A DNA stretch of 64,000 bases from Leclercia adecarboxylata (lineage in GTDB: Bacteria > Pseudomonadota > Gammaproteobacteria > Enterobacterales > Enterobacteriaceae). This document shows, piece after piece, positions 1 through 64,000 of this stretch. The stretch's first letter is position 1. Each line of letters begins with the position of its first letter. The notes beneath the pieces were generated by a model. It saw nothing but the letters and a program-made list of their open reading frames with translations. It made no database searches and was not told the origin of the DNA. The position numbers and the translations under genes are program-made. Where the stretch lies: contig NZ_CP098325.1 in the NCBI RefSeq assembly GCF_023639785.1, forward strand, positions 2,852,001-2,916,000, in the 5' to 3' direction.

Positions 1-258
1 CCCAATATTGCGTCTGATGCCGCCCTGTTCACCCGCGGTATGGCGGTGAGTGAAACCGGCTGGTCTGCCACCTTTTCACAGCTACAGCGTTTTGCCCATC
101 GCTATGCTATCGCCGTCCTGATGGCGAACCGCGACGGCGGCAGCGCTCTGTGGGATGCGAAAGGACAATTAATCGTCCGCGCCGATCGTGGCGAGCTGTT
201 ATTGACCGGGCGCTTTGTTGAGCAGGGTTGGCAAGGTGATATCATTCCATTACGCTAA
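1..258 (+). CDS. yobB: YobB-like carbon-nitrogen hydrolase family protein, 3' part
   Basis: The frame is open from base 1 to the stop at 258, so this is the C-terminal end (about 85 residues) of a gene starting upstream of the window. The visible part reads as the last strand-helix units of a nitrilase-type fold, ending in a segment (GELLLTGRF) typical of the C-terminal strand of carbon-nitrogen hydrolases. The catalytic Glu-Lys-Cys residues would lie outside the window. Its position directly upstream of exoX on the same strand matches yobB in E. coli. The substrate is unknown. Identification rests mainly on gene order, so the family call is moderately sure. Confidence 0.75.
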   Translation, partial: PNIASDAALFTRGMAVSETGWSATFSQLQRFAHRYAIAVLMANRDGGSALWDAKGQLIVRADRGELLLTGRFVEQGWQGDIIPLR

Positions 259-282
259 ACCTTTTACGGCCAGGAGAGAGCC

Positions 283-945
283 ATGCTACGTGTCATCGAC
301 ACCGAAACCTGTGACCTGCAGGGGGGCATTGTGGAAGTCGCCTCTGTCGACGTTGTGAACGGGCAGATCGTCAATCCACGCAGCCATCTTGTCCGTCCGG
401 ATCGTCCTATCAGCCCGCAGGCGATGGCTATCCATCGCATTACCGAGGCGATGGTCGCTGACAAACCCTGGATTGAAGAGGTGATCCCGCACTACCACGG
501 TAGCCCCTGGTATGTGGCGCATAACGCCAGCTTCGATCGCCGCGTGCTGCCCGAGATGCCCGGAGAGTGGATCTGCACCATGAAGCTGGCGCGGCGCTTA
601 TGGCCGGGGATCAAATACAGCAATATGGCGCTCTATAAGTCGCGCAAACTCAGCGTGAGAACGCCGGAAGGGCTGCATCACCACCGGGCCCTGTACGACT
701 GCTATATTACCGCCGCATTGCTCATCGACATCATGAACACCACCGGCTGGACCCCGGACGAGATGGCCGACATCACCGGACGACCGGCGCTGCTGACCAC
801 CTTTACCTTCGGGAAATACCGTGGCAAAGCGGTGGCAGAAATCGCGGATAAAGATCCGGGCTATCTCCGCTGGCTGTATAACAACCTCGAGCGGATGAGC
901 CCGGAGTTGCGTCTGACGCTGAAACACTACCTGGGGGGATCCTGA
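283..945 (+). CDS. exoX: Exodeoxyribonuclease X
   Basis: This is a 220-residue DnaQ-family 3'-5' DNA exonuclease of the DEDDh type, which degrades single-stranded DNA and acts with other exonucleases in methyl-directed mismatch repair. The ExoI motif D6-T-E8 is at the N-terminus, the ExoII motif sits around D85 (HNASFDRR), and the ExoIII motif is H134-x4-D139. The C-terminal third carries a small basic tail with a GKYRGK segment, as in E. coli ExoX. Length equals the E. coli protein. An AGGAGAG ribosome site lies 8 bases before the ATG. Its 3' end overlaps the convergent ptrB gene by 19 bp. Confidence 0.96.
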
Positions 946-3008
946 TCCACCTCTGCCGCCTGGCTTGTTAAGGTCTCCTGAGCCAGGCCAACCAGGAACG
1001 CGTACTCCAGGGCCACCCCTTCATAGGATTTGAAGCGCCCGGACTTCCCACCGTGCCCGGCATCCATATCGGTGCAGAGCAGCAGTAAATTGTCGTCGGT
1101 CTTCATTTCCCGCAGCTTCGCCACCCATTTCGCCGGCTCCCAGTACTGCACCTGGGAGTCATGCAAACCGGTGGTCACCAGCATGTGGGGATAAGCCTTC
1201 TCCCCGACGTTGTCATAGGGACTGTAATCTTTCATGTAGCGATAGTAGGTCTCGTCCTGCGGATTGCCCCACTCTTCGTACTCCCCGATGGTCAGCGGGA
1301 TAGATTCGTCCAGCATGGTAGTCAGGACATCCACAAAGGGGACCTGGGCTATCACCCCTTTGAACAGTCCGGGACGCTCGTTAATCACGGTGCCCATCAG
1401 CATTCCGCCCGCGCTGCCGCCCATGGCAAAGCACTGGCTCCGATCGCCATAACCCAGCCCCAGCAGCCCCTCGCAGACGTCGAGGTAGTCGTTGAAGGTG
1501 TTTTTCTTTTTCAGGAACTTGCCGTCTTCGTACCATTTTTGTCCCAACTCCCCCCCGCCGCGGATATGGGCGATAGCGAAGACAAACCCGCGGTCAAGCA
1601 GGCTTAAGCGGCTGCCGCTGAAATCCGCGTCGATGCTGGAGCCGTACGAGCCGTAGCCGTAGATGAGGATCGGGTTTTTGCCCTTGCGGAAATGGTGCTT
1701 GTGGTAGACCAGCGAGACGGGCACTTCGGTGCCGTCCCGGGCGACAATCCACACGTGCTCGCTGCGATAAAGTTCGGCATTAAACCCTTTCACCTCGGCC
1801 TGCTTCAGCACCCGGCGCTGACCGGTGTCCATATCCAGCTCAAACAGGGTGTCCGGGGTGGTCATGGAGGAGTAGCCATAGCGCAGGCGGGAGGTTTCCG
1901 GTTCAGGATTGTAGCCAATCCAGGTCACGTAGGCGGGATCGTCGAAGGCAATACCAATCACTTCCCGGGTTTTACGGTTGATCTGCCGCAGGCTGGTGAG
2001 CCCGCGCTGGCGCTCTTCCACCACCAGCCAGTCCGTAAAGAGCGTGAATCCTTCGAGCATGACCTGATCCCGCGGCGGGATCAGCACCTCCCACTTGCGT
2101 TCATCGCGGACCTTGGTTTTATAGAGGCCAAAGTTTTTCCCCTCCCGGTTGGAGCGCAAATAGAAGGTGTGCTGGAAGTGATCGAGACTGTACTCATGAT
2201 CCTTACGCCGCGGCATAAAGCACAGCGGTTGAGCGTCGGGCAGTTCGGCATCCAGCAGCAGCACCTCGGTGGTGGTGGCGCTGGCCAGGAAGATAATCAC
2301 ATAGTGCTTAGAGGTGGTCTTATGCAGGCTGACGTAAAAGGTTTCGTCTTTCTCCTCATACACCAGTTCGTCGCTCTTCGACGAGGTACCCACCGTGTGC
2401 CGCCACACCTGAAAAGGGTGCAGGGTGGTGGCGTGCTTTTTAATGTAGTAGACCGTTTCAGAGTCGTTGGCCCAGATGAAGTCCGGGGAGACGTTATCAA
2501 GCATCTCCGGATACCAGTTCCCGTTCTCAAGATTACGAAAACGTAAGCCGTACTGTCGCCGCGAGAGATAATCTTCGGCGAGCGCCATAGTGGCATTATC
2601 CGGGGATACCGCCATTCCGCCCAGGGTATAAAACTCGCTGTGCGCTGCACGCTGGTTAGCATCCAGCAGCGTCTCCCACTCCTCCCACTCGGCGCAGAGT
2701 ACCGACTGGCGCTGATAGATGGCGTATTCGTTACCGGGTTCATAAACGTGGCGGTAACGATAGCCATTTCGACTCCAGGGGGCGGAGACATCACGCTGCG
2801 GGACGCGCTCCACCATTTCAGCGAGCAGGCGATCCTGCAGCGCCTGCTGCGTCGCCATGACCCGGCGGCCATAGTCGTTTTCCGCGTGGAGGTAGTCCAG
2901 CACCTCCGGCTGCGAGCGGCTATCGTCGCGCAACCAGTAATAGTTGTCGATGCGCGTATCACCGTGCGCGGTGAGAGCGTGCGGTATGCGTTGGGCTTTA
3001 GGTGGCAT
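927..3008 (-). CDS. ptrB: Oligopeptidase B (protease II)
   Basis: This 693-residue cytoplasmic serine peptidase of the prolyl oligopeptidase family (S9A) cleaves short peptides after Arg or Lys. An N-terminal beta-propeller (about residues 75-410) gates a C-terminal alpha/beta hydrolase domain. The catalytic triad is visible as S532 in GGSAGG, D617 in GLHDSQV and H652 in DAGHGG, the same numbering as E. coli, with a slightly longer C-terminal tail. The gene is transcribed alone and is convergent with exoX. The start ATG at 3008 begins [10 protein letters not shown], matching the family. Confidence 0.96.
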
Positions 3009-3098
3009 GGCGTTATGATTCTTTTACGTTTAACACCCTATAAGGTTGGCAAAACATGCGCACGATGCAAGCGAAACGGTACCCGCAGGGGTAAAAAA

Positions 3099-3749
3099 CT
3101 AGCCGGGTAACGCTTGTTTTTGCTGGCGAATATCCTGCTCAATCCCTTCCCGTACGTCCGCCGGGATTTTCAGCGCATCGCCCAGCGCATTGAGATAGCT
3201 GCGCTCCATAAAGTGATCGATATCGATTGCTGCACAGCTCAGGAAGTAGAGTTCCAGCGCCTCCTCTTCGTTCTGGATCCCCTGGGCCAGACGCGCAGGA
3301 TCGAGAGGTTGTTCGATGGCGCGCGCCACCAGCGCCCTGCCCTGCTCCTCCACGCCTGCTTCCCGCATCTGCTGTTCAATGGCAGCCCGCTCCTGGTCAT
3401 CGATATGGCCGTCACTTTTCGCGGCGAAAACCAGCGCCAGGATCAGTCTTTCGGTGCGCACGTCCAGCGGCGAGGCCTGCTGGCCAAACTGCGGCTCGTC
3501 CTGATGCGCGCTGCGGATCCTGTCTTTGTACTTGTTCCACAGCACGGTACCGGCAATGGCACCCCCGCCGGCAAGCAGGGCGCCTGTGCCGTATTTGCTG
3601 AGTAATTTGCGCGAGGATTTATTCGCCACCAGCAGCCCGGCCAGGCCGCCAAGCGCGCCCGGCGTCAGCATTTTGCTTAAGCCCTCACCGGACGATGACG
3701 ACCTTTTCTGCCCGAGCAGAGACTGTAGTTGATTCAACCAGTTTGACAT
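3099..3749 (-). CDS. yebE: YebE, inner-membrane protein with TerB-like (DUF533) domain
   Basis: This is a protein of about 216 residues of the YebE/DUF533 family. The N-terminal part is basic and Ser-rich, followed by a glycine-rich hydrophobic stretch ([10 protein letters not shown] and [13 protein letters not shown]) that probably inserts in the membrane. The C-terminal half is an all-helical TerB-like domain with an acidic DGHIDDQE metal-site-like motif. E. coli yebE belongs to the Cpx/zinc-stress set, but function is unknown. The start at 3749 (MSNWLNQLQ) is preferred over an upstream GTG at 3761 because GAGGG sits 7 bases before it and because the homologue starts MANWLNQ. Confidence 0.9.
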
Positions 3750-3836
3750 GTTTACCCTCACTAAACGGTGGAAGAATTTCTCAGCGTAAGCGAGGGGATG
3801 TCAGGAAATGTCTGCATCAGCAAAAGAAGCGAAAAT

Positions 3837-4184
3837 TCACCTCTTCGACGACAGATACTGCGCCTTGCCCGCTTTACAGTCGATCTTCACCTGATAGTGA
3901 ATATCGGTATTCTTGCCGCGCACCGTCAGCGGTACCGTCCAGCTGTCGCTCTCCCCTTTCACCTGCTTAGGGTTGATCCAGGCTACCGGGTCGGCCTGGC
4001 CCAGCGTTTTCTGATCGTCCGCCCAGCGCACAATGCGGTTTTGCAGATAATCCCGCTTCACGCTGGCGGCAATCCCTTCGGCATCCTGACCTTCACAGGT
4101 CGGGAATTTCACGGTTTTTTCGTCTGCTGCATGGGCCGTCAGGCTGGCGGCCAGCAGTGCTATTGCTACCCCTGTTTTGTTCAT
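3837..4184 (-). CDS. yebF: YebF, secreted colicin M-immunity-like protein
   Basis: This 115-residue small secreted protein has a signal peptide (about residues 1-19, ending TAHA) and a conserved core ([35 protein letters not shown]) that identifies YebF. E. coli YebF is exported to the periplasm and then released to the medium through OmpF/OmpC porins, and shares its fold with the colicin M immunity protein Cmi. Two cysteines in the mature part would form the fold's disulfide. The ATG at 4184 follows GGAGAG and gives the correct signal peptide; the open frame extends 31 codons further upstream without support. In E. coli yebG follows yebF, but no yebG is present here. Confidence 0.93.
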
Positions 4185-4275
4185 CACGCTCTCCTGTTTT
4201 GGTTCAACAAAAGCATGGTCGAAAAACGCTGCGATGCAAATAACCGCCTGTCTACCTGATGGGTTTTCGCAACAC

Positions 4276-4305
4276 AAGACAGACGCAAACGTTTTCGTTT
4301 ATACT
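4276..4305 (+). promoter_or_regulatory. purT promoter with perfect PurR operator
   Basis: ACGCAAACGTTTTCGT at 4283-4298 is the textbook PurR box. It lies in the spacer between a plausible -35 (AAGACA, 4276-4281) and a good -10 (TATACT, 4300-4305), so bound PurR-hypoxanthine would block RNA polymerase. The short leader runs to the purT ATG at 4333. The operator is read directly; repression is inferred from the known purine regulon. Confidence 0.93.
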
Positions 4306-4332
4306 GCGCGCAACTTTTTCAGGGGAATTGTT

Positions 4333-5511
4333 ATGACTCGTTTAGGAACTGCGCTGCGTCCGGCAGCGACGCGTGTGATGCTGCTCGGCTCGGGCGAACT
4401 GGGCAAAGAGGTGGCCATTGAGTGCCAGCGTTTAGGGGTTGAAGTGATCGCCGTTGACCGCTATGCCGATGCCCCGGCGATGCACGTTGCTCACCGCTCA
4501 CACGTCATTAATATGCTTGATGGCGATGCCCTGCGCGCCCTGATTGTTAAAGAAAAACCGCACTTCGTCGTGCCGGAAATCGAAGCCATCGCTACCGACA
4601 CCCTGCTGGCGCTGGAAGCCGAAGGCCAGCGCGTGGTGCCCTGCGCCCGCGCCGCAAAGTTGACCATGAACCGGGAAGGTATTCGTCGCCTGGCGGCGGA
4701 AGAGCTGTCCCTGCCCACCTCAAGCTACCGTTTCGCCGACAGCAAAGCCGATTTTTTGCAGGCCGTCGCCGAAATTGGCTACCCGTGCATCATTAAGCCG
4801 GTGATGAGTTCCTCCGGCAAAGGGCAGAGCTTTGTGCGCAGCGCCGAACAGCTGGATAAGGCCTGGGATTACGCCCAACAGGGTGGCCGCGCCGGAGCCG
4901 GACGCGTGATTGTCGAGGGCGTGGTGAAGTTCGATTTTGAGATCACCCTCCTGACCGTCAGCGCCGTTGATGGCGTCCATTTCTGCGATCCGATTGGTCA
5001 TCGCCAGGAAGATGGCGACTACCGTGAATCCTGGCAGCCGCAGCAGATGAGCCCGCTGGCCCGGGAACGCGCCGAGGAGATCTCCCGCAAAGTGGTGCTG
5101 GCCCTGGGCGGCCACGGCCTGTTTGGCGTGGAGCTGTTCGTCTGCGGCGACGAGGTGATTTTCAGCGAAGTCTCCCCGCGCCCGCACGACACCGGCATGG
5201 TGACCTTAATCTCGCAGGATCTCTCTGAGTTTGCCCTGCACGTTCGCGCTTTCCTCGGCCTGCCGGTAGGCGGCGTGCGTCAGTACGGCCCGGCGGCGTC
5301 GGCGGTGATCCTGCCCCAGCTCACCAGCCAGAACGTGACCTTCGATAACGTCGATGCCGCCGTGGGCGCTGGCCTGCAGCTGCGTCTGTTTGGTAAGCCT
5401 GAGATCGAAGGCTCGCGTCGCCTGGGCGTGGCGCTGGCGACGGGCGACAGCGTGGAAGTCGCTGTTGAACGGGCAAAAAATGCCGCCGCCAGCGTGCAGG
5501 TTGCAGGATAA
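4333..5511 (+). CDS. purT: Formate-dependent phosphoribosylglycinamide formyltransferase (GAR transformylase 2)
   Basis: This 392-residue ATP-grasp enzyme catalyses the third step of purine synthesis using formate and ATP, as an alternative to the folate-dependent PurN. An N-terminal pre-ATP-grasp fold ([11 protein letters not shown], about residues 15-26) is followed by the ATP-grasp domain with the glycine-rich loop SSGKGQS and the metal-binding segment [13 protein letters not shown]. Length matches E. coli PurT. The ATG at 4333 was chosen because it follows AGGGGAA and the PurR-controlled promoter; the frame is open upstream to 4177 but would run through the promoter. A strong terminator follows at once. 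Confidence 0.97.
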
Positions 5512-5512
5512 A

Positions 5513-5537
5513 AAAACGGGCCGAAGGGCCCGTTTTT
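5513..5537 (+). terminator. Rho-independent terminator of purT
   Basis: The inverted repeat ACGGGCC-GAA-GGCCCGT is flanked by A and T runs and starts two bases after the purT stop. The A-run on the left makes it potentially bidirectional, serving eda on the other strand as well. Confidence 0.85.
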
Positions 5538-5543
5538 ATTGGC

Positions 5544-5573
5544 GTAGGCCGGGTAAGCGCAGCGCCACCCGGC
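5544..5573. repeat. REP element between purT and eda
   Basis: Palindromic GCCGGGTAAGCGCAGCGCCA followed by CCCGGC is typical of enterobacterial REP/BIME units. It sits between two convergent genes. Copies of the same family are at 12579, 30131 and 39197-39294. Confidence 0.8.
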
Positions 5574-5580
5574 AAAAACC

Positions 5581-6222
5581 TTACTGCTGCGCGCCTTCTA
5601 CCGCTTCGCGTGCCAGCTTAGTGATGCGATCCCAGTCGCCCGCTTCCATTGCGTCCGCCGGAACCAGCCAGGAGCCACCGATGCACAGCACGCTCTTCAG
5701 CGCCAGGTAGTCGCGGTAGTTTGCCGGAGAGATACCGCCCGTCGGGCAGAAACGTACGTTAGCGAAAGGACCTGCGATAGCCTGCAGCGCTTTGGTGCCG
5801 CCGTTGGCTTCCGCCGGGAAGAATTTAAACTCCTGCAGGCCGTAGTCCAGACCCAGCATCAGCTCAGACACGGTGCTGATGCCCGGGATCAGCGGGATGG
5901 AGCCTTCGGTAGCGGCTTTCAGCAGAGGCTCGGTCAGGCCAGGGCTGATGGCGAACTGCGCACCGGCTTCGGTCACTTCAGCCAGCTGCTGCGGGTTCAG
6001 CACGGTGCCAGCACCGATGATGGCTTCCGGCACTTCTTTGGCGATGGCGCGAATGGCATCCATTGCACAGGCAGTACGCAGCGTGACTTCCAGTACGCGT
6101 ACACCGCCCGCAACCAGCGCTTTCGCCATCGGGACTGCGTGTTCCAGCTTATTAATCACGATAACCGGCACTACCGGGCCAGTTTTCAGGATTGCTTCTG
6201 CACTTGTATTCCAGTTTTTCAT
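5581..6222 (-). CDS. eda: KHG/KDPG aldolase (2-dehydro-3-deoxyphosphogluconate aldolase)
   Basis: This 213-residue class I aldolase cleaves 2-keto-3-deoxy-6-phosphogluconate to pyruvate and glyceraldehyde 3-phosphate, the last step of the Entner-Doudoroff pathway. The Schiff-base lysine K133 (QEFKFFPAE), the proton-relay E45 and R49 (LEVTLRT) and the phosphate-binding GGISPAN loop are all present. Length equals the E. coli enzyme. It lies 39 bp downstream of edd on the same strand and is probably cotranscribed with it. Confidence 0.98.
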
Positions 6223-6261
6223 CAGAGTTTTTCTCTCGCCAGATCGATAATTCTTGTCGTC

Positions 6262-8073
6262 TTAAAACGTAATACAGGTCGCGCCCTGTTCTGCACCCGA
6301 GAGGTTCTCGCGTAACGCGCTGAACATTTCGCGTCCCGTTCCCACGCGCGATGCGCTCAGGTCAGGAATATGCGGCTTACGTGCGGCCAGTACCGCCTCA
6401 TCCACCAGTAAGGTCAACTCGCCTGTCTGACCGTTAACGCGAATGATATCGCCATCGTACACTTTCGCCAGCAGTCCACCGTCGTATGCTTCCGGGGTGA
6501 CGTGAATGGCGGAAGGCACTTTACCCGATGCACCGGAGAGGCGTCCATCGGTAACCAACGCAATTTTGAAACGGCGGTCCAATAATACACCAAGTGGCGG
6601 CATTAGTTTATGTAATTCTGGCATTCCGTTCGCTTTGGGTCCCTGATGACGGACAACAACAACGCAATCTTTGTCCAGCAGACCGGCTTCAAACGCCGGC
6701 AGCACGTCATGCTGGCTTTCGAAAACAACCGCCGGGGCTTCAATAACCTGATTTTCCACCGGCACCGCAGACGTCTTCATCACCGCCCGGCCCAGGTTGC
6801 CGTTCAGCACTTTGGTGCCGCCGTGGTGGGAGAATGGCTTGTCGAAGGAGGCGATCACGCTGTCGTCCAGCGAGGCCTGCGCCCCTTCGCGCCAGTCCAG
6901 CTCGCCCTCGTTCAGCCACGGCTCTAAGGTGTAGCGTTTCAGGCCGAAACCGGCCACGGTGTTGACATCTTCATGCAGCAGGCCGCCTTTCATCAGCTCG
7001 CGCATCAGCACCGGAACGCCGCCCGCAGCCTGGAAATGGTTAATATCGGCCGGGCCATTCGGGTACAGACGGGTCATCAGCGGCACCACTTCAGACAGAT
7101 CGGAGAAATCATCCCAGTTGATCAGAATGCCTGCCGCACGCGCCATCGCCACCATATGCATGGTGTGGTTAGTGGAGCCGCCGGTCGCCAGCAGAGCCAC
7201 GATGCCATTCACGACCACTTTCTCGTCCACCATTTTTCCAAGCGGCATCCACTCGTTGCCGTTACCGGTCAGACGAGTGACCTGACGGGCAGCAGCGGCG
7301 GTCAGCGCTTCGCGCAGCGGGGCGTCAGGATGGACAAATGACGAACCTGGCAGCTGCATCCCCATAAACTCCACCACCATCTGGTTAGTGTTGGCGGTAC
7401 CGTAGAAAGTACAGGTTCCCGGGGCATGGTAGGACGCCGCTTCGGACTCGAGCAGCGCCATACGATCCACTTTGCCTTCGGCATAGAGTTGGCGAATACG
7501 CACTTTCTCTTTATTAGCAAGGCCGCTCGCCATCGGGCCTGACGGCACAAAGAGCGCAGGCAGATGACCAAACGACAGCGCCGCCATCGTCAGACCCGGG
7601 ACAATCTTGTCGCAGACGCCGAGATAGAGCGCGCCGTCAAACATGTTATGGGACAGGCCAACCGCCGTGGACATGGCGATCACTTCACGGCTCAGCAGCG
7701 ACAGCTCCATCCCGTCCTGGCCCTGGGTTACGCCGTCACACATGGCCGGCACGCCGCCCGCCACCTGGCCAACTGCATTCGCCTGGTGCAATGCTTTACG
7801 AATGATGTCCGGGTAGGTTTCGTACGGCTGGTGCGCCGAGAGCATGTCGTTGTAGGAGGTGATGATGGCGATATTGTTACGCAGCATGCTTTTCAGCGAG
7901 GCTTTATCTTCAGGCTGACAGGCAGCAAAACCGTGCGCCAGATTACCGCAGGCCAGCTGCGAACGATGAACCGTGTCGGACTTCGCCTGCTGGATGCGAG
8001 CGAGGTAGGCAGAACGGGTCGGTTTTGAACGCTCAACGATGCGTTGTGTTACCCGTAACAATGTCGAATTCAT
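6262..8073 (-). CDS. edd: Phosphogluconate dehydratase
   Basis: This 603-residue enzyme of the IlvD/Edd family dehydrates 6-phosphogluconate to KDPG, the committed Entner-Doudoroff step, using a [4Fe-4S] cluster. Cluster and active-site segments [26 protein letters not shown] and [12 protein letters not shown] are intact. The ATG at 8073 (MNSTLLRV) is preceded by AGGAG at about 9 bases and gives the E. coli length; the frame is open five codons further up without a ribosome site. It forms an operon with eda and lies downstream of zwf, separated by zwf's terminator. Confidence 0.97.
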
Positions 8074-8192
8074 AGAAGCTCCTGTCATTTATCTGTCCGC
8101 GCTCTGGAATTAACAAAGTGTTTAGCAGGTAGTAACATCGCTGAAACGCTTGATTGCCGGAGCTCTGGGGCAAAATCGCTCCGGGCAGTGTA

Positions 8193-8229
8193 ATAAAAAA
8201 AGCTCCGGGTGGAAATGCACCCGGAGCTT
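8193..8229 (-). terminator. Rho-independent terminator of zwf
   Basis: An 11-bp perfect stem (AAGCTCCGGGT, 8200-8210, against 8219-8229) is followed on the minus strand by a T-run. It lies between zwf and edd, so edd-eda needs its own promoter downstream of it. Confidence 0.85.
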
Positions 8230-8266
8230 AAATGATTAATTATTGTGCGCTGGCCTGAGCCAGATC

Positions 8267-8282
8267 ATGTTACCGGTAAAAT
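8267..8282. promoter_or_regulatory. Candidate GntR operator between zwf and edd
   Basis: ATGTTACCGGTAAAAT is close to the palindromic GntR box (ATGTTACCGGTAACAT type) known to control gluconate genes and edd in E. coli. It lies upstream of the zwf terminator relative to edd, which is an awkward place for an edd promoter. The match is visible; function is inferred. Confidence 0.45.
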
Positions 8283-8306
8283 ACCCCGTAGGGATTAACG
8301 GTAACC

Positions 8307-9782
8307 TTACTCAAACTCGTTCCAGGAACGACCATCACGGGTGATCATTGCCACCGAGGCAACCGGTCCCCAGGTGCCCGCCTGATACGGTTTCGGCGCA
8401 TCCTGATCCGCCGCCCAGGCTTCAGTGATAGAGTCGACCCACTTCCACGCCTCTTCTACTTCGTCACGGCGGACGAACAGCGCCTGAATACCGCGCATGG
8501 TTTCCAGCAGCAGACGTTCATAAGCATCCGCCAGATGCGTCTGGTTGAAGGTTTCGGAGTAGCTCAGATCCAGTTTAGTGGTCTGCAGGTTGTGCTTATG
8601 ATCCAGCCCCGGCACCTTGTTCAGCACCTGAATGTCCACGCCTTCGTCCGGCTGCAGACGGATGGTCAGCTTGTTCTGCGGCAGCTCCTGCCAGGACTCT
8701 TTGAACAGGTTCAGTTCCGGGTTTTTGAAGTAGACCACGACTTCAGAGCATTTAGCAGGCAAACGTTTACCGGTACGCAGGTAGAACGGAACGCCCGCCC
8801 AGCGCCAGTCGTCAATATCCACGCGGATCGCCACAAACGTCTCGGTATTACTGGATTTATTCGCGCCCTCTTCTTCCAGATAGCCCGGAACTTTTTTGCC
8901 CTGGGCAAAGCCGGCGGTGTACTGGCCGCGGACCGTTTTCTCGCGCACGTTGGAGCGATCGATACGGCGCAGGGACTTCAGTACTTTTACTTTCGCGTCG
9001 CGGATGCTGTCCGCGCTAAGATCCGACGGCGGAGACATGGCAATCATGCAGAGAACCTGCAGCAGGTGGTTCTGGATCATATCGCGCATCTGACCGGCCT
9101 GGTCGAAGTAGCCCCAGCGCCCTTCAATACCCACCTCTTCCGCCACCGTGATCTCAACATGATCGATGGTGCGGTTATCCCAGTTATTCACAAACAGGGA
9201 GTTGGCAAAGCGCAGCGCCAGCAGGTTCAGTACCGTCTCTTTACCGAGATAGTGGTCGATACGGTAAACCTGGCACTCTTCAAAGTATTCCCCGACCTGA
9301 TCGTTGATTTCCCGGGAGGTCGCAAGGGAGGTGCCCAGCGGCTTTTCCATCACCACGCGCGCTGGCTTGGCGTTCAGGTTCGCTTCACCCAGCCCTTTGC
9401 AGATGGCGCCGAAGGTGCTTGGCGGCATGGCGAAGTAGTTAATGGTGACGCGATTCTTTTGATCGAGCATTGCGCTCAGGTTGGCAAATGCCGACGTGTC
9501 GTTAACGTCGAGGTTGCAGAAATCGAGACGTCCGCTCAGCTTATCCCACAAACTTTCATCGATTTTCTCTTTCATGAAAGTTTCCAGTGCTTCACGCACG
9601 ACTTCGGTATACGCGTCCTTATCCCAGTCCGCACGGCCCACGCCCAGGATGCGGGTATCCGGGTGAATTTGACCCGCTTTTTCCAGTTGATACAGGGAAG
9701 GCAGCAATTTACGGCGTGCAAGATCGCCTTTCGCGCCGAAAATGACCAGGTCACATGCCTGGGCTGTTTGCGTTACCGCCAT
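8307..9782 (-). CDS. zwf: Glucose-6-phosphate 1-dehydrogenase
   Basis: This 491-residue NADP-dependent enzyme makes 6-phosphogluconolactone, the entry to the pentose phosphate and Entner-Doudoroff routes and a main NADPH source. The N-terminal Rossmann fold carries [11 protein letters not shown], and the substrate/catalytic motif RIDHYLGKE is intact. Length is identical to E. coli Zwf. It is divergent from hexR, and its promoter carries both a soxbox and a HexR operator, so oxidative stress and carbon signals are likely to meet here. Confidence 0.98.
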
Positions 9783-9829
9783 GTCATTCTCCTCAGTTGG
9801 ATATCCTGGTGCTTTTGCCAGAATATCGT

Positions 9830-9844
9830 TGTAATTTTATTACA
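9830..9844. promoter_or_regulatory. HexR operator at the zwf promoter
   Basis: TGTAATTTTATTACA matches the HexR palindrome (TGTAATTAAATTACA type). It lies just downstream of the proposed zwf -10, over the likely start site, which fits repression by HexR. HexR is encoded by the divergent neighbour. Confidence 0.85.
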
Positions 9845-9847
9845 TGC

Positions 9848-9903
9848 ACTGTACTGCTTTTACGTCATTACCGAAACCATTTGCGCTTATCCTCCCGTGC
9901 GAT
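9848..9903 (-). promoter_or_regulatory. zwf promoter with SoxS/MarA box
   Basis: On the minus strand ATCGCACGGGAGGATAAGC (9903-9885) matches the mar/sox/rob box documented for E. coli zwf. A -10 TACAGT (9853-9848) and a weak -35 TTTCGG (9876-9871) with a 17-base spacer follow. This is class II-like spacing typical of SoxS-activated promoters. The rest of the 9783-10130 intergenic stretch holds the leaders of zwf and hexR; I see no other gene in it. Confidence 0.75.
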
Positions 9904-10130
9904 AACGCGATATTTCGCCCGGGGCGCGAACAGGCTCGGTCATGGCGGTCAAAATTTATTCTTCCAGGCCGTTGCTAAAATCCGACAGCGATCAAGTAAT
10001 GAAAAAAAACAACAACATTTTTTCCATGGACTGACCCTTTCGGCAGATCACAGGCGTATATTCTTGCTAATTCGTATCGCGATTTCACCCATTTATGAAA
10101 TCGCTTCCACCGATGAGCGCCGTGTTAAAA

Positions 10131-11000
10131 ATGAACATGCTGGAAAAAATCCAGTTTCAACTGGAACACCTTAGCAAATCCGAGCGAAAAGTGGCTGAAG
10201 TAATTCTCGCCGCGCCTGCTCAGGCCATTCATTCCAGCATTGCCGCCCTGGCGCAGGAGTCCGGGGTGAGCGAACCCACCGTCAACCGGTTCTGCCGCAG
10301 CATGGAGACGCGTGGATTCCCTGATTTTAAACTGCATCTGGCGCAAAGTCTGGCGAACGGTACCCCTTATGTGAACCGTAACGTCGATGAAGACGACAGC
10401 GTGGAGGCTTATACGGGCAAGATTTTCGAATCTGCCATGGCAACGCTGGATCAGGTGCGTCAGTCGCTGGATATGACGTCTGTTAACCGCGCTGTCGATC
10501 TGCTGACTCAGGCAAAGAAAATTGCTTTCTTTGGCCTCGGCTCATCCGCCGCGGTCGCCCACGATGCGATGAACAAGTTTTTCCGCTTTAACGTCCCGGT
10601 TATCTATTCCGACGACATCGTGCTGCAACGCATGAGCTGTATGAATTGTAACGAAGATGACGTGGTGGTCCTGATATCCCATACTGGCCGTACCAAAAGT
10701 CTGGTAGAACTGGCCCAACTGGCGCGTGAAAACGATGCCATGGTCATCGCACTTACCACCACAGGTACGCCACTGGCGCGTGAAGCGACTCTGGCGATCA
10801 CCCTCGACGTGCCGGAAGACACCGATATCTATATGCCGATGGTGTCACGCCTGGCGCAGCTCACCGTCATCGACGTGCTGGCCACCGGTTTTACCCTGCG
10901 CCGCGGGGCGAAATTCAGAGATAACTTGAAGCGCGTCAAGGAAGCGCTCAAGGAATCGCGTTTTGATAAAGAATTGTTCATAAAGAGCGATGTTCCCTGA
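10131..11000 (+). CDS. hexR: HexR, RpiR-family transcriptional regulator of hexose phosphate metabolism
   Basis: This 289-residue regulator has an N-terminal RpiR helix-turn-helix (about residues 1-77; SGVSEPTVNRFCRS is the recognition region) and a C-terminal SIS sugar-phosphate domain (about 125-260; GLGSSAAVAHDA, SHTGRTKSLVELA). The known family member senses KDPG and controls zwf, edd-eda and other central carbon genes. It is divergent from zwf, whose promoter holds a HexR box. The start at 10131 (MNMLEKIQ) matches the E. coli protein; upstream ATGs add only non-conserved residues. Confidence 0.95.
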   Translation: MNMLEKIQFQLEHLSKSERKVAEVILAAPAQAIHSSIAALAQESGVSEPTVNRFCRSMETRGFPDFKLHLAQSLANGTPYVNRNVDEDDSVEAYTGKIFESAMATLDQVRQSLDMTSVNRAVDLLTQAKKIAFFGLGSSAAVAHDAMNKFFRFNVPVIYSDDIVLQRMSCMNCNEDDVVVLISHTGRTKSLVELAQLARENDAMVIALTTTGTPLAREATLAITLDVPEDTDIYMPMVSRLAQLTVIDVLATGFTLRRGAKFRDNLKRVKEALKESRFDKELFIKSDVP

Positions 11001-11123
11001 TCGTTAACGACTAAGTTGTTTCTTTTTTCGGCATTCGGTAAGTTTCCAGTTGCTATCAAGACGGACAACGTGCCGAATCATTGTTCACGCAACACCAGGT
11101 TGTTTCACACAACGGAGTATTAC

Positions 11124-12566
11124 ATGTCCAGAAGGCTTCGCAGAACCAAGATCGTTACCACCTTAGGCCCGGCTACTGACCGCGATAATAACCTCGAGAA
11201 AATCATCGCCGCAGGCGCCAACGTAGTGCGTATGAACTTCTCTCACGGTACGCCGGAAGATCATAAATTACGTGCAGACAAGGTCCGTGAGATCGCGGCA
11301 AAACTGGGACGTCATGTTGCTATCCTCGGTGATCTGCAGGGTCCTAAGATCCGTGTTTCCACCTTTAAAGAAGGCAAAGTTTTTCTCAATATCGGGGATA
11401 AGTTCCTGCTCGATGCCAACCTGAGCAAAGGTGAAGGCGATAAAGAGAAAGTCGGTATCGACTACAAAGGGCTCCCTGCTGACGTGGTACCGGGCGATAT
11501 CCTGCTGCTCGACGACGGCCGCGTTCAGCTGAAAGTGCTGGAAGTGAATGGCATGAAGGTGTTTACCGAAGTGACCGTTGGCGGCCCGCTCTCTAACAAC
11601 AAAGGCATTAACAAGCTGGGTGGCGGCCTTTCTGCCGAAGCCCTGACCGAAAAAGACAAAGCTGACATCATCACCGCCGCAGAAATCGGCGTGGATTATC
11701 TGGCCGTCTCCTTCCCGCGCTGCGGCGAAGATCTGAACTATGCCCGCCGCCTGGCGCGCGATGCAGGCTGTGATGCCAAAATCGTTGCCAAAGTGGAGCG
11801 TGCGGAAGCGGTCTGCAGTCAGGATGCGATGGATGACATCATCCTGGCTTCCGACGTGGTGATGGTTGCCCGTGGTGACCTGGGCGTTGAAATTGGCGAC
11901 CCGGAACTGGTCGGGATCCAGAAGGCGCTGATCCGCCGTGCGCGTCAGCTTAACCGCTCTGTGATCACCGCGACCCAGATGATGGAATCGATGATCACTA
12001 ACCCTATGCCGACCCGTGCTGAAGTCATGGACGTGGCGAACGCCGTGCTCGACGGCACCGATGCCGTGATGCTGTCAGCTGAAACCGCTGCAGGTCAGTA
12101 TCCGGCAGAGACCGTGGCCGCGATGGCGCGTGTCTGCCTGGGTGCCGAGAAGATCCCAAGCATCAACGTCTCTAAACACCGTCTGGACGTACAGTTCGAC
12201 AACGTGGAAGAGGCGATTGCGATGTCCGCCATGTATGCGGCGAACCACCTGAAGGGCGTTACCGCCATCATCACCATGACCGAATCCGGCCGTACCGCGC
12301 TGATGACCTCCCGTATCAGTTCCGGCCTGCCGATCTTTGCCATGTCACGTCATGAGCGCACCCTGAACCTGACCGCCCTGTACCGTGGCGTGACGCCGGT
12401 GTTCTTCGACAGCAATAATGACGGCGTAGCCGCGGCAAACGACGCCGTGAACCTGCTGCGCGACAAAGGCTACCTGGTTTCCGGTGATATCGTTATCGTG
12501 ACCCAGGGTGATGTCATGAGCACCATTGGTTCGACCAACACCACCCGCGTGATGACCGTCGAATAA
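11124..12566 (+). CDS. pykA: Pyruvate kinase II
   Basis: This 480-residue AMP-activated pyruvate kinase transfers phosphate from phosphoenolpyruvate to ADP. The substrate and metal residues sit in [24 protein letters not shown] and the signature [10 protein letters not shown]. Length equals E. coli PykA rather than the slightly shorter PykF, and the neighbours hexR and lpxM are those of pykA. The start at 11124 follows CGGAG; upstream codons in frame are unsupported leader. Confidence 0.97.
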
Positions 12567-12578
12567 TCCGAGGGTTGT

Positions 12579-12603
12579 GCCGGGTGGCGCTGCGCTTACC
12601 CGG
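12579..12603. repeat. REP element downstream of pykA
   Basis: GCCGGGTGGCGCTGCGCTTA followed by CCCGG is the same REP family as at 5544 and 39197. It lies between the convergent pykA and lpxM. Confidence 0.75.
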
Positions 12604-12617
12604 TCTGGGTGACTCTT

Positions 12618-12640
12618 CCCTCTCCCCTTTCGGGAGAGGG
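12618..12640. repeat. CCCTCTCCC/GGGAGAGGG intergenic hairpin, copy 1
   Basis: A nine-bp perfect inverted repeat (12618-12626 and 12632-12640) is followed on the plus strand by GACTTTTATTT, so it may end pykA transcripts. The same stem occurs at 17642-17664 and 26753-26775, each time between convergent genes. Confidence 0.7.
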
Positions 12641-12646
12641 GGACTT

Positions 12647-13618
12647 TTATTTCTTCGGATACAGCTCTTTGCGCTTGTATGGCTCTTTCTCGCCGGGCTT
12701 GCGCGTCTTCAGCAGCTTCAGGATCCAGGTGTACTGCTCCGCATGGGGGCCTACCAGGATCTCCACCTCTTCGTTCATCCGGCGCGCGATTGTATTGTCA
12801 TCAGCGGTGAGCAAGTCATCCATTGGCGGACGCACTTCAATCGTCAGGCGGTGGGTTTTGCCATCATAAATCGGGAATAACGGGATCACCCGCGCCTGGC
12901 ATACCTTCATCAGCCGGCCAATGGCAGGCAGGGTCGCCTTATAGGTGGCAAAGAAATCGACAAACTCACTGTGTTCAGGCCCGTGGTCCTGATCCGGCAG
13001 ATAATAGCCCCAGTAGCCCTGGCGAACGGACTTAATAAAAGGTTTGATGCCGTCGTTACGGGCATGCAGGCGGCCGCCAAAGCGACGACGTACCGTATTC
13101 CACACGTAATCGAAGACCTTATTCCCCTGATTGTGGAACATCGCCGCCATTTTCTGCCCCTGCGAGGCCATCAGCATCGCCGGAATGTCCACGCCCCAGC
13201 CGTGCGGCACCAGGAAGATCACTTTTTCGTCGTTGCGACGCATCTCCTCGATGATCTCCAGCCCTTTCCAGTCAACGCGGCTGATGATTTTTTCCGGCCC
13301 GCGTAAAGCCAGTTCCCCCATCATCGCCATCGCCTGTGGCGCGGTGGTGAACATCTCATCAATGATGGCCTCACGCTCTGCCTCGCTCTTTTCCGGGAAG
13401 CAGTAAAAGAGGTTTATCTGCGCGCGACGGCGGGCGCTTTTACCCAGCTTTCCCGCCAGACGCCCGACTTTGCCGAGGAGCGGATCGCGTACGGATGCCG
13501 GGAGCATCGCAATCCCCGCAAAGGCATAGACACCCAGCCAGGCGCCCCAGAAGCGCGGATGACGAAAGGATTTCTCAAATTCCGGAATATATTCACTGTT
13601 GTTTTTTTGGGTTTCCAT
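12647..13618 (-). CDS. lpxM: Lipid A biosynthesis myristoyltransferase
   Basis: This 323-residue inner-membrane acyltransferase adds the second secondary acyl chain to (lauroyl)-Kdo2-lipid IVA, giving hexa-acylated lipid A. The acyltransferase HX4D motif is H139-GWGV-D144. The sequence is very close to E. coli LpxM (MsbB), with the same length and same start ([10 protein letters not shown]). A hydrophobic N-terminal segment (about 22-40) anchors it in the membrane. It is transcribed alone and is convergent with pykA. Confidence 0.97.
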
Positions 13619-13691
13619 GCTTTTTCCAGGGCGGGTGATGCTTAAAAGAGTGATGCGTTAGTTTAGCGAGGCCATGCGCAAGGCACAAAAG

Positions 13692-13720
13692 AAAAAGCCG
13701 GTGCAGTTACGCACCGGCTT
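13692..13720 (-). terminator. Rho-independent terminator of mepM
   Basis: The ten-bp stem AAGCCGGTGC (13695-13704) pairs with 13711-13720 and is followed on the minus strand by TTTTTC. It lies 15 bp beyond the mepM stop. Confidence 0.85.
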
Positions 13721-13734
13721 GTATCACTGCAGAA

Positions 13735-15057
13735 TTAATCCAGCGTCAGCTGCGGAATAACCTCTTTGACCTGCGCCAGATAATCGGTGCGGTCTTTACC
13801 GGTCAGCCCTTCAGTACGCGGCAGCTTGGCCGTTAACGGGTTGACCGCCTGCTGGTTGATCCATACTTCATAATGGAGGTGCGGGCCGGTAGAGCGTCCG
13901 GTATTACCAGAGAGCGCAATACGGTCGCCACGTTTCACTTTCTGGCCCGGCTTCACCAGCAGCTTACGCAGGTGCATATAGCGGGTGGTATAGGTGCGCC
14001 CGTGACGGATGGCAACATAATAGCCTGCAGCGCCGCTGCGTTTTGCCATCACCACTTCGCCGTCACCGACAGCCAGCACTGGCGTACCCTGAGGCATGGC
14101 GAAGTCCACACCACGGTGCGGGGCAACGCGACCGGTAACCGGGTTCAGACGACGCGGGTTAAAGTTCGAAGAGACACGGAACTGTTTTGAGGTCGGGAAG
14201 CGCAAGAAGCCTTTTGCCAGGCCCGTACCGTTACGATCGTAGAATTTGCCGTCTTCAGCGCGGATGGCGTAATAATCTTTACCATCAGAACGCAAACGAA
14301 CCCCCAGCAACTGGCTCTGCTCGCGCTTGCCGTCGAGCATTTCGCGGGACATCAGCACCGAGTACGAATCGCCTTTTTTCAGCTTACGGAAGTCCATCTG
14401 CCACTGCATCGCTTTAATGACTGAACTAATTTCACCGCTGGTGAGCCCCGCGTCACGGGCACTGGCAACGAAGCTGCCACCGCTCAACTTACCTTTGATA
14501 GCGCTGTTAACCCAGTCGCCCTGCTGCATTTCGCTGCTCATCTTGAAACCGTTTTCAACGCGATCGTAGGTGCGGGTTTCACGACGGGAGACTTCCCAGG
14601 TCAGGCGCTGCAGGTCGCCGTTATCGGTGAGGGTCCAGGAGAGCTGTTGGCCAATTTTCAGGTTTCGCAGATCTTTATCAGAGGCGGCAAGCCGGCTGAT
14701 TTCGCTCATATCGATACCGTACTGATTCAGCACGCTGCTTAAGGTATCGCCCGTTGACACAACATATTCGTGCACACCCACTTCGGCTTCGGTTTTTTCG
14801 TCCAGCTCATCCTGAGGAATGGCTTCTTCTTCCTGTGGCGCCTGATCGATAGGCTCACTGGCTTCCGGCAGCAGCGAGCGGATTTCATTCTTTTCCAGCT
14901 CGATGGTCCTGATAACCGGTGCGGAATTAGGGTGGTAGACAAAGGGTCGCCAGACGGCGACCGCTAAGGTGAGAACTGTAAGCGACCCCAGCATGACGCG
15001 GTGGGGCCGGGGCAGATTGTTAAATGCCAGGGCGACAGAGCGGGCTATCTGTTGCAC
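13735..15057 (-). CDS. mepM: Murein DD-endopeptidase MepM
   Basis: This 440-residue envelope enzyme opens D-Ala-mDAP cross-links so that new peptidoglycan strands can be inserted. An N-terminal membrane anchor (about 20-37), a LysM murein-binding domain (about 95-140, beginning HEYVVSTGDTLSS) and a C-terminal M23 zinc peptidase domain are present. Zinc ligands are in HRGVDFAMP and HLHYEVW. Length equals E. coli MepM (YebA). It is followed by a strong terminator and lies head-to-tail with znuA, 15 bp downstream of its stop. Confidence 0.96.
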   Translation of the reverse strand: MQQIARSVALAFNNLPRPHRVMLGSLTVLTLAVAVWRPFVYHPNSAPVIRTIELEKNEIRSLLPEASEPIDQAPQEEEAIPQDELDEKTEAEVGVHEYVVSTGDTLSSVLNQYGIDMSEISRLAASDKDLRNLKIGQQLSWTLTDNGDLQRLTWEVSRRETRTYDRVENGFKMSSEMQQGDWVNSAIKGKLSGGSFVASARDAGLTSGEISSVIKAMQWQMDFRKLKKGDSYSVLMSREMLDGKREQSQLLGVRLRSDGKDYYAIRAEDGKFYDRNGTGLAKGFLRFPTSKQFRVSSNFNPRRLNPVTGRVAPHRGVDFAMPQGTPVLAVGDGEVVMAKRSGAAGYYVAIRHGRTYTTRYMHLRKLLVKPGQKVKRGDRIALSGNTGRSTGPHLHYEVWINQQAVNPLTAKLPRTEGLTGKDRTDYLAQVKEVIPQLTLD

Positions 15058-15072
15058 GTAATCACTTCCTCG

Positions 15073-16017
15073 TTAATCTCCTTTCAGGCAGCTCGCATAC
15101 TGGTTCGCCAGTTGGCTGAGGAACTGCGAATAGCTCGCTTTGCTCAACTGGATAGAGGTTCCCAGTGGGTCAAGGGTGCCCATACGCACGGACGTACCCC
15201 TTGCCACGGCTTCAACGACCGCTGGCCTGAACTGTGGCTCAGCAAAAACGCAGGTCGCTTTTTGCTCAACCAACTGTGTTCTGATTTCATGTAAACGCTG
15301 CGCACCAGGTTGAATTTCCGGATTCACGGTGAAGTGGCCAAGCGGCGTAAGACCGTAGTGTTTTTCGTAATAGCCATAGGCATCATGAAAAACGAAATAT
15401 CCTTTACCTTTCAATGGTGCGAGCTCGGTACCCACCTGCTTGTCGGTTGCGGCAAGTTGTGCCTCAAAATCCTTCAGGTTGGCGTCTAGTTTGGCTCGAC
15501 TTTGCGGCATAAGTTCCACTAATTTTTCGTGGATTGCAACCGCCGAAAGCCGCGCTATTTCTGGTGACAGCCAAAGGTGCATATTGTAATCACCATGATG
15601 GTGATGCTCGTCACCTTTTTCCGCGCTACCATGATCATGATCGTGGTCGTGATCGTCGTCATCGTCCCCTTTCATGAGAAGCGGTTTCACGCCTGCAAGG
15701 TCAGAGATGTTAACCTGTTTAGACTCGGGCAACTGATTCGCCGACTTCTGCATGAAGGCTTCCATATCCGGGCCGATCCATACAACTAAGTCCGCGTTTT
15801 GTAAGCGTTTTACATCGGAAGGACGCAGAGAGTAGTCATGTTCTGACGCGCCATCAGGCAGTAAAACCTGGGTTTCAGTGACCCCATCTGCGATAGCGGA
15901 TGCGATAAAACCGAGCGGTTTAAGCGAAGCGACTACGGCGGCGTTAACATCTTGTGCTGTTGAACCCCAAAGTGCAGCGGATAGTGCTGCGAAAAGAAGC
16001 GTATTTTTCTGTAACAT
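15073..16017 (-). CDS. znuA: Zinc ABC transporter periplasmic binding protein
   Basis: This 314-residue high-affinity periplasmic zinc carrier delivers Zn2+ to ZnuBC. A signal peptide (about residues 1-26, ending VNAA) is followed by a cluster A-I binding fold with zinc-ligand histidines in [10 protein letters not shown] and NMHLWLSPE, and the typical acidic/His-rich flexible loop (runs of [11 protein letters not shown] and HHHH at about 120-146). The start at 16017 (MLQKNTLL) matches the E. coli protein; the frame is open much further upstream, through the Zur box, which is not coding. It is divergent from znuCB. Confidence 0.95.
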
Positions 16018-16047
16018 AATGCGACTTATCATCGTAATGAACGTGTG

Positions 16048-16069
16048 GAATGTGATATTATAACATTCG
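16048..16069. promoter_or_regulatory. Zur operator between znuA and znuCB
   Basis: A 22-bp near-palindrome with half-sites GAATGTGATA and TATAACATTC matches the E. coli Zur box in the same intergenic space. It sits 31 bp from the znuA start and 26 bp from znuC, so a single Zur-zinc dimer pair could shut both divergent promoters. Confidence 0.9.
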
Positions 16070-16094
16070 ATGACTTCTGCAAGCATAAATTGAC

Positions 16095-16850
16095 ATGACG
16101 AATCTGGTATCTCTCGAAAATATTTCGGTTTCATTTGGTCAGCGCCGCGTCCTCTCTGACATTTCGCTGAATCTGAAACCTGGCAAAATTTTGACCCTTC
16201 TCGGTCCAAACGGTGCGGGTAAGTCCACGCTGGTGCGGGTCGTACTGGGCCTGGTAGCACCGGACTCGGGCCTGATCAAGCGTGACCGGCAGCTGCGCAT
16301 AGGCTATGTGCCTCAAAAGCTGCATCTGGACGCCACGCTGCCGCTGACCGTCAGCCGCTTCCTGCGACTTCGCCCCGATACGCGTAAAGAAGATATTCTT
16401 CCGGCGCTTAAGCGTGTGCAGGCGGGGCATCTTATTGACGCGCCTCTGCAAAAGCTATCCGGTGGCGAAACCCAGCGCGTGCTGTTAGCCCGTGCTCTGC
16501 TGAATAAGCCGCAGCTGCTGGTGCTCGACGAACCGACTCAGGGGGTGGATGTCAACGGACAGGTTGCGCTGTATGACCTGATCGACCAGCTGCGTAAAGA
16601 GCTGGACTGCGCCGTCCTGATGGTCTCCCACGACCTGCATCTGGTGATGGCCAAAACGGACGAAGTGCTCTGCCTGAACCACCATATCTGCTGTTCCGGC
16701 ACGCCGGAGGTGGTTTCCATGCATCCGGAATTTATCTCGATGTTTGGCCCACGCGGCGCTGAACAGCTGGGCATTTATCGCCACCATCACAACCACCGCC
16801 ATGATTTGCAGGGACGGATTGTCCTTCGCCGGGGAAACGGTAACTCATGA
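16095..16850 (+). CDS. znuC: Zinc ABC transporter ATP-binding protein
   Basis: This 251-residue ABC ATPase powers the ZnuABC importer. Walker A (GPNGAGKST), Q-loop, signature [15 protein letters not shown], Walker B (LLVLDEP) and the H-loop (MVSHDLHL) are all present. The C-terminus carries a His-rich tail ([10 protein letters not shown]) characteristic of ZnuC. Its stop overlaps the znuB start by 4 bp, indicating translational coupling. It is controlled by the Zur box just upstream. Confidence 0.97.
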
Positions 16851-17632
16851 TTGAACTCTTACTGCCCGGCTGGCTGGCCGGGATGATGCTCGCCTGCGCG
16901 GCGGGTCCACTGGGCTCGTTTGTCGTCTGGCGCCGGATGTCCTACTTTGGCGATACGCTGGCGCACGCCTCTCTGCTGGGCGTCGCCTTTGGTTTACTGC
17001 TGGATGTGAATCCTTTTTACGCGGTGATTGCGGTGACCCTGCTGCTCGCGGCAGGTCTGGTGTGGCTGGAAAAACGCCCGCACCTGGCGGTGGATACCCT
17101 GCTTGGGATCATGGCCCACAGCGCCCTGTCGCTGGGTCTGGTGGTGGTGAGCCTGATGTCCAATATTCGCGTGGATTTAATGGCCTATCTGTTTGGCGAT
17201 CTGCTGGCGGTCACGCCGGACGACCTGATCGCCATCGCCATCGGGGTAATGATTGTCCTGGCTATTCTGCTCTGGCAGTGGCGCAGCCTGCTGGCGATGA
17301 CCATTAGCCCGGATTTAGCCTTTGTTGATGGCGTGAAGCTGCAGCGCGTAAAACTGCTCCTGATGCTGGTTACCGCGTTGACTATTGGCGTGGCGATGAA
17401 GTTTGTCGGGGCGTTGATCATCACCTCCCTGCTGATTATCCCCGCTGCTACCGCGCGTCGTTTTGCCCGTACGCCGGAACAAATGGCCGGTGTGGCCGTG
17501 GGTGTGGGGATGATTGCGGTGACTGGCGGATTAACCTTCTCGGCGTTTTATGACACCCCAGCCGGGCCGTCCGTGGTGCTGTGTGCGGCTACGCTGTTTA
17601 TCTTCAGCATGATGAAGAAGCCTGCCAGTTAA
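16847..17632 (+). CDS. znuB: Zinc ABC transporter permease
   Basis: This 261-residue integral membrane permease of the ABC-3 (manganese/zinc) family has about seven to eight hydrophobic segments spread over its length. It forms the channel for zinc released by ZnuA. It overlaps znuC by 4 bp (ATGA), and the length is as in E. coli. A CCCTCTCCC-type hairpin lies ten bases after the stop. Confidence 0.97.
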
Positions 17633-17641
17633 TTCATTTTT

Positions 17642-17664
17642 CCCCTCTCCCACAGGGAGAGGGG
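17642..17664. repeat. CCCTCTCCC/GGGAGAGGG intergenic hairpin, copy 2
   Basis: A ten-bp perfect stem (CCCCTCTCCC, 17642-17651, against 17655-17664) has a 3-nt loop. It sits between convergent znuB and ruvB, ten bases from either stop, and probably acts as a bidirectional 3' end. There is no clear T-run on the plus strand. Confidence 0.7.
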
Positions 17665-17673
17665 AAAGGGTGA

Positions 17674-18687
<1,014 letters not shown>

Positions 18688-18692
18688 TTACC

Positions 18693-19304
18693 TCACAATG
18701 CGGCGCGAAGCGCTTCACGAATCAGGGTTTCACTGGTAGCGTCCGGTTTAGCCACTTTGCTGACCATCCGGCTCGCTTCCTGAGGTTTATAGCCCAGCGC
18801 CACCAGCGCGGCAACCGCTTCCTGTTCCGCATCGTCTGTGGCCGGGCCCGACGGCGAAGTCAGCACCAGGTCGGCTGCAGGGGTAAACAGATCGCCATGC
18901 AGACCTTTGAAGCGGTCTTTCATCTCGACAATCAGGCGCTCGGCCGTTTTCTTACCGATGCCCGGGAGTTTAATCAGGGCGGCGGGATCTTCGCGCTCAA
19001 CGGCGTTAACAAACTGCGGAGCCGACATTCCGGAGAGGATCGCCAGCGCCAGTTTTGGCCCCACGCCGTTGGTTTTAATCAGCTCTTTAAAAAGAGTACG
19101 CTCCTGCTTGTTGTTAAAGCCAAACAGCAGTTGAGCATCTTCACGCACCACGAAGTGGGTGAAGACAATCGCTTCCTTGCCCGCGTCCGGTAACTCATAG
19201 AAGCAGGTCATCGGCATATGCACTTCATAGCCTACGCCTGCGGCTTCCAGCAGCACTATCGGGGGTTGTTTTTCTAAGATGATGCCTCTGAGTCTGCCTA
19301 TCAC
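18693..19304 (-). CDS. ruvA: Holliday junction branch migration complex subunit RuvA
   Basis: This 203-residue protein binds four-way junctions as a tetramer and loads RuvB. An N-terminal OB-fold (about 1-64), two helix-hairpin-helix motifs ([26 protein letters not shown]) and a flexible linker to the C-terminal RuvB-binding domain (about 155-203) are visible. It is the first gene of ruvAB and follows a LexA-type box at 19358-19373. Confidence 0.98.
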
Positions 19305-19350
19305 GTGACGCTCCTGCGTTAAGGGCTAAAAGTTACCGCTGCCATAATAA

Positions 19351-19376
19351 AAAAAGGCTGGATAAACATCCAGCCT
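19351..19376 (-). terminator. ruvC terminator that is also a LexA (SOS) box
   Basis: The eight-bp stem AGGCTGGA (19355-19362) pairs with 19369-19376 and is followed on the minus strand by seven T, a good intrinsic terminator for ruvC. Its core CTGGATAAACATCCAG (19358-19373) has the CTG-N10-CAG symmetry of a LexA box and closely resembles the known ruvA SOS box. It lies 54 bp upstream of the ruvA start. Both roles are inferred from sequence. Confidence 0.8.
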
Positions 19377-19388
19377 GATTTCACACAT

Positions 19389-19910
19389 TTAGCGTAATCG
19401 TCCGCGGGCCAGGTTAAGCCGCGACTCGCTAATCTGCATCGCGTTCTGGCTAACGTGACAATGGGTAATGGCAATGGCCAGCGCATCGGCGGCATCAGCC
19501 TGTGGATTAGCGGGCAGTTTTAACAGGGTGCGCACCATGTGCTGCACCTGGCTTTTATCTGCGCCACCGTTCCCCACCACGGTTTGCTTGACCTGCCGCG
19601 CGGCGTATTCAAACACCGGCAGATCCTGGTTCACCGCAGCGACAATCGCCACGCCGCGCGCCTGACCAAGCTTCAGCGCCGAGTCGGCGTTCTTCGCCAT
19701 AAACACCTGTTCGATGGCGAAATAGTCCGGCTGGAACTGGGTGATGATCTCCGTCACGCCCGCGTAAATGAGCTTCAGGCGCGACGGCAGATCTTCCACT
19801 TTGGTACGGATACAGCCACTGCCCAGGTAGGTCAACTGACGCCCGACCTGACGGATAACGCCATAACCGGTGATGCGTGAGCCCGGGTCGATACCGAGAA
19901 TAATTGCCAT
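19389..19910 (-). CDS. ruvC: Holliday junction resolvase RuvC
   Basis: This 173-residue dimeric endonuclease resolves Holliday junctions after RuvAB migration. The RNase H-like fold carries the four acidic catalytic residues: Asp in GIDPGSR, Glu in AIEQVF, and the pair in [12 protein letters not shown]. The ATG at 19910 is chosen over a GTG one codon upstream because the family starts MAIILGID. It is the downstream gene of yebC-ruvC and ends before a terminator that separates it from ruvAB. Confidence 0.98.
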
Positions 19911-19944
19911 CACGCCGCTCCGGTTATCGGTTTACGTTGGGCCA

Positions 19945-20685
19945 TTACAGCGTAGCCGCAACCTCGTCGGAGATTTCACCGTTGTGGTAAACTTCCTGCA
20001 CGTCGTCGCAATCTTCGAGCATGTCGATCAGACGCAGCAGTTTCGGTGCGGTTTCCGCATCCATGTCCGCTTTGGTAGATGGGATCATGGTGACTTCAGC
20101 CGCATCGGCTTTCAGGCCCGCCGCTTCCAGAGCATCACGCACTGCGCCCATCTCTTCCCACGCGGTATAGACGTCAATCGCGCCGTCGTCATAAGTCACA
20201 ACGTCTTCAGCTCCGGCTTCCAGCGCCGCTTCCATGATCGCGTCTTCGTCGCCTTTCTCGAAGGAGATCACGCCCTTCTTGCTGAACAGATACGCAACGG
20301 AACCGTCAGTGCCCAGGTTGCCCCCGGTTTTGGTGAAGGCATGGCGCACTTCGGCAACGGTACGGTTACGGTTGTCGGACAGACATTCAATCATCACCGC
20401 CGTGCCGCCAGGACCGTAGCCTTCATAAATGATGGTTTCCATGTTCGCGTCTTCATCGCCGCCTACGCCACGGGCGATAGCACGGTTCAGGGTGTCACGG
20501 GTCATGTTGTTGCTCAGCGCTTTATCGATCGCGGCACGCAGACGCGGGTTAGAGCCGGCATCGCCGCCACCCAGACGCGCTGCGGTGACCAGCTCACGAA
20601 TGATTTTGGTGAAGATCTTACCGCGTTTGGCATCCTGTGCCGCTTTGCGGTGTTTGGTGTTGGCCCACTTACTATGACCTGCCAT
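19945..20685 (-). CDS. yebC: YebC/PmpR-family protein
   Basis: This 246-residue, highly conserved TACO1/YebC family protein has an N-terminal basic region ([18 protein letters not shown]), three domains and an acidic C-terminus. Members were long annotated as transcriptional regulators; more recent work links the family to ribosomes stalled on proline-rich stretches, so the exact role here is open. Length equals E. coli YebC. It precedes ruvC by 34 bp and follows nudB by 27 bp, probably in one operon. Confidence 0.95.
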
Positions 20686-20712
20686 AAAAAACTCTCCAAA
20701 AGGCGCGCCCTC

Positions 20713-21156
20713 TCAGGCGGCGTTAATTACAAATTCTTCAATCGCCTGCCGGTTGCTCCACGACTTGGTTAACGCTGCGGCTTCGGCCGCATTAACCCAG
20801 CGGTAGGTCAAATGTTCGGTGAACACGATCTCCCGCTCGTGAGGAAGCGCAAGGCAGAACCAGGATTCTGTATTGCGTTCGGTCCCCGGCGCATAGCGAT
20901 GACGTAAATGGCTAAAGATTTCAAAATCCACCGTGCGCTGACAGTCCTTCAGGGTCAGTTGCTCGCGGGCAACGTCAATGGTGACCTCTTCCTTTACTTC
21001 GCGCGCGGCGGCCTGCAACGCGGTTTCTCCCTCCTCCAGGCTGCCGGTAACCGACTGCCAGAAGGCGGGATCGTCGCGTCGCTGTAACATCAGCACCCGC
21101 TTCGTGTCTTCTGCATAAATGATCACTAACACGGAAACGGGAAGCTTATATGTCAT
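20713..21156 (-). CDS. nudB: Dihydroneopterin triphosphate diphosphatase NudB
   Basis: This 147-residue Nudix hydrolase removes pyrophosphate from dihydroneopterin triphosphate, an early folate step, and also hydrolyses dATP in vitro. The Nudix box is present as G-x5-E-x7-REVKEE-V, centred on EEGETALQAAAREVKEE. It is a few residues shorter at the N-terminus than the E. coli protein. It starts 2 bp from the aspS stop, indicating an aspS-nudB-yebC-ruvC transcript. Confidence 0.95.
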   Translation of the reverse strand: MTYKLPVSVLVIIYAEDTKRVLMLQRRDDPAFWQSVTGSLEEGETALQAAAREVKEEVTIDVAREQLTLKDCQRTVDFEIFSHLRHRYAPGTERNTESWFCLALPHEREIVFTEHLTYRWVNAAEAAALTKSWSNRQAIEEFVINAA

Positions 21157-21157
21157 A

Positions 21158-22930
21158 TCAGTTTTTCTCTTCCTTTTTCACCACGTCGATACCCAGTTCG
21201 CTCAGGGAGGCCGGGTTAGCGAAGCTTGGCGCTTCGGTCATCAGACACGCAGCGGCGGTGGTTTTCGGGAAGGCGATAACATCACGAATGTTGTCGGTGC
21301 CGGTCAGCAGCATGGTCAGACGGTCCAGACCAAACGCCAGGCCTGCATGCGGCGGTGTGCCGTACTTCAGGGCGTCCAGCAGGAAGCCAAACTTCTCGCG
21401 CTGCTCTTGTTCGTTAATGCCCAGAATGCCAAACACGGTCTGCTGCATGTCGCCGCTGTGGATACGTACGGAACCGCCGCCCACTTCGTAACCGTTGATC
21501 ACCATGTCGTAGGCGTTAGCGACCGCCTCTTCCGGTGCCGCTTTCAGCTCTGCCGCGGTCATCTCTTTTGGCGAGGTGAACGGGTGGTGCATTGCGGTCA
21601 GACCGCCTTCGCCGTCGTCTTCGAACATCGGGAAGTCGATAACCCACAGCGGCGCCCATTTGGCTTCGTCAGTCAGGCTCAGATCTTTGCCCAGCTTCAG
21701 ACGCAGCGCGCCCAGCGCGTCGGCAACCACTTTCTTGTTGTCGGCGCCGAAGAAGATCATGTCGCCGTCCTGGGCTTCGGTACGCGCCAGAATGGATTCG
21801 ACGATCTCAGCATTCAGGAATTTCGCCACCGGGCTGGTGATGCCCTCGATGCCTTTCGCGCGCTCGGTGACTTTGATGTAAGCCAGGCCTTTCGCACCGT
21901 AGATCTTGATGAAATTGCCGTAGTCGTCAATCTGCTTACGGCTCAGGCTTGCACCGCCCGGTACGCGCAGCGCGGCGACGCGGCCTTTCGGATCGTTGGC
22001 CGGGCCAGAGAAGACCGCGAACTCCACGTCTTTCAGCAGGTCAGCAACGTCTACCAGCTCCATCGGGTTGCGCAGGTCTGGTTTGTCAGAGCCGTAGCGA
22101 CGTTCCGCCTCAGCGAAGGTCATGACAGGGAAGTCGCCCAGATCCACGCCCTTCACGTCCTGCCACAAGCTGCGTACCAGCGCTTGCATCACTTCACGCA
22201 CTTGTTCAGCGGTCATGAAGGAGGTTTCGACGTCGATCTGGGTAAATTCTGGCTGACGGTCAGCACGCAGGTCTTCGTCACGGAAGCATTTCACGATCTG
22301 ATAGTAGCGGTCGAAACCGGACATCATCAGCAGCTGTTTGAACAGCTGTGGAGACTGCGGCAGCGCGTAGAATTTGCCTTTATGAACACGGGATGGCACG
22401 AGGTAGTCACGCGCGCCTTCCGGGGTCGCTTTGGTCAGCATCGGGGTTTCGATATCGAGGAAACCGTGATCGTCCATAAAGCGGCGCACCAGGCTGGTGA
22501 TTTTCGCACGGGTTTTCAGGCGCTCGGCCATTTCCGGGCGACGCAGGTCGAGGTAGCGATACTTCAGACGCGCTTCTTCGGTATTGACGTGGTTGAAGTC
22601 CAGCGGCAGTGAATCTGAACGGTTAATGATGGTCAGATCGGTCGCCAGCACTTCGATTTCGCCGGTCGCCATGTCGCTGTTGATGTTCTTTTCGTCACGC
22701 GCACGCACGGTACCGGTCACCTGGATGCAGAACTCGTTACGCAGTTCAGCAGCCAGCTTTAACGCATCGGCGCGGTCTGGATCGAAAAACACCTGCACGA
22801 TGCCTTCACGGTCGCGCATATCGATAAAGATAAGGCTGCCAAGATCACGACGACGGTTGACCCAACCACACAGGGTCACCTGCTGTCCGACGTGGGACTG
22901 ACGCAGCTGCCCGCAATATTCTGTACGCAT
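21158..22930 (-). CDS. aspS: Aspartyl-tRNA synthetase
   Basis: This 590-residue class IIb synthetase of the bacterial type has an N-terminal OB anticodon-binding domain (about 1-105), a catalytic core with motif 2 ([16 protein letters not shown]) and motif 3 ([13 protein letters not shown]), and the bacterial GAD insertion (about 290-420). Length matches E. coli AspRS. It is the first gene of the aspS-nudB-yebC-ruvC run. Its upstream 240 bp (22931-23170) holds the divergent promoters to yecD, with no other gene visible. Confidence 0.98.
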
Positions 22931-23170
22931 GAGATATCCCTTAACTTAGCCGCAGGCTACAAGGTCGCAGCTTTCTGTATGTCAAACTGGATGAAAAAAG
23001 GCGGCTATTATACTGGAAATTCCGCCAGACGATAAGAGAGAAGCGCGCCAGACGCGCGTTTGCTGCTCGCATCTTGCATATTCTCACAAAATTTAACAAA
23101 AATATCAGACCTGGAACAGGCTGGCTCAGCGTAAGGTATTGGCCAGGCTAACTCTTTAACAGGAAAAACC

Positions 23171-23737
23171 ATGTTCACACTCGACGCCGCCCGTACCGCC
23201 CTTGTGGTAATTGATTTACAGGAAGGTATCCTGCCCTTTGCCGGGGGTCCGCATACCGCCCAGGATGTGGTCAGCCGCAGCGCACGTCTGGCAGAAAAAT
23301 GCCGCGCCAGCGGCGCGCCGGTAGTAATGGTGCGCGTGGGCTGGTCCGCCGATTTCGCCGAGGCGCTGAAGCAGCCGGTGGATGCCCAGGGCGCGGCCCA
23401 TGCCCTGCCGGACAACTGGTGGGACTATCCGCTGTCGCTCGGCAAGCAGGAAAGCGATATCGAAGTGACCAAACGCCAGTGGGGTGCCTTCTACGGTACC
23501 GATCTGGAGCTACAGCTGCGCCGTCGCGGCATCGACACTATAATTCTGTGCGGGATCGCTACCAACATTGGCGTGGAATCCACTGCGCGCAACGCCTGGG
23601 AGCTGGGCTTTAATCTGGTGATCGCCGAAGATGCCTGTAGCACGGCCACCACCGAGCAGCACCAGGCCAGCATGACCCATATCTTCCCGCGCATTGCCCG
23701 GGTACGCAGCACCGACGAGATTATCAGCGCACTATGA
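23171..23737 (+). CDS. yecD: YecD, isochorismatase-family hydrolase
   Basis: This 188-residue cysteine hydrolase of the isochorismatase-like superfamily shows the catalytic triad positions: Asp in VVIDLQEG, Lys in VTKRQWGAF and Cys in [15 protein letters not shown]. The substrate is unknown and the protein is too short and too divergent to be called an isochorismatase proper. The ATG follows an AGGAAAA ribosome site. Its last codons overlap yecE by 4 bp, so the two are translationally coupled. Confidence 0.93.
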
Positions 23738-24552
23738 TCTATCTGGGGTTACCCCAATGGTCGCACCCGAAATGGGTGCGGCTGGGGATTACCGGTCTCG
23801 AAGAATATGCCCGCCACTTTAACTGTGTGGAGGGCAATACCACGCTGTACGCGCTGCCTAAACCCGAGGTCGTGGCGCGCTGGCGGGAACAGACCGGCGA
23901 CGACTTCCGCTTCTGCTTTAAATTCCCGGCCACCATCTCCCATCAGGCCGCGCTGCGTAACTGTGATGATTTAACCGCCGAGTTTTTCACCCGTCTGTCG
24001 CCGCTTTCCGACCGCATCGGCCAGTACTGGGTGCAGCTCCCCGCCACCTTCGGGCCCCGGGATCTGCCCGCGCTCTGGCAGTTTCTCGACGCCCTGCCAC
24101 GGGAATTTACCTACGGCGTTGAAGTCCGTCATCCTGAATTCTTTATAAAAGGCGAAGCCGAGAAAGCGCTTAACCGGGGCCTGCACGAGCGTGGTGTCAA
24201 CCGGACGATCCTCGACAGCCGTCCCGTTCATGCCGCCACGCCGCACAACGAAGCCATCATCGAGGCGCAGCGCAAAAAACCGAAGGTGCCGGTGCATGCG
24301 GTGATGACCGCCAACAATCCGATGGTGCGGTTTATCGGCAGCGATAATATGCCGCAAAACCAGGTGCTGTTTGCCGTCTGGTTGCAGACCCTGGCGAAGT
24401 GGGAACAGACCGCCACGCCCTATCTTTTTTTACATACCCCCGATATCGCCCAGGCGCCGGAACTGGTCGATGCTCTCTGGCAGGCCTTGCAGGCCGTGGC
24501 GCCGTCCATCGGCAACGCCCCCACTATTCCGCAGCAATCTTCTCTTTTCTGA
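23734..24552 (+). CDS. yecE: YecE, DUF72 family protein
   Basis: This 272-residue TIM-barrel protein of the DUF72 family has the conserved [10 protein letters not shown] start, an [10 protein letters not shown] segment and a [10 protein letters not shown] motif. Biochemical function is not established. It overlaps yecD by an ATGA junction and ends 51 bp before yecN. Length equals E. coli YecE. Confidence 0.93.
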
Positions 24553-24603
24553 TCTCAGCCCCTATCATATGAAGTGCCATCTGCAAAAAAACAGGGAGTT
24601 TGT

Positions 24604-26748
<2,145 letters not shown>

Positions 26749-26751
26749 TTT

Positions 26752-26775
26752 CCCCTCTCCCCGCACGGGAGAGGG
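26752..26775. repeat. CCCTCTCCC/GGGAGAGGG intergenic hairpin, copy 3
   Basis: The nine-bp stem (26753-26761 against 26767-26775) lies four bases after the cmoB stop and is followed by AACAAAAAAT on the plus strand. It belongs to the same family as the copies at 12618 and 17642. Confidence 0.7.
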
Positions 26776-26790
26776 AACAAAAAATAGATA

Positions 26791-26822
26791 AAAAAAGGCC
26801 CCTGTTGAATTTGCAGGGGCCT
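26791..26822 (-). terminator. Rho-independent terminator of cutC
   Basis: The nine-bp stem AGGCCCCTG (26796-26804) pairs with 26814-26822 and is followed on the minus strand by a run of T. It lies about 50 bp beyond the cutC stop. Confidence 0.85.
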
Positions 26823-26873
26823 GGTACAAACAAGCATCATATTGGGCGACATGATGCGCGGTAAAAACTGGTT

Positions 26874-27617
26874 TCAGCGGCGATACTGCTCGATTATCGC
26901 CTTCATTCGGGCTACCGACTCTCCCTCTACGCCATAGCGGGAATATTCATCCGCTTCGGCATCCGTCGACATCGACAACCCTGTATTGCGATAGCGCATG
27001 GGTGATGGCCACCACTTGCCTGCCGAGCTGTGAAGCTCTTCAACCCCTGCCTCTAAGAACGTCTCCAGGTTGGCGGCGCGAACGCCAGCACCTGCCATTA
27101 TTATTGGAACACCTGATTGCGCTTTTAGTTCCTTAATTAATGAAATACCTTTTTCCGCAGACGACTGCTGCCCGGACGTCAGCACCCGCGCCACCCCCAG
27201 TTCCGCCAGCTTTTCAAAGCCTTGATGAGGATTGACGCACATATCAAAGGCGCGATGAAAAGTTACCGCCATCCCCTGCGCGGCGGCCATAATCTGGCGC
27301 ATACGCGGCATATCGATTTCGCCATCCTCATCCAGCAGGCCGGTCACCAGCCCCGGATAGCCCAGGTCTTTTACGCAGGCGATATCCTCGAGCATGGCGT
27401 TGAACTCGCTGCTGCTGTAGCAAAAATCCCCGCCGCGGGGCCGGATAATCGGATGAACCGGGATACTCACCGCCTGACGCACCGATTTCAGTACGCCATA
27501 AGAGGGGGTCAGCCCGCCCTCTTTCGGGGCGGCACAGAGTTCAATGCGATCGGCGCCATGCTGCTGCGCAGTCAGGGCACACTCCATGCTGTAACAACAG
27601 ATTTCCAGCAATGCCAT
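26874..27617 (-). CDS. cutC: Copper homeostasis protein CutC family
   Basis: This 247-residue TIM-barrel protein has the conserved segments [28 protein letters not shown] and VTFHRAFD. E. coli CutC was first linked to copper tolerance, but that phenotype has been attributed in part to a nearby small RNA, so the true function is uncertain. It follows yecM by 9 bp and both are likely cotranscribed. Confidence 0.94.
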
Positions 27618-27626
27618 AAAAGCTCC

Positions 27627-28187
27627 TTATTGTTCGCTGGCGACAATCTCTTCGATGGTCCAGGGGTGAAACTTCACCGTCACGCTGCCGTCGGTGACCG
27701 CCAGAGTGGGGTTAGGCAGGCGCTCGCGCTCCCCTTTGGGCGAGCTGGTTTTAACAAAGATCCCAGGCTGGCTTAGCCCCTCGTCAGAGAGCAACGCCAG
27801 GGCGCGGGCATTCAGCGTGTCCGGGTCGCCGGGCAGGACGATTTCGATATGTTCCCAGCCTTCGTGGGGATAGCGTTTTTCACCCGGCCAGGGCAGTTCA
27901 ACCACGTCAAAGCGCCAGTGGGCAACGCACACCGGCTCATGCAGCTTAAACAGGCAGATAGGACGGCCATTGATGTTGTTTTCTGAGAGCAGCTCGCCGC
28001 ACTGCTCAAACCCTCGCCGCCAGCGTTCTGCGGTGGCGTTCTGATGGCAGCGCAGGGAGATGTGGTCCGCCGCGAGGGGGGTGATATCCAGCCCCAGGCG
28101 AGCGGAAAGCGCCGCAAAGGCGTCGATGAAACGCGGTAAGTCGGCTGCAATGTCCTGCAGCTCGTCAACAGATTGCCAGTTCGCCAT
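27627..28187 (-). CDS. yecM: YecM family protein
   Basis: This 186-residue protein of the YecM/VOC-like fold has the conserved HISLRCHQNATAERWR, ICLFKLHEP and HEGWEHIEIVLPG segments whose His and Glu residues form a predicted metal site. The biochemical role is unknown. The start at 28187 (MANWQSVDEL) matches E. coli; an adjacent ATG one codon upstream is equally possible. An AAGAG ribosome site is about 7 bases upstream. Confidence 0.92.
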   Translation of the reverse strand: MANWQSVDELQDIAADLPRFIDAFAALSARLGLDITPLAADHISLRCHQNATAERWRRGFEQCGELLSENNINGRPICLFKLHEPVCVAHWRFDVVELPWPGEKRYPHEGWEHIEIVLPGDPDTLNARALALLSDEGLSQPGIFVKTSSPKGERERLPNPTLAVTDGSVTVKFHPWTIEEIVASEQ

Positions 28188-28361
28188 CATTAATACTCTT
28201 GTCGTCATGCAAAAGCGTTAATTTACTCTGTTGCCCGCCTGCGACCAACCGCTGATTTGAGCCGGTGCTGACGGCAACGGGCAATTGCAGTATACTCCCG
28301 GCCTAATTTCTTTAACTGACACGACAGCATGATGGTCGCGTCAAAAATGTAAGGTATCCCG

Positions 28362-30095
28362 GTGAATATTCAGGCTCTTCTCTCAGAAAAAGTCAGTCAG
28401 GCACTGATTGCTGCAGGCGCACCTGCAGACTGTGAACCGCAGGTTCGTCAGTCAGCGAAAGTACAGTTTGGCGACTATCAGGCCAATGGCGTGATGGCAG
28501 TGGCTAAAAAACTGGGCATGGCGCCGCGACAACTCGCAGAGCAGGTCCTGACGCATCTGGATCTTACGGGTATCGCCAGCAAAACCGAAATCGCCGGGCC
28601 GGGCTTTATCAATATCTTCCTCGACCCTGCTTTCCTGGCGCAGAACGTCGATGCCGCGCTGCAGTCTGACCGTCTGGGCGTGGCCCAGCCGCAGGCTCAG
28701 ACCATCGTTGTCGACTACTCCGCCCCGAACGTGGCGAAAGAGATGCACGTCGGCCACCTGCGCTCCACCATCATCGGTGACGCCGCGGTGCGTACCCTGG
28801 AGTTCCTCGGACACAACGTGATCCGTGCGAACCACGTCGGCGACTGGGGCACCCAGTTCGGCATGCTGATCGCCTGGCTGGAGAAACAGCAGCAGGAAAA
28901 CGCCGGTGAGATGGCGCTGGCGGACCTCGAAGGTTTCTACCGTGACGCGAAAAAGCACTACGACGAAGACGAAGCCTTCGCCGAGCGCGCGCGTAGCTAC
29001 GTGGTGAAACTGCAGGGCGGCGACGCGTACTTCCTCGAGATGTGGCGCAAGCTGGTGGACATTACCATGTCCCAGAACCAGATCACCTACGACCGCCTGA
29101 ACGTCACCCTGACCCGTAAAGACGTAATGGGTGAAAGCCTCTACAACCCAATGCTGGCCGGTATCGTGGCCGATCTGAAGGCCAAAGGCCTGGCGGTCGA
29201 AAGCGAAGGCGCGACGGTGGTATTCCTTGATGAGTACAAAAACAAGGAAGGCGAACCGATGGGCGTCATCATCCAGAAAAAGGATGGCGGCTTCCTCTAC
29301 ACCACCACCGATATCGCCTGCGCCAAGTATCGCTACGAGACGCTGCATGCGGATCGCGTGCTCTATTACATCGACTCCCGACAGCACCAGCACCTGATGC
29401 AGGCGTGGACCATCGTGCGCAAAGCTGGCTACGTGCCGGATTCCGTACCGCTGGAACACCACATGTTCGGCATGATGCTGGGTAAAGACGGTAAGCCGTT
29501 CAAGACCCGCGCAGGCGGCACCGTGAAGCTGGCGGATCTGCTGGATGAGGCGCTGGAGCGTGCCCGCCGTCTGGTGGCCGAGAAAAACCCGGACATGCCT
29601 GCTGACGAGCTGGAAAAACTGGCTAACGCCGTCGGTATCGGTGCGGTGAAATATGCGGATCTCTCCAAGAACCGTACCACCGACTACGTCTTCGACTGGG
29701 ATAATATGCTGGCGTTTGAAGGTAACACCGCGCCGTACATGCAGTATGCCTATACCCGCGTGCTGTCTGTCTTCCGTAAGGCTGACATCGATGAAAGCGT
29801 GCTGGCCCAGGCGCAGGTGACGATTACCGAAGATCGTGAGGCGCAACTGGCAGCGCGTCTGCTGCAGTTCGAAGAGACCCTCTCCGTGGTGGCCCGCGAC
29901 GGTACGCCGCACGTGATGTGTGCCTACCTGTACGATCTGGCTGGCCTGTTCTCTGGCTTCTATGAGCACTGCCCTATCCTCTCCGCCGAAAGCGAAGCGG
30001 TCCGCAACAGCCGCCTGAAGCTGGCGCAGCTGACGGCGAAGACCCTGAAGCTGGGTCTGGATACCCTGGGTATCGAAACCGTAGAACGTATGTAA
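28362..30095 (+). CDS. argS: Arginyl-tRNA synthetase
   Basis: This 577-residue class Ia synthetase starts with GTG, as E. coli argS does. An N-terminal Add-1 domain (about 1-110) precedes the catalytic Rossmann core with the HIGH-type motif HVGH (in [10 protein letters not shown]) and the KMSKS-equivalent region (KPFKTRAGG), and an anticodon-binding DALR domain is at the C-terminus (about 450-577). Length is identical to E. coli ArgRS. A terminator lies 5 bp after the stop. Confidence 0.98.
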
Positions 30096-30100
30096 AAACA

Positions 30101-30129
30101 AACCCGGCGAAAGCCGGGTTTATTGTTTT
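30101..30129 (+). terminator. Rho-independent terminator of argS
   Basis: The stem AACCCGGC-GAAA-GCCGGGTT (30101-30120) is followed by TATTGTTTT. The GAAA tetraloop makes it stable. Confidence 0.85.
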
Positions 30130-30130
30130 G

Positions 30131-30159
30131 TAGCCCCGGTAAGCGCAGCGCCCCCGGGG
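30131..30159. repeat. REP element after argS
   Basis: CCCCGGTAAGCGCAGCGCCC and its flank form a REP-type palindrome of the family seen at 5544, with the outer stem changed to CCCCGG/CCGGGG. It marks the junction between the conserved argS and the accessory GH105 gene. Confidence 0.7.
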
Positions 30160-30172
30160 AATTTTCACAAGA

Positions 30173-31312
30173 TCAGAAGAACTTCCGCAGATATTCCGTC
30201 AGACACAAAATCGCCATCGCCTGACCGTACGGCATGGAGGTCAACGGGATCTGGCGATAGAATTCCAGATCGCTGCCCATCCCGGTGCCGAACGAGGTTT
30301 GCAGCAGCTCACCTTCCGGGGAGATGTTTTTCACAATCCCGCGAATGGCTTTCTCCGCCACCTCCGTATACTCCGGCCCCACATAGCGCTTGCGCACCGC
30401 TTTCAGGATCCCGTAGCTGAACCCTGCCGTGGCGGACGCCTCCAGGTAGGAGTCTGGATCGTCGAGTAGCGTATGCCACAGGCCGCTTTCGTCCTGGCAC
30501 TTCGCCAGCGCGGCAATCTGCGCATTCAGCACCTGCACCAGATAACGGCGCACGGCGTTGTTTTCCGGCAGTTCCACCAGCTCGAGGAAATCCGGGATCA
30601 CAATCGTCAGCCAGCTGTTGCCGCGCGCCCAGCGGGCGTTAGCAAAGTTATGCTGACCGTCGTAGCTCCAGCCGTGGAACCACAGGCCGGTCTCCCTGTC
30701 CATCAGGTTCTGCACATGCAGCAGGAACTGATACACCGCCTCTTCCACGTACTCTGGCTTGTTGAGCAGTTTGCCAATCTTCGCCAGCGGCAGGACGGTC
30801 ATCATCAGGGTGTCGTCCCACATCTGCTGGTGGTTCTCTTCCGCCAGGGTGATGTGCTGCATGCCGCCGTGTTCGGTGCGCGGCATCTCGTTCATCGCCC
30901 ACTCGGCCCAGCTCTCCAGCCACGGCAGCCAGGCCGGGTTGCGCGTCTCTTCATAGCGATACGCAAGGGTCAAAAACGGCGACATGGTGTTAACGTTTTT
31001 GGTGGTGGCCCCCTCGGCAAAACGGTCGGTAAACCAGCTGTCGATGATGTCGCGCATCGCTTCATCCCCGGTCTGGCAGTAATACTGCCAGATACCGTAG
31101 AGACCCACTCCGTGGGTCCACTCCCAGCCCGCCCAGCCTTTGGTGTCGATGACCCGCCCGTCGTCCAGCCGCAGTAAAAACTCGCCGGTTTTATCGTGAA
31201 TGTTCACCAGGTTATGCGTCACTTTTTGGATCAGCGTTTTCAGCTCATCTCTGGCGATAAAACGCTCTGGCTGACGCAGTAACGGGCTATGTTTGACAGG
31301 CCAAACCTTCAT
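30173..31312 (-). CDS. GH105 unsaturated rhamnogalacturonyl hydrolase (RhiN/YteR-like)
   Basis: This 379-residue (alpha/alpha)6-barrel glycoside hydrolase of family 88/105 has no signal peptide, so it is cytoplasmic. These enzymes hydrate and split the unsaturated galacturonyl residue left at the non-reducing end of rhamnogalacturonan fragments after lyase action. Conserved aromatic/substrate segments WEWTHGVGLYG (63-73) and QMWDDTLMM (163-171; D166 or D167 is the likely catalytic acid) and ARWARGNSWL are present. It lies 4 bp downstream of a GPH symporter gene, the same pairing as rhiT-rhiN in soft-rot bacteria. E. coli K-12 lacks this pair at this locus. The exact disaccharide specificity is inferred. 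Confidence 0.85.
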   Translation of the reverse strand: MKVWPVKHSPLLRQPERFIARDELKTLIQKVTHNLVNIHDKTGEFLLRLDDGRVIDTKGWAGWEWTHGVGLYGIWQYYCQTGDEAMRDIIDSWFTDRFAEGATTKNVNTMSPFLTLAYRYEETRNPAWLPWLESWAEWAMNEMPRTEHGGMQHITLAEENHQQMWDDTLMMTVLPLAKIGKLLNKPEYVEEAVYQFLLHVQNLMDRETGLWFHGWSYDGQHNFANARWARGNSWLTIVIPDFLELVELPENNAVRRYLVQVLNAQIAALAKCQDESGLWHTLLDDPDSYLEASATAGFSYGILKAVRKRYVGPEYTEVAEKAIRGIVKNISPEGELLQTSFGTGMGSDLEFYRQIPLTSMPYGQAMAILCLTEYLRKFF

Positions 31313-31316
31313 AATC

Positions 31317-32900
31317 TTAACCTCTGTTGTAAGTCGAATTCAGTGGAGCACGTTCTTTCAGGGACGGTGCAGCGGGCTTATTACGATTCAGATAACCGAT
31401 GTTGTTGTTACCCCACAGGCAGTCGTAAGGCATACCGGCCAGCATCTCAACCGTGGCACGGGCCTGCGGTGTGGCGGTTTCCGGCATCGCGCGGCCAGAC
31501 TCACGCATTTTGGCCGTCTCTTCGCGCAGCGTGCTGTGCGTTTGTAAGTTCAGCTTGAAGCGCAGCGACACCAGGAAGCCGCAGCACAGCACCAGGATGG
31601 TCCCCACGCTCAGGATCATCAGAATGGTGTGGCTTACCCCTTCCGGCTGCACTTTCTGGCCGCTCACAAAGCCGGACATCTGCATCACAATCCCCACCAG
31701 CATGATGGCACCCGCCTGAGAGGCCTTACGGGTCAGGGTCATGATGCCGGCGAAGATCCCTTCCCGGCGCTGGCCGGTGATGACTTCATCCACGTCAGCA
31801 ATGTAGGTGTAGGTGTTCCATGGAACGTAGTTGATCCCGCCGCGGCCCAGCCCCGCCAACGCGGAAACCAGCAGCAGCAGCGCGTAGATATCGCTCATCC
31901 CGGCATAATAGAGCCCGGCGTACGACATGGACGCGAGACCAAACAGCACCACCACCATGCGGTAGGACGGCGCCGGTCCAAAGCGGATGCACAGCGGGAT
32001 CATGGCGATAACGGCGAGGAACTGGAAGATAGCCATGGTGCCCAGCAGGTTGGAGGCCATGGAAGCTTCCTGCATCAGGACAAAGACCACGTAGTAGGTG
32101 AAGACGGCGTTGAACACGTCCTGGGCGATATAGCCCCCAAGGTACATCCCCAGATGCTGACGGAAGATTTTGATCCGCAGGGTGGAACTCAGCTCCACGA
32201 ACAGACGGTTCAGGCTCTGGCCGAGGGTCAGTTTTTGCTTCTCCTCTTCGGCGCGCAGCGCGGCTTCGCTCCACTCTTCACGCGGACGTTCCCAGGTGAA
32301 GAACCAGACGAAGGTCAGCATCAGGGCACAGAGCACCGAGAACACCAGGCTGGCATAGAAGAAGGAGACGGCGTTGTCTTTCCCGAAGTGGGTCAGCAGA
32401 ATACCCGGCAGGAACGAGGCCAGAATCGCCGACATCTGCGCCATTGAGATACGCGCCCCGGAGAATTTGGTTTTCTGTTTGAAATCGTCGGTCATCTCCG
32501 GCACCAGCGTTTCGTACGGGACCAGGATCATGGTGTAGACGATATCGAAGATGAGATAGGTCAGCAGGTAGTACCAGAAGCCCATATCCCCGACCCACAT
32601 CAGCGAATAGCTGAAGACGCACGGGATACCCAGCAGAATAAAGAACTTACGGCGGCCAAAGCGTTTGCCAAACCAGGTGGTCCCGAAGTTATCGGTCAGG
32701 AAGCCCATCAGCGGACTGACGACGGCATCAAGAACCCTGGCCGCCGCAAAGATGAAGGTGGCCTCAATCGGCGTAAGACCACAGAAAGTCGTGTAGAAAT
32801 ACAACAGCCAGGCAGCGGTCAGCGCTGTCGTTCCCGCCCCGAGAAAATCGCCCGATCCGTAAGCAAGATAGTTCGCGAGTCCAATTTTACGTGTTTTCAT
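31317..32900 (-). CDS. GPH-family (glycoside-pentoside-hexuronide) cation symporter, probably for rhamnogalacturonan oligosaccharides
   Basis: This 527-residue, 12-helix MFS-like symporter of the GPH family opens with LANYLAYGSGDFLGAG and carries the family's loop DAVVSPLMGFLTDNFGTTWFGKR near helix 2-3. A large central cytoplasmic loop (about 195-235) is typical. The C-terminal soluble tail of about 80 residues is longer than in melibiose-type members. Cotranscription with the GH105 hydrolase points to uptake of unsaturated pectic disaccharides. The 256 bp upstream (32901-33156) should contain the promoter; I could not assign an operator there and no regulator gene is adjacent. Confidence 0.82.
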   Translation of the reverse strand: MKTRKIGLANYLAYGSGDFLGAGTTALTAAWLLYFYTTFCGLTPIEATFIFAAARVLDAVVSPLMGFLTDNFGTTWFGKRFGRRKFFILLGIPCVFSYSLMWVGDMGFWYYLLTYLIFDIVYTMILVPYETLVPEMTDDFKQKTKFSGARISMAQMSAILASFLPGILLTHFGKDNAVSFFYASLVFSVLCALMLTFVWFFTWERPREEWSEAALRAEEEKQKLTLGQSLNRLFVELSSTLRIKIFRQHLGMYLGGYIAQDVFNAVFTYYVVFVLMQEASMASNLLGTMAIFQFLAVIAMIPLCIRFGPAPSYRMVVVLFGLASMSYAGLYYAGMSDIYALLLLVSALAGLGRGGINYVPWNTYTYIADVDEVITGQRREGIFAGIMTLTRKASQAGAIMLVGIVMQMSGFVSGQKVQPEGVSHTILMILSVGTILVLCCGFLVSLRFKLNLQTHSTLREETAKMRESGRAMPETATPQARATVEMLAGMPYDCLWGNNNIGYLNRNKPAAPSLKERAPLNSTYNRG

Positions 32901-33156
32901 TACCGTCGACCCTGTAAGTTTCAGATGACTCCCGGTTAACCCGGAGCTAACGGGAGTGACTACAGGGTTACAGTAAGAGTATCGCTACCGGGATACCTTT
33001 CTGTTTCTGCCATCACGGCGGGGCAACTGGCAAAAATGCAAAGAGATTTACTACGCGTGTCACTCTTTTATAAAACAGCGTTTCTCTTGCTTCAAAAGGC
33101 GGGGTCAAAAATGCGAGCCAGTCATCAGAATGGCCTGATAACTGGCGATAAAGCAT

Positions 33157-33672
33157 TCAGATATCCTCCGGGGCCGTCTCTTTTGTCGGCAAGCAGCTTA
33201 TCCAGATCAGATAAATCAGCCCTGCACAGCCGGTCAGGCTACTGAGGGCGCTGACGATCTGATCCGCACGAGCGGCATCTGTCTGGAAAAGCAAAACACG
33301 GTAAAGACCGTTGAGAATCAACGGCAGGATCAGCAGCTGTGTCAGTAGCCCCCCGCCAAACCACCATCCCGATCTTCCTGCATCGTGCATTCTGCGGATC
33401 CCGAGTGAGATCAGGGGCAGCAGCAGTATTAAAGGCGCAATAGCACTGAGGGGAAGCCAGACATACCAGGCCCATACCAGCATCATGCCACCCCGGGCGG
33501 TTGAATCGCTAACGGATACGGCAAGGAGGAGATAACTCATTGCCGCGATGAATACAAAAATCATGATATTAATTACGATAAATGACCAAAACGCTTTCCG
33601 CGTTGCGCGGCCCGTATAGACAAAGGTCTTTTTCCAGCCGTCAAAATAGCAATGCTTAATACTTTCGTTCAT
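33157..33672 (-). CDS. DUF805 family inner membrane protein
   Basis: This 171-residue protein shows the DUF805 layout: a soluble FVYTGRATRKAFW motif before the first helix, four hydrophobic helices, and the RRMHDAGRSGWW signature between helices 3 and 4. Proteins of this group (such as YhaH/YhaI) have no defined function. It is followed upstream by another small membrane protein gene at 33715-34146 on the same strand, 42 bp away, possibly forming a pair. Confidence 0.85.
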   Translation of the reverse strand: MNESIKHCYFDGWKKTFVYTGRATRKAFWSFIVINIMIFVFIAAMSYLLLAVSVSDSTARGGMMLVWAWYVWLPLSAIAPLILLLPLISLGIRRMHDAGRSGWWFGGGLLTQLLILPLILNGLYRVLLFQTDAARADQIVSALSSLTGCAGLIYLIWISCLPTKETAPEDI

Positions 33673-33714
33673 ATCTTCATCCTTTACGCGTTATATCCCT
33701 GACGTTATCAAAAA

Positions 33715-34146
33715 TCACTTATTGAGTTTTTTCGCGACCATCAATGAACCGACCTTCAGCGCCTCTGACATTAACAATAAAATTAGCGCTACCGCTACTC
33801 CCCCTGAATGTATATATTGCACAAGCCAGGGCAAAAAGGAGAGCGACGGAACGACCAACAGCAGGCGCAAAGGGGTCTGCGCGGCCACCAGATAGCAGAC
33901 CTTTCCCCAGGCCACGAGCAGCAATGCCGCTGAAAACACAATGGACAAGGTTAATATCATTGAAAGAATAAAGACAACCATCAGCCAGACTCCTTCCCCA
34001 TGCTCTGAATAGAGCGCGCGAAAGTTATTAATATCAGCCAGGAAGGGAATACGCCGCTGGATAATATTCTGCCCGATATAGATTGCCAGATATAAAATAT
34101 CCATGGCGCCCCAAAACAGACAGACCTGGCGAAAGTGCATTTTCAT
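33715..34146 (-). CDS. Small multi-pass membrane protein of unknown function
   Basis: I do not recognise a family. The 143-residue product has about four hydrophobic stretches (roughly residues 9-27, 54-82, 86-108 and 116-136) with short polar links and a lysine-rich C-terminus (VAKKLNK), giving a positive-inside tail. It is the upstream member of a possible two-gene unit with the DUF805 protein. Codon use looks less GC-rich than the flagellar genes, in keeping with an accessory block. It could be a genus-restricted membrane protein. The 208 bp to flhE (34147-34354) holds nothing I can assign. Confidence 0.6.
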   Translation of the reverse strand: MKMHFRQVCLFWGAMDILYLAIYIGQNIIQRRIPFLADINNFRALYSEHGEGVWLMVVFILSMILTLSIVFSAALLLVAWGKVCYLVAAQTPLRLLLVVPSLSFLPWLVQYIHSGGVAVALILLLMSEALKVGSLMVAKKLNK

Positions 34147-34354
34147 AGTTTTGTCCTTTTACATTAACAGCGATCCATCGTTGACAGGTATCTGTCATAT
34201 TCTCTCATTGCGTAGCCTACCCTGCCCGGATGATGACATCCAGCAATCTTCTTTTCATGACCACGGCAGAAAAAAACAGGGAACAGAGAGGAACAGCAGA
34301 AAGGAGAAAGCACATCATGCCGTTCAGATCCGGGGAACTGAACGGCGCAGGCCG

Positions 34355-34747
34355 TTAGCGGTAGTTAACGATCACTTCGTTACGCTGTACCTTCAGGGCG
34401 GGGATCAGGCGACCGCCGCCGGGAACTTCCCAGATAAAGCGCAGCGGCTCAACGGCAGGCACGTTATTGAAAGCGTGTGTCGTGCCGCTGGCCCCGTCCA
34501 GCTCGGTGCAGCGCGTCTGGGAGCATAACCGCACCCGCAGACCGGCGGGGATCGGGCCATTCAGCTCGTAGCGCCAGGCCACCAGGGTCATCAGGCCCGA
34601 TACCGGCTGCTTCGCCGAAAGCGGGCGTGACGAGGCCGCCACGCCGCGGTTGTTCAGGGTCAGGCCGATGCTGCTGTCCTGCCATGCCCCCTCCCCTGCG
34701 GCCTGGGCCATCATCGGCAGGGCCAGTAACCAGAGTAATTTACGCAT
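34355..34747 (-). CDS. flhE: Flagellar protein FlhE
   Basis: This 130-residue periplasmic protein has a signal peptide (about 1-16, ending AQA). In Salmonella and E. coli it acts as a chaperone or plug that limits proton leakage through the flagellar export apparatus. Conserved segments GEGAWQDS, LRVRLCSQTRC (disulfide pair) and EVPGGGRLIPALKV match. The ATG at 34747 shares one base with the flhA stop, giving tight coupling; a GTG one codon upstream is less likely. It is the last gene of flhBAE. Confidence 0.95.
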   Translation of the reverse strand: MRKLLWLLALPMMAQAAGEGAWQDSSIGLTLNNRGVAASSRPLSAKQPVSGLMTLVAWRYELNGPIPAGLRVRLCSQTRCTELDGASGTTHAFNNVPAVEPLRFIWEVPGGGRLIPALKVQRNEVIVNYR

Positions 34748-36825
34748 CACTGGCCTCCAATGCTGGCGGTCATGCGGATGTGGCGATTGTCCGACAGCTC
34801 CATATTCGACAGCACAACCAGCTGCGTCAGGCTGCGGCGCAGGAAGCGGGACAGCAGCGGACGCAGGGCGTGATTGACCAGCAGCACCGGCGGCGCGCCA
34901 AGCATCTCCTGGCGCTGCAACGCCTCCTGGGTTTGCGCCAGCAGACGATCCGCCAGCCCCGGCTCCAGACCGCCGCCGCCCTGCAGCGCCTGCAGGAGCA
35001 GTCGCTCAAGCGGCGTGTCGAGCCCAATAACCTGCACTTCGCCGGTGCCCGGGAACCACTGCTGGGTAATGGCGCGGCCCAGCGCCACGCGCACCACCGC
35101 CGTCAGCTCGTGCGGATCGTTTTGCAGCGGCGCATGCTCGGCCAGGGTCTCCAGAATGGTACGCATATCGCGGATCGGCACTTTCTCGTCGAGCAGGTTC
35201 TGCAGAACTTTGTGCAGCGTGGTCAGGGTCAGGACGCCCGGAACCAGATCTTCGGTCAGCTTCGGCATCTCCTGGGTTACCCGATCGAGCAGCTGCTGCG
35301 CCTCCTGGCGACCAAACAGCTCCGCCGAGAACTGGCCAATCAGGTGATTCAGGTGCGTTGCCACTACGGTACTGGCTTCCACCACCGTATAGCCCTGGAT
35401 TTGCGCCTGCTCTTTCAGGGCGCTTTCAATCCAGATTGCGGCCAGGCCAAAGGCCGGGTCGATGGTCTGTTCGCCAGGCAGCGTCCCCGCCGCCGTGCCC
35501 GGGTTAATCGCCAGCCAGCGGCCAGGATAGGCGTCACCGCTGCCGATCTCGACCCCTTTCATCAGAATACGGTAGCGCGCAGGGGGCAGATCCATATTGT
35601 CGCGGATATGCACCACCGGCGGCAGGAAGCCCATGTCCTGGGCGAATTTTTTACGGATACTGCGGATACGCCCCAGCAGCTCGCCGTCCTGCTGGAAATC
35701 AACCATCGGGATCAGGCGATAGCCCACTTCCATCCCCAGGGAGTCTTCCAGCTGGACGTCATTCCAGGTGGCCTCCACCGCCTGGGTATTTTCCGGCATT
35801 TTCACCGGGGCAGGTTCGGCTTTCGGTTTGGCGTCGCGGCCACGCAGCCACCAGGCCAGCCCCAGCAGCGCGGCGGTAAACAGCAGGAAGACGAAGTTCG
35901 GCATGCCCGGCACCAGGCCCAGCAGGCCGAGTACCGCCGCCGACAGCATCAGCACGTTCGGGTTGGCGAACAGCTGGGTCACCATCTGCTCGCCGACGTC
36001 CTGGTCGGTGGCGACGCGGGTGACGATCACACCCGCCGCGGTGGAGATTACCAGCGCCGGGATCTGGGCAACCAGACCGTCACCGATGGTCAGCAGGGTA
36101 TAGCTCTCTGCCGCCTGCCCCATCGCCATGCCGTGTTGCAGCACACCGACCAGCAGGCCGCCCACCACGTTGATCACCATGATCAGAATACCGGCGATGG
36201 CGTCGCCGCGAACAAACTTACTCGCACCGTCCATCGAACCGTAGAAGTCGGCTTCCTGGGTCACTTCGGCACGGCGTTTTTTCGCTTCATCTTCGCCAAT
36301 CAGACCCGCGTTCAGGTCGGCGTCAATCGCCATCTGTTTACCCGGCATCCCGTCCAGTACGAAACGTGCGCCCACTTCTGCGATACGCCCCGCACCTTTG
36401 GTGATAACCATAAAGTTGATGATCACGAGGATGATAAATACCACGATCCCGATGGCGAAGTTGCCGCCCACCAGGAAGTGGCCGAAGGCCTCAACCACCT
36501 TACCTGCCGCCGCGCCGCCGGTATGGCCCTCCATCAGAATGATACGGGTGGAGGCCACGTTCAGCGCCAGGCGCAGCAGCGTGGTGAACAGCAGGATCGT
36601 CGGGAAGGCGGCGAACTCCAGCGTGCGCTGGGTGAACATCGCCACCAGCAACACCATAATGGAGAGCGCGATGTTGAAGGTGAAAAGCAGGTCGAGGATA
36701 AATGCCGGTAGCGGCAATACCATCATCGACAGAATTAGCAGGATGAGGATCGGCCCGGCCATGATCTGCCATTGGGTCGATTTCAGGTTGCCAGGCAAGC
36801 GTAACATTGCCACCAGATTAGCCAT
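34747..36825 (-). CDS. flhA: Flagellar type III export apparatus protein FlhA
   Basis: This 692-residue core of the flagellar export gate has eight transmembrane helices in the N-terminal half (about 20-330), including the FHIPEP-family loop (GRIAEVGARFVLDGMPGKQMAIDADLN), followed by a large cytoplasmic domain (about 360-692) that docks chaperone-substrate complexes. Length equals E. coli FlhA. It overlaps flhB by 8 bp and abuts flhE, as in E. coli. Confidence 0.98.
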   Translation of the reverse strand: MANLVAMLRLPGNLKSTQWQIMAGPILILLILSMMVLPLPAFILDLLFTFNIALSIMVLLVAMFTQRTLEFAAFPTILLFTTLLRLALNVASTRIILMEGHTGGAAAGKVVEAFGHFLVGGNFAIGIVVFIILVIINFMVITKGAGRIAEVGARFVLDGMPGKQMAIDADLNAGLIGEDEAKKRRAEVTQEADFYGSMDGASKFVRGDAIAGILIMVINVVGGLLVGVLQHGMAMGQAAESYTLLTIGDGLVAQIPALVISTAAGVIVTRVATDQDVGEQMVTQLFANPNVLMLSAAVLGLLGLVPGMPNFVFLLFTAALLGLAWWLRGRDAKPKAEPAPVKMPENTQAVEATWNDVQLEDSLGMEVGYRLIPMVDFQQDGELLGRIRSIRKKFAQDMGFLPPVVHIRDNMDLPPARYRILMKGVEIGSGDAYPGRWLAINPGTAAGTLPGEQTIDPAFGLAAIWIESALKEQAQIQGYTVVEASTVVATHLNHLIGQFSAELFGRQEAQQLLDRVTQEMPKLTEDLVPGVLTLTTLHKVLQNLLDEKVPIRDMRTILETLAEHAPLQNDPHELTAVVRVALGRAITQQWFPGTGEVQVIGLDTPLERLLLQALQGGGGLEPGLADRLLAQTQEALQRQEMLGAPPVLLVNHALRPLLSRFLRRSLTQLVVLSNMELSDNRHIRMTASIGGQ

Positions 36826-37966
36826 CAGAGTCCTTCTCGTTCATAAAATCCAGCGCGGCAGGCACCGGGAGATTCTCAGGTTTCACAGGCCGTTGACCGC
36901 CCGCCAGACGCCAGCGTTTCAACTGCCATACCCAGGCCAGTACTTCCGCTACCGCGGCGTACAGCTGGCCTGGGATTTGTTGTCCAATTTCCGCATGCCG
37001 GTAGAGCGCACGCGCCAGCGGCGGGGCCTCCAGCATCGGAATACGATTTTCATTACCAATTTCACGGATGCGCAGCGCGATAAGCCCTGCCCCTTTCGCC
37101 ACCACTTTTGGCGCACTCATTTTGTCTTCGTCATACTGCAGCGCAACGGAGTAGTGGGTCGGGTTGGTGACGATAACATCCGCTTTTGGCACATCCTCCA
37201 TCATCCGGCGACGTGCCGCGGCGCGCTGCATCTGGCGAATACGCCCTTTGACGTGCGGGTCCCCTTCCATCTGCTTATGTTCATCCCGGATGTCCTGGCG
37301 GGACATGCGCAGTTTTTTAATGTGGCTGTAAATCTGGAAGAAAACGTCAAAACCGACCATCGGGATGATGGAGAGCACCACCAGCAGAGAACAGAGCCCC
37401 ACCAGATTAAGCGCGTTGCGCATGGCGGTGAACGGCGATTCGCTGATCAGACGCATCATCTCCGGCCAGTTATGCCAGATAAAAAAGCCCGCCACGCTGC
37501 CCATCAGCGTCGTTTTCATCAGGGCTTTCAGCAGTTCGGCGGCAGACTGCGCAGAGAACATTCGCGCAATGCCGGGCAGCGGGTTCAGTTTGGAGAATTT
37601 AAACTGCAGCGACTTACCGCTAAAGACCAGCCCGCCCAGCATCACCGGCGACACGATAGCCACCAGCACCACGCCGGTGATCAGAGGCAGCAGCGCGACC
37701 ATCGCGCCTTTGATCAGCAGGATAATCTGGCTGAGGATCAGGTTTGGGTCGTTGACCATGCTGTGATCGAAGCGCAACCCGGCTGAGAGCATGCCGGCCA
37801 GCCTGCGGGCAAGGGACTCCCCGCCTGTCCAGATAATGCACACGCCGACTAATAAAATCAGCAGCGAGGTCAGTTCTCGGGATCGGGGTATTTGCCCTTC
37901 CTCACGCGCTTTTTCAAGTCGGTGGGGTGTGGGGGCTTCTGTTTTGTCGTCGCTGTCTTCTGCCAC
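36818..37966 (-). CDS. flhB: Flagellar type III export switch protein FlhB
   Basis: This 382-residue export-gate protein controls the switch from rod/hook to filament export. Four transmembrane helices (about 30-210) are followed by a cytoplasmic domain with the autocleavage motif NPTHY (ADVIVTNPTHYSVAL). I prefer the GTG at 37966, which has a GAG ribosome site 8 bases upstream and gives the E. coli length; an ATG three codons upstream (37975) has no ribosome site. The 108 bp before it must hold the class 2 promoter, directly next to the foreign cassette at 38075. Confidence 0.95.
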   Translation of the reverse strand: MAEDSDDKTEAPTPHRLEKAREEGQIPRSRELTSLLILLVGVCIIWTGGESLARRLAGMLSAGLRFDHSMVNDPNLILSQIILLIKGAMVALLPLITGVVLVAIVSPVMLGGLVFSGKSLQFKFSKLNPLPGIARMFSAQSAAELLKALMKTTLMGSVAGFFIWHNWPEMMRLISESPFTAMRNALNLVGLCSLLVVLSIIPMVGFDVFFQIYSHIKKLRMSRQDIRDEHKQMEGDPHVKGRIRQMQRAAARRRMMEDVPKADVIVTNPTHYSVALQYDEDKMSAPKVVAKGAGLIALRIREIGNENRIPMLEAPPLARALYRHAEIGQQIPGQLYAAVAEVLAWVWQLKRWRLAGGQRPVKPENLPVPAALDFMNEKDSDG

Positions 37967-38074
37967 GGCAAGCATCTCGCAGGTAGAGGTCTGGACGATA
38001 TGATGCCAAAGCCGCGCGTGACCAATGGGTTAATTAGGGGCGATAAAAGGGCTGATTTAGGCTATTCGGTCGTA

Positions 38075-38650
38075 TCAGCGAGGGGGTTTAACCTGCTCAG
38101 CTTGTTTGCGACGACGTGCCACCAACGATGAGGCGAGGGATTCAATCTCTTTAAAGTCCTTTGAGGCGCTGCTTCTTAGCACCATATTCCACTTGCTGAG
38201 TACTCGCGCATTCACCACCAGCTCGCTCCCCTCTTTCAACCGGCCATTGCTGGCAAGCCAGTTCGCTACATCTGCCCACTCCCAAAGTGGGGACTGGCCG
38301 GTAATTCGCTGAATGGGGCAAGGAAAATCGCCGCCGCCGCGCGTGCCGTCTTTCAGCATGGCGATAGCCTGGCGAGACAGGTCGGTCATTTCCGCGATGT
38401 CGCTCAGGCCGACCAGGGCAGAGTCGACAGACTGTACGATCGCCCCGATGCCAGCCGATTCGATGTCGTTGACCGCTGAGGCGATAGCATCATCTAAGGT
38501 TTCAGCCTCCCGATCAAAGGTGAGATAGACGGAGTTGCCATATGCGCAGATTAGCGCATCGTCACAGCCGCTTGCATACAGTGCGTCTTCCAGTCCTTCA
38601 GTCCCGCAGGTTACGCCTGAGAGGGTCAGAGTGAAGTTAAACAGCGCCAT
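38075..38650 (-). CDS. Helix-turn-helix protein, candidate antitoxin of a HicA-like module
   Basis: This is a 191-residue protein with no E. coli K-12 counterpart at this locus. The N-terminal part (about 1-75) is a small alpha/beta domain with the pattern EDALYASGCDDALI...FDREAETLDDAI, followed by a winged helix-turn-helix (about 79-130; VGLSDIAEMTDLSRQAIAML, wing up to SPLWEWADVANWL) and a basic tail rich in K and R. An AGAGG ribosome site precedes the ATG. It is encoded 77 bp downstream of a 74-aa HicA-like gene and is probably cotranscribed. The small-toxin-first, DNA-binding-antitoxin-second order resembles hicAB. Function is inferred from architecture only; a stand-alone regulator is the main alternative. 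Confidence 0.7.
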   Translation of the reverse strand: MALFNFTLTLSGVTCGTEGLEDALYASGCDDALICAYGNSVYLTFDREAETLDDAIASAVNDIESAGIGAIVQSVDSALVGLSDIAEMTDLSRQAIAMLKDGTRGGGDFPCPIQRITGQSPLWEWADVANWLASNGRLKEGSELVVNARVLSKWNMVLRSSASKDFKEIESLASSLVARRRKQAEQVKPPR

Positions 38651-38691
38651 AGTACCTCTTCATTTTGTTGTTAGCGTCACTTCTTAATCGA

Positions 38692-38717
38692 TAAGGCATG
38701 GCCGCAACCACGCCTTA
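38692..38717 (-). other. Hairpin between the two genes of the HicA-like cassette
   Basis: The ten-bp inverted repeat TAAGGCATGG / CCACGCCTTA with one mismatch and a 6-nt loop lies in the 77-bp gap between the small gene and the helix-turn-helix gene. There is no T-run, so it is not a plain terminator. It could tune the relative expression of the two genes; that is inference. Confidence 0.45.
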
Positions 38718-38727
38718 CCGGGCTAAA

Positions 38728-38952
38728 TCAAAGGCAATGTTTTACGTTGCGGATGATTTGCAGGGCATGGTTTTCTGCATTTTTCGGCGTCGACCATATA
38801 CTCATCTGGTGATCCCAATGATCGCCTTCTGGGTTACCACAGCGCAGCTTGCAAAAGCAGTGCGCTGAATGTCCCGGCGGAACCCAAACCCAACCCTTAC
38901 TCAGGGCATAATCGATAGCCCTCTGAATATGCTTGTTCGGATGTCTCTTCAT
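38728..38952 (-). CDS. Small HicA-like protein, candidate toxin
   Basis: This 74-residue protein has an N-terminal helix (NKHIQRAIDYALSKGW), a beta strand leading to a GH motif (PPGHSAHCFCKLRCG, H28 and H31) and a C-terminal strand-helix unit (SIWSTPKNAENHALQIIRN). The order helix, G-W, strand with conserved His, strand, helix recalls the double-stranded-RNA-binding fold of HicA mRNA interferases, whose catalytic His sits in the same place. The match is structural-pattern level, not certain homology. GGAGG lies just before the ATG. It is the first gene of a self-contained transcription unit with its own promoter and palindrome. Confidence 0.65.
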   Translation of the reverse strand: MKRHPNKHIQRAIDYALSKGWVWVPPGHSAHCFCKLRCGNPEGDHWDHQMSIWSTPKNAENHALQIIRNVKHCL

Positions 38953-38969
38953 TGGCCTCCGTTAACAGA

Positions 38970-38999
38970 AGTCTATTTTGAGTGTTGACACTTGTCAAC
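38970..38999 (-). promoter_or_regulatory. Promoter and palindromic operator of the HicA-like cassette
   Basis: GTTGACACTTGTCAAC (38984-38999) is a perfect 7-bp inverted repeat with a 2-bp centre. On the minus strand it contains a consensus -35 TTGACA (38998-38993), followed after exactly 17 bases by -10 TAGACT (38975-38970). The predicted start gives a leader of only about 11 nt carrying the GGAGG site. A dimeric regulator on the palindrome would block the -35, as expected for an autoregulated toxin-antitoxin unit. Confidence 0.8.
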
Positions 39000-39164
39000 G
39001 TAAAATAGTCATGCGTCCGTGTCGTCACTCGCCTGAAATTGCTGTCTACGGCCAGCAAAAACCCTGAAAAGACTAACAGAATTCATTATTAAAAACGGGG
39101 TGACGTCGTGGCAGATTGCCAAATCTGGAAAGCGGATCGTAATGAGGGATGAAACAGATGCGCA

Positions 39165-39191
39165 AAGAAAAATGCCACCTGTGCAGGTGGC
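39165..39191 (-). terminator. Rho-independent terminator downstream of cheZ
   Basis: The eight-bp stem GCCACCTG (39174-39181) pairs with 39184-39191 and is followed on the minus strand by ATTTTTCTTT. It closes the chemotaxis transcript before the HicA-like cassette, so the cassette and flhBAE rely on their own promoters. Confidence 0.8.
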
Positions 39192-39196
39192 GTTTC

Positions 39197-39294
39197 TGCC
39201 GGGTGGCGCTGCGCTTACCCGGCCTACAATATCCTGCAATATCGACATATTGTGGGGTCTTTGTAGGCCTGTGCAAGCGCAGCGCCGCCAGGCA
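39197..39294. repeat. Pair of inverted REP units (BIME) after cheZ
   Basis: Two REP units lie head-to-head: 39197-39228 (GCCGGGTGGCGCTGCGCTTA) and 39262-39294 (TGCAAGCGCAGCGCCGCCAG). The intervening 33 bp contains CGACATATTGTGG. This is the standard BIME form. The remaining part of 38953-39315 contains the cheZ terminator and the cassette promoter; the short ORFs crossing it are not credible genes. Confidence 0.75.
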
Positions 39295-39315
39295 TTTTCA
39301 GCCGAGCGTAGGTTA

Positions 39316-39960
39316 TCAGAAGCCTAAGCTGTCCAGCAGGTCGTCCACCTGATCCTGGCTTGCCACGACACCGGCTTTGGTGGTGTCGAGCTGTGGGCCA
39401 TTCAGCAGGCTTTCGTTTTCCCGTTGCGGACGCGCGGAAGGTTCCGGCATGTTCTCCAGCAACACCATCAACAGCTGGCGCTCAATCTCCTGGATGACGT
39501 CCATCATGCGCTTGATCACCTGACCGGTAAGGTCCTGGAAATCCTGCGCCATCATGATCTCCAGCAACTGCGCATTGGTGAAGCTGGTATGACCCGGTAC
39601 GGCACCAAGGTACTGACGAGTGTCGGTGACCAGCTCGCGGGCGTCGGAGAGTTCGATTGGATTTTCGAACCACTCGTCCCAGCGTTTGGTCAGCGCTTTT
39701 GCGCCCTTTTCCATCTCGTCCTGATGCGGCTGAGACGCTTCAACACTGTTCAGCGCACGCTCTGCCGCCTGGGCAGTCATCTGTACAACATAATCAAGAC
39801 GATCGCGGGCATCAGGAATCGCTTCCGCTGCCTCTGCAATCGCCTGATCCAGTCCCAGCTCACGCAGGCTGTCGCGCAACATACGCGTCAGGCTGCCGAT
39901 CCGGGCAATTATGTCGCCGGGTGAATGCTCATCCGTAGGTTTAATCGAAGGCTGCATCAT
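39316..39960 (-). CDS. cheZ: Protein phosphatase CheZ
   Basis: This 214-residue dimeric phosphatase dephosphorylates CheY-P and so ends the tumble signal. A long four-helix-bundle hairpin (about 35-165) carries the active-site region [16 protein letters not shown], with the catalytic Gln (in DLTGQ). The conserved C-terminal CheY-binding peptide ([16 protein letters not shown]) is intact. Length equals E. coli. It is the last gene of the tar-tap-cheRBYZ operon. Confidence 0.97.
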
Positions 39961-39970
39961 CTCCCGTACC

Positions 39971-41422
<1,452 letters not shown>

Positions 41423-41426
<4 letters not shown>

Positions 41427-42289
41427 GCTTTATCCTTACTCAGCGCATATACCGTCTGGCCACGCAGGCTAAACTCGCGCACAAGATTGCTGAAGTTCTC
41501 CGAGTGCCCGGCAAACAGTAAACCGTCAGGTTTGAGCAACGGAACAAAGCGGCGCAGGATCTCCTGCTGCGTCGTTTTGTCGAAATAAATCATCACGTTA
41601 CGACAGAAAATAGCGTCAAACGGGCCCGCCACGCTGTACTGCTTCTCCAGCAGGTTGACCATGGAGAACTCCACGGCATTCGCCAGTTCACTCCGGACCC
41701 GCACCAGCCCTTCGTGCGGACCAGTACCGCGCATGAAGTAGCGCTGAAGCTGCTGGGGTGACAGCGTTTTCAGCTCCTCCTGGCGATAGATCCCGCTCTG
41801 CGCTTTTTGCAGCACCTCGGTATCGATATCGCTGGCGATCACCTTCCAGCGGCCCGGCGCGGTGCCCAGGGTGTCCGCCAGGGTGATGGCGAGCGAGTAA
41901 GGCTCCTCCCCGGTCGACGCCGCCGCGCTCCAGACGCGGTACTCCCCGCTGCGGCGGCGCGCATGCTCCGCCAGCACCGGGAAGTGATGGGCTTCCCGGA
42001 AAAACGCGGTCAGGTTGGTGGTCAGCGAGTTGATAAACGCCTGCCACTCTGCGCTGTTCGGGTTTGCTTCCAGCATCCCCAGGTAGCGGCCAAAATCATC
42101 CAGTTCGAGCGTTCGCAGGCGACGCACAAGACGGTTGTAGACCATGTCCCGCTTGTGATCGGCAAGCACGATCCCCGCACGCTGGTAGATTAACTGACAT
42201 ATCCGACGAAAATGCGCATCGGACAGCGCAAGGCGCTGTGTCATCTGTAACAATAATGACGATTGCCCTGAGGGCAGTGGTGATGTCAT
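41423..42289 (-). CDS. cheR: Chemotaxis protein methyltransferase CheR
   Basis: This 288-residue SAM-dependent enzyme methylates receptor glutamates in adaptation. The N-terminal helical domain (about 20-90) is followed by a Rossmann domain with [14 protein letters not shown] and a beta-subdomain that docks to the NWETF tail of the major receptor Tar. The family residue set [10 protein letters not shown] is intact. It overlaps cheB by 4 bp and lies 19 bp after tap. Confidence 0.97.
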
Positions 42290-42308
42290 AGCGCCTTCTT
42301 AATCACTT

Positions 42309-43910
42309 TCAGGATCCGACTGGTACGGTCTGCGACCGCCCGACTTCTGTTACTGCTTCAACACGTTCATTCACATTAAAAACAGCCACCAGCGAGGTAA
42401 GATGATCCGCCTGGCCGGCTAACTGGTCGGTGGCCGCCGCGGCCTCTTCTACCAGCGCGGCGTTCTGCTGGGTCACCTGATCCATCTGGCTTACCGCCAG
42501 CGCCACCTGCTCAATGCCGCGGCGCTGTTCATCGGATGCTGAGGCGATTTCGCCCATGATGTCGTTCACCTGGGTGACCGAACTGACAATCTCGGTCATG
42601 GTTTTCGCCGCGGTGTCCACCAGCTCAGAACCCTGCTGGACGCGCGACACCGACTCTTCAATCAGCACCTTAATCTCTTTTGCCGCATTGGCGCTGCGGC
42701 TCGCCAGGTTACGTACCTCGCCGGCCACCACCGCAAAGCCACGCCCCTGCTCGCCCGCGCGGGCGGCTTCAACCGCCGCGTTCAGCGCCAGAATATTGGT
42801 CTGAAACGCAATGCCGTCGATCACGCTGATAATGTCGCCAATCTTTTGCGAACTGGTGGCAATCTGATTCATGGTGTTCGCCACGTGGGAAGCCTGTTCG
42901 CCTCCTTTCCTTGCCGTCTGCGCCGCACTCTTCGCCAGACCGGACGCCTGACGGGCGTTGTCGGCGTTCTGGCCGACGGTGGCGGTCAACTGCTCCATGC
43001 TGGCCGCCGTTTGCGCCAGCGATGCCGCCTGCTGCTCGGTGCGGGAAGAGAGATCGTTATTGCCTTCGGCGATTTCGGCGATCCCGGTGTGCATGGCGTA
43101 GCTGCCCTGCCGCACCTCGGAGACCGTCTCACGCAGCGATCCCTGCATCGCTTTCAGGCTGGCGAAAATTGCCGAAATTTCGTTTTTACCGTACACCGCC
43201 ACCGGCCGCGCCAGATCGCCTTTCGCAATGCTGTCGAAATGGCTGCTGATGATCGCCAGCGGCTGGACAATCATCTTGCGCGACCAGAGCAGCGCGGCGC
43301 TGGTCAGTAACGCCGCCAGCACAATCATGGTGGCGAAAATCACGCCGGACATGTGGTAGCTGTTGCGGCTGTCGTTACTCGCCACCTGCACAAAGCTGTT
43401 CATCTCCTGCTGCCAGGCGTCGGTGCTGGCATCAAACGCCGCCTGGGACGCCTGCACCGGCGCGGTGAGGAAATCGGACAGCTGGTTGTTTTCAAGCCAG
43501 GTGGCCTGATGCTCCAGATCGCTGTGCCACTGGGTGAAGGCGCCCTGCATTGCCTTCTTCAGCCCGGCGTCTTTGGCACTTATCGCCGCCTGGTCGTTGA
43601 ACGTCCTGTAGAGCTCGCCCGCCTGCTTCAGGCTGCTGCGCGCGGTGGTCATCAGCCCCTTGATGTCATCGGGCGGATAACTCAGCGCGGTTAAGGTCCC
43701 CGCTTTATTCAGGGCCGTACTGGCCTGCAACAAGACTGCCCGGCTCTGGGTAAGCAGCGCGCGCTGCTGATTGCTGCTCTCCATCTCCTGCAGATTCTGA
43801 TAACCATCGCGAAAAGCCCAGAACGACAAGCCATTACTGCCAACCTGCAACACCCCGCAGAGAATCAAAATCAAAAACAGGGTGGTCGAGATACGAATAC
43901 GATTTAACAT
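42309..43910 (-). CDS. tap: Methyl-accepting chemotaxis protein, Tap-like
   Basis: This 533-residue class I chemoreceptor follows the E. coli Tap sequence along most of its length. TM1 (about 8-30), a periplasmic four-helix ligand domain, TM2 (about 190-212), HAMP (about 213-266) and the signalling domain with hairpin tip [20 protein letters not shown] follow in order. Like E. coli Tap it lacks the C-terminal NWETF peptide, so it is a low-abundance receptor that depends on Tar for CheR. E. coli Tap senses dipeptides through DppA; the same is inferred. The start at 43910 has GGGAG upstream. Confidence 0.9.
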
Positions 43911-43954
43911 CCACGCTCCCATATAGCGGCCAGCAGCCGCGAATTAACGTACGA

Positions 43955-45610
43955 TCAAAATGTTTCCCAGTTCTCATCTTTTCCGGTTGCCACTGCGCGT
44001 ACATAAGCCGGTGCATTGACCGGCGCGGCCGGTTGCTGGCTGACGCGCGATGAAACCGTGTTTGTTGGTATAGAGGTAAGTCGAAACGCCGAGACGGCCA
44101 TCTTCAGACGGCTCGCCTGCTCTTCCAGCTGTGCCGCAGCGGCTGCGGACTCCTGAACCAGCGAGGCGTTTTGCTGTGTGACACGATCCATTTCCGATAC
44201 CGCCAGGGCTACCTGGTCGATACCACGACTCTGCTCATCCGACGCAGAGGCGATTTCACCCATGATGTCCGTTACGCGGGTAACGGCATTCACGATGTCA
44301 TTCATGGTTTCGCCCGCGCTCTCTACCAGCACCGAGCCGGTGTCAACGCGCGCGACAGAGTCCTCAATCAGGGCTTTAATCTCTTTTGCCGCGTTTGCGC
44401 TGCGGCTGGCAAGGTTACGCACTTCGCCGGCGACGACCGCAAAGCCGCGGCCCTGCTCCCCGGCGCGCGCCGCTTCTACCGCCGCGTTCAGCGCCAGGAT
44501 ATTGGTCTGGAAGGCGATGCCGTCGATGACGCTGATGATGTCGGCGATCTTCTTCGAGCTGCCGGCGATGTCGTGCATGGTTTTCACCACACCGTCCACT
44601 ACCTTGCCGCCGCGCTGGGCGGTTTCAGAGGCACTGTTCGCCAGCTGTGACGCCTGGCGGGCGTTGTCCGCATTCTGCTTCACGGTGGCGGTTAACTGCT
44701 CCATGCTGGCTGCGGTCTCTTCCAGCGCCGACGCCTGTTGCTCGGTACGGGAGGAGAGATCGTTGTTACCCATCGCGATTTCGCTGGTACCGGTATAAAT
44801 GGCATCGGAACCCTGACGCACGTTGGTCACCGTCTCGCTGAGCGAGCGCTGCATATGGTCTACAGTGACGGCCAGTTGGGTGATTTCGCTGCGCCCGGCG
44901 ATGGTCAGGGTCTGGGTCAGATCGCCGCTGGCAATGTGACGGATGTGGTCGATGACGCGGTTTAACGGGTTCAGCAGGGTATGACGAATACCGTACCAGA
45001 CGCCCACCAGTACGATGGCCAGCGCCAGGGCCAGGATGCCCATCTGCCATTTGGCGAAGGTGTAATCCTTCACGCTGGCATTGTAGGCGTTCTGGTTACG
45101 CGCGTCGGACGCGGCGACATACTCCCGCAGGGCAGTACCCAGCGCGTTCTGTTTTGACTGGGTCGCCTGGGCGAAATAGGCGTCCATATTGCCGTTATCA
45201 AGGAACTGGATCAGCTCCGTCAGCGCCGCGGCATAGTCCTGATATTTGTCATTGATGGCCTGGCTCACCTGCTCCATTGAAGGCTGGGGTGCGATGGCGC
45301 TGTATGCTTTGAAGTGTTTTTCCGCTTGCGCAAGCGTCGTGCGGGCGCTGTTCATCAGCTCAGTTTGCTGATGCGAAGGATCGGACACCATGCGCGCGGA
45401 GGCGCGGCTCAGGTTGATGCGCGTTTGCAGCAGGTAATCCCAGCTGGAGGTGATTTCACTTTGTTGAACCCGGAACGCGTTAGAGACTGCGAAACTGTCC
45501 TGGTTGGCCTTAATAGACGAGAAAAACAAACTGCCGGAAACGAGCTGCAGCAAAGCGAACACAGCCAGCACTAACATCAGCATGGTGACAACGCGCATAC
45601 GGTTCAACAT
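43955..45610 (-). CDS. tar: Methyl-accepting chemotaxis protein, Tar-like (aspartate receptor)
   Basis: This 551-residue class I receptor has TM1 (about 6-30), a periplasmic sensor containing the ligand-arginine pattern [15 protein letters not shown] found in Tar and Tsr, TM2 (about 188-210), HAMP and a full signalling domain. It ends in the CheR/CheB docking pentapeptide NWETF. Sequence and position at the head of the meche operon indicate Tar. The start at 45610 has GAAGG upstream. A consensus sigma-28 promoter lies 32-58 bp upstream. In E. coli cheW precedes it directly; here 7.6 kb of foreign DNA intervenes. Confidence 0.92.
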
Positions 45611-45641
45611 ACAACACCTTCTCATAGATTTGTTCTCGGTG

Positions 45642-45668
45642 TTATCGGCACAACTGACAGGAACTTTA
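45642..45668 (-). promoter_or_regulatory. Sigma-28 (FliA) promoter of the tar-tap-cheRBYZ operon
   Basis: On the minus strand TAAAGTTC (45668-45661), an 11-base spacer, then GCCGATAA (45649-45642) matches the flagellar class 3 consensus TAAAGTTT-N11-GCCGATAA with one mismatch. It sits in the 84 bp between tar and the inserted pilus operon. Confidence 0.93.
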
Positions 45669-45694
45669 CATTTGCGAAAGGGAAAAGCGGAGGT

Positions 45695-46660
45695 TCAGAA
45701 CGCGACGTCGACCACGAGAGTATCGCTGTAGTTGCCCGCGGGCGGCGTGGTCTGGTTGGGAAGGACACGGGCGGTGTAGTTATAGCTGCGTAACAGGCCA
45801 TCGGCGCTGACCTGCGAGGAGGCCCCGCTGGACCAGCGTTCGCTGCCGCTGCTGCCCCAGCGGTTGGCGGTAGCCTCTTTATAGATTTCATAGCTCATGC
45901 GGTTGTTGCCGCTGGCCATCCGGCGCACGTTGTTGCTGGCGTTGGCGCCGTTATTAATCCCGATGGTGTAGACGCTGCCCTTGGTGCAGGTGACGGAGAT
46001 CGCCTGCGAGACGGTGGGAAAATTCTGCACCAGCGGCGCGCTGTTAAAGTTGACGTTCGGGGTGGTCATCGCGCTGCAGTCGTTGGTGACGGTCATGTTG
46101 AGAGTGAGGCTGGTCAGGGCGGTACCGGTTTGCGGGGTGGTACAGAGCCCCAGCACGCCAACGGAGCAGACGCTGTAACTGACGCTGAAGTTAAGCGTCA
46201 CCTGATAGGGTCCGGCGCTGACGTTCTGCCCGGCGACGGTGCGGAAATAGAGTGGGATACTGTACTGCGCGGAACCGAGCAGATTTAACAGCGTCGAGCC
46301 GCTCCAGGTGTAGGCCTTGCCGATCTGCACTTCGCTGCTGGAGGCGCACCCGGACTGGCCACACAGCCGGGTGGGGATCGCATCGGTAATTGTGGCGTTA
46401 TCGGTACGCTTCATCGTCGCCCGGTTGTTGGCAGAAAGTGTGGCCCCGGTGAAGGTCAGAGTCACCGAATCGTTGGTAAGCAGGTTGAGCACCCTGTCGC
46501 AGTTCACTACCAGGGTGCCGGTGGTTGCCACTTCATTACTGCCGCTCAGGGCGAAGGACGTCACGCTGCCAAAGCTGGCGTTGACGGTGCTGACCCGGCA
46601 CGCGCCCCAGCTGGTGGCAGAAAACAGCAGCAGGAACAGCACCAGCAGCAGGCGTTTCAT
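45695..46660 (-). CDS. Two-domain spore coat U protein, candidate Csu-type pilus tip adhesin
   Basis: This 321-residue secreted protein has a signal peptide (about 1-19, ending SWG) and two tandem spore coat U (SCPU) domains (about 20-165 and 185-321), each starting with a Cys-containing strand and ending in the PAGNYSDTLVV-type C-terminal strand. A two-domain SCPU protein as the last gene of the operon matches CsuE, the tip adhesin of archaic chaperone-usher pili. The ATG overlaps the usher stop by 4 bp. Ligand is unknown; roles in surface and plastic attachment are inferred from Csu pili. Confidence 0.82.
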   Translation of the reverse strand: MKRLLLVLFLLLFSATSWGACRVSTVNASFGSVTSFALSGSNEVATTGTLVVNCDRVLNLLTNDSVTLTFTGATLSANNRATMKRTDNATITDAIPTRLCGQSGCASSSEVQIGKAYTWSGSTLLNLLGSAQYSIPLYFRTVAGQNVSAGPYQVTLNFSVSYSVCSVGVLGLCTTPQTGTALTSLTLNMTVTNDCSAMTTPNVNFNSAPLVQNFPTVSQAISVTCTKGSVYTIGINNGANASNNVRRMASGNNRMSYEIYKEATANRWGSSGSERWSSGASSQVSADGLLRSYNYTARVLPNQTTPPAGNYSDTLVVDVAF

Positions 46661-49041
46661 GGTTCCACCCGGCAGGTCAGCGGTCCGTAGGTTTGCAGCT
46701 TATGCTCCGGGTTGGCGGCCAGTGTCAGGGTAACGTGGCAGCGTTTGCCCGCGGGCGTACTGACCTCGAGGGCGTTCACATCCGCCAGATCTTCCAGCCA
46801 GGCGAGCCCGTCATAGCCGACCACCACCGGCGCCCTGCCCGGACGCCGCACCTGGCTGCCAAGGGGGATCGCCTCCCCGGCGCCATCGTGGAGGATCACG
46901 CTGGCGACCCGCTCCTGCTCCATCGGGAAGTCGACCAGATAGCCGCTGTTGCGCCGCAGGGCGATGCGCCGTTCGGTCTCTTTCAGGCGGGTGTCAGCAG
47001 GCAAATTGAGGGTGTTAATGCTGTAGCTCGCCGGATAGTAGGCCGATACGCCGCTAATCAGCAGATAACCGTTGCGGTTGGTTTTGCCCACCGGCTGGTT
47101 TTCATAGCTGACCGGCACGTCCGGCTGCCCGTCGGTGCTGACCACCACAAAGGCGTCGTTGATTTTGTTGGCGGCAAAGAGTTCGCCGTCCATCAGCACC
47201 AGCGAGCCCATCGCCTCGCCCCACCAGGTCATCATGTCGCGCTCGCCGTAGCCACCGCCCTGCAGCTCGATGTTGTTATTACGCCACCCCAGGGTCGCCT
47301 GCTGATAGTTGCTGGCTTTTGACTGGCGCGCCCACGCCATATTCCAGCTGAAGCCGCCGTCGGTGGGCATCGAGTGGTTGTAGTTGAGGCGCTGGGTGCT
47401 GCCGGCATCCGGGGTATTTTCGAAAGTGACGGCGGCGCTGTCGCGCTCGCCAAGGGGGATCTGCAGCGACAACGCCACCGTCCAGTCGCCCTGCTGCTGA
47501 TCCCGGCTGGCGGCAAGATAAATACTGCTGCTGCCCCACAGGTTACGGCTCCAGGAGAGGTTCAGCAGCTCGGTTTTCTGGTCATCAAAGCTCTGCACCC
47601 CGATCCATGCCGCCCCGATATTGCCGTAATCGCCCATATTTAAGGTGAGCGAATACTGATCGGTATTGCGGCTCAGGCTGGCGACAGGCTGGTCGTGTTC
47701 ATCGTAAACGGTGGGCTGATCGTAAAGCGCCAGGTTACCGAAGCCGCGATCCCGGCGGCTGTGCTGGGTGGCAATACTGAAGGCGTTGGTGCTGTACTGA
47801 TAGCCCCAGTTGATCTGCCCCCCGGTATCGCCGCGCATTTTGCTCTGGGTCCAGGCGCTGTTCACCACCCCGAAGCGTCCGAGCTTAACGATGGTTCCCG
47901 CCCCGCCGAGGGCCAGCTCCTCCGCCCCTTCGGCGTGGCCTTCCAGAGTCAGCCAGTCGGTCAGGCCGTAGCGATAGGAGCCGCTGCCCGCCGCCGGGCC
48001 GTAGTCAAAATTTTTGATACCGTAATTGCGCCGCAGGCTGCCCAGGGTCACGGCTCCGTCGCTGAGCCCCTGTCGCAGCAGATCGCTGGTGACGTAGAAC
48101 GGCAGCGTGGTACTCACCTGGCGCCCCAGCGCATCGGTGGTGACCAGAACCGCATCCCCGGCACCGTTGATGTAAGGCAGATTGGTGAGGGTGAACGGTC
48201 CCGGTTGCAGGCGGGTGGAGCCCGCCCGGTAACCGTTGACAAACAGATCTACCGAGGTAGGCACTGCCGCTTCGCCGGAAAACTCCGGTAGCGGCCAGGT
48301 GACCAGATCCGGGCGCAGGGAGAAATCCCGCCCGTAGCTGATCCCTCCCATGCGCACGCTGCTGCTCCAGCTCAGGGCGTCGCTGATCACATCCCCGGCG
48401 GTCCAGAGGGTGGCATCTTCTTCATCGGTGAACATCAGGGTGGTGTCGTAGCGGACATACCCCTCCTGCTGCCCGCTGTCGCCGGAGAGATTTTCCCGAA
48501 CGTAACCGGTGGAGGATAGCGATCCCCGGTTGTCAAAATAGCGGAACTCGTGCCACAGGGCAGCCTGGCCGCCGCTGTGTTCGGTGTGGTTGGTGTAAAA
48601 ATCGTAGTTAAGCAGCGCCCCTTTGCCATAGTGGGGCGTGCTGCGCGCCATCTGACCGCTGAAGGGGGTGACACGCGCCCCGACCCACTCCCGGGGCACG
48701 CTGAGCAGCAGCCGTTGGCCGGTGCTGTCGTACTCGGTGCGCACCCCCTCAAGACGGCTGACGTTCACCTCGCCCGGCGGCACATGTTCGGCGGGCAGCC
48801 CGGCGCGGCGCAGATCGGCGCTCGCCACGAGGTACTCGTTCTGCCGCCGGGTGACGGGCACCACCAGCCCGGTGTCGTAATGGTTGAGGATCAGCGCCAG
48901 CTGGAAGACCGCCTCGTCATTCACCGACTGCGGCGCAGGCGGCGGAGGCAACATATCGTCACCGGGATCGGCCCAGCTTGCTGAACTGACGCAGAGCAGG
49001 ATAAGCATCGACGGCTTCAGTTGACGGGGGCCGACTGCCAT
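46657..49041 (-). CDS. Outer membrane usher of a Csu-type chaperone-usher pilus
   Basis: This 794-residue outer-membrane usher has a signal peptide (about 1-24), an N-terminal chaperone-docking domain (about 35-130), a beta-barrel with plug domain (VDLFVNGYRAGSTRLQPGPF marks the start of the plug region) and C-terminal domains (from about 690, including SQVRRPGRAPVVVGYDGLAWLEDL). Ushers of the archaic (sigma) clade are about this size. It overlaps the chaperone gene by 25 bp and the tip gene by 4 bp, so the operon is tightly coupled. Confidence 0.9.
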   Translation of the reverse strand: MAVGPRQLKPSMLILLCVSSASWADPGDDMLPPPPAPQSVNDEAVFQLALILNHYDTGLVVPVTRRQNEYLVASADLRRAGLPAEHVPPGEVNVSRLEGVRTEYDSTGQRLLLSVPREWVGARVTPFSGQMARSTPHYGKGALLNYDFYTNHTEHSGGQAALWHEFRYFDNRGSLSSTGYVRENLSGDSGQQEGYVRYDTTLMFTDEEDATLWTAGDVISDALSWSSSVRMGGISYGRDFSLRPDLVTWPLPEFSGEAAVPTSVDLFVNGYRAGSTRLQPGPFTLTNLPYINGAGDAVLVTTDALGRQVSTTLPFYVTSDLLRQGLSDGAVTLGSLRRNYGIKNFDYGPAAGSGSYRYGLTDWLTLEGHAEGAEELALGGAGTIVKLGRFGVVNSAWTQSKMRGDTGGQINWGYQYSTNAFSIATQHSRRDRGFGNLALYDQPTVYDEHDQPVASLSRNTDQYSLTLNMGDYGNIGAAWIGVQSFDDQKTELLNLSWSRNLWGSSSIYLAASRDQQQGDWTVALSLQIPLGERDSAAVTFENTPDAGSTQRLNYNHSMPTDGGFSWNMAWARQSKASNYQQATLGWRNNNIELQGGGYGERDMMTWWGEAMGSLVLMDGELFAANKINDAFVVVSTDGQPDVPVSYENQPVGKTNRNGYLLISGVSAYYPASYSINTLNLPADTRLKETERRIALRRNSGYLVDFPMEQERVASVILHDGAGEAIPLGSQVRRPGRAPVVVGYDGLAWLEDLADVNALEVSTPAGKRCHVTLTLAANPEHKLQTYGPLTCRVEP

Positions 49042-49775
49042 TCGGTATCCCTGGCATTAATCTGCGCCCGCATCTGGCCCGGCTTGTCGATTCCGGACGG
49101 CAGCGGCCAACTGCGCGTGCTGCCCGGAAGCACGTATCCCAGCAGGCCATCGGCGAGGGTGCGCTTCTGGCTTCCCTGTTGTAGCGTGACCTGGCTTAGC
49201 CGGACATGCACATTGCCCTGGTTGCGCACCTGCAGGGCCGGTTTGCCATCGTCGCGGATCACCCGCCAGTTCAGATCCCGCGTTTCGACCAGGGCGTGGT
49301 GCGCCCCATCCTTGATGGTGGCAATGCCCTGACCGTAGACAAACAGCGGGATGGAGTAGCGCATCTGCAGTTTCAGCCCCATCTGCGGCGTCTGGTTATC
49401 CTGCGGCTGGGGGATCTCATCCACGATGATGCGGTAGGCCTGCTCCACTCCGGCCGGAACGTTGCTCTGTTTGATCAGGCGGATTAACTGTTTGCTGCCC
49501 TTCGCGATGGTCACGATCGGCGGGCTGGCGACGACATCCTGCTGGGCGGTGTAGCGTTCAAGACCGTTCTCCTGACGCCAGCGCACGATCCTCACCTGCA
49601 TGGTGGTGGCGCTGTTGCCCTGGTTCTGCACCCACAGCTCCGTCGCTTTGGTGTCGGCGGAGAGCCAGGGATCGATAGGCCACAGCAGAATGGTTGCCGC
49701 CCCGTGGGCGGTGTTTAGCGTTGCACCCAGCGCCATCAGCAGGCACAGCGTGCGGTATCCTGGAATTGCCTTCAT
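49017..49775 (-). CDS. Periplasmic pilus chaperone (PapD-like, Csu type)
   Basis: This 252-residue periplasmic chaperone has a signal peptide (about 1-26, ending HGA) and two immunoglobulin-like domains. Domain 1 carries the motif ATELWVQNQGNSATTMQVRIVRW and the PPIVTIAKGSKQLIRLIK strand that donates to pilin subunits. It resembles the CsuC group rather than FimC or PapD. GAAGG lies before the ATG. It belongs to the five-gene pilus operon. Confidence 0.88.
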   Translation of the reverse strand: MKAIPGYRTLCLLMALGATLNTAHGAATILLWPIDPWLSADTKATELWVQNQGNSATTMQVRIVRWRQENGLERYTAQQDVVASPPIVTIAKGSKQLIRLIKQSNVPAGVEQAYRIIVDEIPQPQDNQTPQMGLKLQMRYSIPLFVYGQGIATIKDGAHHALVETRDLNWRVIRDDGKPALQVRNQGNVHVRLSQVTLQQGSQKRTLADGLLGYVLPGSTRSWPLPSGIDKPGQMRAQINARDTEWQSAPVN

Positions 49776-49791
49776 CGTCCTTCTCCCTTTA

Positions 49792-50340
49792 TCACCATGA
49801 CAAGGTCACGGTGAGTTGATCGGAATAATTTCCGGCCGGGCTGAAGCCGGTCAGAAGCGCCACACCAAAAAGCGGTAGCGCAATGTTGTTGCTGTTGGTG
49901 TAGGCCACGGACACCGCCTGGTTCACCCCGATCTCACTGTTGGCCGCCAGTGAACTGCTGCTGTAAAGGCGATACGGTACCTGGCTTGTTCCCCCGGCCC
50001 GCTGCATATTGCGCACCGAGGTGTAGTGCTGCCCGCCGTCAATGCTCATGCTCAGCGCCACCCCGGGGGTACAGGCGATGGTGAGGGAACCGTTCGGCAC
50101 AAAGCTGGTGTTGACCTGCCCCCGCTCAACCCCGCTATGGGTGCCAAAATCCAGGGTACCCAGCAGGCCACCGCTGCCTGCGGCGACTGAACAGCCGGGA
50201 GTGATAGTGGCGCTCACCTGAAAGGATTGCGTCGTCACCGCATGGCCGTTTCTCACCGCAAGCAGCAGCATGCTCAGGATAAAAAAAGCGCGCAGTTTGC
50301 CCTCTCCCGCATAACGGAGCGTTAGTAGGTTCACGCTCAT
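49792..50340 (-). CDS. Spore coat U domain pilin subunit (minor)
   Basis: This 182-residue single-domain SCPU protein has a hydrophobic N-terminal signal (about 15-34, ending GHA) and the conserved pattern TITPGCSV...LGTLDFGTHSG near the start and PAGNYSDQLTVTLSW at the end. It lies 15 bp after the first pilin gene. By position it corresponds to a Csu minor subunit (CsuA or CsuB). The start codon is uncertain because no good ribosome site precedes the ATG at 50340; translation may depend on coupling to the gene before it. Confidence 0.82.
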   Translation of the reverse strand: MSVNLLTLRYAGEGKLRAFFILSMLLLAVRNGHAVTTQSFQVSATITPGCSVAAGSGGLLGTLDFGTHSGVERGQVNTSFVPNGSLTIACTPGVALSMSIDGGQHYTSVRNMQRAGGTSQVPYRLYSSSSLAANSEIGVNQAVSVAYTNSNNIALPLFGVALLTGFSPAGNYSDQLTVTLSW

Positions 50341-50355
50341 TAAAATGTACTGGCG

Positions 50356-50925
50356 TTAATAGGTGACGCTGACGTTGATGGTGTCGGTGTAGGTGCCAGG
50401 TACCACGGTGACGCTGTTACCCCCGCCGGTGATGCGGCCGTACAGGGTATAGCTGTCGACGCCCCCGGCGGTGGAGGTCACCGGCAGCGGCGCGTTATTG
50501 GCGATGATGTTGTTAAACCCACCGTCGCTGAAAAGGCTATAGGCCACGCCCTGGCTGGTATCGGCGGCATTCACCAGGTAACGCGCAGGGGTGCCAGGCG
50601 TCCCGATCACGGTGCCGGGCGCCGTGGAGTTGGTGTTGCCGGTAATGGCGACCGTGTAGCTGGCGGTGGTGCATTGAATAGTAAAAGTGTTCCCGCCGCT
50701 GGCCCCGGTGAGCTGGGTGGTCAGCGTGGAAAAGGTGGCCGGATGGGTACCAAAATCAAGGGTACCGAAGTTAATGCCATCCTGAGTCGGGGAGCCGTTA
50801 ATCAGGCAGCCGTTGGTCAGGGTTAAGGTTGCGCCAATGGTGCCGCTGCTGGTGACGGCCTGGGTATTGCCGGACGCCACTGCCAGAAGTCCGCCGCCTA
50901 ACAGCATCAGGAGTTGTTTATTCAT
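50356..50925 (-). CDS. Spore coat U domain major pilin (CsuA/B-like)
   Basis: This 189-residue SCPU protein has a clear signal peptide (about 1-23, ending TQA), a Cys pair, the core TLTNGCLINGS...FGTLDFGTHPA and the C-terminal VVPGTYTDTINVSVTY strand. It is the first gene of the operon and glycine/threonine/asparagine rich, as expected for the main rod subunit. The ATG at 50925 has GGAGGG six bases upstream, the best ribosome site of the operon. The gene is close to but distinct from the second pilin. Confidence 0.85.
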   Translation of the reverse strand: MNKQLLMLLGGGLLAVASGNTQAVTSSGTIGATLTLTNGCLINGSPTQDGINFGTLDFGTHPATFSTLTTQLTGASGGNTFTIQCTTASYTVAITGNTNSTAPGTVIGTPGTPARYLVNAADTSQGVAYSLFSDGGFNNIIANNAPLPVTSTAGGVDSYTLYGRITGGGNSVTVVPGTYTDTINVSVTY

Positions 50926-51354
50926 TTGTTGCCCTCCGGAACATGTCACATGGGGTTATCACCGTTTTCTGATAACGCTCAGACTGTTAGCACCCATCAT
51001 GCTGCTGTCCGGGTGGTTATTGTGAAATTTAGTTTATGGTTCGTTGCTCAACCACTTTTTACGCCCCCACTCATACTTTTACCGTATTGACATAAATTTA
51101 CTAATTAAAACAATTAAGTAAGAAAATGCATCGCCGATTATGTAAGCAAAACGGGAAGATATATTGGTTAAAATGTGATCTGCATCACGATATATCGTTA
51201 AAAAGCCACCAACAAAATTTATAAATATTAAAAAAATATTGAAATGACGCCTGAATTACTTCAATTTAGGTAACCGATATATTCATGAGCTGAATAATAA
51301 AAAAGAGAAAAATCAGCAAATTAATTTTAACTTATTGAAATCGGGGTATTTTGG
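50926..51354. promoter_or_regulatory. AT-rich divergent control region between the pilus operon and the symporter gene, with CRP-like site
   Basis: This is 429 bp without a gene and markedly AT-rich compared with its surroundings, which often marks H-NS-silenced acquired DNA. TGTGATCTGCATCACG at 51174-51189 fits the CRP box TGTGA-N6-TCACA with one mismatch. A TTGACA (51087-51092) with a weak AACAAT 16 bases on is a possible plus-strand promoter. Activity and direction cannot be fixed by eye. Confidence 0.6.
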
Positions 51355-52614
51355 GTGGCAAGTGCAAACAGACTCACGGTCTTTATCGTGATCTTTATGC
51401 TGGCGGGCATTTTGTCCGGGGCGATGATTCATGAGTATGCATCGGCAGAGGCCATCGCGGCCTGGTCAGACAATATAACGTTACTGACTGACATATTTTT
51501 GCGACTGATTAAGATGGTGATCGCGCCGCTGGTATTCAGCACCCTGACGGTGGGGATTATGCGTCTGGGCGAGACCGCCACCATCGGGCGCGTGGGCGGT
51601 AAAGCGATGGTCTGGTTTATCAGCTCGTCGGTGCTCTCCATCCTGGTCGGTCTGTTTATTGTCACCCTGCTCCACCCGGGCAGCGGTCTGAATCTGGCTA
51701 TTCCGGCCGGAACGGTTGAGACCGGGCTTGCCACCGGCGGCATGACCCTGAAGGGTTTTCTTTCCCATACCATCCCCACCAGCATTGCCGGAGCGATGGC
51801 CAATAACGAGATCCTGCAGATCGTGGTGTTCTCCATGTTCTTTGGCATTGCCGGGGCTTCGCTCGGCGAGAAATTCAACGCCCCGCTGGTGGCGGCGCTG
51901 GATGTGGTTTCTCACATCATGCTCAAAGTGACCGGCTACGTGATGTACGTCGCGCCGCTGGCGATCTTTGCCGCCATCTCCTCGGTGATCGCTACTCAGG
52001 GGCTGGGGATTTTGCTGAACTACGCCTCGTTTATTGGTGGCTATTATCTGGCGATTGTTCTCACCTGTCTGGTACTGATGGCAGTGGGTTACATGGTACT
52101 GAAAAACGAGATTTTCCGGCTGGTCAGCATGCTGAAAGATCCGGTGCTGGTGGCCTTCACCACCAGCAGCTCTGAAGCGGCTTATCCGAAAACGCTTGAG
52201 CAGTTAACCCGCTTTGGCTGCTCGCGCAATATCGTCTCGTTTGTGCTGCCGATTGGCTATTCGTTTAACCTTGTCGGGTCGATGGTTTACTGCTCGTTTG
52301 CCTCGATGTTTATCGCTCAGGCCTACAATATTCATCTCACCTTCTCAGAAATCACCGTGCTGATGCTCACCCTGATGCTGGCGTCAAAAGGGATTGCCGG
52401 GGTACCGCGCTCGGCGCTGGTGGTGCTGGCCGCGACGATCCCGAGCTTCCATATTCCGGTGGCGGGGATCCTGTTGTTGATGGGGATCGATCATTTCCTG
52501 GATATGGGGCGTTCAGCGATTAACGTGCTGGGGAACGGCGTGGCGACGGCGATGCTGGCGCAGAATGAGGGGCTGTTAGAAGACGGTGAATTGGTCGAAC
52601 AGGAAGTTTGCTAG
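51355..52614 (+). CDS. Dicarboxylate/amino acid:cation symporter (DAACS family)
   Basis: This 419-residue transporter of the GltP/DctA family has eight transmembrane helices and two re-entrant hairpins. HP1 carries the serine-rich motif TTSSSEAAYP (269-278) and HP2 the SKGIAGVPRSA motif (344-354). The family's N-x-D-G-T segment in TM7 reads NLVGS (305-309), with Val307 in place of the conserved sodium-binding Asp. The start is GTG at 51355 with GGGG a short way upstream. Likely substrates are C4-dicarboxylates or acidic amino acids, but with the changed motif the coupling ion and activity are uncertain. Confidence 0.85.
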   Translation: MASANRLTVFIVIFMLAGILSGAMIHEYASAEAIAAWSDNITLLTDIFLRLIKMVIAPLVFSTLTVGIMRLGETATIGRVGGKAMVWFISSSVLSILVGLFIVTLLHPGSGLNLAIPAGTVETGLATGGMTLKGFLSHTIPTSIAGAMANNEILQIVVFSMFFGIAGASLGEKFNAPLVAALDVVSHIMLKVTGYVMYVAPLAIFAAISSVIATQGLGILLNYASFIGGYYLAIVLTCLVLMAVGYMVLKNEIFRLVSMLKDPVLVAFTTSSSEAAYPKTLEQLTRFGCSRNIVSFVLPIGYSFNLVGSMVYCSFASMFIAQAYNIHLTFSEITVLMLTLMLASKGIAGVPRSALVVLAATIPSFHIPVAGILLLMGIDHFLDMGRSAINVLGNGVATAMLAQNEGLLEDGELVEQEVC

Positions 52615-52626
52615 TTCAGTGAAAAG

Positions 52627-53176
52627 GTTCCGTTCACCTTATGTTCAGCAGAATATGAGGTGAACAGAACCTGTGAACGTGATAAGGGGGCCACCGCGGC
52701 CCCCTTATCAATCCCCGCGGCCCCGCGACGAAATCGGTGCTTCGCACTACGCTCACCTCCCGACCGACTGCCTGCGGTCGGCTCAACTCGACATCCTGTC
52801 TCGATTCGCCTCTGGCCGCCATCCCTGGCGTCCAGCCCTTGTCAGCCGGTCTCCGGTTCGCCGATTTCAGCGGGGACTCAACACCCGTGCCACATTCAAG
52901 CCGCAAAGAAGGTTAAGGGATCGTGAGTCCGGCTGAAAATCGCCGAAGCGTTTCCTGTAGGCCGGGGCGAGGCGCATGGATGCGCCGAGAGGGCGTGACC
53001 TACATGGATGTAGGATCACGCCCGACCCGATAGCCGGAGGGAATAAGCTGAGGGCACCGCGAAGCGGCGATTTTCCTGGCCGGGAGCCGGGATTGTAAAG
53101 GGGGCGGCGGTAGCCCCCTTTACACGTTCACCGCAGAAGAACAGACATGTTGCTGTGAAGCCTTAGTGAACGGAAC
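52627..53176. repeat. Non-coding element with long imperfect terminal inverted repeats and stacked hairpins
   Basis: About 550 bp is bounded by GTTCCGTTCAC (52627-52637) and its inverse (53166-53176). Inside, matching arms continue: GTGAACGTG (52673) pairs with 53123-53131, then each arm has a G5/C5 hairpin (52681-52709 and 53095-53123), then AATCCC and GCTTCGC segments that again mirror each other. The inner part has further hairpins (52760-52781, 52971-52986, 52991-53023) and a 10-bp closing stem (52935-52944 with 53066-53075). The short ORFs crossing it (for example 52660-52926) show no protein-like features. It looks like a non-autonomous mobile repeat or structured RNA locus. Confidence 0.75.
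52971..53023 (+). other. Tandem hairpins with TGGA loops in the inverted-repeat element
   Basis: GGCGCA-TGGA-TGCGCC (52971-52986) is followed by a 14-bp stem GGGCGTGA/CCTACA closing the same TGGA loop (52991-53023, one bulged A). Both loops share CATGGATG. If transcribed on the plus strand, the second reads UACAUGGAUGUA, close to the high-affinity CsrA site RUACARGGAUGU with GGA in the loop. Confidence 0.55.
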
Positions 53177-53227
53177 GATACCACTATGGCAACATATAAC
53201 TTAAGGTCAGCCTGGCGGCCAGCCTCA

Positions 53228-53731
53228 TCAGGCCACGTGACTCGCCGCCACATCCAGCAGCGCCATCTCATCGCTGTTCAGCAGCTTCTCAATATTCACC
53301 AGAATCAACATACGATCCCCAAGCGCCCCCAGACCGGTCAGGTATTCGGTAGACAGCGTGACAGCAAACTCCGGCGCCGGGCGGATCTGCTCGGCGGTCA
53401 GGGAGAGCACGTCGGAAACGCCATCAACCACGATCCCGACCACGCGCTGGCCAAGGTTGAGCACGATCACCACCGTGTTGTCATCATACTCAACGTCGCC
53501 CTGGCTGAACTTCACGCGCAGGTCAACGATAGGCACGATAACGCCACGCAGGTTGGTCACGCCTTTAATGAAATCTGGCGTGTTGGCGATGCGGGTCACC
53601 TGATCATAGCCGCGGATCTCCTGCACCTTCAGAATATCGATACCGTATTCTTCGTCACCTAAGGTGAAAACCAGGAATTCCTGCCCTGATGGCTCGCCGG
53701 CCAGCTTGGTTACATTACTCATACCGGTCAT
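53228..53731 (-). CDS. cheW: Chemotaxis coupling protein CheW
   Basis: This 167-residue adaptor with two SH3-like barrels links CheA to receptor tips. It is nearly identical to E. coli CheW ([40 protein letters not shown]). The start MTGM at 53731 is as in E. coli. It is the last gene of the motABcheAW operon; tar should follow but is displaced by the 52627-53176 element and the pilus/symporter insert. Confidence 0.98.
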
Positions 53732-53752
53732 TTTTTTACCTTCTTAACTGAA

Positions 53753-55771
53753 TCAGGCGGCTGTGTGCGCCATACGTTGTTCACGATTTAATCCCTGAAG
53801 CGCCGAAACATCGACGATCAGCGCCACACTACCATCCCCAAGGATGGTGGCGGCTGAAATGCCAGGTACTTTGCGGTAGTTGCTTTCGAGGTTCTTCACC
53901 ACCACCTGATGCTGACCAATCAGCTGATCGACCAGCAGAGCGTAGCGGCGGCCTGCGCTTTGCAGAATGACCACAATCCCCTGCGTGGCTTCGGTTTTGG
54001 CACCGTCCACGTCAAACACTTTCCACAGTTCCACCAGCGGCAGGTATTCGCCACGCACTTCCAGCACGCGCTCGCCGCCTGCCAGCGGATGCAGATCTTC
54101 TTCACGCGGCTGGAGTGATTCCATCACCGCGTTCAGCGGCAGGATGAACACTTCGTCCGCGACTTTTACCGACATGCCGTCGAGGATCGCCAGCGTCAGC
54201 GGCAGCAGAATGCGGATGGTGGTGCCAGAGCCCTGCTTCGACTTGATCTCAACGTGGCCGCCCATCTCCTGGATGTTACGTTTCACCACGTCCATGCCCA
54301 CGCCACGGCCGGAGACGTCCGTCACCTGCTCAGCGGTGGAGAAGCCCGGGGCGAAGATCAGCATGCCCACTTCTTCGTCGGTCATGTTTTCGCTGACCGC
54401 CATCCCCTGGGAGATCGCCTTCGCCAGAATACGCTCGCGGTTAAGTCCCGCGCCGTCATCGGTCACTTCGATGCAGATGTTGCCGCCCTGGTGTTCCGCG
54501 GAGAGGATCAGGTTGCCGACCGGAGATTTTCCTGCCGCAACACGGTTTTCCGGCAGTTCGATCCCGTGGTCAAGGCTGTTACGCACCAGGTGCGTTAACG
54601 GATCGATAATGCGTTCAATCAGGCTCTTATCCAGCTCGGTGGAGCTGCCCATCAGGGTCAGCTCAATCTGCTTGTTGAGCTTACCGGCCAGATCGCGCAC
54701 CAGACGCGGGAAGCGGCTGAAGACGTACTCCATCGGCATCATACGGATGGACATCACCGATTCCTGCAGGTCGCGGGCGTTGCGCTGCAGCTGGCCCATG
54801 CTGGTGATCAGATCGCCATGGTTGACCGGGTCCAGCTCGTTAGAGCGCTGGGCCAGCATCGACTGGGTGATCACCAGTTCGCCCACCAGGTTGATCAGCT
54901 GATCCACCTTTTCAACGGCCACGCGGATACTGGTCGATTCGCTGGAACGTGCGGCCGGCTTTTCGCGCTCGCCACGGTTTGGCGCGGCGGATTCGCCCGG
55001 AACGGCTTTCAGCGCAGGGGCGGCAGGCGCTACCGCCGGAACCTCAGGCGCAGCAACAACCTCAGCGGCTTCGGCCACCGGTGCATCAATAGCCGCTTCA
55101 AAGTCGATCTGTTCAGGTTCAATGACAAAACAGAGCACCGCGACCACGTCATCTTTGCTGATGCCGCCGTCGAGGTTAGCCGCCAGCGTGTCTTTGCCTT
55201 TCACCACGTTGCTCAGGGTGGCGAGATTGCTCAGCTCTTCTTCGAGAAGGTTAACTTCGCTCTCTTTCAGACCGGACAGCACCACCCGCAGGCGGTCGTC
55301 GGCGGCGGGTGTGGCCACCGGGGCCGCATCCACGACGCTCAGTTTTGCCGGGCTGACGGCAACGGCTGCCGTTTCGCCTTTGGCTTCCAGCGCTAACTGA
55401 CGCAGCGCGTTGCAGATATATTCAAAGCTGGCAGCGTCCGGCTCTTCCGAGCTTTTATAGGCATCGAGCTGTTCCTGCATAATGTCTTTCGTTTCCAAAA
55501 ACAGGTTAATAATGTCGGTATTGAGCTGCATCTCACCGCGTCGGGCTTCATCAAGCAGGTTCTCCATCAGATGGGTGGTCTCCTGCAAAACGGTAAAGCC
55601 AAACGTACCGGCGCCCCCTTTAATGGAGTGAGCTGCACGAAATATGGCGTTAAGCTGCTCTGAATCCGGTGCCTCAGGCACCAGATCCAGCAGATGTTGC
55701 TCCATATCCGCCAACAGTTCGTCGGCTTCATCAAAAAATGTCTGGTAAAAATCGCTAATATCCATGCTCAC
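53753..55771 (-). CDS. cheA: Chemotaxis histidine kinase CheA
   Basis: This 672-residue kinase has P1 with phospho-accepting H48 (AAHSIKGGAGTFGF), P2 CheY/CheB-binding domain (about 160-230), P3 dimerisation (about 280-350), P4 ATP-binding (N, G1, G2 boxes: HLVRNSLDHGIE, DDGAGLNRERI, GRGVGMDVVK) and P5 CheW-like domain (about 525-672). It is about 18 residues longer than E. coli CheA, the extra length lying in the Ala/Pro/Val-rich linkers flanking P2. It lies 21 bp upstream of cheW and 4 bp after motB. Confidence 0.98.
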   Translation of the reverse strand: MSMDISDFYQTFFDEADELLADMEQHLLDLVPEAPDSEQLNAIFRAAHSIKGGAGTFGFTVLQETTHLMENLLDEARRGEMQLNTDIINLFLETKDIMQEQLDAYKSSEEPDAASFEYICNALRQLALEAKGETAAVAVSPAKLSVVDAAPVATPAADDRLRVVLSGLKESEVNLLEEELSNLATLSNVVKGKDTLAANLDGGISKDDVVAVLCFVIEPEQIDFEAAIDAPVAEAAEVVAAPEVPAVAPAAPALKAVPGESAAPNRGEREKPAARSSESTSIRVAVEKVDQLINLVGELVITQSMLAQRSNELDPVNHGDLITSMGQLQRNARDLQESVMSIRMMPMEYVFSRFPRLVRDLAGKLNKQIELTLMGSSTELDKSLIERIIDPLTHLVRNSLDHGIELPENRVAAGKSPVGNLILSAEHQGGNICIEVTDDGAGLNRERILAKAISQGMAVSENMTDEEVGMLIFAPGFSTAEQVTDVSGRGVGMDVVKRNIQEMGGHVEIKSKQGSGTTIRILLPLTLAILDGMSVKVADEVFILPLNAVMESLQPREEDLHPLAGGERVLEVRGEYLPLVELWKVFDVDGAKTEATQGIVVILQSAGRRYALLVDQLIGQHQVVVKNLESNYRKVPGISAATILGDGSVALIVDVSALQGLNREQRMAHTAA

Positions 55772-55775
55772 GCTA

Positions 55776-56705
55776 TCACCTCGGATTGGCTGGTGGCGAT
55801 GTTGGAACGGCAGCCGAAGGCTCAGCGCCTGGCTGTTTTAAATCATCCAGTGACTCATTCTGGCTTTCGGCGTTTTCGTGCAGGATGGCCTGCTCCGCCT
55901 GCTGGTTGAGCACTAAGAGACTAATACGACGGTTGATGGCATCTTCCGGCCCGCGGTCGGTCATGCGCATGGTGGCAGCCATGCCGACGACGCGCAGCAC
56001 TTTGCCATCGTCCAGCCCGCCGATCACCAGCTCACGACGGGATGCGTTGGCACGATCCGCCGAGAGCTCCCAGTTGCTGTACCCTTTTTCGCCACCGGCG
56101 TAAGGGAAGTCATCGGTATGGCCGGAAAGGCTGATTCGGTTCGGGATCCCGTTCAACACCGGCGCAATCGCCCGCAGAATGTCGCGCATGTAGGGCTCCA
56201 CCTCGGCGCTGCCGGTTTTAAACATCGGACGGTTCTGGCTGTCGATAATCTGAATGCGCAGCCCCTCCTGGACCAGATCGATCTTCAGGTGCGGACGCAG
56301 GGCGCGCAGTTTCGGATCCGCCTCGATCAGCTGATCCAGATCGCCGCGCACTTTTTTCAGACGGCTCTGCTCCATGCGTCTTTTCAGCTCGTCGATGTTC
56401 GGCTCGCGCTTCACTTCGCCCTGCTTCTGGGTGTAATCATCTCCACCGCCCGGGATCGGGCTTTCGCTGTTGGAGATTCGCGGACCACTCGACACCGCCG
56501 TCGCCAGTGGGGTACGGAAATACTCTGCGATCTGAATCAGCTCTTTCGGGCTGGAGATAGAGATCAGCCACATCACCAGGAAGAACGCCATCATGGCGGT
56601 CATAAAGTCCGCGTAGGCGATTTTCCAGGAGCCACCATGATGGCCCCCGTGCCCTTTATGCTTGCGCTTTTTGACTATGACGATGGGATGGGACTGGTTT
56701 TTCAT
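55776..56705 (-). CDS. motB: Flagellar motor stator protein MotB
   Basis: This 309-residue stator subunit has an N-terminal cytoplasmic basic segment and a single transmembrane helix (about 29-50) with the proton-binding Asp33 ([11 protein letters not shown]; Asp32 in E. coli). A plug segment follows, then an OmpA-like peptidoglycan-binding domain (about 150-270; [28 protein letters not shown]). It overlaps motA by 4 bp. Confidence 0.98.
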
Positions 56706-57589
56706 GCGTCCTCAGTGCTCGTCTGCTGGTTCGGGTTCTTCACCGCGCGCACGTGCTCTTCGAGTTCGATGAACGACGGACGCTCGCTGGAATAGAGGGT
56801 TTTACGACCAAACTCGACCGCGATTGGCGGCGCATACCCGTTGAGGTTAGAAAGCAGCGTGATCTTCACGCACTGCATCATTTTGGTGGTTTCGGCACTC
56901 TTCTGGCGTAATACGGTGGCCAGCGGAGAGATAAAGCCGTAGGCCAGCAGGATCCCGAGGAAGGTTCCCACCATCGCGTGGGCGATCAGCGCCCCCAGCT
57001 CTGCCGCCGGGCGATCCGCCGAGGCCAGGGCGTGTACCACCCCCATTACCGCCGCAACGATACCGAACGCCGGCAGGGAATCGCCCACCATCGCCAGGCT
57101 GTTGGCCGGGACTTCGGCTTCGCTCTCGTGGGTCTCGATCTCTTCGTCCATCAGGGCTTCGATTTCGAAGGTGTTCATGTTGCCGCTGATGATCAGGCGC
57201 AGGTAGTCGACGATAAATTCGAGCATCATCTTGTCGGCGATAATGCGCGGGTAGCTGGCGAAGATCTCGCTCTCTTTTGGATTCTCAATATCCCTTTCCA
57301 GCGAGAACATCCCCTGTTGACGCGACTTGGCCATCAGGCGATAGAGCAGCGCCAGCAGATCCATATACATACTTTTGGTGTATTTCGAACGACGGAACAG
57401 TAACGGTAACGCTTTTAACGTTCCCTTGATCGCCTTGCCGTTGTTGCCAACGATAAACGCCCCCACCCCTGCACCACCGATAATAATCAGTTCGGCCGGT
57501 TGATAGAGTGCCCCAAGGTGTCCGCCGGTCATCATATAACCGCCGAAAACTGTACCGAGAACTACCAGGTAACCTAATACGATAAGCAC
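56702..57589 (-). CDS. motA: Flagellar motor stator protein MotA
   Basis: This 295-residue proton-channel subunit has four transmembrane helices and a large cytoplasmic loop whose Arg and Glu residues (in [30 protein letters not shown] and [13 protein letters not shown]) contact FliG. Proline residues of the channel ([28 protein letters not shown]) are present. It begins with GTG, as in E. coli, with AAGGAT upstream. It heads motAB-cheAW. I could not find a full sigma-28 promoter upstream. Confidence 0.98.
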
Positions 57590-57655
57590 GACATCATCCT
57601 TCCGCTAGTGACTGTAGCCAGGATGCGCAGGTCGGGGTTTATCCGTCTGCGGGGT

Positions 57656-57688
57656 AAAAAAAAGCAGCGGTAATCTCTTACCGCTGCT
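57656..57688 (-). terminator. Rho-independent terminator of flhDC
   Basis: The ten-bp stem AGCAGCGGTA (57663-57672) pairs with 57679-57688 and is followed on the minus strand by a T-run. It separates flhDC from motA. Confidence 0.88.
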
Positions 57689-57711
57689 GGATCCTTGCCC
57701 ACACGTTCGGG

Positions 57712-58290
57712 TTAAACAGCCTGTTCGATCTGTTCATCCAGCAGTTGTGGATTACTATCGGCAGCATCCCGGGAAAGTTTACGTCTTTTTACCGCACGGG
57801 ATGGTGGTTGGCACAAACTGCAGGCAAAGCTGCCAGCTGGCTGATGCGCGTGGGTGATGAAGTTACCGCTGCAGCAGTTGCAGCGAGACAGCTCCAGCAA
57901 GCCGCTTTCAACAAAACGCACCAGCGTCCATGCACGGGTCAGGGCCAGCAGAGGTCCTTCTTCAGGCTGCGGGCACTGCTCGAGATACAGTTTGTAGGCT
58001 TTAATCACTGCATCAACGCCGCTGCATAAGCCGGTTTTGAGCAGGTACTGCCAGGCATTACAGAACATGGAAGCATGGATATTTTGCTCCCAGGTCATAA
58101 ACCAGTCGGTTGAAAATGGCAGCATGCCTTTTGGTGGTGGGCTGCCACGTAATTCTTTATACAGTTTGATAAGGCGGCCACGGCTCAGCTGGGTCTCACT
58201 TTCAAGCATTTGCAAGCGAGCACCAAGCGTAATCAGTTCCATGGCCAGCTGAATATCACGCGCTTCCTGAACAATGCTCTTCTCACTCAT
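57712..58290 (-). CDS. flhC: Flagellar master regulator subunit FlhC
   Basis: This 192-residue DNA-binding subunit of the FlhD4C2 activator of class 2 flagellar genes carries the zinc-binding Cys cluster in its C-terminal half (CNCCSGNF and CSLC). Most of the chain matches the E. coli protein, with some change at the tail. It lies 2 bp from flhD, forming the flhDC operon. Confidence 0.98.
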
Positions 58291-58292
58291 TT

Positions 58293-58643
58293 TTATGCTC
58301 TTTTCTTACGGGCTACGTCATCAGGCTGGCTGATTTCGTTTAGCAAACGGGTGGAAAGCAGAATACCGGTGTGAACCTGTTGCAGGTCATCCACGCGGGA
58401 TTCCTGGGTCAGTTGCGTAATAGTCTGGTGATTATCAAAACGGAACTGGCAAACCAGCTGGTTAGTTTCAGCCAGTTTAACCATCTGCGGCAGCGTTAAG
58501 CCGCCAAGCGTTGTTGCCATTTCTTCCTGAATGCCCAGACGGAACATCGCAGAGGCTTTATCCTGGCTAATCAAACGTTGTGCAAGCAATAAATATGACA
58601 GATTGATGTCATAGATGTGTTTTAGCAATTCGGATGTGTTCAT
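58293..58643 (-). CDS. flhD: Flagellar master regulator subunit FlhD
   Basis: This 116-residue all-helical partner of FlhC begins [22 protein letters not shown], the conserved FlhD start. It has one Cys-free dimer interface (the family's intersubunit Cys65 position is occupied by the LVCQFRF segment). It is expressed from the long upstream control region with a CRP box and an untranslated leader of about 205 nt. Confidence 0.98.
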
Positions 58644-59433
58644 TTATCCCTTCCCGAATAACACTTTAATTTCTTGTGCGGTCGACCCGCACCCCGTGAT
58701 GTCGCCGGGAAAACCCCGGTAAAAAAAAGAAAAGGCTAAAACGCATAGTTGAATTAAGTTTTGTATCGATGAATCACGTCAAGAAAAACAAAGTTTGTCT
58801 CTTACACATTTATCACTTCTTACAATTAACTAAGATTTTTCCTAATTCGCGGCAACTTTACCCGTCCGGTTTACCACATACAATGTGGCTTCGCCTGAAA
58901 TTTAAAATAAATGTGACGCAGATCACATAATTTGAGTGAATTGGAACCAAAAATCCATCAGCACACCTTCTAATTTGTCTACTTTTTGAACGATTAATCA
59001 AAGAATATATTCTTCGCCCACGAATATTCATGCAGAAGTATGAACAAAGGCGGCATGTTACTTGCTGGTTATTGACATAACACAAATTTGTAACAAACGA
59101 GGAAATATCTATCACAGAAACACTTGATTTATTCCGTTTAAAAACAGCGAGTTAGATAAGTAATTAAATAAAGTGATTGCTCTGTGTGATCATTCAATAA
59201 GTGAAGTGTTTGCAAAAATTATGTTTAAGATTTGCAGGCTTAAATTGTATGATTTACGTTAAGTGAGCGCATTTTGGGCGTTTATGCAAGTCTTCCGCTA
59301 TTCATTGCATAAGAATAATTAATGAATAATTATGATAAGCATCACACTAATGCCATCTTTGGCGCTTGCGCAAAAAAAGCATTCGCGCTAATGCTGAAGT
59401 ATGTGCCAAAGCCACACATCCAGGGTGGGTAAA
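58644..59433. other. Long AT-rich flhDC-uspC intergenic control region
   Basis: About 790 bp without a credible gene. The flhD-proximal 205 bp is the probable leader, the place where CsrA and several Hfq small RNAs act in E. coli. The middle carries the flhDC promoter and CRP box. The distal part toward uspC is AT-rich, with several short inverted T/A motifs and GCGCTTGCGC near 59361. The open frame at 58858-59115 lies across the promoter and is not believed. No IS element is present. Confidence 0.75.
58855..58927 (-). promoter_or_regulatory. flhDC promoter and CRP site
   Basis: TGTGACGCAGATCACA (58912-58927) is a perfect TGTGA-N6-TCACA CRP box. Downstream on the minus strand are -35 TTGTAT (58883-58878), a 17-base spacer and -10 TAAAGT (58860-58855). 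This places CRP about 71 bases upstream of the start, the same class I geometry as E. coli flhDC. Confidence 0.88.
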
Positions 59434-59862
59434 ATGAGCTATTCGCATATCCTTGTTTCTGTTTCAGTTTCTCCCGAAAGCCACCAATTGTTAGCCAAAG
59501 CAGTTTCTATCGCCAGGCCAGTGCAGGCGCGCATCACGGTCGTCACTCTGGCGGCAGAACCTGAGATGTATAATCAACTGGCAGCGCCCATGCTGGAAGA
59601 TATTCGTGGGGTATTACAGCAAGAAACCCGACAATTTCTTGAGGATCTTATTGCCCGTGCAGAATATCCCATCGCGCAGGCTTTATGCGCGACGGGTGAA
59701 TTAAGCGAGCAGATAAGTGATATATGTCAAAAGCAGGATATAGATTTAGTGATATGCGGAAACCATAACCGCAGTTTTTTTTCACGGGCAACCTGTTCCG
59801 CGAAAACAATAGTCAACAATGCTCATGTTGACGTGCTTTTAATTCCACTCAGCGCAGAATAA
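59434..59862 (+). CDS. uspC: Universal stress protein C
   Basis: This 142-residue UspA-family protein of the UspACD type has N-terminal MSYSHILVSVSVSPES and C-terminal DLVICGNHNRSFFSRATCSAK, the latter resembling but lacking the classic ATP loop G-2x-G-9x-G(S/T) in strict form. In E. coli it supports motility, adhesion and osmotic stress signalling through KdpD. The start at 59434 fits the family; 11 upstream in-frame codons are not conserved. It sits between flhDC and otsBA as in E. coli. Confidence 0.93.
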   Translation: MSYSHILVSVSVSPESHQLLAKAVSIARPVQARITVVTLAAEPEMYNQLAAPMLEDIRGVLQQETRQFLEDLIARAEYPIAQALCATGELSEQISDICQKQDIDLVICGNHNRSFFSRATCSAKTIVNNAHVDVLLIPLSAE

Positions 59863-59881
59863 AACGCTGAGTGGAATATAT

Positions 59882-63232
<3,351 letters not shown>

Positions 63233-63246
63233 CTTATTCTCCTTAC

Positions 63247-64000
63247 TCAGGCGACAGCCTGGCTGACTTTAGGCATGGCGAGGCTTAACGCCTGCTGTTC
63301 ATTCGCCTGTTCATGTAACAGTTCACCGGCAACGGCGCCTTCACGCATCACCACGATACGGTCGGCCACGCCCAGCACTTCCGGCAGATCGCTGGAGGCG
63401 AAGAGCACCGCCACGCCACGTTTTGCCAGGGCATAAATCACGTTATAGATTTCGTGCTTGGCCCCCACGTCAATACCGCGGGTGGGTTCATCAAGCAGGA
63501 TTACTTTCATCTCCTCCGACAGCCAGCGGCCGAGGATGGCCTTTTGCTGGTTGCCACCGGAGAGGTTCATGATCAGCTGTTCCGCTCCCGGCGTTTTGAT
63601 ATTGAGTGAACGGATGTGGTGATCGGCATTGCTGACTTCCCACGTATCGTTAATCAGACATCCGGCGCGGATGGTCTTGCGGCGGGCCGAGATATTGATG
63701 TTATCCCGCACCGAGTGCACCGGAATGATCCCCTCAGCTTTGCGGTCTTCCGGGCAGAGCATCATCCCTGCGCGAATGGCGTGGGCCGGCTTCTGAATAT
63801 CCACAGGCTGCCCGTCGATAAAGACCCGTCCCCCGGTGATGCGCGTCCCGCCAAACAGCCCTTTCATCAGCTCGCTGCGCCCTGCCCCCACCAGTCCGAA
63901 CAGGCCGACGATCTCACCGCTGCGCACGGTCAGGCTGATCGGCGTGCGTACGCCTGGCGCTTTGACCTCTTCGAGGCGCAACAGCTCGCCGCCGTACTGG
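63247..64000 (-). CDS. araG: L-arabinose ABC transporter ATP-binding protein, 3' part
   Basis: This is the C-terminal half (about 251 residues) of a tandem-ABC sugar ATPase; the 5' half lies beyond base 64000. The second ABC domain is visible with a degenerate Walker A ([13 protein letters not shown]), signature [15 protein letters not shown], Walker [13 protein letters not shown] and the tail [26 protein letters not shown], matching AraG closely. The following araH confirms the arabinose system. Confidence 0.95.

Follow-up and report, generated by a model that had tools for sequence, protein, structure and literature searches.

The described systems closest to the locus considered here are the HicAB toxin-antitoxin modules, in which a HicA protein (PF07927) is combined with HicB, a partial RNase H with a helix-turn-helix (HTH) or RHH. 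As outlined in PMC7180214, PMC10865869 and PMC11594946, HicAB has a toxin-first gene order, a single conserved His near strand 2, a DNA-binding partner and a palindromic operator at the promoter. The pair that we call A and B resembles it in gene order, with the putative toxin first, in the DNA-binding domain of the partner and in the palindrome at the promoter; A also has a single conserved His close to strand 2, which may correspond to that of HicA. It differs from HicAB in that A matches no HicA profile and carries an additional C38/H45/H48/C73 cluster, in that B has a predicted ferredoxin-like N-terminal domain and winged HTH and no partial RNase H, and in that one operator type is common to most copies, from Enterobacterales to Acinetobacter. 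A further parallel is Shi, a small relative of HicA encoded on the mobile element ICEclc (PMC6812849); its partner, however, is ParA, and Shi arrests division and is not growth-inhibiting alone.

The pair is already known in the form of database and annotation entries. PADLOC-DB holds it as the candidate PDC-M06 (PDC-M06A and PDC-M06B, both genes adjacent), an entry without a description, whose models match A at 1.8e-16 and B at 7.2e-32 and fit a distant Cys-rich subfamily better (9.9e-42 and 1.6e-67 for L148). Homologues in the same order are found in Cyrano (CYRAN_51/50; A/B identity 74%/76%), where they are annotated HicA/HicB, and in SSU5 (SSU5_055/054; 44%/62%), where they are annotated as hypothetical and AlpA-like. 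Given the PADLOC-DB models and the Cyrano annotation, the word 'undescribed', used in an earlier note made from the DNA letters, was too strong. PHROG 5923 is matched by A (7.6e-39) and PHROG 2620, labelled 'excisionase and transcriptional regulator', by B (2.9e-96). Transcription of the Cyrano genes in LF82 is 30-fold (A) and 14-fold (B) over the prophage background, and section 6 of PMC9928086 names the pair as a toxin-antitoxin, HicA-HicB, with no functional test given there. Searches of the open-licence PubMed Central literature found no functional test of the A-B pair and no occurrence of the term PDC-M06.

The copy analysed here lies in a 64,000-nucleotide stretch (the window), positions 2852001-2916000 of the 4.74-Mb genome of Leclercia adecarboxylata. 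It consists of two genes on the minus strand, 77 nt apart: A at 38728-38952, encoding 74 aa, and B at 38075-38650, encoding 191 aa. The flanking genes, flhB (36818-37975) and cheZ (39316-39960), were identified by Pfam, and the two-gene cassette proposed between cheZ and flhB is indeed present. The same junction in E. coli K-12 is 201 bp long and without the cassette, as had been expected. The near-consensus promoter attributed to the pair can be found on the minus strand, with a -35 hexamer TTGACA (38993-38998), a 17-bp spacer, a -10 hexamer TAGACT (38970-38975) and, by sequence, a Shine-Dalgarno GGAGG for gene A (38956-38960). The -35 hexamer falls within a perfect palindrome, GTTGAC-N4-GTCAAC (GTTGACAAGTGTCAAC, 38984-38999), which is the predicted operator and a candidate site for a B dimer.

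The AlphaFold2 model of A (H7-18, E21-24, E32-38, E49-53, H59-72; mean pLDDT 90.5) agrees with the order of secondary structure that had been guessed for it. Searching the PDB with Foldseek gave no significant match; HicA chains were the nearest solved structures in a VIA-align re-ranking only. The Pfam and NCBIfam HicA models (PF07927) named none of 25 A members, and PF07927 has no match anywhere in the host genome; one A homologue (P0207) bears the name HicA in UniRef. The HicA-like fold proposed for A is thus supported by prediction, without a HicA profile match. Two histidines, 28 and 31, had been put forward as conserved. The claim holds for H31, which is almost always retained (in 212 of 213 distinct A homologues), whereas position 28 is His in just 16 of the 213, and H28 was accordingly dropped as a catalytic residue. 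H31, a candidate for the catalytic His of the HicA family, directly precedes the predicted strand 32-38 but aligns with the second His of GSHH in an alignment whose main test excluded 6 of the 27 HicA proteins, the results being given both ways. The near-invariant C38/H45/H48/C73 cluster, additional to the HicA features, is probably a metal site.

In B, the central winged HTH suggested earlier is predicted at residues 78-140 (38231-38419, minus strand), with the recognition-helix Q in SRQAIAML at model position 94. It is preceded by an N-terminal domain (residues 1-77; 38420-38650, minus strand) with a predicted ferredoxin-like beta-alpha-beta-beta-alpha-beta topology, putatively the A-binding part, and followed by a C-terminal tail (residues 141-191; 38078-38230, minus strand) with predicted helices 143-162 and 166-186, most of which is missing from shorter B proteins of ~149 aa. 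Profile-profile comparison (hhalign) with 21 HicB partners gave 1.5% for the N-terminal domain and 0.8% for whole B; one further comparison list for B does not contain HicB, an absence that by itself decides nothing either way. Both the profiles and the predicted topology thus indicate that B is not HicB, in line with the remark that the partner lacks the HicB layout. No Pfam AlpA match above cut-off is listed for the B of the window, and 8 of 46 B members weakly touch Phage_AlpA (E up to 1; best 0.025). The names RuBisCO_small, Kelch and CagE_TrbE_VirB come from weak matches, those of the window proteins lying below the Pfam cut-offs. Three loci (L041, L045 and L139) have a B beside A that lacks the HTH and keeps the N-terminal domain. 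In L139, the sequence after 8219 has this short B next to A and then an ORF resembling a separate HTH protein, apparently of Xre type, as if the two domains of B had come apart. An Acinetobacter towneri plasmid (L257, 1932-2252) encodes a protein partly like the B N-terminal domain, with an Xre-like antitoxin gene before it and genes for a DNA methyltransferase and a restriction subunit S after it.

The two genes are rarely found apart. B adjoins A in 118 of 120 fetched A loci, which comprised the best 80 of 179 genome matches and 40 viral loci. An automatic rule recognised 107 of these pairs, and 11 were added through listed overlaps or by reading: L022, L042, L046, L047, L082, L090, L095 and L097, where a further-upstream start had been picked, together with L041, L064 and L063, the last having an A without a start under the automatic rule. 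In L064 (8001-8825, Raoultella ornithinolytica), A and B form one 274-aa ORF, either a natural fusion or a case of a lost A stop. The two exceptions are L065, which is cut off at a contig end, and L140 (1815-2362), which has a distant relative of A (43% identity) and, after it, an unrelated 112-aa protein with no Pfam match, possibly another antitoxin. Frequent occurrence of the small gene without its partner had been named as a finding that would count against a module, and with 118 of 120 loci paired the co-occurrence survey came out the other way. Across 247 genomes of the order, A is present in 9 and B in 10, and all 9 with A have both. When the search was anchored on B, A was present in 29 of 32 distinct loci that were not hand-picked and in 3 of 6 that were (L253-L258), five of the latter having been chosen because A was possibly missing. 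The three unpicked B-only loci (L145, L243 and L246) have the dyad or a one-base variant of it before B; in L253, from an E. coli phage-plasmid, neither A nor the dyad was found, and homology to B begins at model position 20.

The palindrome had been reported from the window alone, and when 2000 stretches of 80 bp were drawn at random from the window, 68 contained a perfect dyad of equal size. By itself the dyad therefore proves little, and it is its conservation that counts. Perfect dyads are found in 89 of 110 distinct A promoters (131 loci, with identical 80-bp upstreams merged) compared with 0 of 5326 control windows; 83 of them are GTTGAC-N4-GTCAAC and 6 are GTTTAC-N4-GTAAAC, and 99 of the 110 promoters have the dyad with at most one mismatch. 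The middle four bases are free, with 39 variants among the 83 sites. The symmetric base changes point to a dimer site and not merely a -35 box. The exact pattern occurs once in the host genome, at the cassette promoter, and no additional GTTGAC-type dyads were found in 1.56 Mb of A loci. GTTGAC or GTTTAC sites were likewise found in 0 of 21 hicAB loci. The site, at up to two mismatches, accompanies the HTH: it is present in 94 of 96 loci whose B has one and in 0 of the 3 loci whose B does not (A is also truncated in one of these, L045), a test that is passed by 20 of 2000 random stretches. Loci L054, L127 and two from Vibrio (L254 and L255) have no good site, and in the survey anchored on B the strict dyad is missing from 14 of 32 A-bearing loci, including five GTTGTC loci and one-mismatch SSU5-like copies. 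A conserved DNA site at the pair's own promoter is thus linked to the HTH of B, and binding by B is predicted.

The fourth base of the dyad tracks residue 94 of the B recognition helix. Among 90 distinct sites, taken with at most one mismatch outside base 4, those with G in both half-sites have a B with Q at this residue in 74 cases and with A in one (L136). All 9 sites with T in both half-sites have a B with A, T or M there, and 6 mixed sites fall outside this two-by-two table. In a tree of the 82 different B proteins that have a perfect dyad, the G/Q group of Acinetobacter is nested within the T/A group and L136 is adjacent to it, several branches being long enough that false joins are possible, and further B columns also separate the G and T groups. 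As judged from these sequences, the link between base 4 and residue 94 rests on few independent events. The distant subfamily (L146-L150), with a Cys-rich A and a B recognition helix like SRQNMRKL, has the operator GTTGTC-N4-GACAAC in 5 of 5 loci and keeps the Q.

The insertion between cheZ and flhB is real but does not define the system. Within Leclercia, A is present in 8 of 61 genomes, with B adjoining in all 8, and seven copies (7 of the 61 genomes) sit between flhB and cheZ, the exception being G026. Elsewhere, A is carried on genome contigs of Morganella, Rahnella, Klebsiella, Pectobacterium, Serratia, Acinetobacter and others, and its neighbouring ORFs mostly differ across 14 such loci, with a common following ORF in L048 and L057. 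A search of 72,556 plasmid records found A in 216, of which 212 are typed non-mobilizable, and A is further present in three phage records (Cyrano and two SSU5 entries) and in 40 IMG/VR loci. In both Cyrano and SSU5, the pair is flanked by a DNA polymerase III alpha gene on one side and, on the other, by the UvsY gene (so named in Cyrano) or its SSU5 counterpart, and an Enterobacter plasmid has it in the corresponding region. Among 5426 E. coli genomes, the Cyrano version is plasmid-borne at near identity in 110 and chromosomal in none. These other carriers and differing neighbours mean that the unit is mobile and that the flhB-cheZ junction is one of its landing sites. On a contig titled Chryseobacterium (L056), the B is very close in the tree to a Citrobacter B, and a mixed assembly is possible.

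The junction itself was read in the best-scoring 30 flhB loci, one per genome, from 60 Leclercia genomes with flhB. Both flhB and cheZ were located in 21 of these loci, of which 7 hold the cassette (gap 1231-1340 bp) and 14 are empty (136-268 bp). The remaining 9 have no cheZ within the stretch and opposite-strand ORFs instead, which we take to be of fimbrial type (pilin- and chaperone-like). The interval (37976-39315 in the window, with loci L188-L217) looks like an insertion hotspot in the genus. Between cheZ and the cassette, at ~39167-39295, lies an inverted repeat pair (GGCGCTGCGCTTACCCGGCCTAC type), presumably REP-like, which is present also in two empty relatives (L190 and L193). Compared with four empty relatives, the shared flank restarts ~2-14 bp beyond the end of B and the cheZ side has repeats; no target-site duplication could be defined. 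Seven comparisons with other chromosomal carriers indicate purifying selection on A (dN/dS 0.06-0.21) and on B (0.08-0.20), two of them (L022 and L198) giving identical values and probably being one genome. In every pair the synonymous divergence of the cassette is greater than that of flhB, which would fit an exchange of the cassette.

With two linked genes, a small putative toxin and a partner with a DNA-binding domain, the cassette has the type II toxin-antitoxin layout that had been proposed for it. Taken together, the two-gene layout, the pairing, the conservation of the dyad and its link to the HTH, the purifying selection and the patchy spread are features of the sequences themselves. 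We consider it probable that the pair is a mobile, self-repressing type II toxin-antitoxin-like module, in which a toxin with a metal-stapled HicA fold is paired with an antitoxin other than HicB. In this reading the folds of A and B are predicted, and RNase activity, toxicity, neutralisation, repression and metal binding are inferred. A would most likely bind RNA and cleave it through H31, which borders strand 2, while a metal held by C38/H45/H48/C73 would tie the beta2-beta3 hairpin to the place where the last helix ends. B would bind and block A with its ferredoxin-like domain; as a dimer, with or without A attached, it would also occupy GTTGAC-N4-GTCAAC through the winged HTH, covering the -35 hexamer and turning the operon off. 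A shortfall of B, such as after plasmid loss or phage takeover, would then free A to stop translation. We lean, a little less firmly, towards a wider form of this proposal, in which an undescribed toxin-antitoxin family, pairing a metal-stapled HicA-fold RNase with a ferredoxin-like/winged-HTH antitoxin unrelated to HicB, spread on SSU5-type phage-plasmids and settled on chromosomes, keeping one ancient operator whose half-site and recognition helix change together.

The main rival is a phage-type regulatory pair, in which B would be a transcription factor of the AlpA kind and would be tuned by A, a small, non-toxic, metal-binding co-regulator or antirepressor. The PHROG label, the AlpA-like annotation in SSU5, the weak Phage_AlpA matches and the operator or one-base variant retained by B without A (L243, L246 and L145) can all be read this way, and Shi, a HicA relative, is not toxic alone (PMC6812849). 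However, the host genome has a single exact operator, at the pair's own promoter, so that no regulon emerges by exact match. The predicted HicA fold of A, its near-constant company with B, the purifying selection that keeps the pair at a flagellar junction and the persistence of B as an HTH-less N-terminal domain beside A in three loci also argue against it, and we regard this alternative as rather unlikely. An ordinary hicAB module missed by profiles is far less plausible still. Its A-then-HTH-partner order is that of class 3 hicAB in Gerdes 2024 (PMC10865869), and the Cyrano annotators and the UniRef name of P0207 favour it, but the predicted beta-alpha-beta-beta-alpha-beta domain of B contrasts with the partial RNase H of HicB, A has its conserved C/H cluster, and the operator was found in none of the hicAB loci. 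HicA/HicB proper was rejected on the lack of a HicA profile match and the 1.5% HicB profile result.

A further alternative concerns the role and overlaps with the toxin-antitoxin reading: the same parts may have been selected for anti-phage defence, by abortive infection or phage-plasmid exclusion, more than for plasmid maintenance. PADLOC lists the pair as a defence candidate, and PMC10865869 proposes a defensive function for HicA domains; many carriers, on the other hand, are themselves phage-plasmids, and we hold this role to be a tentative possibility.

If A is a toxin, the toxin-antitoxin module would represent a HicA fold captured by a second, structurally unrelated antitoxin, and the requirements of the toxin fold could then be told apart from the contribution of HicB. 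The module is carried on widespread SSU5-type phage-plasmids and may account for part of their stability. The shared dyad also provides a ready-made, testable code for protein-DNA specificity, with Q paired with G, and A, T or M paired with T.
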